Source: Candidatus Electrothrix scaldis (GTDB taxonomy: Bacteria; Desulfobacterota; Desulfobulbia; Desulfobulbales; Desulfobulbaceae). Taken from it: a DNA stretch of 64,000 nt. Positions 1 through 64,000 of this stretch are shown one piece after another. A program made the translations under genes and the position numbers. The first letter of the stretch is position 1. Each line of letters opens with the position of its first letter. The stretch spans positions 4,429,501 to 4,493,500 of the forward strand of contig CP138355.1 in the NCBI GenBank assembly GCA_033584155.1, in the 5' to 3' direction. The notes under the pieces were generated by a model. The model had not been told where the DNA came from. It saw only the letters and a program-made list of their open reading frames with translations, and did no database searches.

Positions 1-175
1 CAGGTTGTTGTGCATCAACGGGCTTTTGATGCTTCTTGATCATATTGATGCGTTCAACAACCGCTCGATTAGCTGCTCTGTCAATTTTCAGTACTTTACC
101 AACCCGCCCCTTATCTTTACCGGTAATTACCTCTACCTGGTCATTTATCAGTAAACTTGTCTGTCCCTGCCGCAT
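1..175 (-). CDS. rplX: 50S ribosomal protein L24, 3' part outside the window
   Basis: The reverse strand reads [16 protein letters not shown] followed by the KOW-type core [13 protein letters not shown], which is typical of L24, an assembly-initiating protein of the large subunit. The ATG at 173-175 is preceded by a purine-rich GAGGTAGG ribosome binding site. About 58 residues are present and the gene runs off the left edge of the window. It follows rplN in the normal spc-operon order. The ORF on the opposite strand here is a shadow. Confidence 0.93.
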
Positions 176-216
176 CTTCCTACCTCGTGTCGTAACCTGC
201 ATCAGTAAGCTTGTCT

Positions 217-585
217 CTACAGTACTTCCGGTGCAAGAGATATAATCTTCATAAATCCAAGTGACCGCAATTCACGGGCAACCGGGCCGAAAATACGCGT
301 TCCAATCGGATCACCGCTTCCTGAAAGCAGTACTGCTGCATTATCATCAAAGCGAACGGTGGTATCCTCTGGACGACTGATCGCCTTGGATGTCCGCACA
401 ACTACTGCATCAAGCACATCACCCTTCTTGACCTTGGCATGCGGTATGGCTTCCTTTACTGTTACTACTATGACATCGCCGATACTCGCATAGCGACGCT
501 TACTCCCGCCAAGCACTCGAATACAGAGAACCTTCTTGGCTCCAGAGTTGTCTGCGACATTCAGCAGTGTTTCTGTCTGAATCAT
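217..585 (-). CDS. rplN: 50S ribosomal protein L14
   Basis: This 122-residue protein starts [17 protein letters not shown] and carries the L14 signature around residues 60-90, with the usual basic C-terminal part (GPVARELR). L14 binds 23S rRNA near the factor-binding site of the large subunit. The ATG has an AGGTG ribosome binding site. It lies between rpsQ and rplX as in most bacteria, and its length is standard. Confidence 0.98.
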
Positions 586-630
586 GGTATCACCTGATTA
601 AATCGTTCCGGTCAAAAGTGGTCTGTCAAA

Positions 631-891
631 TCAGACTGCACGTTGGACTACTTTTTTAACGAACCAACGCTTATTCTTTGAAAGCGGACGACATTCTTCT
701 ATAAGTACAGTATCTCCAACTTGACATTCATTAACTGCATCGTGGGCCATATATTTCACATGGCGGCGGATATATTTCCCGTACAGTTTATGACGGACTT
801 TTCGTTCTACAAGAACGACGACCGTTTTATCCATGCTGTTACTTTTTACATAACCTAACTGTGTCTTTTTAGGCCTGTGCTCTTCAGTCAT
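631..891 (-). CDS. rpsQ: 30S ribosomal protein S17
   Basis: The protein contains the S17 OB-fold core ([20 protein letters not shown]) and ends KKVVQRAV. S17 binds the 5' domain of 16S rRNA early in small-subunit assembly. The frame can be extended four codons upstream to a TTG, but that site has no ribosome binding site. The ATG giving MTEEHRPKK at 889-891 is therefore preferred (86 residues). It sits 37 bp downstream of rpmC. Confidence 0.96.
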
Positions 892-928
892 CTTATGATC
901 CAATGCTGTATTTATTCTGACAGGCTAA

Positions 929-1120
929 TTATGCCTGTGCCTGCTCAGTCAGGACGGTCTGCACCCTTGCGATGTCCTTACGGACCTGACGCAGTCGGGC
1001 TGGATTTTCCAACGATCTGATCTTATGCTGAAATTGGAGTTTAAAGAGATCTTCACGAAGCTCAAGCTCTTTCTTTCTCAGCTCCTCGCCGCTCATCTGA
1101 CGCAACTCACTCGCCTTCAT
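929..1120 (-). CDS. rpmC: 50S ribosomal protein L29
   Basis: This 63-residue protein has the two-helix L29 pattern [17 protein letters not shown] ... [11 protein letters not shown]29 lies near the peptide exit tunnel next to L23. Its ATG overlaps the TGA stop of rplP (1117-1120), so the two genes are probably translationally coupled. A GGAGAGA ribosome binding site lies inside the rplP end. Confidence 0.96.
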
Positions 1121-1533
1121 ATGCTGTCTCTCCTTGTGATAACCTTCGTCGGAAATGGCAGCTTGTAACCGGCCAACCGCAGAGCCTCTTTGGCGACATC
1201 TTCGGGTACGCCTTTCAGCTCATAAAGAATCTTTCCGGGATGGATAACACATACCCAGTACTCAGGAGAACCTTTACCTTTACCCATACGGGTTTCGGCA
1301 GGCTTCTTGGTAACGGATTTTGCCGGAAAAACTCTAATCCACATTTTACCGCCACGTTTTACCTTTCTGTTGATAGCAATACGCGCCGATTCAATTTGCT
1401 GAGCAGTCATGCGACCGCATCCTACAGCCTTCAAAGCATAATCACCAAAAGCGATATGAGAGCCGCGCTGTGCGTCTCCCCGCATTCTGCCCTTATGCTG
1501 TTTTCTATGTTTTACCTTGCGTGGACTTAACAT
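1117..1533 (-). CDS. rplP: 50S ribosomal protein L16
   Basis: This 138-residue L16 starts [19 protein letters not shown]. Its conserved [16 protein letters not shown] segment contacts the A-site tRNA region of the large subunit. Length and order (rpsC-rplP-rpmC) are canonical. The end overlaps the start of rpmC by four bases. Confidence 0.98.
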
Positions 1534-1574
1534 TTCTATAACACCTGTTAGATGATATTATCTCTGGCCTTGAC

Positions 1575-2222
1575 TTAGTCCTGAGATATTTCACTATCTG
1601 CTAATACTTCGCCTTTAAAGATCCACACCTTTACACCGATTATTCCATACGTTGTACTGGCTTCTGCAGTACCGTAATCAATATCCGCACGCAGTGTGTG
1701 CAGGGGAACACGCCCCTCTTTAAACCACTCTGTTCTGGACATTTCAGCTCCGCCAAGACGACCAGCGCAAGAAATCTTGATTCCTTTTACACCAAAACGA
1801 AGGGCAGAGCTAATAGCCTTTTTCATTGCCCTTCTGAAGGCGATACGACGTTCCAGCTGGGTAGCAATGCTTTCGGCAACGAGCTGTGCATCAGCTTCAG
1901 GGCGTCGCACTTCTTGAATATCAATCATGCATTCGCGACCAAACTTCTGTTCCAGATCGCGTTTCAGATTCTCAATTTCGGCCCCTTTCTTGCCGATAAC
2001 TATACCCGGACGTGCCGTATGCAGCTTCACCCGTACCTTTTCTCCGGTACGCTCAATAACGATACGAGCAATTCCGGCATGGTACAATTTTTTCTTCAAA
2101 TACTTCCGTATTTGCTGATCCTGATACAGGTTGGCGGCATAATCTTTATCAGCGTACCAGATCGAATCCCATGTTCTGGTAATATTGAGCCGCAGTCCTA
2201 TGGGATTGACTTTCTGTCCCAA
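1575..2222 (-). CDS. rpsC: 30S ribosomal protein S3
   Basis: This 215-residue S3 starts [12 protein letters not shown]. It has a KH domain with the GKKGAEI loop near residue 80 and a C-terminal domain with [13 protein letters not shown]3 forms part of the mRNA entry channel. The start codon is TTG, supported by a strong GGAGG six bases upstream and by the invariant family N-terminus. Confidence 0.98.
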
Positions 2223-2275
2223 GGTATCCCTCCGTTTCCCTATACAGTTAATCTCAAAGACTAAAGAGGGCCCTA

Positions 2276-2608
2276 TTAGGCCTCATCAACAACCACGGTA
2301 ATGTGGCTGGTCCGTTTCAATATCCTGGTGGCCCTTCCCATAGCGCGGGGTCGAAACCTTTTCAGCATCGGTCCACCATTAATTTGGATCTCTTTCACAT
2401 AAAGAGTATCAACATCAATGGTTTCAGTCTGCTCGGCGTTCGCTACTGCGGACTCTAAAACCTTGCGTATGATTTGTGCCGCCTTTTTGGGCATAAATCT
2501 CAGGGTAGTGAGCGCAGTATCTACATCTTTTCCCCGCACAACATCAGCAACAAGCCTCGCCTTTTGCGGAGATATTCGTATATATTTAGCGACGGCTCTC
2601 GTTTCCAT
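2276..2608 (-). CDS. rplV: 50S ribosomal protein L22
   Basis: This 110-residue L22 has the conserved C-terminal beta-hairpin ([18 protein letters not shown]), which reaches into the peptide exit tunnel and is where macrolide-resistance changes occur in other bacteria. The N-terminus is short ([18 protein letters not shown]). The ATG is preceded by GGAG. Confidence 0.98.
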
Positions 2609-2654
2609 CGTCGTACTCCTGATCGTAATCTAATTTGAAGCTGATAAATTGAGG

Positions 2655-2933
2655 CTATTTCTTCTTGCCCTTTCTATCAGCTGCATGGCCGTAATAGGTT
2701 CTGGTTGGTGAAAACTCGCCCAGCTTATGGCCGACCATATTCTCTGAAACATATACCGGAACGAATTTTTTGCCGTTATGAACAGCAAAGGTAAGTCCCA
2801 CCATATCGGGAATGATGTCAGAACGCCTGGACCATGTTTTAATGACCTTACGAGACCCGGACTCCTGTGCCCTTTCCACCTTTTTTAACAGGTGATCATC
2901 AATAAAAGGACCTTTTTTAATTGAACGTGGCAT
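2655..2933 (-). CDS. rpsS: 30S ribosomal protein S19
   Basis: This 92-residue S19 starts [15 protein letters not shown] and contains the [13 protein letters not shown] motif of the family. It contacts S13 in the head of the small subunit. The ATG follows an AGGAGA ribosome binding site. It lies between rplB and rplV in standard order. Confidence 0.98.
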
Positions 2934-2950
2934 TGTGAAATTCTCCTGAA

Positions 2951-3772
2951 TTACTTACGCTTGGTCACGATGTCGCGATCAGAGCCTTTACGCTTGCGAG
3001 TCTTAAAGCCCTTAGTCGGCATACCCCACGGTGTACATGGATGACGTCCACCAGAACTTTTACCTTCACCACCACCCATTGGATGATCTACAGGGTTCAT
3101 TGCCACGCCGCGAACTGAAGGACGACGTCCCTTCCAGCGGGTGCGTCCAGCCTTGCCAAGTTTCTGACTTCCGTACTCTGAGTTTCCAACAGATCCGATG
3201 CAGGCTCGACATTGCTTATTAAATTTTCGTACTTCACCAGAAGGTAATTTAACCAAAACATAATCACCTTCTTTCGCCATGAGCTGAGCAGATGCGCCCG
3301 CTGAGCGGACCAACTGAGCACCTTTGCCGATTTTCATCTCGACATTATGAATAATGGTACCCAAGGGAATGCTACTCATAGGCATGCAGTTACCAGGCTT
3401 GATATCTGCTTCACCACCTGCCATCAAAAGATCACCGACCTGGATTCCGGCAGGGGCCAATATATACGACTTTTCACCATCCGTATAGGTTAAAAGTGCA
3501 ATATTTGCAGATCTGTTCGGATCATACTCAATTGCGGTAACCTTAGCCGGAATATCAGTCTTATTTCTCTTCCAGTCAATAATGCGATACCGACGCTTAT
3601 GCCCGCCACCTCTGTGTCTCGCAGTGACACGACCATAATTATTTCTACCGCCTGATTTTCTCAAGGGCGCAAGAAGGCTTTTCTCAGGACCTTTATCAGA
3701 GAGATCGGGCTGCTGAATCGATACGTGATGTCTTTTGCCCGGTGATGTCGGTTTATGGGTCTTAATTGCCAT
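2951..3772 (-). CDS. rplB: 50S ribosomal protein L2
   Basis: This 273-residue L2 starts [15 protein letters not shown]. Its C-terminal block [18 protein letters not shown] contains the conserved histidine region close to the peptidyl-transferase centre. Both RNA-binding domains are present and the length is normal. Confidence 0.98.
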
Positions 3773-3837
3773 TGTTCTTTCCGTTATCTAAAGCTTTACA
3801 CTCTTAATCGTCCAAAATAAAAAGGAATCGCTATACT

Positions 3838-4128
3838 CTACAGCTCGGCAAGAAAATCAATCTCGCCCTCAGACAAAGTGATATAAGCCTTTTTCCAGTC
3901 ACTGGTTCGTCCGATGGATTTCAGGCCGACCCTTTTTTTCTTCCCGCGCACCATAGTGGTCCTGACTGAGGCAACCTTTACATCAAATAACTGCTCAACA
4001 GCCTGAGTAATCTCTATTTTATTCGCTCTGGGATCAACCTTGAATACGATCGTTCCATCAGCTTCCTGCAGACGATTGGACTTCTCGGTCAGACAAGGAC
4101 CCTTCACTATATTATGGAGTTCTTTCAT
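3838..4128 (-). CDS. rplW: 50S ribosomal protein L23
   Basis: This 96-residue L23 starts MKELHNIVKGPCLTEKS and has the family core FKVDPRANKIEITQAVE. L23 sits at the tunnel exit and docks trigger factor and SRP. The start codon overlaps the stop of rplD by four bases (ATGA at 4125-4128), implying coupled translation. Confidence 0.97.
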   Translation of the reverse strand: MKELHNIVKGPCLTEKSNRLQEADGTIVFKVDPRANKIEITQAVEQLFDVKVASVRTTMVRGKKKRVGLKSIGRTSDWKKAYITLSEGEIDFLAEL

Positions 4129-4748
4129 ACCATGAGCCTCGTTTCAAGCTGTTCCAGACTTGACTGGATTACCATCAATTTCGGATACTTTAAAATATCG
4201 TACACATTCAGTCCAGCAACAGGCAAAGTCTTGTAGCCCACTGCATTACGAACAGAGAGCTGAAGATTTCCACTCTCATCACCAGTTACAATAAGACATT
4301 GATCGAAATCAAAGTTTTTCATCACATTGACGAATTCCTTTGTCTTAGGTGCGTCCATTGCAAACTGATCAAGAATAACCACGTTGCCTTCGCTCATACG
4401 AGCAGAAAGGGCCATACGGAGAGCTAATCTACGAACTTTTTTGGGCAATGAGTAGCTGTAATCCCTTGGCTTAGGTCCAAAGGTGGTTCCACCACCGCGC
4501 CAAACTGGGGAAGTCCTACTTCCTGCTCTGGCCCTACCTGTTCCTTTCTGGCGCCACGGCTTTGCACCACCACCGCGAACCTCGCCTTTGGTCTTTGTTG
4601 AGGCGGTTCCACGGCGTCTATTGGCACGCTGCATACAGACTACCTCATGGAGTATTCCTGTATCGACCTCGACACCGAACAAATTATCATTTACTTCAAT
4701 TTCCGCGACCTTTTCAGCCGAGGTATTTACTACATCACAAACTGACAT
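4125..4748 (-). CDS. rplD: 50S ribosomal protein L4
   Basis: This 207-residue L4 contains the extended-loop signature GEVRGGGAKPWRQKGTGRAR (residues about 55-75), which lines the exit tunnel. In enterobacteria L4 also represses its own S10 operon. Here rpsJ lies 10 bp behind tuf with no space for the classical S10 leader, so that control probably does not apply in the same form. Confidence 0.97.
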   Translation of the reverse strand: MSVCDVVNTSAEKVAEIEVNDNLFGVEVDTGILHEVVCMQRANRRRGTASTKTKGEVRGGGAKPWRQKGTGRARAGSRTSPVWRGGGTTFGPKPRDYSYSLPKKVRRLALRMALSARMSEGNVVILDQFAMDAPKTKEFVNVMKNFDFDQCLIVTGDESGNLQLSVRNAVGYKTLPVAGLNVYDILKYPKLMVIQSSLEQLETRLMV

Positions 4749-4776
4749 GAGTATCTCCTTGCAGACACCTTAGCAC

Positions 4777-5409
4777 TTAGGCTTTGGTATGAATACTGAC
4801 CAAACCGTTTTTAGCGCCGGGGACCGCACCATGCACTAAGAGGATGTTCTCATCTTCACGAATATCCACTACTGTGAGGTTCTTCACTGTCTTTTTATCA
4901 GTCCCCATGTGTCCCGGCAGCTTCTTCCCCTTGATCACGCGTCCAGGATATGCACTACAACCGATTGAACCAGGCGCTCTCTGAAAACCAGAACCGTGGG
5001 TGGCCTTACCACCACCAAAACCATAGCGTTTCATAACACCCTGGAATCCGCGTCCCTTTGCTTTCCCGGTAATATCTACACGGTCTCCGATCTTTACGAT
5101 CTCAGCCAAAGTAATCTCCTGGCCGATCTCATAGGTCTCCGGCTCAGTTACCCGGAATTCTCGAATGTGGTAATACCCGGTCCCACCTGATCGCTTAAAA
5201 TGTCCGGCTTCGGGTTTGTTCAATCTGGACTCTTTTTTCTCCAAAAAACCGACTTGGATGGCGTTATAACCTTCCTTGCCTACAGTTTTTTTCTGCAATA
5301 CCTTACAGGGGCCAGCTTCGATCACGGTAACAGAAATAGACTGTCCCATTTCATTATAGAGCCGGGTCATTCCTACTTTCCGCCCCAGTATTCCATTTGT
5401 ATTCGGCAT
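4777..5409 (-). CDS. rplC: 50S ribosomal protein L3
   Basis: This 210-residue L3 starts MPNTNGILGRKVGMTRLYNE and carries the central GFQGVMKRYGFGGGKATHGS loop that approaches the peptidyl-transferase centre and is a substrate of PrmB-type glutamine methylation in other bacteria. It lies between rpsJ and rplD. Confidence 0.98.
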   Translation of the reverse strand: MPNTNGILGRKVGMTRLYNEMGQSISVTVIEAGPCKVLQKKTVGKEGYNAIQVGFLEKKESRLNKPEAGHFKRSGGTGYYHIREFRVTEPETYEIGQEITLAEIVKIGDRVDITGKAKGRGFQGVMKRYGFGGGKATHGSGFQRAPGSIGCSAYPGRVIKGKKLPGHMGTDKKTVKNLTVVDIREDENILLVHGAVPGAKNGLVSIHTKA

Positions 5410-5480
5410 TTGTTTACCTGTATGCTAACTCTATTCAAAGCGATTCACGCTGATCTTTGGCACGTTGTAACAAAGAGCGG

Positions 5481-5795
5481 CTACGGCAGCTTAATCTCCA
5501 CATCCACACCGGCTGACAGCTGAAGCTTCATTAATGAATCAATTGTCTGCTGCGTCGGCTCAAGAATATCCAGCAACCGCCGGTGAGTTCGCATCTCAAA
5601 TTGCTCACGTGACTTCTTGTCCACATGCGGTGATCGTAATACCGTATACTTATTGATACTTGTAGGCAACGGAATCGGACCGGCCACGGTTGCACCGGTT
5701 CTTCTGGCTGTCTCAACTATTTCACGAGTCGACTGATCAAGCAATTTATAATCATAGCCTTTCAGTCTGATGCGAATTTTATCTGTGGGGATCAT
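5481..5795 (-). CDS. rpsJ: 30S ribosomal protein S10 (NusE)
   Basis: This 104-residue S10 contains [17 protein letters not shown] and the [18 protein letters not shown] motif. Besides its ribosomal role, S10 pairs with NusB in antitermination. It lies only about 10 bp downstream of tuf, so the str and S10 operons are fused into one stretch without an intervening promoter that I can see. Confidence 0.98.
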
Positions 5796-5804
5796 TTTTT
5801 CCTC

Positions 5805-6995
5805 TTACTCAATAATTTCGCTGATCACACCAGCACCTACCGTGCGACCACCCTCGCGAATAGCGAAGCGAAGTCCTTCCTGCATAGCGATAGGTGTAAT
5901 CAACTCACCCGTGATATGAATATTATCTCCGGGCATTACCATTTCTACACCGTCCTCAAGAGTACAAATACCGGTCACGTCAGTTGTACGAAAGTAAAAC
6001 TGGGGACGATACCCGTTAAAGAACGGGGTGTGACGACCACCCTCTTCTTTGGTCAAAATATAACACTCGGCCTTAAATTTCTTATGCGGAGTAATAGAAC
6101 CCGGCTTAGCAAGAACCTGACCGCGAACAATTTCTTCACGCTTGGTACCGCGCAACAACGCGCCGATGTTATCACCTGCCTGACCTTCATCAAGAAGCTT
6201 GCGAAACATCTCAACACCGGTGATTGTGGTCTTCTGCGTTTCACGAATACCAACAATCTCAATCTCGTCTCCGACTTTAATAATACCGCTCTCTACACGA
6301 CCAGTAGCAACAGTACCACGACCAGAGATAGAGAAAACATCCTCAACCGGCATCAAGAAAGGCTTATCAACATCACGCTCCGGTTCTGGAACCCAGGAAT
6401 CAACAGCCTCAATCAGATCCCAGATGCACTTGGTATGACCTTCATCCTCTGGATTTTCCAAAGCCATCAGGGCAGAACCCTGGATAATTGGAGTATCGTC
6501 ACCTGAGAATTCATAATTATCCAGCAACTCACGAAGCTCCATCTCAACAAGTTCAATCAGCTCTTCATCATCAACCTGATCACACTTATTCAGAAAAACA
6601 ACCATTGCAGGAACACCAACCTGACGCGCCAGCAGGATATGTTCGCGAGTCTGTGGCATTGGACCGTCAGTAGCAGCTACAACAAGAATAGCACCGTCCA
6701 TCTGAGCAGCACCAGTAATCATATTCTTGATATAGTCAGCATGACCTGGACAGTCTACATGGGCATAATGACGCCCTTCACTCTCATACTCAACATGAGC
6801 TGTAGCGATAGTAATACCACGCTCTTTTTCTTCAGGAGCCTTATCAATATCACTAAAATCTGTAAAGTTAGCCTGCCCCTTGGTCGCCAGCACTCGTGTG
6901 ATAGCCGCTGTCAGGGTAGTTTTACCATGATCAACATGACCGATGGTTCCAACATTGACATGGGGCTTCGTCCGCTCAAATTTCTCTTTCGCCAT
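5805..6995 (-). CDS. tuf: Translation elongation factor Tu, copy A
   Basis: This 396-residue GTPase delivers aminoacyl-tRNA to the ribosome. The G1 motif GHVDHGKT (residues 19-26), DCPGH and NKCD are intact, and domains 2 and 3 are complete. It follows fusA in the str-operon position. The protein differs from the second copy (22287-23477) at one residue only, A37 here against S37 there. The GAGGTAAGG ribosome binding site precedes the ATG. Confidence 0.98.
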
Positions 6996-7019
6996 CTGCC
7001 TTACCTCTTTGCTCTTAAA

Positions 7020-9098
7020 TCAAACGCCTCGAATCTTATGTATAATGGCCTCGGCCTGTTTCGCCGGAACCTCGGAAAATGCCTTAAACTGCATCGTAAA
7101 GGTTGCCCGCCCCTGAGTGGCGGACCGCAGTGATGTCGAATAACCGAACATCTTGGAAAGCGGCACCCCTGCCTTTACCACCTGTACGTTTCTTTCCGCT
7201 GCAACCCCATCAACATGAGCACCCTTCTTGTTCAAATCGTTGATGACCTCACCGAGATATTCATCCGGGGTGACAACTTCAACGGCCATTAGCGGCTCAA
7301 GGAGAATGGCTCCAGCCTTGGTCACCGCCTCTCTGCACGCCAATGCAGCAGCAACACCAAAGGCCATCTCTGTTGAATTTTCTTCGTCATATGAACCATC
7401 AATCAGTGCTACCTCCGCATCAATTAAGGGGTAGCCTATTAATGGTCCAGAATCAAAGGTGTCTCGCACACCCTTTTCAATGGCGGCCAGAAATTCCTTT
7501 GGAATCTGTTTCGCATCCACACGACTGACAAACTGCAATCCAGAGCCGCGTTCTGCAGGTTTTAGTGCAAGAACAACATGTCCATATTGTTCTTTGCCTC
7601 CACCCTGGGTCTCAAAACGTCCTTCGCCTGATGCTTCCAGAGTGATTGTCTCTTTATAGGCAACCTGAGGGGTACCTACATTGGCAGAGACCTTAAACTC
7701 TTTGATCAAGCGATCAACGATTATTTCCAAATGGAGCTCGCCCATACCAGAAATAATCTGCTGCCCTGTCTCTTCGTTCAGACTGACTCGAAAACTCGGA
7801 TCCTCACAGGCTATCTTTTCAAGACTTTCTGCAAGTTTCGCCTCATCAGCCTTACTTCTTGCTTCAATAGCAATACCAATGACAGGCTCTGGAAAATCCA
7901 TCTTATCCAGAACGATATAATCGCCCGCCTCGCAGAGTGTATCGCCTGTCATCGTAAACTTTAAGCCGACAACAGCACCGATATCTCCAGCGCCAATCGA
8001 TTGCACTTCCTCACGCTTATTTGCGTGAAGCTTTATTAATTTTGCGATCTTTTCTTGTTTCCGCTTCAGCGGATTAAAGACCTTATCACCGACTTTCAGC
8101 TCACCAGAGTAAACTCTGATAAAAGCCAGATTACCGATGAATGGGTCTGATTGCAGCTTAAACACCAAACCACAAAATTTTTCGCTCCGCTCCAGTTTGC
8201 GGACAAGCGGCGCACCGTCCTTGTCCTCCCCCTCTATTTGGGGGACATCTACGGGTGAGGGAAGGTACCATGTAACTGCATCAAGTAATGGTTGAACACC
8301 TTTATTTTTAAAGGCTGAACCACACAGCACGGGAACCAATTGCAAGGCGAGCGTTGCATCACGCAAAGCCTTACGAATCTCACCGGGAGAGATCTCTTGC
8401 TCATCCAGATATTTTTCCATGATCCCCTCATCGAAGTCGGCCAACTTCTCGAGGAGAGCCATACGGGCGGCCGATGACTTGCTTATTATATCATCAGGAA
8501 TTTCTTCTTCATGAACCGTCCCCCCTTTATCGCTTTCATCATAGCGATAAAGCTTCTGCTCTATGAGGTCTATAGTTCCTGAAAAAGTATCTTCACTACC
8601 ATACGGGAGGGACAAAACAACGGGGTTTGCTGCAAGAGAACTTTCTATCTCATCAACAACCGCGTCAAAATCCGCGCCTATACGGTCCATCTTATTTACA
8701 AAGGCGATACGTGGAATATGGTAACTATCTGCCTGGCGCCAAACTGTTTCCGACTGAGGCTCTACACCACCAACCGCACAAAAAACAGCAACGACACCGT
8801 CTAACACACGCAGACACCGCTCAACCTCAACGGTAAAATCCACATGCCCCGGAGTATCAATAATATTTATCCGGATGCCACTCCACTCACAGGTCGTCGC
8901 AGCAGAGGTAATTGTTATCCCCCGCTCCTGCTCCTGCTCCATCCAGTCCATAACAGCCGTGCCATTATGAACCTCACCTATCTTATGCGAACGACCTGTA
9001 TAAAACAGAATGCGTTCTGTCGTCGTAGTTTTTCCCGCGTCAATATGGGCCATTATCCCAATATTACGAACACGGGATAACGCTCCATTATCAGCCAC
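7020..9098 (-). CDS. fusA: Translation elongation factor G
   Basis: This 692-residue translocation GTPase has G1 [13 protein letters not shown] near residue 17, DTPGHVDF and NKMDRIGAD, and complete domains II-V. The length fits the canonical EF-G1 that works in elongation. The start codon is GTG, giving [15 protein letters not shown], with GGAT upstream. It lies between rpsG and tuf as in the str operon. Confidence 0.98.
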
Positions 9099-9157
9099 GG
9101 GTCATCCTACATGTTTTTATTCCCAGTTAACCACTTAGCCAAAGAAAGAAGCTGATT

Positions 9158-9631
9158 TTACCAGCGATAATGAGCAAAGGCTTTATTCGCCTCAGCCATC
9201 TTATGGGTATCATCACGCTTCTTCACCGCTGCGCCTCTATTATTATAGGCATCAATCAATTCCGCTGCGAGCTTCTCAGACATAGAACGACCTGAACGAC
9301 TCTTTGCAAAACTGATAATCCAGCGAATAGCCAAGGCATTACGGCGGTCAGGACGAACTTCAACAGGAACCTGATAGGTAGCACCACCAACCCGACGACT
9401 CTTAACCTCTACCTTCGGACGAACATTCTCCATAGCTGCTTCAAAAACTACCAAAGGCTCCTCATCAGCAACCTTCCCTTCCACAACAGCCATAGCATCA
9501 TAAAACGTACGCCGAGCCAGAGTTTTTTTTCCGTCCAGCATCAGACCGTTAGTAAACCTGGATACCAAAACAGAATTATACTTCGGATCAGCTTCTATAG
9601 CACGCTTGCCCTGCAACTTCTTTCTCGGCAT
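9158..9631 (-). CDS. rpsG: 30S ribosomal protein S7
   Basis: This 157-residue S7 starts [16 protein letters not shown] and ends with the [15 protein letters not shown] tail. It organises the 3' major domain of 16S rRNA at the E site. It is directly downstream of rpsL and 59 bp upstream of fusA. Confidence 0.98.
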
Positions 9632-9662
9632 AGCCTTACACTCCGATAAATATCACAAATAC

Positions 9663-10034
9663 TTATTTAGGACGCTTCGCGCCATATTTAGACCGCCCCT
9701 GCTTCCGGTCATTCACACCGAGAGCATCCAGCGTACCACGAACGATATGATAGCGCACACCAGGCAAATCCTTAACACGACCACCACGAACCAAAACAAC
9801 GGAATGCTCCTGGAGATTATGACCAATCCCAGGAATATAAGATGTCACTTCGATTCCGTTTGTCAACCGCACCCTGGCAACTTTACGCAAAGCAGAGTTC
9901 GGCTTCTTAGGGGTCGTTGTATAGACACGAACACAGACACCACGCCTCTGCGGACAGTTCTGCAGCGCAGGCGTATCTGAACGCTTAACCTGCTTCTTCC
10001 TTCTCTTTCTTACGAGCTGATTAATAGTGGGCAT
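9663..10034 (-). CDS. rpsL: 30S ribosomal protein S12
   Basis: This 123-residue S12 contains [19 protein letters not shown], the decoding-centre loop in which streptomycin-resistance substitutions occur. The lysine at the classic site (the K of TPKKPNS) is wild type. The second conserved loop reads [12 protein letters not shown]. It begins the str segment, 106 bp after rpoC. Confidence 0.98.
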
Positions 10035-10140
10035 CTTCCCTTACCTTTTCAATATAAAATACTGTACCTACCTGCGCAAAAAGCAACAGGTAAATATTAT
10101 ATCATCATAAACCTATCGAGTCAAGAAAAAATGATCGACA

Positions 10141-13100
10141 CTACGATTTAATTTTGTATCTCGATAAACCCGTTCCAGCAGAAATCAAACGTCCCATAAT
10201 AACGTTCTCTTTCAAACCATCCAGTGTATCCACTCTTCCTGCCATAGCTGCGTTGGTCAAGACCTTGGTTGTTTCTTGAAAGGAAGCAGCAGAAATAAAT
10301 GAATCCGTGGATAATGAGGCCTTGGTTACACCCAGTAACTGCGGCTCCGCAGAGGCAGGTTGCAACCCCTCTTCCATTACCCGCCTGTTTTCATCATAAA
10401 ACATCCATTTTTCTGTGAGCTGATCAAGCATGAACTTGGTATCACCAGGATCTGTAATACGTACTCGCTTCAGCATCTGTCGAACAATGGTTTCGATATG
10501 CTTATCGTTGATCTTAACACCCTGGAGGCGATAGACCTCCTGGATCTCATCAACAAGAAAGCGAGCCAGTTCTTCCTCACCCTTAATTCGAAGAATATCA
10601 TTGGGGAGGATTGAGCCATCCATAAGCGCATCACCGGCCTTGACATAATCACCTTCATGCACGGTAACATGCTTGGCCTTGGGCACTAGGTACTCTCTTG
10701 GCTCACCGGTTTCAGGGGTTACAACAACCCGACGCTTTCCTTTCAGTTCCTTGCCAAAGTTGATCCGACCGTCAATTTCCGTAACAATGGCCTGTTCTTT
10801 GGGTTTTCGTACCTCAAAGAGCTCAGCAACCCTTGGCAGACCACCGGTAATATCCTTGGTCTTGGTGGTCTCACGCGGGATTTTCGCAATAACTGTACCA
10901 GCTGGAACCTCGTCTCCCTCATCAACAGAAATAATAGAACCAACCGGTAAAGGATAGCGGGCATCATGCTCCACTCCAGGGAGCTTGAGAGTACGCCCGC
11001 GTCCGTCCTTGAGTGAAATCCTCGGGCTGGAATGTTTGGCTGTTGTGGCATGAATAATAACCCTGGAGACCTTACCAGTTACCTGATCAACGCGCTCCTG
11101 CATGGTATCACCCTCAATCACATCACCATACTTGATGCGACCAGCAGCCTCAGCAACAATGGGAATAGCAAAAGCATCCCAATCTGCAATCACTGTCCCG
11201 GGCTCAACTCTGGCACCGTCCGCTACCTTTATTTCCGCACCGTAGGGAACAGAAAAGCGCTCTCGATTCACATCCTGCTCATCAACAACAGTGATCTCAG
11301 CATTGCGGTTCATAACCACTTCAAAACCTGTGGCATTGGTTACTGAATGCAACTCCTTATAACGAACAAAACCTGCCCGCTGACTGCGGATTTCAGCCTG
11401 CTCAACCGATCGACTTGCTGTACCACCAATATGGAAGGTACGCATGGTCAGCTGGGTTCCTGGCTCACCAATAGACTGCGCCGCAATAATACCGACAGCC
11501 TCACCGATGTTCACCATATGCCCACGACCGAGGTCACGACCATAGCACATAGCGCACACGCCGCGTCGTGACTCACAGGTCAGCACGGAACGAATCCGCA
11601 CCCTGTCAATCCCAGCTGCCTCAATGGCTTCAACCTTATCCTCCGTGATCTCCTCGTCCATCTCAACAATGATCTCGCCGCTCTGCGGGTCAACCACATC
11701 ATCACTGGTCACACGACCGAGAATACGTTCACCGATACGAACAATAACCTCACCACCGTCCAGAAGGGGCTCGGCAACCGTATACCGCATGGTGCCGCAA
11801 TCCTTCTCCACAATGGTAGAATCCTGGGCAACATCCACCAAACGTCTGGTCAGATAACCAGAGTTTGCTGTTTTCAGCGCTGTATCTGCAAGACCTTTCC
11901 GGGCACCGTGAGTAGAAATAAAATATTCCAGGACGGACAGGCCCTCACGAAAATTCGCCTTAATCGGAGTCTCAATAATGGCGCCGGAAGGCTTGGCCAT
12001 CAAACCACGCATACCGGCCAGCTGCCTGATCTGATCCTTAGAACCACGAGCACCGGAGTCCGCCATGATGTAAACGGAGTTAAAGCTCTTCAGATCTTTA
12101 ACTTCACCACTTGCATCACGCACATAATCCACAGACATCTCTTCCATCATTTCCTGGGTGATCTTGTCTGTAGCCTTTGACCAGATATCAACGATCTTAT
12201 TATATTTCTCACCATCGGTGATCAAACCGTCTGAATACTGCTCATCAACTTCGGCTGCCTTACGCTCAGATTCCTCAACAAATTCTTCTTTGTTGACCGG
12301 AATCTTCATATCATTAATGCAGATGGAGATACCAGCTCTGGTCGCCTGCTCGTACCCGAGGTCTTTGAGACGGTCAGCCAGAATAACAGTGTCCTTTGTT
12401 CCGGCATGGCGATAGGTGTAATCCACCAGAAAGCCCAGCTCTTTCTTGGAAAGCTCCTTATTGACAACGGCAAAAGGAATGCTGTCTGGCAGCAATTCAC
12501 CAACAATAATCCTGCCGATGGTGGTATCAACCATTTCTCCCTTCAAGCGGACCTTAACCCTGGCCTGGAGATGGGCAGCACCGTGATCGTAGGCCATGCG
12601 GGCCTCTGCTGGCGAACTGAATCGGGTTCCCTCACCGGCAACGCCGTAGCGCTCACGGGTCATATAATAGAGACCGAGAACAATATCCTGACTCGGAATA
12701 ATAACCGGGCTACCACTTGCCGGGGACAGGATGTTATTGGTGGACATCATCAAGACCCTGGCCTCAACCTGCGCTTCTACAGACAGGGGCAGATGCACCG
12801 CCATCTGGTCACCATCAAAGTCGGCGTTAAAGGCGGAACAAACCAAGGGATGGAGCTGAATAGCCTTACCCTCGATAAGCACAACCTCAAAGGCCTGCAT
12901 ACCAAGCCTATGCAAGGTTGGAGCACGGTTCAGAATAACCGGGTACTCTCGCACGATGTCATCAAGAACATCCCAGACCTCTTTGGCACCCTTTTCCACC
13001 ATCTTGCGAGCACTCTTAATGGTGGTCACATAGCCAAGTGACTCAAGCTTATTATAGATAAAGGGCTTGAAGAGCTCCTGGGCCATCTTCTTGGGTAAAC

Positions 13101-14199
13101 CACATTGATGCAGACGCAGGTGCGGTCCGACCACAATAACGGAACGGCCAGAGTAATCAACACGCTTACCAAGCAGGTTCTGACGAAAACGTCCCTGCTT
13201 TCCTTTAAGCATGTCGGACAATGACTTGAGCGGTCGCTTATTCGGTCCGGTAATGGTACGGCCACGACGTCCGTTATCAAACAGCACGTCCACAGCTTCC
13301 TGGAGCATCCGCTTCTCATTACGGATGATGATATCCGGTGCATCCAGCTCCAACAGGCGCTTCAAACGGTTATTGCGGTTGATAACCCGACGATAGAGAT
13401 CGTTCAAATCAGAGGTTGCAAAACGACCACCTTCCAGAGGAACCAAGGGACGAAGATCAGGTGGCAGAACCGGAAGCACTTCAAGGATCATCCACTCTGG
13501 ACGGTTCCCAGAATCACGAAACGCCTCAGCAATATTCAGGCGTTTTCCCAGCTTGGTCCTTTTGGTCACCGAGCTGGTCTCCTTCATTTCTTTGCGTAGA
13601 TACGCCGACAGCTCAACCAGATCCAGCTCTTTCAGCATATCGCGGATTGCTTCCGCACCGATGCCGACCTCAAAAGATCCTGGAAATTGCTCCATTGCTT
13701 CTTGATACTGCTCTTCGTTGAGCAAGCTTCCTGCTGGAATGCTTTCCACCTCAGAACGAACAACTGCATAGGACTCAAAGTAGAGGATACGCTCCATCTC
13801 TTTGAGGGTCATATCCAGAATCGAGCCGATCTTGGTTGGCAAGGACTTGAGAAACCAAATATGCGCAACAGGGGCAGCGAGTTTAATATGACCAAGACGC
13901 TCGCGGCGAACCTTGGACTGGATAACTTCAACACCGCATTTTTCACAGACTACGCCCCGGTGCTTCATGCGTTTGTATTTTCCGCAATTACACTCGTAGT
14001 CCTTTACAGGTCCGAAAATCTTAGCGCAGAATAATCCGTCCCGCTCCGGCTTGAAGGTTCTATAATTAATGGTCTCGGGCTTTTTGACCTCCCCGTGGGA
14101 CCACTCTAATATCTTTGACGGTGACGCTAGGGAAATTTTAACCTTGTCAAAAACAAGCGGCCCTTTCGGCTTGTTAAAAAAGCTGAACAGTTCTTCCAC
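10141..14199 (-). CDS. rpoC: RNA polymerase beta' subunit
   Basis: This 1352-residue beta' subunit has the N-terminal zinc site [20 protein letters not shown] (starting near residue 70), the catalytic NADFDGDQM motif near residue 460 that binds Mg2+, and the second zinc cluster with [15 protein letters not shown] near 890. The start codon is GTG, giving [11 protein letters not shown] after a GGGGAGGG ribosome binding site. It is cotranscribed with rpoB 97 bp upstream. Confidence 0.98.
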
Positions 14200-14295
14200 G
14201 AAGATTACCCTCCCCTGTTAGTACAGCAGTATCTGCTGCTTCAAAATCATAAACTAAAATGCTTGATTGCTACGTTGTTGCCTGATTGTTCCGCG

Positions 14296-18384
<4,089 letters not shown>

Positions 18385-18500
18385 GATCCCCTCTTTTATA
18401 CAATCTGCAAAATTCAGCTTTAACAACGAGTTGCACTGCATCCAGTATGTTTTTTTTCTTTCATGGATACGAGTTACTTCGTTGGCCGGTCCACAAACGC

Positions 18501-18536
18501 AGTAACGCTACGAGGGAGATCCCCCATAGCGTTACT
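18501..18536 (-). promoter_or_regulatory. Long hairpin between rplL and rpoB
   Basis: An almost perfect inverted repeat, AGTAACGCTA ... TAGCGTTACT with an additional GAGGGA/CCCCC stem inside, lies in the roughly 210-bp gap between rplL and rpoB. No U-run follows it on the transcribed strand, so it is not a simple terminator. In enterobacteria this gap carries an attenuator and an RNase III processing hairpin. A similar role here is inferred from position only. Confidence 0.6.
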
Positions 18537-18594
18537 TAGAAATGACTTCTTTGACTGAAAGCGATCTCAGTCAGAAACAGCTGAAGCTGTGGTG

Positions 18595-18978
18595 TTACTT
18601 GATTTCCACAGAACCACCTACGGCTTCAATCTTTGTTTTGATCTCTTCGGCTTCCTCTTTGGTTACGCCTTCTTTAATTGGAGAAGGTGCGCCCTCTACC
18701 AATTCTTTTGCCTCTTTCAGGCCCAGAGAGGTGATCCCGCGAACTTCTTTAATAACTTTGATCTTCTGGTCACCAGCAGCGGTCAGAACAGCGTCAAACT
18801 CTGTCTTCTCAGCTGCGGCTCCACCTGCATCACCACCAGCGCCAGGCATAGCTGCCATTGCAACCGGTGCAGCTGCGGATACACCAAACTTATCTTCAAG
18901 CGCTTTAACGAGTTCAGCAACCTCAAGAAGAGTCATTTTCTCTACAAGTTCAACTACCTGCTCAATAGCTTCAGACAT
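18595..18978 (-). CDS. rplL: 50S ribosomal protein L7/L12
   Basis: This 127-residue stalk protein has an N-terminal dimerisation helix, an Ala/Gly-rich hinge (about residues 38-55) and the C-terminal factor-binding domain with [19 protein letters not shown]. It recruits EF-Tu and EF-G to the ribosome. It is paired with rplJ 28 bp upstream, as usual. Confidence 0.98.
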
Positions 18979-19006
18979 TTTTCATTCCTCCGAATATAAT
19001 AATAGC

Positions 19007-19525
19007 TTAATTCTCTTTCTGATCTTTTATCGCCTGCAGCGCATAGACCAAATTACTTGGTGCAGCATTCAATGTACGGACAAGTTTTGTCGGTACGGCA
19101 TTGAGCACGCTACACAATTGACCAAGCAATTGCTCTTTGCTCGGCAGTTTTGACAGAGCTACCAGATCATCTGGACTCAGCATTTTTCCTTCAAAAACTG
19201 CTGAGCGGACGACCAACGCTTCATTTTCCTTTGTAAAATCAGCTAAAGCTTTAGCCGACCCTACAGGGTCATCAAAACTGACAGCTACCGCTGTTGTACC
19301 GGCGAAGTCCTGCGTTAAACCTTCAAAATCTGTCCCTTGTACGGCCAGCTTAAGAAGGGTATTTTTGGCAACTTGAATTTGTCCTCCCTGCTCACGCAGA
19401 GAGACACGCAGTTGCTCAAATTCACTTACTTTCAATCCGCGGTAATCAGCTACTACAGCGAATTTGGCATTGGCAAAGGTATCCTTCAGTTCATCTACCT
19501 TTTTCGCCTTATTTTCGCGATTCAA
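19007..19525 (-). CDS. rplJ: 50S ribosomal protein L10
   Basis: This 172-residue stalk base protein starts MNRENKAKKVDELKDTF and has the conserved VADYRGLKVSEFEQLR segment and a C-terminal helix that carries L12 dimers. The start codon is TTG, chosen because GGAGGTG lies just upstream and the N-terminus fits the family. A 224-base leader precedes it after the rplA terminator, a place where L10-L12 autoregulation occurs in other bacteria. Confidence 0.97.
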   Translation of the reverse strand: MNRENKAKKVDELKDTFANAKFAVVADYRGLKVSEFEQLRVSLREQGGQIQVAKNTLLKLAVQGTDFEGLTQDFAGTTAVAVSFDDPVGSAKALADFTKENEALVVRSAVFEGKMLSPDDLVALSKLPSKEQLLGQLCSVLNAVPTKLVRTLNAAPSNLVYALQAIKDQKEN

Positions 19526-19599
19526 CTGTTACACCTCCTAGAAATTAGGCACGGGATTGTCGCAGAACAACAGGAATGAAATAGTGCTCATTATTCTTT

Positions 19600-19626
19600 T
19601 CGAGGCAATAGAAACATTGCTCTCGA
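19600..19626 (-). promoter_or_regulatory. Hairpin in the rplJ leader, possible L10-L12 autoregulatory site
   Basis: An inverted repeat TCGAGAGCAAT ... ATTGCCTCGA (minus strand) with a 6-base loop lies about 75 bases upstream of rplJ. Its place in the untranslated leader fits the autogenous L10(L12)4 binding region known from other bacteria. I could not confirm the kink-turn consensus by eye. Confidence 0.35.
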
Positions 19627-19749
19627 ATGGAATTCACTGGTCTCGGCTGGCAACCTAATGATTATTAAACAGTACTGTACCCGCTGTCTATGACCGTCCC
19701 AAGCTATAAAAACAACCTTACTTCAACTTGTGTATCTTTCGTTGATACA

Positions 19750-19797
19750 TAAAAAAAACTCACTTACTCCATATACAATGCTGCATAGGAGTAAGTG
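19750..19797 (-). terminator. Rho-independent terminator or attenuator after rplA
   Basis: On the minus strand a perfect 10-bp stem CACTTACTCC ... GGAGTAAGTG with a 17-base loop is followed by AG and eight T residues. It begins about 9 bases past the rplA stop. It should end or attenuate the secE-nusG-rplKA transcript and separate it from rplJL-rpoBC. Confidence 0.85.
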
Positions 19798-19805
19798 AAG
19801 AAATA

Positions 19806-20513
19806 TTAGGCCTTAATTAAGGTCCGAACCTGCATTGTGTCAACTTTAACACCAGGTCCCATCGTGCTTGAAAGGCCGATTGATCGTAAATATATTCCTT
19901 TGCTGGTTGACGGCTTCAACTGCACTAACTTATCAACAAAATGACAAGCATTAGCTATCAACTTATCAGCACCAAAGGAACGTTTACCGATCAAGGCATG
20001 AATAACACCAGCCTTATCCGACTTAAAATCTACTTTTCCTTTTTTTGTCTCCTGAACAACCCGGCCAATATCAAAAGTTACAGATCCGAGTTTTGCATTG
20101 GGCATCAGATTACGCGGTCCAAGAATACGACCGATCTTACCGACCTCACCCATCATATCAGGAGTGGCTATAGTTTTATCAAACTCAAGCCAACCATCTT
20201 TAATTTTAGCTACCAGTTCTTCTGAACCAGCATAATCAGCACCAGCTTCCAAGGCCTCGGCCTCTTTCTCGCCTTTAGCAAAAACGAGGACACGAACTTC
20301 TTTTCCGGTACCGTGCGGCAGAATGACAGAAGAACGAACCATTTGATCTGCATGACGAGGATCAATTCCCAGACGTACAGCGATATCTATTGATTCATCA
20401 AATTTTGCGCAATTATGAGCAAGCAGAAGATTCATTGCGTCTTCTAATGTATAAAGTGTACTTCTGTCTATCCCTTCTGCTGCTTGGCGATACTGCTTAC
20501 CATGTTTCGGCAT
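19806..20513 (-). CDS. rplA: 50S ribosomal protein L1
   Basis: This L1, about 235 residues, starts MPKHGKQYRQAAEGIDR. It has the two-domain L1 fold with the VRVLVFAKGEKEAEA and GPRNLMPNAKLGSVT segments. An upstream in-frame TTG exists, but the ATG at 20511-20513 is the normal start. L1 forms the mobile stalk near the E site and represses its own operon in many bacteria. A strong terminator follows it. Confidence 0.97.
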   Translation of the reverse strand: MPKHGKQYRQAAEGIDRSTLYTLEDAMNLLLAHNCAKFDESIDIAVRLGIDPRHADQMVRSSVILPHGTGKEVRVLVFAKGEKEAEALEAGADYAGSEELVAKIKDGWLEFDKTIATPDMMGEVGKIGRILGPRNLMPNAKLGSVTFDIGRVVQETKKGKVDFKSDKAGVIHALIGKRSFGADKLIANACHFVDKLVQLKPSTSKGIYLRSIGLSSTMGPGVKVDTMQVRTLIKA

Positions 20514-20591
20514 AATCAACCTCTATTTGTCTCCCACACTTTCCATCTGTCAGCGTGGTCCAAACGAAAAATATTTTCGGTTTAAATGTAA

Positions 20592-21017
20592 TTAGTCAAG
20601 AACCGTGATTCCACAACTACGAGCTGTACCTTCGACAATCTTCATTGCCTGCTCTATAGTGTATGCGTTCAAATCCGGCATCTTAATTTCTGCAATCTCG
20701 CGAATCTTGTCTTTTCCGATTTCAGCAACACGCTCTTTTTTCGGATTACTGGAACCTTTCTGAAGACCAGCAGCTTTAAAAAGCAGAACAGATGCAGGTG
20801 GTGTCTTGGTAATAAAGGTAAAGGAACGATCATTAAAAACTGTAATAACTACAGGAATGATCATATCACCTTCTGACTGAGTCTTCGCATTGAAGGCTTT
20901 ACAGAAGTCCATAATATTGACACCGTGCTGACCCAATGCCGGTCCTACCGGGGGGGACGGATTGGCCTTACCGGCCGGTATTTGCAACTTAATGTATGCT
21001 TGAATTTTTTTTGCCAT
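20592..21017 (-). CDS. rplK: 50S ribosomal protein L11
   Basis: This 141-residue L11 starts [23 protein letters not shown] and contains the conserved [19 protein letters not shown]. It binds the GTPase-centre RNA and is needed for RelA activation in other bacteria. The C-terminal RNA-binding domain is complete. It lies between nusG and rplA. Confidence 0.98.
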
Positions 21018-21051
21018 TATTCACTCCTCCACGGACCAACCTGGAGTCTTT

Positions 21052-21618
21052 TTAATTATTGCTTACCTGCATATATTCAAGCTCAACGGGAGTTGAACGC
21101 CCAAAGATAGAGACCATAACCCGAACCCTACCCTTGTCAGGAAAAACCTCGTCAACGGTTCCTTCAAAATTTGCAAAAGGACCTTCAGTCACTCGAACAA
21201 TATCTCCTACCTCAAAGACTACTTTAGGTATGGGTTTCTCTGCGCCTTCTTCAATGCGCATAATGATTTTGTTCGCTTCCTGATCTGTTAACGAAGGTAT
21301 CAGCTTATAAATTTCACCGCTGGCTGCTGCACCCTGACCACTATTTACCCCAACAAAGCCTGTGACTCGTTGGGTTTCCATAACAGTGTGCCAGGAATGC
21401 TCATTCATTTCCATCTGAACCAGTATATAGCCTGGGAAAAACTTCCGCTCAGAAGTCTTCCGCTCACCTTTCACCATCTCCACAACCTGCTCGGTAGGAA
21501 CCAGGATATCCCCAAAGAATTCTTCCTGCCCAGCTTGCCTGATATTATCCTCAAGCGTTGCTTTTACCTTCACCTCAAAGCCGGTGTGAGTGTGAACTAT
21601 ATACCATTTCTTTGCCAT
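21052..21618 (-). CDS. nusG: Transcription termination/antitermination factor NusG
   Basis: This 188-residue NusG has an N-terminal NGN domain ([15 protein letters not shown], residues 3-17; [15 protein letters not shown]) and a C-terminal KOW domain with [17 protein letters not shown] near residue 135. It couples RNA polymerase to Rho or to the ribosome through S10. It starts 7 bp after secE. Confidence 0.98.
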
Positions 21619-21625
21619 GACACGC

Positions 21626-21880
21626 CTATTGCAGAACCAGCCCTACTAACTTTCCAAGAATCAAATCAACAGCCCCTAAATAAATGGAAAGCAGCACAGT
21701 CAGTAGAATGACAAAACCTGACAACCCAAAAGTTACCTTGCGGTCAGGCCAGACAATTTTTTTAAATTCAGCGACAACCTCATGATAAAAACGGCGAATG
21801 TTACTTGGAGCAAGCACAAAGGAAGAAGCACCTTCTTCTGCTGCACTTACTTTTGCATTATTTTTATTTTTACTCGACAT
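21626..21880 (-). CDS. secE: Preprotein translocase subunit SecE
   Basis: This 84-residue SecE has a variable polar N-terminal half, the conserved amphipathic stretch FYHEVVAEFKKIVWPDRKV and one C-terminal transmembrane helix (about residues 52-76). It clamps the SecYEG channel. The secE-nusG-rplKAJL-rpoBC order is highly conserved and supports the call. Confidence 0.95.
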   Translation of the reverse strand: MSSKNKNNAKVSAAEEGASSFVLAPSNIRRFYHEVVAEFKKIVWPDRKVTFGLSGFVILLTVLLSIYLGAVDLILGKLVGLVLQ

Positions 21881-21909
21881 TTCCTTTCAGCACCCAGCGG
21901 AAAAAAAAA

Positions 21910-21986
21910 TGGCAGGCCAGGAGGGACTCGAACCCCCAGCCCTCGGATTTGGAGTCCGATGCTCTACCAATTAGAGCTACTGGCCT
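21910..21986 (-). tRNA. trnW: tRNA-Trp (CCA anticodon)
   Basis: The minus strand folds into a full cloverleaf with acceptor AGGCCAG/CTGGCCT, D-loop TAATTGGTAG, anticodon loop CTCCAAA and T-loop TTCGAGT. The terminal CCA is encoded. It lies between rpmG and secE, a common bacterial position. Confidence 0.97.
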
Positions 21987-22041
21987 GCACAACATTCGCT
22001 ACAAATCTACCTATACAACTTAAATCAACTTGCGCTTAAAA

Positions 22042-22191
22042 CTATTTCGTTTCTTTATGCACTGTATGCGTTCTACAAAACGGGCAGTACTTTTTCAGCT
22101 CAAGCTTATGAGGTATAGTTCTTTTATTTTTTGTGGTTGTATAGTTTCTCTGCTTACAGTCCATACAAGCCAGCGTGATGATATCTCTCAT
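22042..22191 (-). CDS. rpmG: 50S ribosomal protein L33
   Basis: The reverse strand from ATG at 22189-22191 to TAG at 22042-22044 encodes 49 residues starting [17 protein letters not shown] and ending [12 protein letters not shown]. Two CxxC pairs (CMDC and CPFC) are present, so this is the zinc-binding (C+) form of L33. It is a small gene easily missed and lies between tuf copy B and tRNA-Trp, its usual place. Confidence 0.95.
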
Positions 22192-22286
22192 ACCGCACCC
22201 CCTGATATATAGACTCCGGCGACCAAAAGGTCAAACCGGAGTCTCACTCTTCAAGTACAGCTCTATCCAGTACACTGAACAGAGTC

Positions 22287-23477
22287 TTACTCGATAATCT
22301 CACTAATTACGCCAGCACCTACTGTACGACCACCCTCGCGGATAGCGAAGCGAAGTCCTTCCTGCATAGCGATAGGTGTAATCAACTCACCCGTGATATG
22401 AATATTATCTCCGGGCATTACCATTTCTACACCGTCCTCAAGAGTACAAATACCGGTCACGTCAGTTGTACGAAAGTAAAACTGGGGACGATACCCGTTA
22501 AAGAACGGGGTGTGACGACCACCCTCTTCTTTGGTCAAAATATAACACTCGGCCTTAAATTTCTTATGCGGAGTAATAGAACCCGGCTTAGCAAGAACCT
22601 GACCGCGAACAATCTCTTCACGCTTGGTACCGCGCAACAACGCGCCGATGTTATCACCTGCCTGACCTTCATCAAGAAGCTTGCGAAACATCTCAACACC
22701 GGTGATTGTGGTCTTCTGCGTTTCACGAATACCAACAATCTCAATCTCGTCTCCGACTTTAATAATACCGCTCTCTACACGACCAGTAGCAACAGTACCA
22801 CGACCAGAGATAGAGAAAACATCCTCAACCGGCATCAGGAAAGGCTTATCAACATCACGCTCCGGTTCCGGAACCCAGGAATCAACAGCCTCAATCAGAT
22901 CCCAGATGCACTTGGTATGACCTTCATCCTCTGGATTTTCCAAAGCCATCAGAGCAGAACCCTGGATAATTGGAGTATCGTCACCTGAGAATTCATAATT
23001 ATCCAGCAACTCACGAAGTTCCATCTCAACAAGTTCAATCAGCTCTTCATCATCAACCTGATCACACTTGTTCAGAAAAACAACCATTGCAGGAACACCA
23101 ACCTGACGCGCCAGCAGGATATGCTCGCGAGTCTGTGGCATTGGACCGTCAGTAGCAGCTACAACAAGAATAGCGCCATCCATCTGAGCAGCACCAGTAA
23201 TCATATTCTTGATATAGTCAGCATGACCTGGACAGTCTACATGGGCATAATGACGCCCTTCACTCTCATACTCAACATGAGCTGTAGCGATAGTAATACC
23301 ACGTTCTTTTTCTTCAGGAGCCTTATCAATATCACTAAAATCTGTAAAGTTAGCCTGACCCTTTGTTGACAACACCCGCGTGATAGCCGCCGTCAGGGTA
23401 GTCTTCCCATGATCAACATGACCGATGGTTCCAACATTGACATGCGGCTTCGTCCGCTCAAACTTCTCTTTTGCCAT
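22287..23477 (-). CDS. tuf: Translation elongation factor Tu, copy B
   Basis: This second 396-residue EF-Tu gene is placed behind a tRNA cluster like tufB of enterobacteria. All GTP-binding motifs are intact. The protein differs from copy A only at residue 37 (Ser instead of Ala). The DNA is also nearly identical apart from scattered synonymous changes, mostly toward the ends and in a few internal positions, which suggests ongoing gene conversion. Confidence 0.98.
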
Positions 23478-23540
23478 TACTATGTCTCCCCAGACAATCT
23501 TTCCCTTTCTCTACCGACTATCACTCCACATCGGCAAACA

Positions 23541-23615
23541 TGGAGCCCACGACCGGACTTGAACCGGTGACTTCCTCCTTACCAAGGAGGTACTCTACCA
23601 CTGAGTTACGTGGGC
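23541..23615 (-). tRNA. trnT: tRNA-Thr (GGT anticodon)
   Basis: The minus strand gives acceptor GCCCACG/CGTGGGC, D-arm AACTCAGTGGTAGAGT, anticodon loop TTGGTAA and T-loop GGTTCAAGTCC, with encoded CCA. It is the last tRNA before tuf copy B. Confidence 0.97.
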
Positions 23616-23639
23616 ACTAACAAAAAAACAAGAAATACA

Positions 23640-23715
23640 TGGAGCGGGAAACGAGACTCGAACTCGCAACCCTCAGCTTGGAAGGCTGATGCTCTACCAA
23701 TTGAGCTATTCCCGC
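23640..23715 (-). tRNA. trnG: tRNA-Gly (TCC anticodon)
   Basis: The minus strand gives acceptor GCGGGAA/TTCCCGC, anticodon loop CTTCCAA and T-arm GCGAGTTCGAGTCTCGT, with encoded CCA. It is in tandem with the flanking tRNAs in the tuf operon. Confidence 0.97.
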
Positions 23716-23768
23716 TTACGCTCAAAAAAAACAGGCAGCACACACGCACTGCCTATCATGAGCAAAAA

Positions 23769-23853
<85 letters not shown>

Positions 23854-23923
23854 AATTTTGAAAAACAATGAACAACCGTCAAACCTTAACCAGCCTGACT
23901 TCTCTCCATCAACTTTCGTCTTC

Positions 23924-23999
<76 letters not shown>

Positions 24000-24018
24000 G
24001 CTATATCTTGTGGCGGGC

Positions 24019-24047
24019 ATTATATATCAGAGCCTTTCCCTTTGCAA
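24019..24047 (-). promoter_or_regulatory. Sigma-70-type promoter of the tRNA-tuf-secE unit
   Basis: The minus strand reads TTGCAA, a 17-base spacer, then a perfect TATAAT. The next bases are GCCCGCC, a GC-rich discriminator as found in stringently controlled tRNA and rRNA promoters. An A-rich tract lies just upstream of the -35, suggesting an UP element. The predicted start is about 10 bases before tRNA-Thr. Confidence 0.85.
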
Positions 24048-24066
24048 GCTTTTTTTTCAATTTAAA

Positions 24067-24099
24067 CAAAAAAACCAGACTCGAAAGTCTGGTTTTTTT
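24067..24099 (-). terminator. Rho-independent terminator after qmoC
   Basis: A perfect stem CCAGACT/AGTCTGG with a 4-base loop is flanked by A7 on one side and T7 on the other. It therefore works for the minus-strand qmo transcript and could also stop plus-strand transcription. It lies about 35 bases past the qmoC stop and just before the tRNA promoter. Confidence 0.88.
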
Positions 24100-24132
24100 G
24101 TTTTCCTCAAAGGAAGCCAAAAAAGCGCCTGC

Positions 24133-25356
24133 TTATCCCTTATTTACCGGGTTTTTCACATACGCAGAGTCTCTGTACTTCTCAAAGGTCATTGCACAAG
24201 TTCTATAAACCAGATGCGCAAATTTAGTGTAGGGCATATAGAGGAACAGCATCATAACAGATACCAAATGCAGGTAATAAACAAGGTATCCCAGCTTTAC
24301 TGTCCCTAACAGGCGCAATATCTCGGCACCCAGACCGGTTACACCAACTCCGGCAATCATCCAGATCAGAAACCAGTCATAGAAGGTATTACCAGCCTGC
24401 TTCTTCTCTACCATTTGATTGCGATTGCCCCAGAGAATGGCAATACCGACAATCAACGCGATCGCAGCAACGTTAGCTACCATCTTTACAGGATTCATCA
24501 TAGACATAGGTCCATGCAATGACGGCCAAAAGCGACCGAGAACATCCTGAGAAACCAATGAGTAGATCGTAACGAAGAACAGCGCAATAAAGGCCCACAT
24601 CAGCGGCTGATGACCACGAACTCGATCCTGATTGGTCTCGCATTTCTTAAAGCGATCATGCTGAACAATCTCGATAACAGAAGGCCAGAGAAATTCTTTG
24701 ACAAACTGAGGAACCGAAGGACGATACAGGGCTTCACCAACGCCAGCGTTATCACTCATCTTCTTCCACAGCGCTGTCACCCCTTTAAAGGAGGCAAAAG
24801 CCGCCAAGGTAGCGGTGGGAATCATAAAGGAGTTAATAAAAGTCACGTTCTTGGTCAGCAGCTTAATGCCGAAGATGCTTACATAGCCTTCACCAAAAAA
24901 ATTAGTATAACCGGCATGAAGAAACTCTTCCGCAGAAAGAACATGTGAGCCGGAAATCAGCCACACCAGGAGAACCACGACGGCTGGTATCAAAACAAGA
25001 AAAGGTAAGTTCTTTCCTGATGAAGCTAAGTTAGCCAACGGCGCAGGCCAACCATAAAATTTGTAGGCATAGGCGCGAATTGCCCCCATGACATCACCCG
25101 GCTTTGCACCGCGCGGGCAATAGGCTGTACAATCACCGCAGTGGTGACAGAGCAGCGTGTTAGGATCACCCATCAATTTATCCTTCAATCCCCATTGCGA
25201 ATAAATCATCTGCTGACGGGGAAAAGGATTTTCATCGGTGGAAAGAGGACAGACCACGGAACAGGTGGCGCACTGGAAGCATTTTTTCAGGGTATCGCCC
25301 CCGGCCTCCTTCATGTCCTTAATAAATTCAATATCTGGTTGGACGTTCATAGACAT
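24133..25356 (-). CDS. qmoC: Quinone-interacting membrane-bound oxidoreductase subunit QmoC
   Basis: QmoC is the membrane and iron-sulfur subunit of the complex that links the menaquinone pool to APS reductase. The N-terminal domain has two [4Fe-4S] motifs (C26, C29, C32, C36 and C70, C73, C76, C80). The C-terminal part has several hydrophobic helices with histidines, like heterodisulfide-reductase/cytochrome b-type subunits. A 10-residue upstream extension is possible, but the ATG at 25354-25356 follows GGAGGAGAAA. It is the last gene of qmoABC and is followed by a terminator. Confidence 0.95.
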   Translation of the reverse strand: MSMNVQPDIEFIKDMKEAGGDTLKKCFQCATCSVVCPLSTDENPFPRQQMIYSQWGLKDKLMGDPNTLLCHHCGDCTAYCPRGAKPGDVMGAIRAYAYKFYGWPAPLANLASSGKNLPFLVLIPAVVVLLVWLISGSHVLSAEEFLHAGYTNFFGEGYVSIFGIKLLTKNVTFINSFMIPTATLAAFASFKGVTALWKKMSDNAGVGEALYRPSVPQFVKEFLWPSVIEIVQHDRFKKCETNQDRVRGHQPLMWAFIALFFVTIYSLVSQDVLGRFWPSLHGPMSMMNPVKMVANVAAIALIVGIAILWGNRNQMVEKKQAGNTFYDWFLIWMIAGVGVTGLGAEILRLLGTVKLGYLVYYLHLVSVMMLFLYMPYTKFAHLVYRTCAMTFEKYRDSAYVKNPVNKG

Positions 25357-25466
25357 TTTCTCCTCCTGTCCTGAAAGCTTTTTCAAGATGTCGAAACGAT
25401 GATTTTTAACAGAAAATCCGTATCCACCTTAACAGAGGCGAATACGGATTCAACACAACAGAGAGG

Positions 25467-27719
25467 TTAGAAGCCCTTGAACGGGTTCGGCCCCATCTCA
25501 ATAATCGACTCAACAAACTCGTCAATAATTTCAGGAATCTTATCGTAGTCGGAGATAGCTACCTGCTCGGCAGCACAACGCTCCGGCTCAAGCCCCAGGG
25601 TCCCCAGGGTTTCACCGATATTCTCCATACGCTTACTGGCGATTTCAGAGCCTTTGACAAAATGACACTGGTAGTTATCGCCGTAGCGACAACCGAGGAG
25701 CAGAACACCGTCCATACCGGAAGACATGGCATCCTTGATCCAAACCATGTTCACGGAACCAAGACAACGGACCGGAATGAAACGGACCAGAGTATTCATC
25801 TTGTTGTGGCGCATACCAGACATATCGATTGCCGGGTACGCATCGTTCTCGCAGACAAAAACTGCGATGCGGAGCTTATCCTCATCATCATCCGGAACTT
25901 CGATGGACTTAACCATAGAGCCGATCATATCGACGTTGTAATCTGCAAAACCGATAATACGCTCAGGGCAAGCACCCATACAGGTACCGCAACGACGACA
26001 ACGGGTCGGATTAGGCAACGGGGTTCCCTTGGCATCATCATCCAGAGCGCCAAAGGGGCATTCCTCTGTACAGCGCTTACACTGGGTACAACGCTGGAAG
26101 AAGAAATCAGGATAGGTCTGATCACCGGAACGCGGATGAACCGCCACACCACGATCAGCAGACTCAATACATTGAATAGCCTTCAGTGCAGCACCGGTGG
26201 CATCATCAATGGTCTCTTCCATAGTCTCTGCTTTACGAACGCCACCACAGGCGTAGACACCAGTACGGCGGGTCTCGTATGGAAAGCAGATGAAATGCGA
26301 ATCAGCATACCCATCAAAAAGATCCAGGTCCAGAAAACCTGGTCCCTGACGATAGGCCAGGTTAATGGTGGACTCGTCTACGGTGGTCGGAACCATACCA
26401 GCCGCCAACACAACCATGTCCACGTTAAGCTCAAGGTCTTCGCCCAGCAGGGTATTCTCGGCACTCACCTTTAGGCTCCCGCCAGCTTCTTCCACCTTGG
26501 TGACAGTCGCCTTGGTCATGAAGACACCATCACGCTGCTGCATCCCCTTATAGAACAACTCGGTATTCCCCGGGGTACGCATATGTTGATAGAGAATATA
26601 GGCCTGCGCATCATCACCGTTGTCATCACAGACATACTGAGCCTGCTTCAGAGCAACCATAGAGGTAACAGAGTTACAGTACGGGAAGTCACGATCATTA
26701 TCGGTGCTACCAGGGCTCTGAATAAAGGCAACCTTGGCAGGTACTTTCCCCTGTTTTGCCAGACGCTCAAACTCAGCATTGGTCACAACGTTCTGCAGGG
26801 TGCCGTGTCCCAAGTGCTCGAATTCAGAAACATCTGCCGGACGCCAGCCTGTAGCCAGTACAACAGCGCCAACTAACTCAGCATCAGGGTTGGTCTCGGT
26901 GTAGACTTTCAGACCGTCATTGGGATCTTCCATCTCCCCTTTCTCAATCTTATCACGCTCGTCAACACCAACTTTTGCCGGAGCATCCCACTCAGACTTA
27001 GTACCAGCGGCCTTCAGGGTAACCCGGAATTCACCAGGCGCACCGCTAATACGGGCAACCTCAGTTTCCGTTTTAATGGTGATTTTATCATTGCTGGTAA
27101 CAGCTGCGATCATCTGCTCGATGTTCGGTTCTTCCAGCTCGCTGTACGGATAAGAAGTAGGGAACATCTTACGCCATCCCAGAGCCTTACCGCCCAGCTT
27201 GTCAGTTTTTTCTATGATGGTTACTTCGTAGCCAGCCTTTGCTGCTTCAGTTGCAGCAGTCAAACCGGCAATACCACCACCCATCACCAGAATGCTCTTG
27301 GTGATCTGTTCCATCTGATAAGGAACAGGCACCTCGCTCTTCTTAGCGCGGGTTACCGCCATGCGGACATAGTCCTCACCGACTTCCTGCAGGAACTCGG
27401 CTGCTGTCTCGTCTTCCTCATCTGGCTGAGCAGTCCATGCAACATGCTCACGCAGGTTACCACGAATGGTAATAGTTCCTTCGCCATAGCTGAAGGTGTC
27501 CTGCATTACCCGAGGAGAACAGGCGCAAACAACAACAGTGTTAACACCTTTTTCCTCTATATCCTTCTTGATCAGAGCCTGACCTTCTTCACCGCAGAGA
27601 CAGGCATGCTCCTGCATCTCCATACCGGTTTCAGAAGCAGCGCTCTTCAGACCATCAACATCAAGAACGTCACCGATACTGCACCCTGTGCAAAGATACG
27701 CACCATATACTTTATCCAT
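25467..27719 (-). CDS. qmoB: Quinone-interacting oxidoreductase subunit QmoB
   Basis: This is an FAD-binding HdrA-like subunit of about 750 residues. An N-terminal HdrA-type segment (YGAYLCTGCSIGDVLD) is followed by an FAD site (ILVMGGGIAGLTAATEAAKAG), two [4Fe-4S] motifs (CTQCKRCTEECP and CRRCGTCMGACP) and a C-terminal MvhD-like domain (VFVCENDAYPAIDMSG ... GCRYGDNYQCHFVKG). The ATG at 27717-27719 has GGAGGAAAT upstream, so the longer frame is not used. It lies 10 bp after qmoA. Confidence 0.96.
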   Translation of the reverse strand: MDKVYGAYLCTGCSIGDVLDVDGLKSAASETGMEMQEHACLCGEEGQALIKKDIEEKGVNTVVVCACSPRVMQDTFSYGEGTITIRGNLREHVAWTAQPDEEDETAAEFLQEVGEDYVRMAVTRAKKSEVPVPYQMEQITKSILVMGGGIAGLTAATEAAKAGYEVTIIEKTDKLGGKALGWRKMFPTSYPYSELEEPNIEQMIAAVTSNDKITIKTETEVARISGAPGEFRVTLKAAGTKSEWDAPAKVGVDERDKIEKGEMEDPNDGLKVYTETNPDAELVGAVVLATGWRPADVSEFEHLGHGTLQNVVTNAEFERLAKQGKVPAKVAFIQSPGSTDNDRDFPYCNSVTSMVALKQAQYVCDDNGDDAQAYILYQHMRTPGNTELFYKGMQQRDGVFMTKATVTKVEEAGGSLKVSAENTLLGEDLELNVDMVVLAAGMVPTTVDESTINLAYRQGPGFLDLDLFDGYADSHFICFPYETRRTGVYACGGVRKAETMEETIDDATGAALKAIQCIESADRGVAVHPRSGDQTYPDFFFQRCTQCKRCTEECPFGALDDDAKGTPLPNPTRCRRCGTCMGACPERIIGFADYNVDMIGSMVKSIEVPDDDEDKLRIAVFVCENDAYPAIDMSGMRHNKMNTLVRFIPVRCLGSVNMVWIKDAMSSGMDGVLLLGCRYGDNYQCHFVKGSEIASKRMENIGETLGTLGLEPERCAAEQVAISDYDKIPEIIDEFVESIIEMGPNPFKGF

Positions 27720-27729
27720 TGATTTCCTC

Positions 27730-28983
27730 CTACTGTGCGTTCTGGATTGCTTTAAGAGCTGCGGCAGTAGCAGATTGCGTACTGGTGTACACATCGGATG
27801 CTGACTTGGCGCAACCGGCGGCGATCATACCTTTCTCCGGCTCAGAAACAACAAAACCGTTGCCGTCCATCTTCAGCCCAAGGGCCTGACCTTGCTCACC
27901 AAGAGCAGGCTGCATGCCTGTGGCCAAAACGCACATATCAACCTTCTGCTGCACCTTGCCGCCACCAACTGCATCCTCAGCCACAACGGTTACACCGCCA
28001 TCAGCTTCAGCAACGATATCAGCAACCTTTCCTTTGATGAACTCTGCATTTTCATAGGTTCTGAGTTGCTCACGGAAATGCTCATACTTACCAGGAGTAC
28101 GCAGATCAATGTAGAAAACATAGATCTTGGCATCAGGATAGCGCTCACGAACATAAGTCATCTGCTTAAAAGTAGCCATACAGCAGATGTAGGAACAATA
28201 TTCCAGGTGATTCTCATCACGCGAACCAGCACACTGAACAAATGCGATAGACTCAATCTCTTTGTCATCACCAGGACGCAGGATCTTTCCACCGGTCGGT
28301 CCATTGGGTGCAGCCATGCGCTCCATCATCATATTGCTGATAATGGCAGGCGAAGACTCAGGCTTCAGGTTCTCAAGTTTGCTCCGATCATACGGATTCC
28401 AACCTGTTGCCCAGACGATAGAACTTACATTTAATGTAAAGGTTTCGGCAGCCATCTCGGTATCAATGGCATTGTACTTACAAGCACCTTTAATAGCCTC
28501 TAGACTATCAGCAGAACAGGCATCTTTTTCCAACACATAACGTCGAGGGAAAGCCATCTCATGGGGCAGGTAAATCGCCTTGCTTTTGTTCATGCCCAGG
28601 TTAAAGGCATTATCAATCTCGTCGGTGCAGGCAGCAGCACAATCACCGCAGGCTGTGCAGTTGGAGTTGACATAGCGAGGTGCCGTCTCCAGCGTCACCT
28701 CGTAGTTGCCCGGCCCGCCGGAAACCGACTTGACCGTGGTCATGGTGTAGGGACGAATTTTTCGGTTGTTCTTGACGCGCTTGAAGTTGATCTCCAAACC
28801 GCAGGTGGGGGGACAAAGTTTCGGGAAATACTGATTCAGCTGGGCCACACGACCGCCGAAGTACGGATTTTTTTCGATAATATAGACATCATTACCCACT
28901 TCCGCAGCTTCCAGCGCAGCGGTCAAACCGCTGATACCGCCGCCGACAACCAGTACCGCACCAGTTTTTGAAGCATCACTCAT
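27730..28983 (-). CDS. qmoA: Quinone-interacting oxidoreductase subunit QmoA
   Basis: This 417-residue HdrA-like flavoprotein starts MSDASKTGAVLVVGGGISGLTAALEAAEVGNDVYIIEKN, which is a Rossmann dinucleotide fold. It has one [4Fe-4S] cluster motif CTACGDCAAACTDE near residue 112 and a Cys-rich CSYICC segment near 267. QmoA-QmoB are the soluble part that exchanges electrons with AprAB. The ribosome binding site is GGAGG. It is first in the qmo operon. Confidence 0.96.
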   Translation of the reverse strand: MSDASKTGAVLVVGGGISGLTAALEAAEVGNDVYIIEKNPYFGGRVAQLNQYFPKLCPPTCGLEINFKRVKNNRKIRPYTMTTVKSVSGGPGNYEVTLETAPRYVNSNCTACGDCAAACTDEIDNAFNLGMNKSKAIYLPHEMAFPRRYVLEKDACSADSLEAIKGACKYNAIDTEMAAETFTLNVSSIVWATGWNPYDRSKLENLKPESSPAIISNMMMERMAAPNGPTGGKILRPGDDKEIESIAFVQCAGSRDENHLEYCSYICCMATFKQMTYVRERYPDAKIYVFYIDLRTPGKYEHFREQLRTYENAEFIKGKVADIVAEADGGVTVVAEDAVGGGKVQQKVDMCVLATGMQPALGEQGQALGLKMDGNGFVVSEPEKGMIAAGCAKSASDVYTSTQSATAAALKAIQNAQ

Positions 28984-29038
28984 GCCAAACCTCCATAAAA
29001 ACTGCTGGTATTGATAAATTGGTTATTTCTGGTTCATC

Positions 29039-29068
29039 TGTGCCGCACAGTAAAAATTATGCGGCACA
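29039..29068. repeat. Perfect hairpin upstream of qmoA
   Basis: An 8-bp inverted repeat TGTGCCGC ... GCGGCACA with a 14-base AT-rich loop lies between the secreted orphan gene and qmoA. A second one, CTGCTG ... CAGCAG, lies at about 29101-29125. Neither has a proper U-run on the minus strand. They may stabilise or process the qmo mRNA. I did not find a convincing promoter here. Confidence 0.4.
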
Positions 29069-29156
29069 AATCAAACAAAATTTTTTCAACTCTGTTTACT
29101 GCTGCTTTCATGTATAACAGCAGCACTGACTTTAATTTTATAGATAGAAAAATTTG

Positions 29157-29909
29157 CTACAAGAGAAGCATCTGAATTATTGGTGTAATTGAATTACGTT
29201 GTTCATTAGAAGCTCCAGCTACATTTCCCCCTACAATATCAATAAAACTGTAGGAAACATCACTCTCTTGATCATTCAAAACATTACCTACTGTTTCAAC
29301 TCCCGTTGTATCTGCTGACGAGTTTTCGTATCCTGATACCATATAATAACTATTAATGGTAAAAGTATCTTGCGAATCAAATTGGTTAAATTCATCCCAG
29401 CTTTTCAGAGCAGTCATAACAATGCTCTTTGTATCATAATCAATATAAACTTCTACCGGGTGACCAAATGACCATGAATAATCTCCATTATATATCCATG
29501 TATTTGCTTGAGTATGTGATAAAATTGTCCCTTCTTCTGGGCTTGCTTCAGGAAACTTAAAATGTTTTAGCGCAATAGACAGGTCGTATACCTGATCGGA
29601 ATTTGTGTCTATTTTCACTTCCCAACTATATTCTAACGCATTATCAGGTGTAGTTACTTTATTAAAAGTTAATACATCAGAAACACTTTTCAGTGATAAC
29701 GTAACAATAATTTCATTCTCTGTAGTTGCCAGCTGTTCATTTATTAGAGTTGATTCAGAAAAAGATTCAACTTTGAAAGGCATATCATTATAACTTGTAA
29801 CAGTATTATCACTGCACCCTGTAGCATATATGTTATTTTGTACAGCAAAACTTGTTCCATTAACCCATGTAAAACATGCTGCCCAAATAAGCATATAAGT
29901 TGCTTTCAC
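29157..29909 (-). CDS. Secreted protein of unknown function between apr and qmo
   Basis: This 250-residue protein starts with a GTG after AAAGGAGAAAAA. It has an N-terminal hydrophobic signal peptide (MLIWAACFTWVNGTSFA) with a likely signal peptidase I site near residue 22, so it is exported. The mature part is rich in Ser, Thr, Asn and Asp and looks like a beta-rich fold. I recognise no family. It lies between the aprA terminator and qmoA on the same strand. Its base composition is clearly more AT-rich than the qmo and apr genes, which suggests a later insertion between them. Confidence 0.75.
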   Translation of the reverse strand: MKATYMLIWAACFTWVNGTSFAVQNNIYATGCSDNTVTSYNDMPFKVESFSESTLINEQLATTENEIIVTLSLKSVSDVLTFNKVTTPDNALEYSWEVKIDTNSDQVYDLSIALKHFKFPEASPEEGTILSHTQANTWIYNGDYSWSFGHPVEVYIDYDTKSIVMTALKSWDEFNQFDSQDTFTINSYYMVSGYENSSADTTGVETVGNVLNDQESDVSYSFIDIVGGNVAGASNEQRNSITPIIQMLLL

Positions 29910-30052
29910 TTTTTCTCCTTTACAGTAAGCTGCAACCTAGATCATAAGTACCCGAGCAAAATTATTTTAACAAAAACAATTCGGCTGATTCTCCTATTTA
30001 CGGGCAGATCGGCGATTTAAAATGTTAAATTATTTTCGCTTACCTACTTAAT

Positions 30053-30090
30053 ATAAAAATCTCCAGACCTCGCACACGGGGCCTGGAGAT
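30053..30090 (-). terminator. Rho-independent terminator after aprA
   Basis: The minus strand reads ATCTCCAGGC ... GGTCTGGAGAT followed by TTTTATATT, a stem of about 11 bp. It lies roughly 100 bases past the aprA stop. A second inverted repeat, CGGGCAGA ... TCTGCCCG (30140-30165), lies between aprA and this terminator and lacks a U-run. Confidence 0.8.
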
Positions 30091-30187
30091 TCTCACTGAC
30101 GGTGACGGTTAAACGCACACAAAACTGTACGAGTTTAACCGGGCAGAAGAAAAATCCTCTGCCCGTCATATTACCGCCCCTGAATCC

Positions 30188-32203
30188 TTAGATCCACGGA
30201 TCGGTCTCTACGATGTTGATACACTCAACTTTCTCACACTTCCACTCCTGGGTCTTCGGATCGAAGGTGGAGTTAACGAAAGCCTTCCAGTTCTCGTCAT
30301 CACAGGTCGGGAAGTCAGAGCGATAGTAGAAGCCCGGGTAGCGGGACTCTTTACGGAACTCGATGTGACGAATGTGGGTCTCAACACACCAGATACGGTG
30401 GTAGTTTTCCCAAGCGCGCATCAGCTCATGCAGGTCGCCAGCAGCCATCTTCTCAGCATCTTCACGCAGCATACGGAGGAGATCCAAACAGATGTTCAGA
30501 AGCTTACCAGAGGTCATGTAGTAGGTTGCAACACCACCACCGTACTCATCGGTAGCCTTCATGAGACGCATCATCAGACCGGTCGGCTTGCAGTAGTTGG
30601 GGTTGACATCCTGATGGGTGGTTGCACCTACGTGCTCCAGGTAGCGGGTTACCGGGGCGTAGATCTCAGCAGCCAGCTCTTCAGCAGTCTGCGCCAACTC
30701 AGGCTGGAAATCAGCGTTGTCACGACAGTATTTCACCATCTGCTTACCAACGATACGACCTTCGGTGTGTGAACCAGAGGAAAACTTATGACCAGAAGCA
30801 CCAACACCATCACCAGCGGTGAACAGACCATCAACGGTGGTCATACGGTTGTAGCCCCATTTGTACTGATGTGAACGAGGACCATCAACGGTCGGAACCC
30901 AATCTTCGTCCGGTCCAGAGGTCCAGATACCGCAACAACCGGAGTGAGATCCGAGCATGTACGGTTCGGTCGGCATAATTTCAGAACCAACTTTCTCCGG
31001 CTCAATGTTCATACCGGCCCACAGACCAGCCTGACCAACGGACATATCCAGGAAGTCTTCCCAAGCCTCAGACTCAAGATGCTTCCAGAATTTCTTTACG
31101 GACTTCTCGTCCATGCCAGCGTCACGACGCTCATCCAAGAAGGCGTTCAGCGCTACGTCGGTAGCCATGTAGATCGGACCACGTCCTTCCTTCAGCTCAT
31201 TAAGCATCAGGTGGTTACGCAGACAGGTCGGGGTAACAGCAGACTGACCGTAAGGCATGAACTTAGACAGCTCTTCCTTTACAGCGTCGGTATTGGCGTA
31301 GAACTCACCGTTACCATTCTGTACTTTAGCCTTGAACAGAAGGAACCAAGCACCAACAGGACCATAACCATCTTTGAAACGAGCCGGGGTGAAACGATTT
31401 TCCATCATGGTCAGGGTAGCACCAACCTGAGCACACATGGTGTAGGTAGAACCTGCGTTCCATACTGGGTACCATGCACGACCTTTACCCTCACCAGTAG
31501 AACGAGGACGGAAGATGTTTACCGCACCACCGCAAGCTACCAGAGCAGTCTTACATTTGAATACATGAACTTTGTTCTCACGGGTAGAGAAACCAACAGC
31601 ACCAGCAATGTGGTTCTCTTTGTTCTTGTCGAGCAGCATCTTAACGATGAAGATACGCTCCATGATGTTCTCTTCACCCAGAGCCTTCTTAGCAGCCTCA
31701 GCAACGATGCACTTATAAGACTCACCGTTGATCATGATCTGCCATTTACCGGTACGTACAGGCTGTCCACCCTCACGCAGGGTCGGAGCAGGCTTAGCAC
31801 CGTCCAGGTTCTCGCCGTTCTCGTCTTTCTTCCAAATGGGCAGACCCCACTCTTCGAACAGCTTAACAGACTCATCCACGTGACGTCCGAGATCGTAGAT
31901 CAAATCCTCACGAACAACGCCCATCAGGTCGTTACGGACCATCTTTACGTAGTTCTCAATCTCATTCTCACCGATATAGGTGTTGATAGCAGAAAGCCCC
32001 TGAGCAACAGCACCAGAACGTTCCATGGACGCTTTATCAACCAGCTGAATTTTCAGATCAGCAGGTGCCCACTTTTTGATCTCAAAAGCTGCACCACAAG
32101 CTCCCATACCGCCACCGACGATCAGCACATCAGTCTCATGCTCTACAATCTCAGGGTTGGCAATAGCAGCCAGCTCACCTTTCGGCTTATTTGGTAACGC
32201 CAT
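30188..32203 (-). CDS. aprA: Adenylylsulfate (APS) reductase alpha subunit
   Basis: AprA is the FAD subunit of cytoplasmic APS reductase, which converts APS to sulfite and AMP (or the reverse in sulfur oxidisers). It has about 671 residues. The dinucleotide fold DVLIVGGGMGACGAAFE is near residue 26, and the SGCCGIWTSGPDEDWVPT and EGRIVGKQMVKY segments are typical of AprA. The frame could start at a TTG two codons earlier, but the ATG at 32201-32203 is spaced correctly from AAGGAG. It is downstream of aprB with a short gap. Confidence 0.97.
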   Translation of the reverse strand: MALPNKPKGELAAIANPEIVEHETDVLIVGGGMGACGAAFEIKKWAPADLKIQLVDKASMERSGAVAQGLSAINTYIGENEIENYVKMVRNDLMGVVREDLIYDLGRHVDESVKLFEEWGLPIWKKDENGENLDGAKPAPTLREGGQPVRTGKWQIMINGESYKCIVAEAAKKALGEENIMERIFIVKMLLDKNKENHIAGAVGFSTRENKVHVFKCKTALVACGGAVNIFRPRSTGEGKGRAWYPVWNAGSTYTMCAQVGATLTMMENRFTPARFKDGYGPVGAWFLLFKAKVQNGNGEFYANTDAVKEELSKFMPYGQSAVTPTCLRNHLMLNELKEGRGPIYMATDVALNAFLDERRDAGMDEKSVKKFWKHLESEAWEDFLDMSVGQAGLWAGMNIEPEKVGSEIMPTEPYMLGSHSGCCGIWTSGPDEDWVPTVDGPRSHQYKWGYNRMTTVDGLFTAGDGVGASGHKFSSGSHTEGRIVGKQMVKYCRDNADFQPELAQTAEELAAEIYAPVTRYLEHVGATTHQDVNPNYCKPTGLMMRLMKATDEYGGGVATYYMTSGKLLNICLDLLRMLREDAEKMAAGDLHELMRAWENYHRIWCVETHIRHIEFRKESRYPGFYYRSDFPTCDDENWKAFVNSTFDPKTQEWKCEKVECINIVETDPWI

Positions 32204-32254
32204 ATTCAAATCTCCTTATATATCAAACATTAGAAATATTATATCTACTCAGTA

Positions 32255-32680
32255 CTAAGCAAGCATGGTGGGCTTTTTCAGCTCAGTCTCAAGCGTCAGG
32301 CACTCGTCATCCAGATTTACACCTTTCTCATCAGGATAAGCGTTAGCACTACCTTCAGCAGTTGTGCGGATCGGGAACTTAAAACGCTTGACATTGCCGT
32401 TACGGAATTTGATGGTCCACATAATGGAGTCAGAAGAACGCATAGGATGTACCTGACCGCCCATCGGTACGAAGTCATCATAACCGCGAACAGCGATAGC
32501 ACCCTGCGGACAGATCTTAACACAGGAGTAACACTCCCAGCATGCATCCGGTTCCTGATTGTACGCCTTCATCTCTTCGGTGTTCAGCACCATCAGGTCA
32601 TTGGGGCAGATGTACATACAAGCGGTTTTATCACCACCCTTGCAACCATCACATTTCTCTGGATTTACGTAACTTGGCAT
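32255..32680 (-). CDS. aprB: Adenylylsulfate (APS) reductase beta subunit
   Basis: This 141-residue ferredoxin-like subunit has two [4Fe-4S] clusters, one on CDGCKGGDKTACMYICP (residues about 10-26) and one on CWECYSCVKICPQGA (near 47-61). It passes electrons from QmoABC to the FAD of AprA. A GAGGAGG ribosome binding site precedes the ATG. It is the first gene of the aprBA transcript. Confidence 0.97.
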   Translation of the reverse strand: MPSYVNPEKCDGCKGGDKTACMYICPNDLMVLNTEEMKAYNQEPDACWECYSCVKICPQGAIAVRGYDDFVPMGGQVHPMRSSDSIMWTIKFRNGNVKRFKFPIRTTAEGSANAYPDEKGVNLDDECLTLETELKKPTMLA

Positions 32681-32897
32681 TTAACTACCTCCTCATAGGA
32701 TTTTCATTATGATAGCGCTCATCCGCCATCACATTAAGATCTACCACAAAAAATTAAACTCAAAGATCCACCGCATTCAATTAGCATCCCGAGGGAGAGC
32801 AAATCAAGGTATTGCGTCTGCTATCTTTGTATTTCGTCCTAAAAATTTTATATTCACTCCTTACAACAATCACTGGATTATCTCTGGAGTGAGTCCT

Positions 32898-32926
32898 TTA
32901 ATAATTTGTTGTTTGACGAATGTCAA
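32898..32926 (-). promoter_or_regulatory. aprBA promoter overlapped by a CRP/FNR-like dyad
   Basis: The minus strand has TTGACA, a 17-base spacer, then TATTAA, a good sigma-70 promoter about 210 bases before aprB. The -35 box is part of a palindrome TTGAC-N4-GTCAA (32913-32926), which resembles CRP/FNR-family operators. HcpR, a member of that family, is predicted to control apr genes in some sulfate reducers. Which regulator acts here is inference. Confidence 0.7.
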
Positions 32927-33149
32927 GGAAAAATCGAATACCTCTTCATGCAAGTACCTGTTATCCTTTTTATCAAAAAAACTCATGATTTCTATCAAAA
33001 AACCATCAAAGTCATCTGTTTTTACCGTAATCTGAATAATAATCAGGAGGTCAGATGCTTTTCAAGGACGTTCCAACAGCACCCTGCTTGTGAATGAATA
33101 AAGCACACCTCTGTAAGGGCTGGGCAAGGACCGCTTCACAAAATCTATC

Positions 33150-33178
33150 TTGACAGAATTAAGGCAAAGGGGTACGAG
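33150..33178 (+). promoter_or_regulatory. Possible promoter of apbE-nqrA
   Basis: TTGACA is followed after 17 bases by TACGAG. The -35 is perfect and the -10 is weak. It lies about 125 bases upstream of the apbE start and faces the right way. Confidence 0.4.
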
Positions 33179-33304
33179 TGTATCTATTTGGTTTCGTCGT
33201 ACCTTATGGAGTTTTTTCGTTTACCATTTTTATATCCTTATAGCAATTCGCTGATAACGAGAACCTTCCTCCTTACACATGCATCTCCAGGGAAGACATT
33301 TACC

Positions 33305-34363
33305 ATGAATAATTCCTCTAAGCGCCCCCAACGAGGCCTGACCCGTCGTTCCTTTCTTCATATAGCGGCCCTTGCCGGTTGTGTCGGTGCTGCCCGCTTT
33401 TTTCCTTTTTCTTCTGATGATCCCCAGATTATCACCGTTCGTGAGTCCTTTCCTCTGATGGGGACCCAGCTCAACCTCACGGTGTACAGCCCGGACCGGG
33501 ATCAAGCCGAGGCAGCAATCACGGCCATGATGACTCGTATGCAGGGCCTTGAAGGCAAACTCTCCCGCCACCAGCAGACAAGCGAGGTCGCGGTACTGAA
33601 CCGCACCGGTTCGCTGAATCAACCGAGCAAGGAACTTCTCGCCGTCCTTGAGCTTGCTAATACTGTTCATAAGAAAACGGCAGGTGCTTTTGATATCACG
33701 GTGCTTCCTCTCCTGACCCTGTATCAGCAGCAAAAACAGGCCTTGATCACGCAAAGCACCCTTGTCCAGAGCCTAGTCCAGAACATCGGCCAGGAACAGC
33801 TTCAGCTCACCTCCTCTCAGGTTCGTTTCGCCAGCAAGGACGCAGTAAATAACACAGCCGGGAACGCGGGAGACCTCGGAATAACCCTGGACGGCATCGG
33901 TAAGGGCTATATCGTGGATCAGGGGGTTGCCACTCTGAAATCTTTTGGTTTTCAGCAGGTATTAGTGGAAGCTGGCGGCGATCTGCTGGTTACCGGCGGC
34001 AAGCCTCACGGAGCACCCTGGCAAATCGGCATCAAAAAACCGCGCCCGGAGATGCCCGGTGAGTTACTTACCGTTGCCGGTGAAGATATGGCCGTGGCCA
34101 CCTCCGGTGATTATTTCCAACCCTTCAGCCCGGACCTGCTTTCTCATCATATCCTCAATCCTAAAACCGGCTTTTCCCCACCCGAACTGGCAAGCTGCAC
34201 TATAACGGCCCCCAATGCGGCCTTGGCCGATGCCTTAGCAACGGGCTGTATGGTGCTGGGGACTAAAGACAGTATAGATATGCTGTCAGATATGCCAGGC
34301 TGCGAGGGACTGTTCATCGGAAAGGATTTATCTGTTCATAAAACTAAGGGATTTGCGGGCTGA
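33305..34363 (+). CDS. apbE: FAD:protein FMN transferase (ApbE family), Tat-exported
   Basis: ApbE attaches FMN through a phosphoester bond to threonines in NqrB and NqrC. The 352-residue protein has a twin-arginine signal (LTRRSFLHIAALAG, residues 11-24). The family motifs LDGIGKGYIVDQ, VEAGGDLLVTGG, ATSGDYFQ and HHILNPKTG are all present. The frame is open 39 codons upstream, but the ATG at 33305 gives a normal Tat N-terminus and follows GGAAG. It ends 1 bp before nqrA, so it is cotranscribed with its substrates. In contrast to many ApbE proteins, the N-terminus does not look like a Sec lipoprotein signal. Confidence 0.93.
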   Translation: MNNSSKRPQRGLTRRSFLHIAALAGCVGAARFFPFSSDDPQIITVRESFPLMGTQLNLTVYSPDRDQAEAAITAMMTRMQGLEGKLSRHQQTSEVAVLNRTGSLNQPSKELLAVLELANTVHKKTAGAFDITVLPLLTLYQQQKQALITQSTLVQSLVQNIGQEQLQLTSSQVRFASKDAVNNTAGNAGDLGITLDGIGKGYIVDQGVATLKSFGFQQVLVEAGGDLLVTGGKPHGAPWQIGIKKPRPEMPGELLTVAGEDMAVATSGDYFQPFSPDLLSHHILNPKTGFSPPELASCTITAPNAALADALATGCMVLGTKDSIDMLSDMPGCEGLFIGKDLSVHKTKGFAG

Positions 34364-34364
34364 G

Positions 34365-35735
34365 ATGGCTTCTTCCAGAACGGAGTTCACCATAAGCAAG
34401 GGGCTTGATATCCCTATCAGCGGAGCACCGGAGCAAAGTATCCAGAAGGGTAACCCGGTCACCGAAGTGGCCCTGCTCGGTATTGATTATGTTGGCCTGA
34501 AACCCACCATGAAGGTGCGAGTAGACGATCAGGTGGCAACGGGACAACTTCTTTTTACGGATAAAAAAAATCCCGGCGTTCGCTTTACCGCCCCTGCTCC
34601 AGGTAAGGTAAAGGCCATCAATCGCGGATTTCGTCGTCGCTTTGAATCCCTGGTGATCAAACTGGAGGGAGAAGAACGGCATATCTTTACCCCGCCCTGC
34701 CCTGCCCCAGAGCAACTCCCTGATAGAGAGACCATCAAGAACGTTCTTATTGAATCCGGACAATGGACAAGCCTGCGGGCACGTCCCTACGGCAAAGTGC
34801 CCTCCCCCAATGCGGAAGCGACCTCCCTCTTTATCACGGCTATCGACACTCAGCCCTTAGCAGCAGATCCATCAATCATCATTAACGAGTACCGGGATGA
34901 TTTTATCTTAGGGCTGAACGCTCTTCAAACCCTGACAGCCAAAACCTTTCTCTGTTGCTCTCAGGACATAAATCTACGGAGAGCTGACCTCCCGAATATC
35001 GAGGTGGCTCATTTTTCCGGCCCCCATCCTGCCGGGCTGGCTTCAACCCATATCCATTTTCTTGATCCGGTGCATTCCGGCAAAGAGGTCTGGCATATCG
35101 GCTATCAGGATGTTATCGGGGTTGGTTACCTCTTCCGCACCGGTAGGCTCTGGGAGGAACGAGTTGTCGCCCTCACAGGGCCGTCCATGCAACGTCCGCG
35201 TTTAATAAAAACCTTGGCCGGGGCCTCTGTTCTTGAGCTTTGTCAGGATGAGCTTGCTGATTCCCAGGCCCGCCTGCTTGCTGGTTCGGTGTTGAACGGG
35301 CATGGGATGGGCGAAGAGAACGTTCACGGATATTTGGGTCGTTATCAGCAGCAGGTCTGTGCCCTGCCGGAAAAAGACAGCTCCGGCCTGCTCAACTGGC
35401 TCCGCTTGGGAGGCGACCGCTACTCCAGCCTTCCGATCTTCCTCTCTGCCTTTACAAAGAAAGCCGGGAGCAAATTTCCTCTCAGCACAGCAAGCTGGGG
35501 AGGAAAACGGGCCATCCTGCCCATGGGAACTTATGAACAGGTTATGCCGCTAAACCTGATTGCCACGGCCCTGCTCAAGGCCATTGCCACCGGTAATACG
35601 GAAAAGGCAGCTGCCTTGGGTTGCCTTGAGCTGATCGAGGAAGATCTTGCCTTGTGCAGTTTTGTTTGCCCAGGGAAGAATAACTTCGGGCCGATGTTGC
35701 GGGAGGTTTTGACCAGGATTGAAGAGGATGGGTGA
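34365..35735 (+). CDS. nqrA: Na+-translocating NADH:quinone reductase subunit A
   Basis: NqrA is the cytoplasmic, Rnf C-like subunit of the Na+-pumping NADH dehydrogenase. The 456-residue protein begins MASSRTEFTISKGLDIPISG, contains the PAPGKVKAINRGFRR lipoyl/RnfC-type barrel and the GQWTSLRARPYGKVP motif, and ends in a region rich in acidic residues. The ATG at 34365 directly follows the apbE stop (translational coupling). An in-frame TTG lies four codons earlier. It is separated from nqrB by 1.5 kb of unrelated genes. Confidence 0.95.
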   Translation: MASSRTEFTISKGLDIPISGAPEQSIQKGNPVTEVALLGIDYVGLKPTMKVRVDDQVATGQLLFTDKKNPGVRFTAPAPGKVKAINRGFRRRFESLVIKLEGEERHIFTPPCPAPEQLPDRETIKNVLIESGQWTSLRARPYGKVPSPNAEATSLFITAIDTQPLAADPSIIINEYRDDFILGLNALQTLTAKTFLCCSQDINLRRADLPNIEVAHFSGPHPAGLASTHIHFLDPVHSGKEVWHIGYQDVIGVGYLFRTGRLWEERVVALTGPSMQRPRLIKTLAGASVLELCQDELADSQARLLAGSVLNGHGMGEENVHGYLGRYQQQVCALPEKDSSGLLNWLRLGGDRYSSLPIFLSAFTKKAGSKFPLSTASWGGKRAILPMGTYEQVMPLNLIATALLKAIATGNTEKAAALGCLELIEEDLALCSFVCPGKNNFGPMLREVLTRIEEDG

Positions 35736-35775
35736 GCGTTCGTTTGTCAACTACCATTAACCAACTCACTTCAAA

Positions 35776-36120
35776 ATGAAAAATAAAGCAACGGCTGAAG
35801 ACGAATTATTATATGACAATGAGGCAATAGCAATGGAAATAGCAGCCAAGGCTATAGATGCTGTTGATGAAGCTTTTGAGGGTGCGGATCTTGACTTGCA
35901 AGCAAAAAAAATAATTTGGAATGATGGCAGCAGATTAACAATAGAACAAAGTGCTCAAAGGATTTCAATGCAATCTGGAGAAGATCTTATTGCTATTACG
36001 AATCACATCATAAATTGGTTAACTATGGATTTTGTCCCCAAGGGGTTAACTCAAAAACAAATGGATGCTTTTGAAGACAAAGTGGATGAATGGGTCGACA
36101 ATTATGATACTGGCTTCTAA
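35776..36120 (+). CDS. Small acidic protein of unknown function
   Basis: This 114-residue, mostly helical, acidic protein (MKNKATAEDELLYDNEAIAME ... VDNYDTGF) has no signal peptide and no recognised motif. It lies 40 bp after nqrA on the same strand, within a block that splits the nqr operon. Its ribosome binding site is poor. Composition is AT-rich relative to nqrA and nqrB, which fits insertion by transfer. Confidence 0.55.
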   Translation: MKNKATAEDELLYDNEAIAMEIAAKAIDAVDEAFEGADLDLQAKKIIWNDGSRLTIEQSAQRISMQSGEDLIAITNHIINWLTMDFVPKGLTQKQMDAFEDKVDEWVDNYDTGF

Positions 36121-36134
36121 TCCAGCACCAGTCG

Positions 36135-36222
36135 CGTAAGCCCGTTTGAGTGCAACGAAAGCGGATAGTTGATTTTCCAAATCCTGAATTGTCTGATTTC
36201 GTTACACTCAATCAGACCTACG
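36135..36222. repeat. Palindromic repeat element, copy 1
   Basis: The ends are imperfect inverted repeats: CGTAAGCCCGTTTGAGTG with AACGAAA at the left, and a right arm whose complement reads CGTAGGTCTGATTGAGTG with AACGAAA. About 20 of 25 positions match. A second diverged copy lies at 36790-36872. The form resembles REP- or MITE-type intergenic repeats seen in many proteobacteria. Confidence 0.75.
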
Positions 36223-36247
36223 AACTGCCAAATATATCAAAGAGATC

Positions 36248-36721
36248 ATGGAGATTGAAGTTGTTAAATTATCAGTTCAAATAGCTGTCTCTGTCGGAGC
36301 TGCTTTCTTGGCTGCGTGGTTAGCTGCAAAGAGATTCAAGGAGGACAGGCTCTGGGAAAAGAAAATGGAGGCATATGCTGACTTGGTTGACGCGCTTCAC
36401 AAAATGAAATTTCCTCCAGGTGAGCATTTTGACGCTGCAATAGGGCGTAGAGATATAGATAAAGAATATAGTACAGAGCTATGGAGAGAATTTAGTCTAG
36501 CTAGGCGTAATGTGCTAAGAATTGCAGAAAGCTCTTCCCTGTTGCTGTCTCCAGAACTTATGGAAGTTGTAGAAGAAATGGAATCAAGATTATCCAATGC
36601 TGATCATGAAACTTGCTGGGAAGTGCATTTAGATACTCAATGGGCCGCAATTAATGAGTGTCTAAAGAAGGTAAAAAGGATTGCCGGTAGAGAACTAGGG
36701 ATAAAACATACCCACGGATAA
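36248..36721 (+). CDS. Membrane-anchored protein of unknown function
   Basis: This 157-residue protein has one N-terminal transmembrane helix (residues about 8-26) followed by a charged helical region (AAKRFKEDRLWEKKMEAYADL). No catalytic motif is visible. Small proteins with this anchor-plus-helix layout are common, but their function is unknown to me. It lies between two palindromic repeats in the nqrA-nqrB insertion. Confidence 0.6.
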   Translation: MEIEVVKLSVQIAVSVGAAFLAAWLAAKRFKEDRLWEKKMEAYADLVDALHKMKFPPGEHFDAAIGRRDIDKEYSTELWREFSLARRNVLRIAESSSLLLSPELMEVVEEMESRLSNADHETCWEVHLDTQWAAINECLKKVKRIAGRELGIKHTHG

Positions 36722-36789
36722 GCCGAACCATACCTCGGTATACCTTTTTTCTCTCCCGCGATAGGTCGAAGCATACCAAGGGATAGTCG

Positions 36790-36872
36790 CGTAGGTCCGC
36801 TTGAGTGAAGCGAAAGCGGACTGTTGGTTTCCCGAACCCTGCATTGTCTGATTTCGTTGCACTAAATTAGCT
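36790..36872. repeat. Palindromic repeat element, copy 2 (right arm degraded)
   Basis: The left arm reads CGTAGGTCCGCTTGAGTG with AGCGAAA. The middle, with GCATTGTCTGATTTCGTTGCACT, matches copy 1 closely. The outer right arm is decayed. The two copies bracket the 157-residue membrane protein gene. Confidence 0.7.
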
Positions 36873-36885
36873 ATCAGCAACAAGC

Positions 36886-37158
36886 CTAATCTCTAAATGA
36901 CAGCCCAATGCGCGCGCATATTTTTTTTAATGTCGCAATCGATGGAGAGTGCTTCCCACTACTCAATGAAGACTCCAGTCGTGTTACTGCCGGTGGTTTG
37001 GTACCCATGCGTTCGGCAATTTCAGCTTGGCTAAGGCCAGCTTTCTGCCTTGCTTGTAATAGCTCACGGAGCAGAGAGAATTCCGGTTCCAAGGCATCAT
37101 AAGCGGATTTTACTTTTTTTTTCTGGAACGCTTTCTTTTTTAATTCAGAATGATTCAT
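36886..37158 (-). CDS. XRE-family DNA-binding protein, orphan antitoxin-like
   Basis: This 90-residue protein has an XRE helix-turn-helix (LSQAEIAERMGTKPPAVTRLE, residues 42-62) and a layout like HigA-type antitoxins. It is on the strand opposite to the nqr genes. A partner HigB/RelE toxin would be expected next to it, but neither side has room for one (repeat copy 2 on one side, nqrB 77 bp away on the other). It is either an orphan regulator or a remnant of a toxin-antitoxin module. Confidence 0.8.
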   Translation of the reverse strand: MNHSELKKKAFQKKKVKSAYDALEPEFSLLRELLQARQKAGLSQAEIAERMGTKPPAVTRLESSLSSGKHSPSIATLKKICARIGLSFRD

Positions 37159-37235
37159 CGTTCTAGACCTTGTAATTCATTTTATAACGACATGATAACA
37201 ATTCTGCTACTACACGGCCAGCTCATTTTTTTAAC

Positions 37236-38450
37236 ATGAAACTCCTCAACACCCTCTTACAAAAAACCGCCCCCCTCTTTCATAAGGGTGGCCGCCTCGA
37301 ACGCTGGTACCCGGCCTTTGACGCGGTGGACTCCTTCCTCATGGGGAGCCGCCACACCACCAGCTCGGCACCGCATGTCCGGGACGCAATGGACCTGAAG
37401 CGGATCATGATCCTGGTGGTGATCGCCCTCATCCCCTGCGTGTTCATGGCGATGTGGAACACCGGGTATCAGGCCAATCTGGCCCTGCAAGCCTTGGGCC
37501 TGACAGGCCCTGCGGGCTGGCGCGGCGCAATCATGGCCGCGATGGGTATACACTGCTCACCGGACAGCTTCCTTGCCAATCTCATCCACGGCAGCCTCTA
37601 TTTCCTCCCCATCTACCTGATGACTCTGACGGTTGGTGGGATTTGGGAGATGATCTTTAGTCTTGTCCGGGGCCATGAAATCTCCGAGGCATTTCTCGTA
37701 ACCAGCCTCCTCTTCCCCCTGACCCTGCCCGCAACAGTCCCGCTTTGGCAGGTGGCTATCGGCATCAGCTTTGGCGTCATATTTGCCAAGGAGGTCTTTG
37801 GCGGGGTAGGACGTAATTTTATGAACCCGGCCCTGGTGTCACGGGCCTTTCTCTTTTTTGCCTATCCCGGCAACATGAGCGGCGACACGGTTTGGGTGGG
37901 TGTGGACGGCCTGTCCAGTGCCACGGCCTTAGCCAAGGTGACAGCGGCCCCTGCTGACACCCCGCTTGCCAACTTCGATTTTAGCTGGGCAGATGCCTTC
38001 CTCGGTACCATTCCCGGCTCAATGGGTGAGACCTCGGTGGTGGCCTGTCTCCTGGGGGCAATCTTCCTGCTGATCTGCGGTATCGCCTCCTGGCGGATCA
38101 TGGTCTCCATGCTCCTGGGTGGCATGGGGCTGGCCCTGCTCTTCCAGTTCACCGCTTCATCCGGCAACGCCCTGATCAACCTGCCCTTTTACTGGCACCC
38201 GGTCCTGGGCGGCTTTGCCTTCGGCCTTATCTTCATGGCCACGGACCCGGTCACGGCCCCGCACACCGATATCGGTCGGTGGTGTTATGGCTTTTTCATC
38301 GGGGCCTTGTCTATCCTGATCCGGGTGATCAACCCGGCCTATCCCGAAGGGGTGATGCTGGCGATCCTGCTGGGCAATGTTTTTTCCCCGCTCTTTGACT
38401 ACCCTGTCATCCAGGCCAATATCCGACAGAGGAGGCTCCGACATGGATAA
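37236..38450 (+). CDS. nqrB: Na+-translocating NADH:quinone reductase subunit B
   Basis: NqrB is the main membrane subunit, carrying covalent FMN and riboflavin and forming the Na+ path. The 404-residue protein has about ten transmembrane helices. The FMN-binding motif DGLSSATA has the attachment threonine at about residue 230. The end overlaps nqrC by 8 bp. The GC content is much higher than in the preceding three genes. Confidence 0.96.
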   Translation: MKLLNTLLQKTAPLFHKGGRLERWYPAFDAVDSFLMGSRHTTSSAPHVRDAMDLKRIMILVVIALIPCVFMAMWNTGYQANLALQALGLTGPAGWRGAIMAAMGIHCSPDSFLANLIHGSLYFLPIYLMTLTVGGIWEMIFSLVRGHEISEAFLVTSLLFPLTLPATVPLWQVAIGISFGVIFAKEVFGGVGRNFMNPALVSRAFLFFAYPGNMSGDTVWVGVDGLSSATALAKVTAAPADTPLANFDFSWADAFLGTIPGSMGETSVVACLLGAIFLLICGIASWRIMVSMLLGGMGLALLFQFTASSGNALINLPFYWHPVLGGFAFGLIFMATDPVTAPHTDIGRWCYGFFIGALSILIRVINPAYPEGVMLAILLGNVFSPLFDYPVIQANIRQRRLRHG

Positions 38451-39216
38451 GGAAACATCCACCGCTGCCTTTCGCGCTGTCATGGTCCTGGCCCTGATCT
38501 GCTCGGTCCTGGTTGCCGGGGCTGCTGTGGGACTCAGGCCGCTCCAGGAGGCCAACCGCAAACTTGATCGGAAGAAAAACATCCTCCGGGCAGCCGGTCT
38601 TTATCAGGGCAAGGGTGATGTGGAGAAATTGTTTCAACAGGTGGAGACCAAGGTCATCCGGCTGGCAGACGGCAGCTTTGTTCCGCCCGAGGAGATTGAT
38701 CCTGCGGAATTTGACCAACTCGGCTCTCTCCAAAGCAAGGAGACCAGCAAAAAACTGGGCAAGGAAGAGGATAAGGCGGGACTGAATCGCCTGGAAAAAT
38801 ATTCTCTGGTCTATCTGGTGAAAAAGGACGGACAGCTGGACAAGGTGATCCTGCCCATTCGCGGCAAGGGCCTCTGGTCCACTCTGTACGGCTATCTGGC
38901 CCTGTCAGCGGATCTTTCCACCATCATCGGCATCACCTTTTATGAACACGGCGAGACCCCCGGCCTGGGCGGTGAGATAGAAAATCCTGACTGGCAGGCC
39001 GGTTGGCAGGGCAAACAGCTCTATGACTCCAATGACCCCAACGGACAACCTGCCCTTCAGGTTGTGAAAGGTCAGGGAAAAGGGCCACATCAGGTGGACG
39101 GGGTCTCCGGTGCCACCCTGACCATGAAAGGGGTCAATAACCTGATGCATTTCTGGTTCGGTGAGCACGGGTTCGGCCCGTTTCTGGAACGATTCAGGGG
39201 TGTTTCTAAAAAATAA
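38443..39216 (+). CDS. nqrC: Na+-translocating NADH:quinone reductase subunit C
   Basis: NqrC has an N-terminal membrane anchor (about residues 11-31) and a periplasmic flavin domain with the FMN motif VDGVSGATLT, attachment threonine at about residue 225. ApbE, encoded upstream, should flavinylate it. The ATG at 38443 follows GAGGAGG and overlaps the nqrB end. The frame is open further upstream inside nqrB, but without support. Length is about 257 residues, normal for the family. Confidence 0.95.
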   Translation: MDKETSTAAFRAVMVLALICSVLVAGAAVGLRPLQEANRKLDRKKNILRAAGLYQGKGDVEKLFQQVETKVIRLADGSFVPPEEIDPAEFDQLGSLQSKETSKKLGKEEDKAGLNRLEKYSLVYLVKKDGQLDKVILPIRGKGLWSTLYGYLALSADLSTIIGITFYEHGETPGLGGEIENPDWQAGWQGKQLYDSNDPNGQPALQVVKGQGKGPHQVDGVSGATLTMKGVNNLMHFWFGEHGFGPFLERFRGVSKK

Positions 39217-39391
39217 CCGCATACCCCGAAGGGGTTATATTTATCCAGCTCGGGGTAACACCCCGAGTAACCGATCTGAATGCGTTCCGCATTTATCCCC
39301 AGGGTGGTACCCTGGGCTGATGAAATACAGCCCCGTTGGGGCATGGTGATGTCATAATTATATGTAGGGGCACGGCGCGCCGTGTCCCTAC
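39217..39391. repeat. Array of six hairpins between nqrC and nqrD
   Basis: Directly after the nqrC stop come six separate palindromes: CCCCGAAGGGG (39224-39234), CTCGGGG ... CCCCGAG (39249-39267), AATGCGTTCCGCATT (39279-39293), CCCAGGGTGGTACCCTGGG (39298-39316), GCCCCGTTGGGGC (39330-39342) and GTAGGGGCACGG ... (39364-39391). Their arrangement looks like mobile intergenic repeats inserted into the operon. They could also lower expression of nqrDEF or protect the upstream mRNA end. Confidence 0.8.
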
Positions 39392-39435
39392 CGGATTACA
39401 AAACCTTCGGACAAACCAAAAAGGGATCAACAACG

Positions 39436-40059
39436 ATGCCTGAGAAAAAAAGCGAACTCCTCCTCAACCCATTTTTCCAACGCAACCCCATTGCCCTGCT
39501 GGTGCTGGGGATCTGCTCGGCCCTGGCCGTGACCGGCAGCATGGCGACCGCTCTGGTCATGTCGGTCTGCCTTTCGCTGGTGGTGGCCTTTTCCAGCCTG
39601 ATCATCAGCCTGATCCGCCAGCAGATCCCCAACACCGTGCGCATCGGCATCCAGATCACGGTGATCGCCACCCTGGTTATCCTGGTGGATCAAATCCTCA
39701 AGGCCTTTTTCTATGATCTTGCCAAGCAGCTTTCCGTCTATGTGGGCCTGATCATCACTAACTGTATCGTGATGGGCCGGGCAGAGGGCTTTGCCATGAG
39801 CCACACGCCGGGCAAGGCCTTTATTGACGGGTTGGGCAACGGCATGGGCTACGGCTTTGTCCTGATGACCGTATCTTTTTGCCGGGAGCTGCTGGGTAGC
39901 GGCACCGTCTTCGGCCATGAGGTCCTGCCTCTGGTTGCCGATGGTGGCTGGTATCAGGGCAACGGGTTGATGCTCCTGCCCAGCGGGGCCTTTTTCCTCA
40001 TCGCCCTGGTGATCTGGGCCCTGCGCACGGTGTACCCCAACCAACAGGAGAAGGATTAA
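39436..40059 (+). CDS. nqrD: Na+-translocating NADH:quinone reductase subunit D
   Basis: This 207-residue six-helix membrane subunit is paired with NqrE and homologous to RnfE. Together they hold an intramembrane iron centre between conserved cysteines ([14 protein letters not shown] in this protein). The ATG at 39436 gives [10 protein letters not shown]. The TAA stop overlaps the nqrE ATG (TAATG). Confidence 0.95.
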
Positions 40060-40667
40060 TGCTGCATTATTTTGAAATACTGTTCACCTCCCTGTTTATG
40101 GAGAACATGGTGCTCTCCTTTTTTCTGGGGATGTGTACCTTTCTGGCGATCTCCAAGCAGATCAATGCGGCTGCCGGTCTGGGCTTTGCCGTGCTTCTGA
40201 TCCAGACCATCACCGTGCCCATCAATAACCTGATCTACCATTATCTGCTCAAACCGGATGCCCTTTCCTGGGCCGGTTTCCCCGGACTGGACCTGACTTT
40301 TCTCGGTCTGCTCATCTATATCGGGGTAATTGCCGCAGTGGTCCAGATCCTGGAAATGGCCCTGGATCGCTTTGCCCCTGCCCTGTACAACACCCTGGGG
40401 ATTTACCTGCCCCTGCTCACGGTGAATTGCGCCATCCTGGGAGGCAGCCTCTTTATGGTGGAACGCGAATACAGCTTCGGGGAAAGCGTGTTCTACGGCA
40501 TCGGGTCCGGTGGCGGTTTTCTCCTGGCCGTGGTGGCCCTGGCCGGGATTCGGGAAAAACTCGAATATGCCGATCCTCCGGCTGGCCTCCGGGGCCTCGG
40601 TCTGACCTTTATCACTGCCGGTCTGATGGCCCTGGCCTTTATGGGTCTGGCCGGAATTTCATTTTAG
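40059..40667 (+). CDS. nqrE: Na+-translocating NADH:quinone reductase subunit E
   Basis: This 202-residue six-helix subunit, homologous to RnfA, has the conserved [10 protein letters not shown] and [12 protein letters not shown] cysteine segments that bind the intramembrane iron centre with NqrD. Its start overlaps the nqrD stop by one base. Confidence 0.96.
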
Positions 40668-40679
40668 GGATATCGCGAC

Positions 40680-41903
40680 ATGCAGGAAATTATTGCCGCC
40701 GTTCTTACCTTTCTCGCTCTCCAGTTTCTCTTGGTCTGCCTGATTGTACTGGCCAAGAAGAAGCTCCAGCCGGGCGGAGAGGTCACCATTGATATCAACG
40801 ACAAAAAGGAGCTCCAGGTCAAGCCGGGGAGCCGTTTACTCACCACCCTGGCCAATGAGGAGATCTTTATCTCCTCGGCCTGCGGCGGTGGCGGCAGCTG
40901 CGGACAATGCCGGGTCACGGTCAAGGAAGGCGGGGGCAGTATCCTACCTACTGAACGGGGCTATATCACGCGCCGGGAGGCCAAGCAAGGTATGCGGTTG
41001 GCCTGTCAGGTCCAGGTCAAGCGGGACATGCAGATTGAGGTGCCGCCGGAGATGCTGGAGACCCGGAAATGGCAATGCACGGTGGTGTCCAACGAGAATA
41101 TCGCCACCTTTATCAAGGAGCTGGTGCTCAAGCTGCCCGAGGGTGAGGAAATGGATTTCCGGCCCGGCGGCTATATCCAGATTGATATCCCGCCTCATGC
41201 CCTCTCCTTTAAGAGCTTTGATATTAATAAAAAATTCCTGTCCGACTGGAGCAAGTTCCGCCTGTTTCAGTACAAGTCCAATGTGACCATGCCCATCACC
41301 AGGGCCTACTCTATGGCCAATTATCCCGGTGAAAAGGGTCTACTCAAGCTGGATGTCAAGATCGCCTGTCCGCCTGGCGGCTGCGAAGAGCCCCCCCCTC
41401 CGGGCAAGGCTTCTTCTTATATTTTTAACCTGAAACCGGGCGATGAGGTGACCATCTCCGGGCCTTACGGGGATTTCTACATCCACGAAGGCAAGCAGGA
41501 GATGATCTACGTGGGTGCCGGGGCAGGCATGGCCCCGCTGCGCAGCCAGATCCTGGAGCTGATGAAGGGACGCCATTCCAACCGCAAGATATCCTACTGG
41601 TACGGCAGCCGTACTTTGCTGGAGGTTCCGTATCTGGATGACTTTACCGCGCTGTCTGAAAAGTATCCCAATTTCACCTTTCACCTCTGCCTGTCCCGGC
41701 CCAAGGAGGAGGATAACTGGACCGGACCGGTGGGGCATGTCCATAATGTCCTGTACGAGGAATATCTGAAGGACCACGAGGCACCAGAGGATATCCAGTA
41801 CTATACCTGCGGCCCGCCGATGATGACCCGATCTCTGGTCAAGATGCTGATTGATCTGGGAGTGGAAGAGGAAAATATCTATAAAGATGAGTTCGGCGGA
41901 TGA
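40680..41903 (+). CDS. nqrF: Na+-translocating NADH:quinone reductase subunit F
   Basis: NqrF is the NADH-oxidising entry subunit. It has one N-terminal transmembrane helix (about residues 6-25), a [2Fe-2S] ferredoxin domain (C68, C74, C77, C109), an FAD domain with RAYSMANYP and an NADH domain with [13 protein letters not shown] and CGPPMM. At 407 residues it has the family length. It is followed directly by nqrM. Confidence 0.97.
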
Positions 41904-42073
41904 TGAAAATTCTCTTACTTACCATCGGAATCAGCTTTCTGGTTATTGCCGGTTGTGCGTTGCTGATTAATTTCAGTAAACGGCGGCAACGGAAATCGCC
42001 GCATGGCTTGACCGGGATGTGTCATCGGACTGGTGGGGCGGTGTGTGGGAAGTGTAGTGAGAGAGAGCATTAA
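41900..42073 (+). CDS. nqrM: NqrM-like maturation protein
   Basis: This small gene encodes 57 residues (ATG at 41900, or 41903, overlapping the nqrF stop). It has one transmembrane helix (residues about 3-24) and a short tail with three cysteines (GMC, then CGKC). NqrM is needed to insert iron into the NqrD-NqrE site, and the position right after nqrF is its usual one. The known proteins have four conserved cysteines after the helix. Here only three are in the tail and a fourth (C19) is within the helix, so the assignment rests partly on context. Confidence 0.7.
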
Positions 42074-42077
42074 CCGT

Positions 42078-43930
42078 ATGAAAAAATTAGGCTTGGGAAT
42101 ACAGGCATTATCAGAATTCAAAGATAATGACTTCATCTATGTGGATAAGACTGAGCATATTCACAGACTGATAGACGATGGAAAATACTATTTTCTTTCC
42201 CGTCCCCGGCGCTTCGGCAAATCTCTGCTGATCAATACGCTCAAGGAACGGGAGCATTCCCAAAAAGTAGGCAAAAAGCAGGAATGCTATCCAATCTTAT
42301 CTAGTTAACTTTACGATGATTTATGTTTGGCTTTATCAAAATGTCATTTAAGATAATGATCAAACCACCCCGTTTTGGATGATTTGCACTGTTTACCTGA
42401 GCATAATGTTTTTATATTTCTCTTTATAGGCTTTAGCGGCTCCATTGTAACCTGTTGATATATATAATCAGTTTTAAAATTGTGCTCGTCGGGTAAACTT
42501 CCTACTTTTTGGGAATGCACCCCAAGGAACTGTTTGAAGGCAACCGCAGGCTCTTTCAGGGATGTTGGATTGAGGAAAGATGGCATTGGCAGCAAAAAAA
42601 TCCGGTCATAAAAATAGATTTTACCCAGGTTGAATACCGGGAACTGGGCCTGAAAAAGGCATTGGATCAATATCTGGTCCGAACGGCGGAGCAGCACAAG
42701 ATCACCTTGCAGGCGGAAACTTATGCAGGGAAATTCCTGGAGCTGATCAAGACATTGGGGCAGAAATCAGGAACGGTTATCCTGATTGATGAGTATGATA
42801 AGCCCATTATTGATTACCTGGAGGCATCAAACATAGAGCAGGCTGAGGAGAATCGGGAAATTCTCAAAACCTTGTATGCCGGGGTAAAGGGGCTGGATGA
42901 ACATATCTGTTTTTTTCTGCTCACCGGTGTTTCCAAGTTCAGCCGCGTCTCGATTTTCAGCGATCTCAATCACCTCAGAGACCTGAGCATTTCAGAAAGC
43001 GGTGCCGGGTTGCTCGGCTATACTGAGCAGGAAATTCGGGACAATTATCACCCCTATCTTGAGCAGCTGGCTGACAGCTTCGGTACCACGGAAGACAGGA
43101 TCATGGAGCAGATCAAGACCTGGTATAACGGCTACTCCTGGGACGGCAGAACCTTTGTCTATAATCCCTATTCGACCCTGAGTCTTCTCTCCTCAAGGGC
43201 CTTTAAAAACTTCTGGTTTGAGACCGGCACCCCGACCTTTCTGACCCAACATATCAAGGAATCAGGGGTAAAGATCAATGAATCGTTGAATAAACCAGTA
43301 AGAGAAAATGCCTTTAACGCCTATGATATCGACAATCTCAACACCACCGCTATTCTGTTTCAGACCGGTTATCTGACCATCAAGCAATGGGACCGGCTGG
43401 AAAACACCTATGTACTGGATTTTCCCAACCGGGAAGTGAAAGAGTCGTTCCTTGATTTCATGGTGAAAAACTACGCTGACAGCTCTGCCGAAGAGATGGG
43501 GCATATTGTCGCGGTGCTGACCGAGGCCCTACGGGTAAACGATATCTGCCGGTTTTTTGAGGCCATGCAGGCCCTGTTCAGCTCCATCACGGCAAAACAG
43601 CTGGAAAAAGTAAAGGCATATGAGGGTTTTTATCATTCGATCATCTATATCACCCTGAAGCTACTCGGGGTTCGGATCGACTGCGAGGTGCAATCCAGTT
43701 TCGGGGCCACTGATGCGGTGATCAAGAACGAGGAGTATATTTACGTTATTGAATTCAAAATGGGAACCGCTGAGGAGGCCCTGCGCCAGATTACAGAGAA
43801 ACGCTATTGCGCTCCCTTTGCCGCTGACGGACGGACGGTTATCATGGTTGGGATCGGCATTGACAAAGGGGTGCGGAATTTGACGGATTTTGTGACGGGG
43901 CCTGCGGGCTGCCAGTGTACAGGGAGGTAA
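42078..43930 (+). pseudogene. AAA-ATPase-like / PD-(D/E)XK protein, interrupted by a miniature transposon
   Basis: The first part (42078-42249) encodes MKKLGLGIQALSEF ... FLSRPRRFGKSLLINTLKE, with a P-loop-like RRFGKS motif. The second part (from 42530) continues LFEGNRRLFQGCWIE and runs to residue-level motifs for a predicted ATPase (IDEYDKPI) and a C-terminal PD-(D/E)XK nuclease core (YVIEFKMG). Removing the 273-bp element and one 8-bp duplication restores a single frame of 523 codons. The family (AAA-ATPase-like plus DUF1703-type nuclease domain) is frequent in bacteria rich in mobile DNA. The downstream part alone keeps an open frame but lacks the P-loop. Confidence 0.85.
42250..42522. 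mobile_element. 273-bp miniature inverted-repeat transposable element
   Basis: The ends are 22-bp inverted repeats, GGGAGCATTCCC followed by AAAAAGTAGG at the left and GGGTGCATTCCC followed by AAAAAGTAGG at the right (complement), with one mismatch. The 8-bp target duplication CAAGGAAC is at 42242-42249 and 42523-42530. The AT-rich interior has no transposase gene. GGG ends and 8-bp duplications occur in IS1595-type elements, but the parent family is not proven. Confidence 0.92.
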
Positions 43931-44102
43931 GAATAATTTAACATTTTAGAATAATATTCATTGTCCTTTTTTCTTTCGCAATTTTCTGTTACTTCCTTGA
44001 CCAGTCGGTATATTATTAAAGACACGCTCAGGAATTATTGCCTTTAACAGACTTATCATACTTGTACAGGAATGCCGATGAATTTTGCGGAATCTTTTAC
44101 TT

Positions 44103-44193
44103 GATGGTTTCGTAAAAAGTCCGATTTTATCAAAAATCGCATCGTACCCCTTTGAGTTGTCGTTAGCGATTTGCGAATTTTTACTAGACCATC
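44103..44193. mobile_element. 91-bp miniature inverted-repeat element
   Basis: The left end GATGGTTTCGTAAAAAG and the right end (complement GATGGTCTAGTAAAAAT) are imperfect inverted repeats. A 6-bp duplication TTACTT lies at 44097-44102 and 44194-44199. It ends 15 bases before the start codon of the J-domain gene, so it lies in that gene's promoter or leader region. Confidence 0.85.
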
Positions 44194-44208
44194 TTACTTA
44201 GAAGATAT

Positions 44209-44955
44209 ATGAACACGTTATTTTTGACAAAAAAAACAAATCGTACTGTTAAATGTCTCGAATATGAAGAACTGAAAATGCAGTACGAAATATTACTCAA
44301 TAAATTAATTGAATTAGAAAAAACGGAAGCTGAACTAAAAAAAATAATAAGTTCATTTAGTACTGCATACGATCAAAAACTAGGAAAATACATAGAAGAA
44401 TTATTGCTATTGCGTAAGAATTGGTATGAAGCAGAATCACTGATCCACCCTGAACAGCGTAGAATATTTGAAGAAGTATGTGACGATTATGAATCGTATA
44501 GAAAAACATATAATGATTCACTAAATGAGACTGCCTGCGATCTTAACCCGAAAGACCAAATAGTTATAAAAAAATTATGGAAGAAAGCATGCAAATTGTG
44601 CCATCCTGATATTGTATCTCACAAGCAAGCAGAAGAAACTTTCAAAAGGTTGAACAATGCTTACAAAAAAAATGATTTAAATCAAGTAAAAGAAATTTTA
44701 TCTGATTTAGAAGGAGGTATATTTTCAGAAGGAAAAAATGACTATAAAAATAACAAAGAATATCTAACAAGAAAAATTAAACATATTAAATGCACTATTC
44801 GCCGCCTTAAAAGAGAAATAAATGAACTTAAAAACTCTTCAATATATCAAGAAATATTCAATATAAAAAACTGGGACGATTACTTTTCAATAAAAAGAGA
44901 TCAGCTTAAAGAAAAGATAAAGATATGGAAAAGGAACCACTTCAATGAAGCATAA
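44209..44955 (+). CDS. Coiled-coil protein with a central J domain
   Basis: This 248-residue protein has a long helical, charged N-terminal part (about residues 20-100), a J-domain-like segment (about 113-165) with the diagnostic HPD at 132-134 in KLCHPDIVSHKQAEETFKRLNNAY, and a basic coiled-coil C-terminus. J domains stimulate Hsp70 ATPase and bring clients to it. The usual DnaJ Gly/Phe and zinc regions are absent. It is first in an AT-rich cassette and overlaps the next gene by 11 bp. Its function in the cassette is unknown. Confidence 0.8.
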   Translation: MNTLFLTKKTNRTVKCLEYEELKMQYEILLNKLIELEKTEAELKKIISSFSTAYDQKLGKYIEELLLLRKNWYEAESLIHPEQRRIFEEVCDDYESYRKTYNDSLNETACDLNPKDQIVIKKLWKKACKLCHPDIVSHKQAEETFKRLNNAYKKNDLNQVKEILSDLEGGIFSEGKNDYKNNKEYLTRKIKHIKCTIRRLKREINELKNSSIYQEIFNIKNWDDYFSIKRDQLKEKIKIWKRNHFNEA

Positions 44956-45391
44956 AACAGAAAAATTTGTAGTTTTGCATAGGGAAAATCACTTTGCTAA
45001 ACTAAAAAAAAGCATGGATATTGCGGATAAGTTACTAAAAGAAAATTATAAATACGAACCTGTTGTATATATGTCTTGCCCTTACTGCAAAGCAACTAAA
45101 ACTGATTGCGCTCATGATTTAGCGATAATTAAATGCAATACCTGTAAAACAATTTTCTGCCCTATGTGTTCATGTTGGCCACACGATGCGAAGAGATATG
45201 ATGCCGATGGTATGTATGGATTACTCGTTAATTATTGTGACAGAATATGCCCTGAATGTGAATCTGTAGACGTTAGCCGCATACAGATAGTGCCAAATAC
45301 ATGGGGACGTTTACCTGTACCCGGAGAAAGGGCAGAACGCGCATCAGACAGCACAGTCTCCAGAAACGTCAAGAAAAATAACGATATATAA
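44945..45391 (+). CDS. Multi-cysteine zinc-ribbon-like protein
   Basis: This 148-residue protein has cysteine pairs at C45/C48, C64/C67, C72/C75 and C102/C105, with further Cys at 55, 77 and 98. The CPYC, CNTC and CPEC knuckles suggest two or more zinc ribbons. No enzymatic motif is visible. It overlaps the J-domain gene by 11 bp, so the two products probably act together. Confidence 0.75.
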   Translation: MKHKTEKFVVLHRENHFAKLKKSMDIADKLLKENYKYEPVVYMSCPYCKATKTDCAHDLAIIKCNTCKTIFCPMCSCWPHDAKRYDADGMYGLLVNYCDRICPECESVDVSRIQIVPNTWGRLPVPGERAERASDSTVSRNVKKNNDI

Positions 45392-45455
45392 AAATAGGTA
45401 CTGAATTCGTATAATAAGTGCATAACCTCCTCAGGTACCTGATACAAAGAACATC

Positions 45456-46982
45456 ATGCAAACTCAAAAAAGCTATGACCAATATTTTAATATAGTAAGA
45501 AGATACGAAATATTGCTTAATAAAATAAAAAATATGTACTCGAAAAGTAGCAACTCCATCTCTGGCTACTTCAATAATGAAAATTTAGAAATAGGTATCA
45601 ATGGAATTAAGGATCAATACCTGAAAGGTGCTTTACAGAATATTGAAAGATATATACATAATGCCGACAACAAAGAATTACAGAAAAATATTAATATATC
45701 TGAATCAATCCATATACAAGGGATAAAAGACTGGCTTATATATTATCAAGTATTGGCTCATGAATCTTTTCACCTGCTTCAATCTCTGACATTGCAAACG
45801 ACATCAGAGTATGTTTATTGGATCAGACAATTTCGTGATTATGAATTTATGGCATATGTCGTAAACTTATCTTCGGGGGGCCACTGGGAAGTGCATAAAC
45901 ATCAATCAATTCTTGATATTATGCCAGATATAGCGGATGCGGATTTTTGTGATTGGTTTAGCCAAAAATTTACTAATGATGGGGTCCGATTAGATCTTCT
46001 AGAATCATACAAAAAAAATATTTATGGTATCTCAACACTTGAACTAGTTGAAGGTTCTGCGGTCGCTTTCCAAGAACTAGTTACGCATTCACCCGATGCC
46101 AATATTCACAATTTTTCCGAAAACGGAATATATAGAAATGCATATCATTATTTCCTCATTCATAATGAGGAGCATTTGGTATCTAATGAAGTTAACAAAA
46201 TTATATTTTTATATCTATGCTATACAGCACTTTATTTTGGTTCAGCGAGCAAATTACACTACGGTGCAGAATGGGGTGACCCAGTAAAATTATTTATTCA
46301 TTTATGCCAATTTGTAAAAAAATATCAAAAGTTACTTTCTGTAACACCGTCAGTTTTGTATCATCAATATGACAATTTTAAAAACATAAACAAAAGAAAA
46401 GGATCATATAGCTTAAAAGAATTCACCATCAACAGCATTTCTAACAGATATATAAAAGATCTTCCCAATAAATTACCGAAAGAAAAACTTTTAATACTAA
46501 GCAACCATATTAACTTATTAAAAATAATAAAAGAAAACATATGTGATTATTTTTTTCAAAACAACGTGCAGCATATGCGTAATGTACGAAAGCATTTAGA
46601 TAGAAAGATGAAACCATTAAATCAATTTCTTACTGAGAATATTCCCTTATTTGGTAATTATTATTTTCCAGCTTTTCTTTATTCTGATGTTGATATCTCC
46701 CATAAGTTCATTAACTTGGTTGGGAATAATGGTCTGTCCAATGTAATAGTACAGACGACAAATGGCAAAAGCATTGAAAATGATATAGATACTGCATTGT
46801 TAAAATGCATGAAAGATTTCAAAGATTATATACAAAAAGGTGCCGCTTGGTGTTGCGAAAAGCATGGTTTCATATCAAGCAAAAGGGATATGATTAACTG
46901 TACAGAAGAAGACTCTTTGAGACAAAGACTCAAAATGTTTGGACAGCATATTGAATTAAAAAATTTAGTTTTATTTGAATAG
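45456..46982 (+). CDS. Putative zinc metallopeptidase (HExxH, gluzincin-like)
   Basis: This 508-residue protein has HESFH at residues 102-106, an HExxH zinc site. A downstream LELVEGSAVAFQE contains a glutamate (about 199) in an EGxA context, matching the third ligand of gluzincin-type peptidases. No signal peptide is visible, so it is probably cytoplasmic. The C-terminal half has no recognised domain. It is the third gene of the AT-rich cassette, 64 bp after the zinc-ribbon gene. I cannot name a family. Confidence 0.7.
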   Translation: MQTQKSYDQYFNIVRRYEILLNKIKNMYSKSSNSISGYFNNENLEIGINGIKDQYLKGALQNIERYIHNADNKELQKNINISESIHIQGIKDWLIYYQVLAHESFHLLQSLTLQTTSEYVYWIRQFRDYEFMAYVVNLSSGGHWEVHKHQSILDIMPDIADADFCDWFSQKFTNDGVRLDLLESYKKNIYGISTLELVEGSAVAFQELVTHSPDANIHNFSENGIYRNAYHYFLIHNEEHLVSNEVNKIIFLYLCYTALYFGSASKLHYGAEWGDPVKLFIHLCQFVKKYQKLLSVTPSVLYHQYDNFKNINKRKGSYSLKEFTINSISNRYIKDLPNKLPKEKLLILSNHINLLKIIKENICDYFFQNNVQHMRNVRKHLDRKMKPLNQFLTENIPLFGNYYFPAFLYSDVDISHKFINLVGNNGLSNVIVQTTNGKSIENDIDTALLKCMKDFKDYIQKGAAWCCEKHGFISSKRDMINCTEEDSLRQRLKMFGQHIELKNLVLFE

Positions 46983-46995
46983 AGGATTATAAATA

Positions 46996-47490
46996 ATGAA
47001 TTATCTAGATTCAATAGAAATCATATGGGACGGTAAAAGTGCATTAATAGATGATTTCGGTCAATTATATAAAACAGAACGACATGATATTCAACAACAA
47101 AATTTCAATATCGTTTTAACAACAAAACGAGCTAGTTTAAATGATATCGTCAATGGATTAATTGGCGTTATGGGCCTCGGAATTGCTATCCAAAATAATC
47201 CTTGGTATAAATTGATAATAGGAGCTTTTGCTATAGCGATTATTTCCCCTATGAATATCAAAGTATTTAACCATCCATCAACAAAAACTATTTTGGATTT
47301 AATAGACTCAGAATATGGAGACCAATACTTAGATGCTGTTAAACTAAATCAGTTATATATAGATAAACCGGAATTGGAAACTGTTGTAAATTCATTTATT
47401 AGAAAAGGACTTTTAGAAAAAGAGGAAAACGGACGGTTATACTTTATCAGCAATGTTATCAGGCATTGTGAAGTAACATGGTTGGAATGA
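46996..47490 (+). CDS. Small membrane-associated protein, unknown
   Basis: This 164-residue protein has a beta-rich N-terminus, a central hydrophobic hairpin (about residues 52-92: GLIGVMGLGIAIQNN ... LIIGAFAIAIISPMN) and a C-terminal part that looks like a winged-helix-type segment (LETVVNSFIRKGLLEKEENGRLYF). It lies 13 bp after the metallopeptidase gene with an AGAGG ribosome binding site. It is probably the last gene of the cassette. Confidence 0.7.
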   Translation: MNYLDSIEIIWDGKSALIDDFGQLYKTERHDIQQQNFNIVLTTKRASLNDIVNGLIGVMGLGIAIQNNPWYKLIIGAFAIAIISPMNIKVFNHPSTKTILDLIDSEYGDQYLDAVKLNQLYIDKPELETVVNSFIRKGLLEKEENGRLYFISNVIRHCEVTWLE

Positions 47491-47654
47491 TGGTAATTTG
47501 AGGACAAACCACATTTTACCACCTATTTTCCATTTTATAACAATAGGATATGAGTAGCCCCTCATAAATTGGGGTCAGCCCACCTTTACTCACTGATAAT
47601 TCAGCTTGATCAACCTGAACGTGATAGCCAATTCCAGTCTTTAGTGAGCAGCAG

Positions 47655-47684
47655 TTGACAGAAAGGTATTGCCAGGGTTATACT
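47655..47684 (+). promoter_or_regulatory. Promoter of the mazEF-type pair
   Basis: TTGACA, an 18-base spacer and TATACT lie about 50 bases upstream of the antitoxin ATG. The preceding 160 bases hold no gene. They include a GGGGTCAGCCCACC stretch, which looks like the edge of a degraded mobile element. Confidence 0.75.
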
Positions 47685-47732
47685 TTTATACAAGACAACA
47701 ACGAAAGGAAATAATTACTGGAGTGAACCTAT

Positions 47733-47969
47733 ATGAAGACAGCTGTTTCTATCCCAAATAAACTCTTTGATGCTGCGGATAATTATGCCAAGAAACATGG
47801 GTTTTCGCGTAGCCACCTTTATGCGAAGGCCCTGGCAACATTTCTTGAACAACATCCGGCAGATTATATTACCGACCAACTCAACAAGGTTTATCCTGAT
47901 GAATCGTCTCAGTTAGATCAGGTTGTTTTTGATATGCAAATGAATACTATTGAGAAAGAAGAATGGTAA
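47733..47969 (+). CDS. MazE-type antitoxin (ribbon-helix-helix)
   Basis: This 78-residue protein begins MKTAVSIPNKLFDAADNYAKKHGFSRS, an RHH DNA-binding N-terminus as found in many antitoxins, and has an acidic C-terminus for toxin binding. Its stop overlaps the start of the toxin gene by 7 bp. It should repress its own promoter and neutralise the MazF-like partner. Confidence 0.88.
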   Translation: MKTAVSIPNKLFDAADNYAKKHGFSRSHLYAKALATFLEQHPADYITDQLNKVYPDESSQLDQVVFDMQMNTIEKEEW

Positions 47970-48307
47970 TCAAGCGGGGGCAGATATGGTGGGCAGAGTT
48001 GCCCGATCCTGTCGGTTCAGGGCCAGGCTATAGAAGACCGTTGCTGATTATTCAATCCAACGACTTTAATCGAAGCAATATCAATACGGTGATTGCGGCT
48101 GTTATAACCAGCAACCTACGCTTGGCAGAGGCACCGGGTAATGTTGTGCTTACACGCAAGGTTTCAAAGTTGAGCAAAAAAAGTGTGGTCAACGTATCTC
48201 AGCTCATCACTCTTGACAAAGTGTTGTGTACAGAAAAAATACATGCTTTGCCAAGCGATGTCATGACTGAAATAGACAACGGAATCAGGATGATACTAAA
48301 CCTTTAA
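47963..48307 (+). CDS. MazF/PemK-type mRNA interferase toxin
   Basis: This 114-residue protein starts MVIKRGQIWWAELPDPVGSGPGYRRPLLIIQ, the MazF/PemK SH3-like fold, with the conserved NVSQLITLDK region. Family members cleave mRNA at short sequences. It is directly coupled to the upstream antitoxin. All typical segments are present, so the toxin is probably active. Confidence 0.92.
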   Translation: MVIKRGQIWWAELPDPVGSGPGYRRPLLIIQSNDFNRSNINTVIAAVITSNLRLAEAPGNVVLTRKVSKLSKKSVVNVSQLITLDKVLCTEKIHALPSDVMTEIDNGIRMILNL

Positions 48308-48436
48308 GGGCTAAGACAAAAGGGGACGGACCTCCTTTTTCCTGCTATTTGCCTTTTTATCACGATAGGGTATAGTAAACGCATCCAAATACACGCAGTA
48401 ACCAGAATCGCAAAAAACTGCCCAGCCGCCAAAACC

Positions 48437-49318
48437 ATGCCCACCAAAGAACGCTACATCAACCTGTTCACCGATTACGGCTTCAAAAAGATCTTCGGCG
48501 AAGAACCCAACAAAAACCTGCTTCTGGATTTCCTCAACGAGTTACTCAAAGAGGAACAGGGAGAAATCCGGAATCTCAACTACCTGAAGACCGAACAACT
48601 CGGCGACACCGATATCGACCGCAAGGCCATCTTTGACCTCTACTGCGAAAACGAACGCGGCGAAAAATTCATTGTCGAACTCCAGAAGAGCAAACAGAAT
48701 TTCTTCAAAGACCGCGCCCTCTACTACTCCACCTTCCCCATCCGCGAACAGGCGGAACGGGGTGACTGGAATTTCAAGCTCAAGGCCGTCTATACCGTGG
48801 CAATCCTGGACTTTGTCTTTGATGAGGACAAGGATCAACCGGAGAAATATCGCTATGATATCAAACTCTCAGATATTGAAACCAACAAGGTCTTCTATGA
48901 CAAGCTAACCTTCATCTACCTAGAGATACCCAAGTTCACCAAGGAGCTGGACGAACTGACCACCCGGTTTGACAAGTGGCTCTACGTTATCAGGAATCTC
49001 AATCGGCTGGAGCGGATACCGGATACCTTACGGGAACAGGTGTTTGAGCAACTCTTTGCCTCAGCCGAGATTGCCAAATTTACCCCGGATCAGGTGCGCT
49101 CCTACGAGAAAAGCCTGAAGTATTATCGCGATATGAAAAACTCGCTTGATACAGCCTTTGATGAGGGGAAAGAGGAAGGGAGAATAGAAGAGAAAAAACA
49201 GGTCGTCATCAACGGGCTCCAACAGGGACTTGAGGTAAAGGTGATCGCTGCTTTAACAGGATTATCTGAAGAAACGATTGAGAAAATCGCAGAGAAGCTC
49301 CATGAAGATAAGCCATAA
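48437..49318 (+). CDS. Rpn/PD-(D/E)XK transposase-like nuclease
   Basis: This 293-residue protein begins MPTKERYINLFTDYGFKKIFGEE and has the nuclease core DLYCENERGEKFIVELQK (acidic residues followed by E-x-Q), typical of the Rpn recombination-promoting nuclease family (PDDEXK_2). A C-terminal Glu/Lys-rich linker is followed by a small helical segment. Members move between genomes and cut DNA in recA-independent transfer. The gene stands alone. Confidence 0.88.
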   Translation: MPTKERYINLFTDYGFKKIFGEEPNKNLLLDFLNELLKEEQGEIRNLNYLKTEQLGDTDIDRKAIFDLYCENERGEKFIVELQKSKQNFFKDRALYYSTFPIREQAERGDWNFKLKAVYTVAILDFVFDEDKDQPEKYRYDIKLSDIETNKVFYDKLTFIYLEIPKFTKELDELTTRFDKWLYVIRNLNRLERIPDTLREQVFEQLFASAEIAKFTPDQVRSYEKSLKYYRDMKNSLDTAFDEGKEEGRIEEKKQVVINGLQQGLEVKVIAALTGLSEETIEKIAEKLHEDKP

Positions 49319-49946
49319 GGATGCTTATAATGCCGACTAAAGTGAATAATCAGGGTTAAACCTCAATTTACCACTCATAACCTTGACCGATCGCCCACTC
49401 CTCTGGTTCACTTCAATCAGCCAACAATCCTGTTCCCTTGTCCCCAATATCCTTTCCTCTCACTGATCATCACACAACCTGCCCTGCCACTTCATAAAAT
49501 CAGATAGTTGCAGCTTGAAACGGCTGATATTGCCTTCATGAATTTTGGCACGATTTGTTAGTATCGCGCCCCAAAAAGGTCATATCAAGAATGGAGACAT
49601 AGTGCATGTGAGCATTGATTCGATAGTCAGTGTCAACTCTGGAAACTCCGAAGATTGATTCACTGTCCCCCAGGAGATTTTCTACGATCTCCTGGAACAC
49701 AACAGGTGAGAGAGGAGCCACTCGATGAGTAACATCGCGAAAAATCGCACTCAAGTGATCTTTATATGAGAAAAAAAACGTCCTTTACAACTCAAGTTTG
49801 GTTGACCTAAAAATTTCTTCACGGTAAACTAAGCACGAGATAAATTACATCTCCACTCTTTCTTGACCAACCTGTCAACGAATTACATTTCCGTTTTAAT
49901 TGCCACACCATCCATTAACAGAAAATAAGAGAGGTTTACCTTAACG
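49319..49946. other. Gene-poor interval with degraded sequence
   Basis: These 628 bases have no convincing complete gene. A 72-codon minus-strand frame (49536-49754) has somewhat protein-like sequence (FQEIVENLLGDSESIFGVSR) but no start context and may be a remnant. The promoter of the next operon lies at 49802-49830. Confidence 0.5.
49802..49830 (+). promoter_or_regulatory. Promoter of the Tat protein-PqqD-HprK-nucleotidyltransferase operon
   Basis: TTGACC, a 17-base spacer and TAAACT lie about 115 bases upstream of the first gene. No terminator follows before the end of the nucleotidyltransferase gene. Confidence 0.55.
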
Positions 49947-50714
49947 ATGCCCATTAACGAAACAGAGCACCTCAACAATGATACAGCCGATCAGTCTCTG
50001 CAACCCGTCGACCAAGAGCAGAACATCAGCAGAAGAGCAATCATTAAAAAAATTGCTGTTGGAAGTGCAGCTCTGGCCGGATGCAGCATACTGCCGGAAA
50101 AATGGACAGCCCCGATTATGGAATTTGGTGCCCTTCCTGCCCATGCAGTGACCTCCGGGGAACTCATAGAAGCCCTGGAGGCTGTTACAGCAAAATCAGA
50201 AACAACCACAGCAAGTGATGAGGACACTGTTACAGCGGCACCCCAAGCCGTAAGCGCCCAAAAGGCTCAAACCAGCAGCTCAACAGGAACAGGAAAATTT
50301 AGTTTGGCTTTTTACCAAACCGTCATGGCCTGTGCTAGTTGCGGTATATGGTTTGACTCAGCAAAGCTTGTGGTTGAGCACAGCGCAGGTACTTTCACCA
50401 GTTCGCAATCTGGTTCTCTACTGATTAAAAGAACACGGGGACCAGGCTATTTCAATGCCAATATGAGTTCTATCCCTGCATCTGCAACGATCCGTAAGGC
50501 CACCTTGATTATGTCGCTCAATGCGCATGAGGGGATTGCCAATTCTGACAACAGAAGCGTTATTGAGGCCTATGACTATTCCAGCGGCAGCAAAGGTAAT
50601 TTTGTGAGAACCATAACCGCAGCAGGTGATATCAAAGGGAGAGGATACAGCAAGAGCAATCCCCATGTACCCATTGATTTTACCAGCTATGCCAAACAGG
50701 TACATGGACAATAA
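49947..50714 (+). CDS. Tat-exported protein, first gene of the PqqD/HprK-like cluster
   Basis: This 255-residue protein has a twin-arginine signal (NISRRAIIKKIAVGSAALAG, residues 26-45). A likely cleavage site is ALPAHA near residue 67. A low-complexity Ser/Thr/Ala linker follows. The C-terminal part (about 115-255) has IPASATIRKATLIMSLN, which resembles DNRLRE-type surface domains. It is followed by three cytoplasmic-looking peptide-tailoring genes. It may be the product that they modify or simply a cotranscribed exported protein. Confidence 0.7.
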   Translation: MPINETEHLNNDTADQSLQPVDQEQNISRRAIIKKIAVGSAALAGCSILPEKWTAPIMEFGALPAHAVTSGELIEALEAVTAKSETTTASDEDTVTAAPQAVSAQKAQTSSSTGTGKFSLAFYQTVMACASCGIWFDSAKLVVEHSAGTFTSSQSGSLLIKRTRGPGYFNANMSSIPASATIRKATLIMSLNAHEGIANSDNRSVIEAYDYSSGSKGNFVRTITAAGDIKGRGYSKSNPHVPIDFTSYAKQVHGQ

Positions 50715-50774
50715 TACAGGAGGCCATTTGAAAAAGGTTCACCCTGCCGATACTCCCAGCGAAAAAGGTAGCCG

Positions 50775-51071
50775 ATGAATAAAGACAGCATTATTACCCT
50801 GGAAGCGGACTATCTGCTTGAGAAGATTGAGAACGAGATTACCGTGTATCACCCATCTCTCACCACCTCGATCTATCTCAACGAAAGCGGGGCGGTCATC
50901 TGGGAGCTCTGTGATGGCAAAAGAACCATTGCTGAAATTATCGATATTTTGGTCGCAGCCTATCCAGAAAACGCGGAGTCTATCGAAGCAGGTGTGCTGG
51001 ACATTATTGGCAGGCTGGTTGATAAAAACATTGCCCACCTCAGGCAGGAAAACAAGGCACCATCCTGTTAA
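50775..51071 (+). CDS. PqqD-family peptide-binding protein
   Basis: This 98-residue protein has the PqqD pattern: a beta N-terminus, LNESGAVIWELCDGKRTIAEIIDIL (about residues 38-62), and a C-terminal helix with IGRLVDKNIAHL. PqqD proteins bind leader peptides and deliver them to modifying enzymes. The combination with an HprK-like kinase and a nucleotidyltransferase matches what is called the HPr-rel-A system, whose substrate is not known to me. Confidence 0.85.
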   Translation: MNKDSIITLEADYLLEKIENEITVYHPSLTTSIYLNESGAVIWELCDGKRTIAEIIDILVAAYPENAESIEAGVLDIIGRLVDKNIAHLRQENKAPSC

Positions 51072-51083
51072 TGCAAAAGGCTC

Positions 51084-51941
51084 ATGCCTGAATATCCCAT
51101 TCAATTTTCTGGAACAACGGTCACGATCATCTACGAAGAGGAAGAGGTTTATCGTTTCCTCGCCTTCCTCTTCGCAGATGTGCATTGTTGCACAGGTGGA
51201 GTTCCCGCTGCACGCCTGATATTTGCCCGCCAGGACGACGGACAGTACACCCTAAGTATCAATGAGGAACCGCGATACACAGGCTGCCTTGGGGTACAAT
51301 GTGCCGCGATCTTATTTGATCTGGTTATCTTTAACCTCCTCAAAGACAACAGCTCCGGGGTTGCGGTGCATGCTGGCGCTGTTGTCGCACAAGAGCAGAA
51401 TAAGAACCGCGTCATCTTACTGCCTGGAGCGAGCGGATCTGGGAAAAGCAATTTGTCTGCCTGGCTGACTGCTCAGGGCCATTCCTACCTGACAGACGAG
51501 CTTGTCTTTTTCCCCACTGAGCAACCGGAGCAGCTTCTTCCTTTTACCCGACCATTCTGCATAAAATCCGCAGCCGTGGAAGTCATCAACAAACTGCTCC
51601 CGCATAATAATCCTTTTCCTCCTCTCCAAGACAAACAGGGAGCTGTGGTGCCACATCGAGCACTCAATCCGCTCTATACCGGCATATCGGCTCCACCCGG
51701 CTTGATACTCTTCCCAACCTATACAGCCGAAACCACTCTTCATATAGAAAAAATCTCAGGTGCCCGGGCAGCCTCATTGCTGATGGCCTGTCATGTCAAC
51801 GCACGCAACCTCTCGGACCACGGTTTTCAGCAGGTAGTACAACTTGCCCGATCAACGCCAGCTTACCGACTGAGCTACAGCAGCTTTGCGGGCCTCAAGG
51901 ATGCGCTGGACAATCTTATGAGCTCGTTACAGAGCTCGTAG
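51084..51941 (+). CDS. HPr kinase-related protein
   Basis: This 285-residue protein has a P-loop GASGSGKS at 115-122 preceded by AVHAGAV, as in HprK/PEP-carboxykinase-type kinases, and a second acidic motif LTDELVFF about 15-25 residues later. It lacks the N-terminal domain of true HprK. Kinases of this type phosphorylate serine of lasso peptides in paeninodin-like clusters. No lasso cyclase or leader peptidase is present here. It overlaps neither neighbour and lies 12 bp after the PqqD gene. Confidence 0.85.
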   Translation: MPEYPIQFSGTTVTIIYEEEEVYRFLAFLFADVHCCTGGVPAARLIFARQDDGQYTLSINEEPRYTGCLGVQCAAILFDLVIFNLLKDNSSGVAVHAGAVVAQEQNKNRVILLPGASGSGKSNLSAWLTAQGHSYLTDELVFFPTEQPEQLLPFTRPFCIKSAAVEVINKLLPHNNPFPPLQDKQGAVVPHRALNPLYTGISAPPGLILFPTYTAETTLHIEKISGARAASLLMACHVNARNLSDHGFQQVVQLARSTPAYRLSYSSFAGLKDALDNLMSSLQSS

Positions 51942-51956
51942 GGAGTTCCGAAGTAG

Positions 51957-53144
51957 ATGATCCAGGCTATCCTTGCACTCTGCGCCCGCGATTTGAGCCA
52001 TGACACCATGCTTACCCAGCTGGATCAATCTCTTGCTGCATTTCAGAGACATGGAGGCTCCTGGAGCCAGCTGATCCGGGAAGCGGAAAGGCAAGGCGTC
52101 GCCCCTTTGCTCTATAAGCACACCCGCTTACTGAACTACGCCATACCAGTCAATGAGCGACGCATGCTCCAAGGCCTGTACTTGCGGAACCGGCATTCCA
52201 ATAGCATCAGAAACAAGGCGGTTCAGGATATTCTTCACCTCTGTTCCCAACAAGGTACCCCTCTCCTTCTCGTCAAGGGGATCGCCCTGGCCAATTTCGC
52301 CTATGATGAAATCGGGCTGCGCCCTATGCGGGACATTGATCTTCTCATACACAAAGACGATATTGGCAAAGTTAAGGATATTCTTTACCAGCTTGGCTAT
52401 AGGCCTGATGAAAAGCATGCTGTCCCGGATAACTATTACCATCTTACCCCGATGAACAAAAACATTGACGGGCTTCCGGTAAGCATGGAGGTCCATCACA
52501 ACCTACTCCCCTTTCATCCCCAATATCCCTTATGGCCCCTGGAAAAGTCTTACGACACAGCTTGGGAATTTAAGATTAATGGCATTACAGCTCGCACACT
52601 CAACCTGGAAGACACCTTATGGTATGTGTACCTGCATGGCTTCCGGGCACCTCTGACCTATGAGCCATTCAGGCTTGTCCATGTTGCCGACCTGGTCACC
52701 CTTGTTGAAAAATTCTCTGAGAAGATAGACTGGCAAAGCGCCAGCAAAGAGATGCGAATCCTTAGCAACGCACTCTCCTGCTTACACCACCTCACTCCGT
52801 GGCCCCAGCATATCCGCGAAGAGCTTGAGCTCAACATACCTGATCGCCCACAGCGCGTTGGCTTCCCTTATGAAGGCTGGCCTCTACGAAAAATACAAAA
52901 AACACCGTGGGCAAAGCTGCCACAGCTTGCACGAAAAACTCTCTGGCCGTCTCAGTGGTGGGTGCAGCTTTATTATGGTCATATGCAGGGACGTGGTTAT
53001 TGCAAGGCACGATGCATTGATCATCCACGCATGCTGTGGCGATGGATCAAGGCCTATTGGCATGCGCATCGAACAGCAGCCCTACTGCCCACCGAGACCA
53101 AAGTTCCGCAGAGCCGTTCGAAAGGCATTGGCAGGGCTGAATAA
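51957..53144 (+). CDS. Nucleotidyltransferase family protein
   Basis: This 395-residue protein has the nucleotidyltransferase core GLRPMRDIDLLI (about residues 120-131) preceded by LLLVKGIAL, matching the large uncharacterised NTase family (NTP_transf_5 type). Such NTases occur with HprK-like kinases in peptide tailoring clusters. It lies 15 bp after the kinase with GGGAG upstream. Its end overlaps a convergent membrane protein gene by about 60 bp. Confidence 0.85.
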   Translation: MIQAILALCARDLSHDTMLTQLDQSLAAFQRHGGSWSQLIREAERQGVAPLLYKHTRLLNYAIPVNERRMLQGLYLRNRHSNSIRNKAVQDILHLCSQQGTPLLLVKGIALANFAYDEIGLRPMRDIDLLIHKDDIGKVKDILYQLGYRPDEKHAVPDNYYHLTPMNKNIDGLPVSMEVHHNLLPFHPQYPLWPLEKSYDTAWEFKINGITARTLNLEDTLWYVYLHGFRAPLTYEPFRLVHVADLVTLVEKFSEKIDWQSASKEMRILSNALSCLHHLTPWPQHIREELELNIPDRPQRVGFPYEGWPLRKIQKTPWAKLPQLARKTLWPSQWWVQLYYGHMQGRGYCKARCIDHPRMLWRWIKAYWHAHRTAALLPTETKVPQSRSKGIGRAE

Positions 53145-53453
53145 GGCATCGCCGACAATGATGGCGTAACCAAACCAGTGGAAAAAAGTCGGCGTTTCCT
53201 GGAGGGAAAAATACATATAGGTCAGCAAGGCCGTAGAGACAATCAGGGCGATGACAGAAAAGGTGGTATCCAGCAGAAAGGACACTAAACCAATATCCCC
53301 AGACTTGACAAACTCGATAAAGAGCACCACTACCACCAGGCCGATAAAGGTATATCCAGAAGGCCCTTCCAAAGAAAAATTAAGCCGGTACGCCACCAAG
53401 AGATAGATGATAGGGGTAAAAATCCAGGGAAACCTTCCCAATGTTTTTAGCAT
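53082..53453 (-). CDS. Small four-helix membrane protein
   Basis: The reverse strand encodes about 123 residues with four hydrophobic helices (around 8-24, 33-49, 59-81 and 92-105) and a basic C-terminus. The ATG at 53451-53453 follows GGAGAG. The family is unknown to me. Its 3' end overlaps the nucleotidyltransferase gene, which is unusual, but the hydrophobic pattern and ribosome binding site support it. Confidence 0.6.
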   Translation of the reverse strand: MLKTLGRFPWIFTPIIYLLVAYRLNFSLEGPSGYTFIGLVVVVLFIEFVKSGDIGLVSFLLDTTFSVIALIVSTALLTYMYFSLQETPTFFHWFGYAIIVGDALFSPANAFRTALRNFGLGGQ

Positions 53454-54344
53454 GGAACTCTCCAATTATTCAATTCATTGCGCGAATACGGCGAGCCACT
53501 CTCCACAGCTCACCAAGATAAGTGTGCAGAAACACACCAAGGTAGCAGAAACGTCTCTTTGTCCAGATGTCCAGATAGTGAAGACGTCAATCTGATAAAT
53601 TTTAATGCATCTCCCATAACGTGTAAATAGCTTTACCCGTCAATTCATCGGAATATCCCATCAGGAACTGGGGAGATACCGTATACAAGGTATGTAACCC
53701 ACTTCCGAGCCCTTTCTTTTTCAGCTCAATCTCGATATAGTATAATTTGGCGTTACCCAAGTACTGGCAGCTCCTTTTTCGTGGCCCTGCAACTCTTTTG
53801 AACGATCGCTTGTAAAATAGCCCCCGACTCCATGCGCACAACAAAGATTTGGGAGAATATCAATCAACTAAAAAGAATATCAAGTATTAAATTTATTATA
53901 TTTCAAGAAAAATTTTCCAATTTTTTTTTTTTGGTATACTATAATTTCAACATGTTAAAAGTTTATAATTTTTTAAACAGTAATGTATTGGGGGTTACGT
54001 AGTTGACAGAAATCAGTTACTATGCCAATGAAACGAGACAAGTCTAACAAGAGGCAGAAACTTTCTTTTTCCAATAAAATTGGAGCTATAAAATCAATTA
54101 AAAAAATAACAGCTCAATATAAAATTATTTTCCCGAACAGACAGACCTGTTGGAGACAAAGAATACAGCTTTAGATTTTTACAAACGATCAACACTCTGG
54201 GATTGAGATATGGTATGGAAACAGAATTCGGCTCTTATCAGCTGGAACTATTCAATGAAAACGGAGACGCCGAAATCGAATCCACTATGTAGACCAGACA
54301 AGCTCAACCTGTCAGTATTGTATTAAATTCCAGGGTATTGAAAG
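53454..54344. other. AT-rich interval without a firm gene
   Basis: This is about 890 bases. A minus-strand frame of 80 codons (53602-53844) and a short plus-strand frame near 54022-54174 have no clear start and may be remnants. The segment 53860-54000 is extremely AT-rich with a long T-run, and TATAAT at 53940-53945 could serve the downstream transporter gene, although no good -35 box is visible. Confidence 0.5.
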
Positions 54345-56183
54345 ATGCACTTTAATATACAAACTATAAACTACCTGAAAGAATCAAAGCTTTTTTCGCT
54401 TTGCTCAAATACTGATCTTGCTCGCATTGCTCCCTTTATCTCTGAAATTTCTCTCAATACAGGAGATCTCTTATTCTATACCGGAGAGCACGCCGAAAGC
54501 CTGTTCCTGCTCATGGATGGTCAAATTGAAATCCAGTCAGGAAGGAGAATTTTAAACACAATAAAATCAGGAACATTAGGAGAAGAAAGCGTTAATAGAA
54601 AGGGAAAATATCTCACAACGGCTGTTGCACTGCAAGATGCAAAGCTCCTGAAAATTCCACAAAAGCAGCTCCTCCGCTTACTCAAGAAGTACCCAGAGAT
54701 GAAGGACAAGGTCTATTCATCCCTGGTAAATCACCACGCTTACATTAAAATTGAGGATAAGACAAACAAAGAGGTCAAAAAAGACGACGCTGAAATCATC
54801 ACGGTTATCGGCTGGATCTTTGCTATTCTCTTACCCTTAGCGACCTATTATTATGCCGACAATCTCGCCTTTGACTGGAAGAGTAAGATATTCTTAACCG
54901 TTGCCATTGCAACGGTGGTTATGTGGATTTTCAGGCTGGTTGATGAGTATATCCCCAGTATTATGGCTATCATAGCAATACTGGTTCTGGATATAGCGCC
55001 GCCCGATGTCGTCCTCTCCGGCTTTACCTCAGGAAGTTTTTTTATGGCGCTGAGTATTTTTGGGCTTAGTGCCATCCTAACAACGAGTGGGGTAACCTAC
55101 AGAATCGTTATCAATTTATTCAGATTTCTTCCCTTATCGCAATTCTGGCATTCCCTGGCAATCTTTATAACCGGTATCTTTCTTACTCCACTTTTTCCCT
55201 CTGCAAATGGACGTATAGGGATTGCCACACCTATCTTATTGGATATGGCAGAATCTCTTGGTTATAGGAAAGGAGGCAAGGCCGCAACACGTCTTGCCAT
55301 TGCAACCTTTTCTGGTTTCACATTATTTTCCAGCATCTTCCTGAGTAGTAAGTCCATGCATTTTATTGTCTTCGGCATCCTTCCTCTTCAAGTACGGGAA
55401 CGATTCAGCTGGGGATATTGGTTGTATGCCTCCCTGATTGCCGGGCTTGTTCTCATGGGCTTTTACTTCCTCCTAACGCAGGTCATGTTTCAAAACAGTG
55501 ATAAACCGAGGCTCTCCCGAGATATCATAAAAGCGCAGTATGAAGTACTGGGACCGTTATCTGCTCAGGAATGGGCCGCTATCGGCGGTATTGCTCTTTT
55601 TGCTCTGGGTGTTGCGACCTCATCAATCCACAAAATCCAACTCCCCTGGGTGGGTTTTGCAGTTCTCTATCTCATCCTCGTCCTCGGATTTCTTTCAAAA
55701 AGAGACTTCAAAACCCATGTGGACTGGACCTTTCTCCTCTACCTTGGCGCACTCATCGGCCTGATAAAAACAATATCATATCTTGGGCTCGATACCCTGC
55801 TTGGACAGGAATTCGTGTGGTTAGGGAAATATATGAAGGACGATTTTTACCTGTTCGTTCCACTCCTTTCTATCTGCACGATGCTTCTCAGACTCTTTAT
55901 TCCCAATACCGCAACAGTTGCGATTCTTTCCTCTGTTCTCTTTCCTATCGCCCTTTCAAACGGTATCAACCCCTGGATTATCGGATTTATTATCCTTATC
56001 ATGAGTGATTCCTGGATCATGCCCTATCAGTGCTCTTATTACCTTCTCTTTGATGAACTCACATCATCCAGAAAAATTTTTAGCAAGGCTATGATGTTGG
56101 AATTTAATCTCATTTCAATATTTTTCAGAGTAGCTGCAATATATGCCTCCATACCGTTTTGGAAATCAATCGGAATTTTATAA
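54345..56183 (+). CDS. Cyclic-nucleotide-domain / DASS-type anion transporter fusion
   Basis: This 612-residue protein has an N-terminal cNMP-binding-like domain (about residues 10-130: LNTGDLLFYTGEHAESLFLLMDGQIEI ... LGEESV). It is joined to a membrane part with about 11-12 helices that resembles the divalent anion:Na+ symporter (SLC13) family, including the FLTPLFPSANGRIGIATPI segment. Substrates of the family are dicarboxylates, sulfate and similar anions. The regulatory domain fused to the transporter suggests direct ligand control. The substrate is not deducible. Confidence 0.8.
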   Translation: MHFNIQTINYLKESKLFSLCSNTDLARIAPFISEISLNTGDLLFYTGEHAESLFLLMDGQIEIQSGRRILNTIKSGTLGEESVNRKGKYLTTAVALQDAKLLKIPQKQLLRLLKKYPEMKDKVYSSLVNHHAYIKIEDKTNKEVKKDDAEIITVIGWIFAILLPLATYYYADNLAFDWKSKIFLTVAIATVVMWIFRLVDEYIPSIMAIIAILVLDIAPPDVVLSGFTSGSFFMALSIFGLSAILTTSGVTYRIVINLFRFLPLSQFWHSLAIFITGIFLTPLFPSANGRIGIATPILLDMAESLGYRKGGKAATRLAIATFSGFTLFSSIFLSSKSMHFIVFGILPLQVRERFSWGYWLYASLIAGLVLMGFYFLLTQVMFQNSDKPRLSRDIIKAQYEVLGPLSAQEWAAIGGIALFALGVATSSIHKIQLPWVGFAVLYLILVLGFLSKRDFKTHVDWTFLLYLGALIGLIKTISYLGLDTLLGQEFVWLGKYMKDDFYLFVPLLSICTMLLRLFIPNTATVAILSSVLFPIALSNGINPWIIGFIILIMSDSWIMPYQCSYYLLFDELTSSRKIFSKAMMLEFNLISIFFRVAAIYASIPFWKSIGIL

Positions 56184-56188
56184 AAGTC

Positions 56189-57202
56189 ATGAAAAATACA
56201 ATAATTAGACTGTTAACTGTATCTTTCGTTACGATACTTATAATTTTTCTTGTTGTAACCAACCTGAGCAAACCGAGGATACTCGTCCTACACAGTTACA
56301 ATCTTGATTTTACCTGGGTTGAAAATATTAATGTCGGCATCCTCAGGGTTCTGGAAAAGAAGCCCTATTCCATACGGTGGCATTATATGGATACCAAAAG
56401 GAATCCATCACCAGAGTATAAGGAAAAGGCGGGAAGAAATGCCATAAAGGCAATCAATCAGTGGAATCCGAATATTATTATTGCTGTAGACGATAATGCC
56501 CAAAAATTTGTGGCAATGCATTATAACAACAGCAAAGCGATAAATATTGTCTTCACAGGTGTAAATGCCTCTGTTGACACATACGGTTATGATAAAGCGA
56601 AAAATGTAACAGGCATTCTTGAACGCATTCCTTTCCAAGAATTCCGAGAAATCTTTGTGCAAATCTTACCAAAGAATAAACGACGCATTGTCCATATTTC
56701 CGACTCATCAGTCACCTCCCAATTAGTGCATGAAGAATTAACCAATGTGGACTGGAGTCCGCTCAAGCTCGTTAAATCGTTTCAATGCGAAACCTTTAAA
56801 GAGTGGAAAGAGGTCATTAAAAATGTCGACAAAATAGGAGATATACTTCTCGTCACCCATTACCACACCCTTCAGGATGAAAATGGCAAAACAATGAGCC
56901 CAACAGATGTCATGGCGTGGACAGCTGAGAATGTAAAAATACCCGATATCGGCTGTTGGGGATTCTTTGTCAAAGATGGTGGAATGATGTCAATAGCTGT
57001 TTCACCTTATGAACAGGGCGAAGAAGCTGCTAAAATGGCAGTAAAAATTATTGAGGAGAAGATCCCGCCCAACGAAATAGAGGTAAAAATCAACAGCCTC
57101 TATGTCGTCCACATGCGAGGAGACAAACTCAAAGAAAGAAATATATCTCCACCTAAAATGCTGGAAGCATTCGCGAAAGCGACAAATAATTATTACGAAT
57201 AG
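56189..57202 (+). CDS. ABC-type substrate-binding protein, unknown ligand
   Basis: This protein of about 337 residues has an N-terminal hydrophobic signal or anchor (residues about 5-27). The periplasmic binding core has RILVLHSYNLDFTWV, IIIAVDDNAQKFVAMHY and VPFEQ-like VSPYEQGEEAAKMAVKII, which fits the uncharacterised ABC_sub_bind (PF04392) family. The ATG at 56189 is just past the transporter stop. Permease and ATPase genes are not nearby, so it may be a sensor-type or orphan binding protein. Confidence 0.75.
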   Translation: MKNTIIRLLTVSFVTILIIFLVVTNLSKPRILVLHSYNLDFTWVENINVGILRVLEKKPYSIRWHYMDTKRNPSPEYKEKAGRNAIKAINQWNPNIIIAVDDNAQKFVAMHYNNSKAINIVFTGVNASVDTYGYDKAKNVTGILERIPFQEFREIFVQILPKNKRRIVHISDSSVTSQLVHEELTNVDWSPLKLVKSFQCETFKEWKEVIKNVDKIGDILLVTHYHTLQDENGKTMSPTDVMAWTAENVKIPDIGCWGFFVKDGGMMSIAVSPYEQGEEAAKMAVKIIEEKIPPNEIEVKINSLYVVHMRGDKLKERNISPPKMLEAFAKATNNYYE

Positions 57203-57210
57203 GACAAAGA

Positions 57211-57243
57211 GAGAAAAACAGAGAAACTGTTCTCCTGTTTCTC
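57211..57243 (-). terminator. Terminator of the CDF gene
   Basis: On the minus strand GAGAAAC ... GTTTCTC with a 9-base loop is followed by TGTTTTT. It overlaps the end of the CDF gene. The plus-strand side has no T-run. Confidence 0.6.
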
Positions 57244-58210
57244 AGGCGGATGATGAACACTCTGAGCGCTCCGCATCGCCCATCTTTGTCCCATTACCGG
57301 CAGGATGATAATGCACATAGACCTTGCGGAGCATTTCTATCCCCTTCAAGAGCTTACTCTCCACCTGGTCGGCAATTTCATCTCCTTTCCTGACGGTCAG
57401 ATCCCCATCAATGCAGATGGTCAGGTTGACCACGAGGTAGGGTCCAAAACGATGGGCGTGAATATCCTCAATGGCCTCTACCTCGATGACCTCCTCCAGC
57501 AGATCATAAATTTCCCGAGCCAGTTCCTCACTGGGCACATTATCCATCAAATCCGAAGAAGCCTCACGAAGGATGTCCAGGCCTGTCTTCGCCATGATCA
57601 CTGCCACAACAGCTCCGGCTACGGGGTCCACCCAGGGGGCACCCATCTGGCTCAAAGTAATACCGATAGCAGCACCAGCTGAGGCAAAAATATCATTGAG
57701 ATGGTCCTGAGCCAAAGCCTTGATCGCCAAATTTCCCGTCTCCTGCCCGACCTTACGCGCCTGCAACATGAGCAAAATCTTGGTCAAGATGGTGGCTAAG
57801 GCCACATACAGGGCAAACTGCCCTATGGGGTGTGACGGTACGGCGCCGGTAAATAATTTAAAGGCAAAATCTATGGAATCCCAGAAGATCGCTGCACCGG
57901 TGGTGATAACAAAGGCACCGATAACCAAGGCCGCTATGCTCTCAAGCTGGTGGTGTCCATAGGGATGCTCGCAATCTGCCGGTTTTCCAGAAAGCCGAAC
58001 AAATATCTTCACCGCAATAAAGTAGATCACGTCGGAGATTGAATTAATCCCATCGGCCAGCAAGGCCTGGCTATGCCCTATAATACCTGCAACCACCTTG
58101 ACCAGGGCAAGGACGGTGTTGCAAAACAGGCCGACATTCACCACATTTTCGGCTTTTTTCCGGCGATGTTCTGAATTACTACAGCGAAGTGGGCTTAGAA
58201 GTTCAGCCAT
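57242..58210 (-). CDS. Cation diffusion facilitator (CDF) metal exporter
   Basis: This 322-residue CDF protein has six transmembrane helices and a C-terminal cytoplasmic domain (about residues 215-310). The first metal site reads ADGINSISD (residues 52-60), with Asn instead of the more common His, and the second ALAQDHLNDIFAS (D169, H170, D173). A third conserved HPYGHHQLESIA segment is present. Substitutions at these positions track metal choice in the family. Mn2+ or Fe2+ is possible, but that is inference. Its C-terminus has the conserved VHYHPAGN. Confidence 0.9.
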   Translation of the reverse strand: MAELLSPLRCSNSEHRRKKAENVVNVGLFCNTVLALVKVVAGIIGHSQALLADGINSISDVIYFIAVKIFVRLSGKPADCEHPYGHHQLESIAALVIGAFVITTGAAIFWDSIDFAFKLFTGAVPSHPIGQFALYVALATILTKILLMLQARKVGQETGNLAIKALAQDHLNDIFASAGAAIGITLSQMGAPWVDPVAGAVVAVIMAKTGLDILREASSDLMDNVPSEELAREIYDLLEEVIEVEAIEDIHAHRFGPYLVVNLTICIDGDLTVRKGDEIADQVESKLLKGIEMLRKVYVHYHPAGNGTKMGDAERSECSSSA

Positions 58211-58238
58211 GTATATTGTCCGTTCATAAAATTACCAT

Positions 58239-58424
58239 TTAAAAATCTCCTCCTGCCAAGGCCAAGCGTTTCTCATTATACTTTGCAAAAATCAATAAGA
58301 GAAACCAAAGAATATAATAGCAGACAAGAAAGTCCCTCCCTTTCATACCCGGGGTCATGGAGAAGGTAAGATGGACGGTACCTATCTCAAGTTGGAGAAA
58401 GACTATGAACCGCCACATCCACAT
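58239..58424 (-). CDS. Tandem membrane protein, copy 4 (truncated)
   Basis: This 61-residue copy reads MWMWRFIVFLQLEIGTVHLTFSMTPGMKGRDFLVCYYILWF. It matches the N-terminal half of copies 1-3 (the HL-x-x-x-MTP motif and following helix). It lacks the second half and the Gly/Cys-rich tail. Its ATG comes two bases after the copy 3 stop, suggesting coupling. It is either a decayed copy or a short partner. Confidence 0.55.
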   Translation of the reverse strand: MWMWRFIVFLQLEIGTVHLTFSMTPGMKGRDFLVCYYILWFLLLIFAKYNEKRLALAGGDF

Positions 58425-58426
58425 GG

Positions 58427-58855
58427 TCAATCCCCACCACAACCGCCGCAACCACCACCTCCACCACAGCCACTACTTCCTCCACCACAGCCACTACTTC
58501 CTCCACCGCAACCACCTATACTGCTACAGCCACCACTGCTGCCGCCCCCTGAAGTGATCTCTGCGGCTTGGACTAAATAAATAACTCCCCCCACTCCCAT
58601 CATAAACCAGAGAAAATCAAAATGTGACATACCATGCGCCCTTCCCTCAAGATAACGAGCAATTCAAGCAGACAAATAAATAATAATAGGAAGAATAACA
58701 TGCCAATCATTCCATTTTGCGATCCCCAGCAAGATAAACCACAAAAAGAAATAGTATAGCAGGAAGCCTGGCCCTCTAACACCAGGTGTCATTACATTTG
58801 ATAGAACTACTGCTCCGGTTTCACATAACAAAAAAACAATAATACTCGATGCCAC
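58427..58855 (-). pseudogene. Tandem Gly/Cys-tailed membrane protein, copy 3, with in-frame TGA
   Basis: The GTG start at 58853-58855 follows GAGGAGGAGA. The frame reads MASSIIVFLLCETGAVVLSNVMTPG ... IIYLSA, then TGA (58664-58666), then IARYLEGRAHGMSHFDF and a tail with six cysteines separated by Gly/Ser. At the TGA the paralogues have Gly, so a single change GGA to TGA explains it. No frameshift is needed. It is probably a recent nonsense mutation. Readthrough or recoding cannot be ruled out from sequence. Confidence 0.75.
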
Positions 58856-58891
58856 TCTACTCTCCTCCTCATTATATCTGACAAGAATGCC

Positions 58892-59317
58892 TCACCCACC
58901 ACCGCAACCGCCTCCACCGCCGCAACCACTTCCTCCACCACATCCACAGCCGCCTCCGTAGCTACCGCCAGAGCCAAATGTATCGGTACCAAGAACGATA
59001 TATATAATTGTACCGCCGACCATCATAAGTACCAAATAGAAGAAGTTCGACATACCGTACTCTATCCCTTCGAGTATACGAGCAAGCCCAGCGGAACAGT
59101 AAAGCATACTGGGTGCCAGTATTTCTGCTTCGATTAACCTCCCAGCAGCCAGGACAACAAACCAAAGAAAAAAATAATACAGCAAAAAGGCCTGGCCTTT
59201 CACACCAGGGGTCATGCAATGAGAAAGCTTCACTACCACAATTTCACAGAAGGAAAAAAGCAACACGCCTCTTGCAATCTCTTTTATCACCGTATCATCC
59301 ATAAGTAGCTTACCCAT
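58892..59317 (-). CDS. Gly/Cys-tailed membrane protein, copy 2
   Basis: This 141-residue protein has an N-terminal region with HCMTPGVKGQAFLLYYFFLWF, about three hydrophobic helices (residues about 15-30, 43-60 and 92-110) and a C-terminal tail from about residue 115 built of Gly with Cys at 124, 126, 132 and 138. The ATG has AGAGG upstream. The tail could bind metal or be the target of the neighbouring radical SAM enzyme. It resembles TIGR04222-type proteins in layout, a comparison from memory. Confidence 0.75.
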   Translation of the reverse strand: MGKLLMDDTVIKEIARGVLLFSFCEIVVVKLSHCMTPGVKGQAFLLYYFFLWFVVLAAGRLIEAEILAPSMLYCSAGLARILEGIEYGMSNFFYLVLMMVGGTIIYIVLGTDTFGSGGSYGGGCGCGGGSGCGGGGGCGGG

Positions 59318-59345
59318 GTGAGCCTCTAATCATTTTCCACCTATC

Positions 59346-59771
59346 TCACCCTCCTCCACCTCCGCAACCACCACAGCCGCCTCCACCTCCACCGCCGCAG
59401 CCGCCTCCAGAACCACTCATACCTCCTCCTCCACCGCAACCTCCTCCAGTACCAAACCCTCCTCCGGTTCCTTGAGAAAAATTCGCCAGCAGAAGGTAAC
59501 CAACTGGTCCCTCAAACATTGTGCCCCATATACAACCAAACCCCGACAGACCATACTCGTGCCCTGCGATAATACGTGTAACCCCAGCAGAAACGTAAAC
59601 AACTATAGGCACAAGTATCTCCCAGTCGTTTAACTTGGTCATAATCAGCAGGACAAACCAGAGAACAACATAATACAGCAGAAAGTTTGCATCTCCTATG
59701 AGGGGAGTCATAAGTAAAGAAAGATGCACGGCCCCGTATTCAATCAAGATGAACAAAAAACAATTACTCAT
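59346..59771 (-). CDS. Gly/Cys-tailed membrane protein, copy 1
   Basis: This 141-residue protein has hydrophobic helices (residues about 3-20, 30-45, 52-68 and 76-97) with the shared HLSLLMTPLIGDANF motif and a tail (101-141) almost only of Gly with Cys at 112, 125, 133 and 136. Its ATG lies inside the last codons of the radical SAM gene (8-bp overlap), so the enzyme and this protein are translated from one message. This overlap is the best evidence for a functional pair. Confidence 0.8.
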   Translation of the reverse strand: MSNCFLFILIEYGAVHLSLLMTPLIGDANFLLYYVVLWFVLLIMTKLNDWEILVPIVVYVSAGVTRIIAGHEYGLSGFGCIWGTMFEGPVGYLLLANFSQGTGGGFGTGGGCGGGGGMSGSGGGCGGGGGGGCGGCGGGGG

Positions 59772-60792
59772 TCCTAACCACCTCTTTCACTGCTTCAGAA
59801 CGAACATAACACCCAGGATCCCGTGTAAAAGGATCACCATTCTTTGCCATTGCAAGGCATTTCAACCCACCATGACAAGTCCTCGCATGCCTGCATTTTT
59901 CGCAGCCCCGAACAGAAAGGGTATTATCCTGAAGGCGACTGAACAGATCATTGGTCTCGTATATTTCTGCAAGGCTCTGTTCAAAGAGATTACCCACCAG
60001 ATATTCCATCCTTCTACAAGGATAGACATCCCCATTGGGCATGAGGGCAAGCAGGGGTCGTCCGGCAGAGCACCGATACGGTTTTTGAAAGGGAAAGGAA
60101 AGGAATTGCAGGCCCCTGGCAAAAGAAATACGGTTGCGGGTAAAGGGATGATGCAGATTGATGAGCACAGCCAGCCGCAAGAGCCAGATATACTTCCTGA
60201 CCTCAGCAGGTCCAAGGGAAAGCCCCTCTGCATCTCCGGGGCTCGGTATCACCCGATCTGTCCAAAGATGGTTGATATTGAGGCGATTACAAAGAAAGGA
60301 TAATTTCAATATATCCTTATAATTTTTCTTCGTTGCGGTGAAGGAGACACTGGTTCTGATACCTGCGGCGACCAGCTGCCGAATCCCCTGCACAGCCCTG
60401 GTAAAACTCCCCTTTCCCCGGATGAGCTCATGCTTCTCTTTGGTGCCGTCTAAGCTGATTTGCACATAGGCAGGGGGATGCTTTTTCAGGAATTGAATAC
60501 GCTCGGCATCGATATAATGCCCATTGGTGAGGAGGCTATAACCTCGGATCGTTTTCTGCGCATGCACCTTTTCTATGAGGGCCTCAAGGTGCGGGAACAA
60601 AAAGGGCTCGCCACCGGTGAGGGTAAGATGAAGAGGCCCCCGTGACCGGTACCTGGACCGGAATTGCTCAATCTGGGCCAGCACCTGCTCTATCTCTTCC
60701 AGCGAAAGCTCGCTGGCATCCTCATAAGTTTGCTGGTAGCAATGCAGGCAGCGAAGGTTACAGCGATTTGTAATATGCCATTGAAAGATCAT
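59764..60792 (-). CDS. Radical SAM/SPASM enzyme linked to Gly/Cys-rich proteins
   Basis: This 342-residue enzyme has the radical SAM cluster motif CNLRCLHC (C11, C15, C18), the SAM-binding GGEP (60-63), and a C-terminal SPASM domain with cysteines at 241, 259, 297, 300, 306, 312 and 328, enough for two auxiliary [4Fe-4S] clusters. SPASM enzymes usually modify ribosomally made peptides or proteins. The overlapping downstream Gly/Cys-rich membrane proteins are the obvious candidate substrates. It lies 22 bp after a helicase gene. Which modification it makes is not known. Confidence 0.9.
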   Translation of the reverse strand: MIFQWHITNRCNLRCLHCYQQTYEDASELSLEEIEQVLAQIEQFRSRYRSRGPLHLTLTGGEPFLFPHLEALIEKVHAQKTIRGYSLLTNGHYIDAERIQFLKKHPPAYVQISLDGTKEKHELIRGKGSFTRAVQGIRQLVAAGIRTSVSFTATKKNYKDILKLSFLCNRLNINHLWTDRVIPSPGDAEGLSLGPAEVRKYIWLLRLAVLINLHHPFTRNRISFARGLQFLSFPFQKPYRCSAGRPLLALMPNGDVYPCRRMEYLVGNLFEQSLAEIYETNDLFSRLQDNTLSVRGCEKCRHARTCHGGLKCLAMAKNGDPFTRDPGCYVRSEAVKEVVRNE

Positions 60793-60814
60793 AACCTTGC
60801 CCTCAAATCACTAC

Positions 60815-62173
60815 CTACTGCCAACGTGCAAAGATATCTGCCCGGGCAAGACCGGAACGAAGTAGCACCCCGACCTTGCCATCCACATAATCAATAACCA
60901 GGGCCTTCTTACCCTCGGCTGGTCGCATGATCCGCCCCACCACTTGGAGGAGACGGCCCTCAAAACGAATCGGTGTTGCCAGCACCAGGGTGGCAAGACC
61001 AGGGCAATCAAAGCCCTCGCTGATCAGCTGCAAGGTGGAGAGCAGCACCTGGACCTCGCCCTTTTGCACCCGCCGAACAATATCGGCCCGCGCATTCAAT
61101 GAAATACTGCCGGTGAGCATCTCAGCAATAATGCCCTCTTGTTGCAGGCTGTTCAGCAAGGCCTGGCAATGAGCCACCCGATCAGAAACCAGCAGGATGG
61201 TCCCCTCATTGCCCTGCTGGATCATCGCCACCACATCTCCCACAATCTGTTGATTACGCTTCAGGTCCAGAGTCAGGGCCTTGATTAATTTGGGATACTC
61301 CCCGGAATAGGGAGCAAAGAACTCGGTCTCGTGCTGGATAAGATCGGGCCGGACAACCGCGCCTGTTTCAGCCAGCAGACCAGGGTCTACAGCATGGACC
61401 CGGTCGCCCATATAGCTGTAGATGAGCTTGGTCATGCCCATCTCACGGCGAAAGGCCGTGGCAGACAGCCCCAGCATGTAATAGGTATCAAATCCGCTCA
61501 CCACATCGGTGAAAAGAGTCGACGGAACCCGATGGCATTCGTCGACTATGAGCTGACCAAAACGAGGCACCAAGTCATCCAAGCGATTACGAGCCGTGTT
61601 GACAATAGCCACAGTCACAGGCCGGGGATCATAACGGCCACCACCAGCCTGACCAGCCCGGATATTGAGAAAGGCCGCGATGCGCTCCATCCATTGTTCC
61701 AGGAGCTCGCGGGAATGCACAAGGATGATGGTGGGTTGTTTGCGCTCGGCAATGATCTTTAAGGCCATGACCGTCTTGCCGGAACCGGTGCCCGCCTCCA
61801 GCACCCCGAAGGAATGACCCGCAAAGGCCTGGACAGCCTCCTCCTGGTAGGGACGGAGTTCACCCAAAAACTCACAATTGATGGGGGCCACTTTCCGCCG
61901 CTGATCAATCAGGACGGGGTCCTCCCCCATGAAGCGACGGCAAAGAAGGACAGCACGATTACCGAAGCCTCGGGGAAAGACCAGGCTCTGCCCTTCCTGG
62001 CGATAGAAATGGAGTTTTGGTTTGAGCTGTTTGCCTACCCAACGAGAGTAACGTTGGGCATCCAGATATTTGGGATTATCAATGGTCAGCTGCTCTCGGA
62101 TAGTGGTACACAGTTCCTCCGAGGCCCCGCTCAAAAAACACTCTGCGTTCACAATGAGCTGCGCTGCTGCCAT
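60815..62173 (-). CDS. Superfamily II DNA/RNA helicase
   Basis: This 452-residue helicase has a Walker A motif AGTGSGKT at 127-134, a DECH box at 211-214, SAT at 237-239 and a C-terminal motif VI region VVGRIMRP. The arrangement, with a small N-terminal domain, is like XPB/Rad25-type and restriction-associated helicases. The ATG follows GGAGAGGAAA. It is upstream of the radical SAM gene on the same strand, and they may share a transcript, though a functional link is not evident. Confidence 0.88.
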   Translation of the reverse strand: MAAAQLIVNAECFLSGASEELCTTIREQLTIDNPKYLDAQRYSRWVGKQLKPKLHFYRQEGQSLVFPRGFGNRAVLLCRRFMGEDPVLIDQRRKVAPINCEFLGELRPYQEEAVQAFAGHSFGVLEAGTGSGKTVMALKIIAERKQPTIILVHSRELLEQWMERIAAFLNIRAGQAGGGRYDPRPVTVAIVNTARNRLDDLVPRFGQLIVDECHRVPSTLFTDVVSGFDTYYMLGLSATAFRREMGMTKLIYSYMGDRVHAVDPGLLAETGAVVRPDLIQHETEFFAPYSGEYPKLIKALTLDLKRNQQIVGDVVAMIQQGNEGTILLVSDRVAHCQALLNSLQQEGIIAEMLTGSISLNARADIVRRVQKGEVQVLLSTLQLISEGFDCPGLATLVLATPIRFEGRLLQVVGRIMRPAEGKKALVIDYVDGKVGVLLRSGLARADIFARWQ

Positions 62174-62207
62174 GTAGTTTCCTCTCCCTTTTCTTCTTTA
62201 CCTACCA

Positions 62208-62468
62208 ATGCTCTCCCCTACCGTAAAACGCCTTCACCTCGATCCTCAGCCCAAGGGAGGTAACTTGCCTCTGCAAAATAGCATTCTTTCCCTGCGAGGT
62301 CAATTTATTGCCAATGATCCCCTTCGTATCAGAGATTACCATGTCCATACAAGCCTTCGTGATCTTGCCTCAAAAGGAGGGATATTTCTCATGGGAATGC
62401 TCTGGTTAGTTGCACTCTGGAAAAAACGTAGTAGGATAGGCAAAGCAATACGTACACAACACGGATAA
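62208..62468 (+). CDS. Possible small protein, doubtful
   Basis: This 86-codon frame (MLSPTVKRLHLDPQPKGG ... ) has one weak hydrophobic stretch (GIFLMGMLWLVALW, about residues 58-71). No ribosome binding site stands out and I recognise no family. It is the only frame filling the gap between the helicase and the secreted protein gene. Confidence 0.3.
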   Translation: MLSPTVKRLHLDPQPKGGNLPLQNSILSLRGQFIANDPLRIRDYHVHTSLRDLASKGGIFLMGMLWLVALWKKRSRIGKAIRTQHG

Positions 62469-62531
62469 AAGTCTGCGGATAACCTGCGGGTTTTATCTGT
62501 TCTCTCAACAGCTTTTTCTTTGGTCAAATAT

Positions 62532-63221
62532 ATGATTGCCCGCTCTCTTCGTCCTCTGTTTCTGCTGATAATCTGTGCTGCGCTTTTGGTTACTGCACCG
62601 GCAATGGCTGGGCAAATACAACCGGTTACCCTGACCCTCCCCATTGCCACCCTGCACCAGGCCCTGCGCACCCTGCTTCCCCTTCCCATTGAACAACATA
62701 AAAAGAATCGTAATTTCCAGGGAACCTTTGTTGTGGAGTCCATCAGTAAACTGACAGTGCGACAGGACAATGTCCTGGCCCTGCAAGGACAACTCAGCGG
62801 CAGAAATATGGCTGTTAATGCCCAGGTTGGTAACCAGACCATTCAGATCAAAATAGGACAAGTTGATCTGCCGGTCAGCTGTGATATCGCCCTCCGATAC
62901 GATAGGAAAAGAAGGTCACTTTTTCTCCGACCAACCTTTTATAACCAAGCTCGGCAGCAGGACCCCACCGTAGCCTCTTTGGCCCCCATGCTGGACGGCC
63001 TGAGTAAAGATTATGCCCTGCCTCTGGATAAACTGGATCCTCTGGTTGGAAGCCTGGGCACAACCCCGATCTTTGTTCAGCTGGAGCCCGTGGATATCCG
63101 CCTAACTGGTGATTCCCTGATCCTGCAATTCATTCCCCATGCTGGCAAGATTGGTCCCAAGAAAAAGATCAAACAGCAGGCAGGAAGAAAGATAAAGCAA
63201 CAAGTTATGGACGCTCCCTGA
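62532..63221 (+). CDS. Exported protein of unknown function
   Basis: This protein of about 229 residues has a Sec signal peptide (SLRPLFLLIICAALLVTAPAMA, ending near residue 26). The mature part has alternating hydrophobic beta-type segments (VTLTLPIATLHQALRTLLPLPI; VDIRLTGDSLILQF) and a basic C-terminus. It resembles periplasmic lipid-binding-type beta proteins in pattern, but I cannot assign a family. The ATG at 62532 is preferred over an in-frame TTG. Confidence 0.65.
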   Translation: MIARSLRPLFLLIICAALLVTAPAMAGQIQPVTLTLPIATLHQALRTLLPLPIEQHKKNRNFQGTFVVESISKLTVRQDNVLALQGQLSGRNMAVNAQVGNQTIQIKIGQVDLPVSCDIALRYDRKRRSLFLRPTFYNQARQQDPTVASLAPMLDGLSKDYALPLDKLDPLVGSLGTTPIFVQLEPVDIRLTGDSLILQFIPHAGKIGPKKKIKQQAGRKIKQQVMDAP

Positions 63222-63282
63222 GCAAATTTTTAAACACCCTTCCCCTTAAGGGGGAATCATACGTCAAAAAAGGAGTAACCCT

Positions 63283-63624
63283 ATGGCAGAGAATTGTCTT
63301 TTCTGTAAAATCATCAAGGGAGAAATTCCCTCAGATAAACTCTATGAAGACGATGAGGTGCTGGCCTTTCGGGATATCGCCCCTACAGCCCCTGTTCACT
63401 TTCTCGTCATTCCGAAAAAACATATCAGCGGTCCGGCTGCGGTAGCAGAAGAGGACCAAGCGCTCATCGGCAAGCTGATGCGGATCGGCTCTCAGGTTGC
63501 CAAAGAAGAAGGAATTGAAAACTTTCGGGTTGTTTTTAATAACGGTGCCGAGGCAGGTCAGACAGTTTTTCACATCCACATGCATATCATCGGTGGACGC
63601 AGCCTGAATTGGCCTCCAGGTTGA
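63283..63624 (+). CDS. hinT: HIT-family nucleotide hydrolase (HinT-like)
   Basis: This 113-residue protein has the histidine triad HIHMHIIGG (H97, H99, H101) and N-terminal CLFCKIIKGEIPSDKLYEDD with a CxxC zinc-type pair. HinT proteins hydrolyse purine phosphoramidates such as AMP-lysine. The ATG follows AGGAG. Length and motifs are standard. Confidence 0.95.
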   Translation: MAENCLFCKIIKGEIPSDKLYEDDEVLAFRDIAPTAPVHFLVIPKKHISGPAAVAEEDQALIGKLMRIGSQVAKEEGIENFRVVFNNGAEAGQTVFHIHMHIIGGRSLNWPPG

Positions 63625-63664
63625 GAAACGTCTTACGGACCAAGGCAAAGGAGAGGGATTACGA

Positions 63665-63901
63665 ATGTCAAAGCATGAAACCCTTGATAATCTGACAGCG
63701 CTCCAGAAAATAATTCTAGTGATCGCGGTTGCGGTGGTGGGAATCGGAACATCAGGAATGATGCTCAGTGTGCGCTATATGCTCACAGCGGGCCCCCGCT
63801 ATGTTGCGGCAGCGGCGGCCGTCTTTGTCGGCAGTTCAATCTTTGTCGCAGGTGGCCTGATTGCCTCGGCAGTGATATCCACTGTTCATACCACGGTCTA
63901 A
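63665..63901 (+). CDS. Small two-helix membrane protein
   Basis: This 78-residue protein has hydrophobic segments at about residues 14-35 and 45-70, an Ala/Val-rich composition and no known motif. The ATG follows GAGGGATT. It lies 41 bp after hinT, probably in the same transcript. Confidence 0.6.
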   Translation: MSKHETLDNLTALQKIILVIAVAVVGIGTSGMMLSVRYMLTAGPRYVAAAAAVFVGSSIFVAGGLIASAVISTVHTTV

Positions 63902-63937
63902 GGGAATTCACAAAAAATAAGTCCCCCGTTTTGAGTT

Positions 63938-63999
63938 GTAGGGGGCAGACCTGCGTGTCTGCCCGGTATAAAAGGGCAAACACATAGGTTTGCCCCTAC
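63938..63999. repeat. Palindromic intergenic repeat at the window end
   Basis: GTAGGGGGCAGACCTGCGTG is mirrored by a right arm whose complement reads GTAGGGGCAAACCTATGTG. The arms are about 80 percent alike, and each also carries an internal palindrome (GGGCAGACC with GTCTGCCC). The GTAGGGGC end recalls the palindrome at 39364-39391. Confidence 0.75.
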
Positions 64000-64000
64000 G

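Follow-up and report, generated by a model that had tools for sequence, protein, structure and literature searches.

Membrane proteins of the TIGR04222 family carry Gly/Ser-rich, Cys-bearing C-terminal tails, which one paper proposes as substrates of MNIO enzymes (PMC12452194); in the accessible part of that paper, radical SAM appears in the reference list only. For streptosactin, S–Cα bonds from Cys to a Gly or Ser three residues on have been described (PMC8172795).

Here we analyze a window of 64,000 nucleotides from the genome of Candidatus Electrothrix, a cable bacterium (assembly GCA_033584155.1, contig CP138355.1). In this window, a radical SAM/SPASM gene is followed on the same strand by a tandem array of four genes or gene remnants for a small membrane protein (Table 1). 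Our best explanation, which we judge rather probable, is that the SPASM enzyme modifies the tails of the membrane proteins, probably by way of thioethers from Cys to the alpha carbon of Gly or Ser.

An enzyme gene and tandem tailed genes in Electrothrix

Table 1. Genes of the cassette and its two borders, in positions of the window, for which ORFs of at least 50 aa were listed
Feature	Position	Strand	Evidence
Helicase (RadD/XPB-like), one cassette border	60815..62173	(-)	ResIII and Helicase_C over cut-off
Radical SAM/SPASM enzyme, 342 aa	59764..60792	(-)	PF04055 and PF13186
Tailed membrane protein copy 1, 141 aa	59346..59771	(-)	ORF; hydrophobic segments, then four-Cys tail
Tailed membrane protein copy 2, 141 aa, four Cys	58892..59317	(-)	Open ORF
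Copy 3, interrupted, GTG start at 58855	58427..58855	(-)	In-frame TGA at 58664-58666
Copy 4, tailless remnant	58239..58451	(-)	Alignment with the G005 array
Cation diffusion facilitator (CDF), other cassette border	57242..58210	(-)	TIGR01297

The enzyme of the window is a radical SAM/SPASM protein by its domain matches (PF04055: 7.1e-24; PF13186: 6.4e-09; both over cut-off), by a CX3CX2C motif at residues 11–18 and by a SPASM domain with seven cysteines (241, 259, 297, 300, 306, 312, and 328). Across the 46 members of the clade described below, the three radical SAM cysteines and C241 are invariant, C259 is conserved in 45 sequences, C297 in 44 and the other four in 43; save for one Ile at position 259, all exceptions are gaps. 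The enzyme matches eight solved sequences, including SkfB (a sactisynthase), anSME, PqqE, two cytosylglucuronate decarboxylases, and the entries 5wgg and 5v1q, which we take to be CteB and SuiB. Models of anti-phage proteins detected weak similarity to viperin in the radical SAM part, and one scan of 53 candidate stretches revealed no viral relatives.

As the original prediction stated, the enzyme gene overlaps the start of a gene for a membrane protein with a Gly/Cys tail: its 3′ end, stop codon included, shares eight bases with the 5′ start of copy 1. The C-terminus of this protein reads ...CGGGGGMSGSGGGCGGGGGGGCGGCGGGGG, with four Cys in the tail and CGGCGGGGG as the final letters. These four cysteines had been described as regularly spaced; their number was correct, but the gaps between them are 13, 8 and 3 residues. 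Copy 2 ends with CGGGGGCGGG and misses the terminal CGGCGG of the other copies; its counterpart in a near relative (G005) ends with CGGGGGCGGCGGD. In copy 3, the TGA codon occupies the position of a Gly in the paralogues, so that no single ORF can be read, and the downstream part (ORF 58427-58630) ends with CGGGGGCGGCGGD. Decoding of this TGA as selenocysteine is not favored, given the Gly in the paralogues and the decay of copy 4 as well; a scan of positions 57000–62500 with Rfam, which may not cover bacterial SECIS elements, gave no match. Alignment with the G005 array shows that copy 4 lacks its 3′ part; at this place, G005 carries a complete third copy, tail included. The array is made up of two open copies, one interrupted copy and one remnant. 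The three paralogues noted downstream of copy 1 are indeed present on the same strand, but with two of four copies decayed, the picture of a diversifying substrate family holds only in part.

A genome-wide homology search with the tailed protein led to four places, every one at this locus. The protein has no Pfam match. With the TIGR04222 model (cut-off 43 bits), the tailed protein was not matched at E values up to 1, nor was any match obtained genome-wide at E values up to 0.001; the scaffold of the window protein has a short motif in common with TIGR04222 proteins and a weak profile match to them (probability 29.9%). Residues R66, G70, G74, S76, F78 and G88 of the copy 1 scaffold are also found in the Aliikangiella protein L101.

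Homologues of copy 1 occur in five of the eight genomes of the genus, including that of the window, and in three of the eight, enzyme and tails were not found at the cut-offs used. In genomes G001 and G002, the helicase gene adjoins the CDF gene, and neither enzyme nor tailed protein was found between them. With both missing between the same flanks, enzyme and tails may be gained or lost as a unit, which we count in favor of our best explanation. Since G001 and G002 keep the CDF gene (207.8 bits with TIGR01297 in the window; cut-off 82.35) without the cassette, we rejected this transporter as a functional partner in Electrothrix. The helicase on the other side matches the RadD and XPB models below cut-off only. 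Cable bacteria contain nickel–sulfur periplasmic fibers. We argue against a core role of the cassette in cable-bacterium biology because it is absent from three of the eight Electrothrix genomes; a role in the conductive fibers is not favored either, with enzyme and tails missing from these three genomes, and from G001 and G002 at the very site of the cassette.

Tailed proteins beside the enzyme in other genomes

In the enzyme tree, the window enzyme falls within a clade of 46 members (SH-aLRT 100). Among loci taken from the best 80 matches listed, a nonrandom sample with many members from close Clostridia, an ORF with a Gly/Ser/Cys end overlaps the enzyme gene or lies at most 82 bp from it in 37 of the 46 clade loci, compared to 2 of 61 other related loci. 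(From the latter, 22 loci scoring below 136 bits were left out of the tree only; L025, on the same contig as L056, was left out of counts and tree.) This adjacency is beyond chance. The 108 loci contain 8553 stop-to-stop ORFs with a length of 40 aa or more, 45 of which fit a tail criterion; in each of the 40 loci that hold one, a tailed ORF overlaps the enzyme gene or lies within 82 bp, and the other five are extras in the window (2), L021 (2) and L121 (1).

Nine clade loci are without an adjacent tail. In L024, the tail runs past the contig end. For five enzymes (L065, L068, L073, L078 and L080), a Cys-tailed protein is encoded elsewhere in the genome, as found via homology to known substrate types. 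For L062, L087 and L120, no tailed protein was found; L087 gave neither a TPM nor a DUF2207 match and L120 no TPM match. In 60 genomes of one family, a TPM substrate (E up to 1e-10) and the enzyme (E up to 1e-45) occur in the same two genomes, one of which supplied the query. An all-against-all comparison of neighboring genes identified only enzyme and tail as common to the clade; a nucleotidyltransferase-like gene was observed in seven loci.

The 37 adjacent tails are attached to different carriers, namely 17 DUF2207, eight TIGR04222 and five TPM proteins, the proteins of four Electrothrix loci, L101, L056 and the fragment L093. Assignment to DUF2207 was made by direct scan for seven carriers and by whole-genome search for ten; the Pfam gathering score is reached for DUF2207 in L060, L064, L066, L072, L076, L077 and L085, and for TPM in L069, L071, L074, L098, L102 and L139. 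All eight scanned TIGR04222 carriers score over cut-off, and TPM was confirmed in five of five scanned carriers. Where complete, the tailed proteins measure 87 to 729 aa, counted from the first start codon. As a control within genomes, second DUF2207 proteins, encoded on other contigs away from the enzyme, end in Gly/Ser tails without Cys in three of three cases.

The tail ends differ between enzyme subclades: CGGCGG[GDN] in the type of the window, and CGGGGAD, CGGGGSW or CG[GS]GGSSSF in others. When tail-end classes (with "none" as a class) were placed on the enzyme tree, they clustered, requiring 11 changes where shuffled classes averaged 36.0; none of 200 shuffles was as low, and near-copies help this clustering. 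These observations bear on the possibility that enzyme and tailed proteins are mere neighbors, with another substrate for the enzyme and tails that are products of low-complexity drift. Gly codons do mutate easily to Cys codons (GGN to TGY, a single base for GGC and GGT), and three clade enzymes are without a detected tailed protein. Against this idea, which we consider very improbable, stand the adjacency across several phyla with different carriers, the clustering of tail ends by subclade, the lack of Cys in the paralogue tails, and the fact that G001 and G002 lack enzyme and tails together.

Proposed modification of the tails

The adjacency, the clustered tail ends and the Cys-free paralogue tails lend strong support to the prediction that the tails are acted on by the enzyme, and from these sequence patterns we consider it highly probable that the tail is the substrate. 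The locus would constitute a compact modification cassette of one radical SAM/SPASM enzyme and at least one membrane protein with a substrate tail. The membrane part may be a replaceable carrier and the tail the part that the enzyme reads, with the tail end as a probable recognition handle and the cysteines as targets. The enzyme is taken to be cytosolic; the modification may take place at the membrane, as the original prediction had proposed. A simple hydropathy-and-charge count on 42 proteins (L025 and the partial ORFs WIN_2 and L093_0 were left out) places 29 tails on the cytosolic side; by class, this crude charge rule gives 21 of 22 DUF2207/TPM proteins, 2 of 8 TIGR04222 proteins and 4 of 7 Electrothrix copies, with no clear side for the scaffold of the window.

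At least four Cys are present in 41 of 44 tails, and CxxC spacing is common. This composition would also fit a metal-binding or redox structure for which the enzyme matures the tail or supplies a cofactor, as the original prediction had offered. The adjoining CDF gene in Electrothrix could point in the same direction, as could the proposal that TIGR04222 tails are MNIO substrates, given that bufferins, which are likewise MNIO substrates, bind copper (PMC12452194). However, the CDF gene persists without the cassette in G001 and G002, and the window genome (G000) has no match to the MNIO enzyme family PF05114. Moreover, the tail of L142, from an enzyme-bearing genome, contains one Cys and that of L063 two, numbers that are difficult to reconcile with a thiolate cluster formed inside a single tail. 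The idea of metallated or redox-active tails finds no direct support in these data, and we regard it as unlikely.

As to the chemistry of a tail-modifying enzyme, the enzyme would most likely abstract an alpha hydrogen of a Gly or Ser residue, after which the sulfur of a nearby Cys would bond to the alpha carbon to form a sactionine thioether. The solved sequences matched by the enzyme, the sactisynthase SkfB among them, and the bonds described for streptosactin speak for this chemistry. By eye, nearly all residues beside Cys in the listed tails are Gly or Ser. The commonest Cys spacing in the tails is 3 (120 of 195 gaps); consequently, most cysteines have a further Cys at i+3, and the ring pattern of streptosactin cannot be carried over without change. 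In four tails, a single residue follows the last Cys. Judged by analogy, the case for thioether chemistry is evenly balanced. A different radical reaction on the tail, such as ranthionine links from Cys to the beta carbon of Ser, epimerization, backbone cleavage, C-terminal trimming or thiazole/oxazole-type oxidation, is a possible but less probable alternative. The best NCBIfam models for the enzyme are mixed (ACGX, SbtM thio(seleno)oxazole, NirJ, heme-synthesis enzymes, GeoRSP) and score far short of their cut-offs; the conserved C-terminal motif would also be compatible with a site for trimming or recognition. On the other hand, many tails are dominated by Gly, which has no beta carbon, and it is Cys that distinguishes enzyme-linked DUF2207 tails from those of paralogues.

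Thioether formation would convert a flexible Gly tail into a series of small rings, closed by thioethers and fixed to a membrane anchor, which could serve, as a guess, as a rigid tether or a protein-binding tail. Whether the clade represents a widespread and undescribed modification system of bacteria, possibly also archaea, is to our mind an even call. Such a system would crosslink Gly/Ser/Cys tails grafted onto unrelated membrane proteins, with terminal tags specific to each subclade, Cys introduced into formerly plain Gly tails where the enzyme occurs, and a whole membrane protein as product. If so, radical SAM modification of this kind would not be confined to small peptides but would be a general route to remodel membrane-protein tails. 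It would also offer a first clue to the Gly-rich tails, so far unexplained, of DUF2207, TPM and TIGR04222 proteins, and the terminal tag, if sufficient for recognition, would be a portable crosslinking tag.

Relation to known systems

Literature searches, mostly outside subscription papers and preprints, returned nothing on cable bacteria together with nickel and radical SAM, and no work that joins radical SAM with DUF2207, the TPM domain, ACGX or Electrothrix, or with such tails. The best NCBIfam match of the window enzyme is TIGR04340 of the ACGX system, the name of which suggests a Cys/Gly repeat substrate. However, the score is 141.9 bits against a cut-off of 400 (ten relatives: 124.5 to 185.8), and the tails contain no ACGX repeats.

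With the sactipeptide maturases SkfB and GggB, the enzyme shares the SPASM radical SAM architecture. Alpha links from Cys to Gly and Ser, as proposed here, have been described for streptosactin (PMC8172795). Unlike sactipeptides, which derive from a small precursor with a cleaved N-terminal leader, the putative substrate is a whole membrane protein of the size range given above, and the target is its C-terminus. An additional small peptide, encoded by an ORF of under 50 aa, could be present in the window. With a radical SAM motif that starts as early as residue 11, the window enzyme has no room for an N-terminal leader-binding domain.

The TIGR04222/MNIO pairs (PMC12452194) resemble this system in that a membrane protein with a Cys-bearing, Gly/Ser-rich tail is encoded beside a peptide-modifying enzyme, and 8 of the 37 adjacent carriers are themselves TIGR04222 proteins over cut-off. 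They differ in that the enzyme here is a radical SAM/SPASM protein, that most carriers are of other families and that the window scaffold has no TIGR04222 match. Taken with the MNIO proposal in that paper, our reading would imply that two chemistries, performed by unrelated enzymes, converge on one kind of target.

The radical SAM/SPASM gene and its tailed copies

The genome containing the window is a single contig of 5.09 Mb. A domain scan identified a radical SAM/SPASM protein (Table), which matched no NCBIfam family at cut-off among the best 25 of 88 matches; the top match, TIGR04340, scored 141.9 bits against a cut-off of 400. The original prediction had described four tandem membrane proteins next to this enzyme. 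It is indeed followed by four copies of one small membrane protein, but the reading frame is open only in copies 1 and 2: copy 3 is interrupted by an in-frame TGA codon where its paralogues have glycine, and copy 4 is cut short. We read this codon as a nonsense change; recoding is less likely. Regularly spaced cysteines, also described for the tail, were not borne out, as those of tail 1 lie 13, 8 and 3 residues apart. In the closest genome (G005), three copies are open, and every one ends in CGGCGG followed by G, D or N.

Coordinates of features in the window and in related loci (L-numbers)
Feature	Location	Position	Strand	Remarks
Radical SAM/SPASM gene	window	59764-60792	minus	domain scan
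In-frame TGA of copy 3	window	58664-58666		
612-aa ORF and ABC_sub_bind protein gene	window	54345-57202		genes overlap; ORF by eye transporter-like with N-terminal cyclic-nucleotide-type domain; conserved near cassette in G005 and G007
Two tailed proteins	L121	2-2359		CGG-repeat ends; by radical SAM/SPASM gene outside main clade
58-aa ORF	L062 (Gastranaerophilales)	3785-3958		ends CSCCKNGASC; directly upstream of clade enzyme
Gly/Ser/Cys-repeat ORFs	L105 (Aminicenantes)	1373-1825		about 2 kb from non-clade radical SAM gene

To map the distribution of enzyme and tail, we searched 145 genomes, including eight of the window's genus, the cable bacteria Candidatus Electrothrix. Tail matches occurred in five of the eight, and the same five encode the enzyme at ≥70% identity. 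After these, the best enzyme relative is 43% identical (G036), and relatives at E values up to 1e-30 are present in 57 of the 145 genomes. Outside the genus, tail matches were weak and came from two of the genomes searched (E 2.8e-4 and 6.8e-4). In two genomes, G001 and G002, the matches to the flanking helicase and CDF genes are about 430 bp and about 30 bp apart, and neither enzyme nor tail matched in between. The site comparison covers these two genomes; in G003 the helicase was unmatched at the cut-off used. Because enzyme and tails coincide in distribution within the genus, and both are missing between the flanks in G001 and G002, they appear to have been gained or lost together.

Tails beside the enzyme clade and their carriers

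A scan of species genomes returned at least 79 loci (best 80 matches kept). Adding the window and the loci from the 145-genome enzyme search to the listed scan loci gave 108 loci in which the enzyme could be identified. Their ORFs of 40 aa or more, 8553 in total, were all screened for tails, defined as a stretch of 24 C-terminal residues with at least two Cys, at least four Gly and at least 65% Gly+Ser+Cys. Among the matches listed, 45 ORFs in 40 loci have such tails, and in all 40 loci one tailed ORF overlaps the enzyme gene or lies within 82 bp of it.

In a quick-search tree of 85 enzymes from the matches listed, the window enzyme falls into a 46-row clade with an SH-aLRT support of 100. Among these loci, an adjacent tail was found for 37 of the 46 clade members and at 2 of 61 loci outside the clade (39 in the tree, 22 unplaced), namely L110 (Lentisphaerae) and L121 (Sigynarchaeota archaeon), the latter possibly an independent case of enzyme/tail pairing. 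By scripted labels, the tail gene is upstream in 21 of the 37, downstream in 13, and downstream on the opposite strand in three; overlap swapped the labels of L022 and L095, which leaves the totals unaffected.

The 37 adjacent carriers, again among the matches listed, comprise 17 DUF2207 proteins (seven called by direct scans: L060, L064, L066, L072, L076, L077, L085; ten via genome search), eight TIGR04222 proteins, five TPM proteins, those of four Electrothrix loci, Aliikangiella L101, Desulfogranum L056 (87 aa, two hydrophobic segments) and the fragment L093. Neither Pfam nor NCBIfam yielded a match for the Electrothrix scaffold. L101 shares this scaffold, with R66, G70, G74, S76, F78 and G88 invariant in four sequences, and profile comparison matched it weakly to the TIGR04222 set (29.9% probability). 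A G-x-x-F-L-x-x-Y stretch occurs in copy 2 and L055, and also in L061 and L067.

Three genomes (L060, L064, L072) contain a second DUF2207 protein, encoded on a contig other than that of the enzyme, with a Gly/Ser end devoid of Cys; the enzyme-adjacent paralogues contain 6, 6 and 5 Cys. Within one family, represented by 60 genomes, the TPM substrate type was found in two and the enzyme in those same two; one of them was the source of the query. A crude charge count assigned a cytosolic tail to 29 of 42 proteins (DUF2207/TPM, 21 of 22; TIGR04222, 2 of 8; Electrothrix copies, 4 of 7). For TIGR04222 tails, a published study favours the periplasm (PMC12452194). A nucleotidyltransferase-like gene, a possible third component of the system, occurs next to the enzyme/tail pair or nearby in L057, L058, L061, L067, L070, L095 and L101, and none was seen beside the cassette in Electrothrix loci. 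An NTP_transf_2 scan of these seven genes put L067 over the cut-off and three below it; three had no match.

Clade members without an adjacent tail

Of the nine such members, L024 is truncated by a contig end. The genomes of L068, L073, L078 and L080 encode a TPM-like tailed protein elsewhere, with 5, 3, 2 and 1 Cys respectively, ending in Cys, Gly and SSSF or SSF. The L065 genome encodes, also elsewhere, a DUF2207 protein ending in CSSCGGGGSW, and has a TPM-like protein with a Cys-free tail (L143). No tailed protein was found for L062, L087 (at a contig edge) or L120; L087 lacked matches to both TPM and DUF2207, and L120 lacked one to TPM. The 58-aa ORF in L062 is perhaps a free peptide substrate.

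Tail composition and proposed chemistry

We compared 44 tails, of which three came from outside the clade and one is the downstream part of copy 3. They contain 2 to 8 Cys (mode 6, in 16 tails), most commonly spaced by 3 (120 of 195 gaps). The last Cys is followed by GGGGAD in 14 tails, G[GS]GGSSSF in five and GGGGSW in four; the remaining 21 have 1-5 Gly residues there, with an optional final D or N. One tail encoded in trans (L142) contains a single Cys. From these Cys counts, end motifs and the single-Cys tail we infer that the tails would undergo Cys-to-backbone chemistry rather than hold a Cys cluster, and that the tail end may serve as a C-terminal recognition handle.

The aligned clade enzymes retain both the radical SAM motif and the seven cysteines of the SPASM domain, solved structures among their relatives include SkfB, anSME and PqqE, and a report on streptosactin describes S-Cα bonds joining Cys to Gly or Ser (PMC8172795). 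Because of these likenesses, the enzyme would most likely produce a series of small thioether rings along the tail. A ring of the streptosactin i+3 type cannot be the general rule in these tails, since the i+3 residue is usually another Cys. Peptide modification by radical SAM enzymes has been described before, as have Cys-tailed TIGR04222 proteins. The literature searched contained no account of a radical SAM clade linked with the tails of several membrane proteins unrelated to one another.
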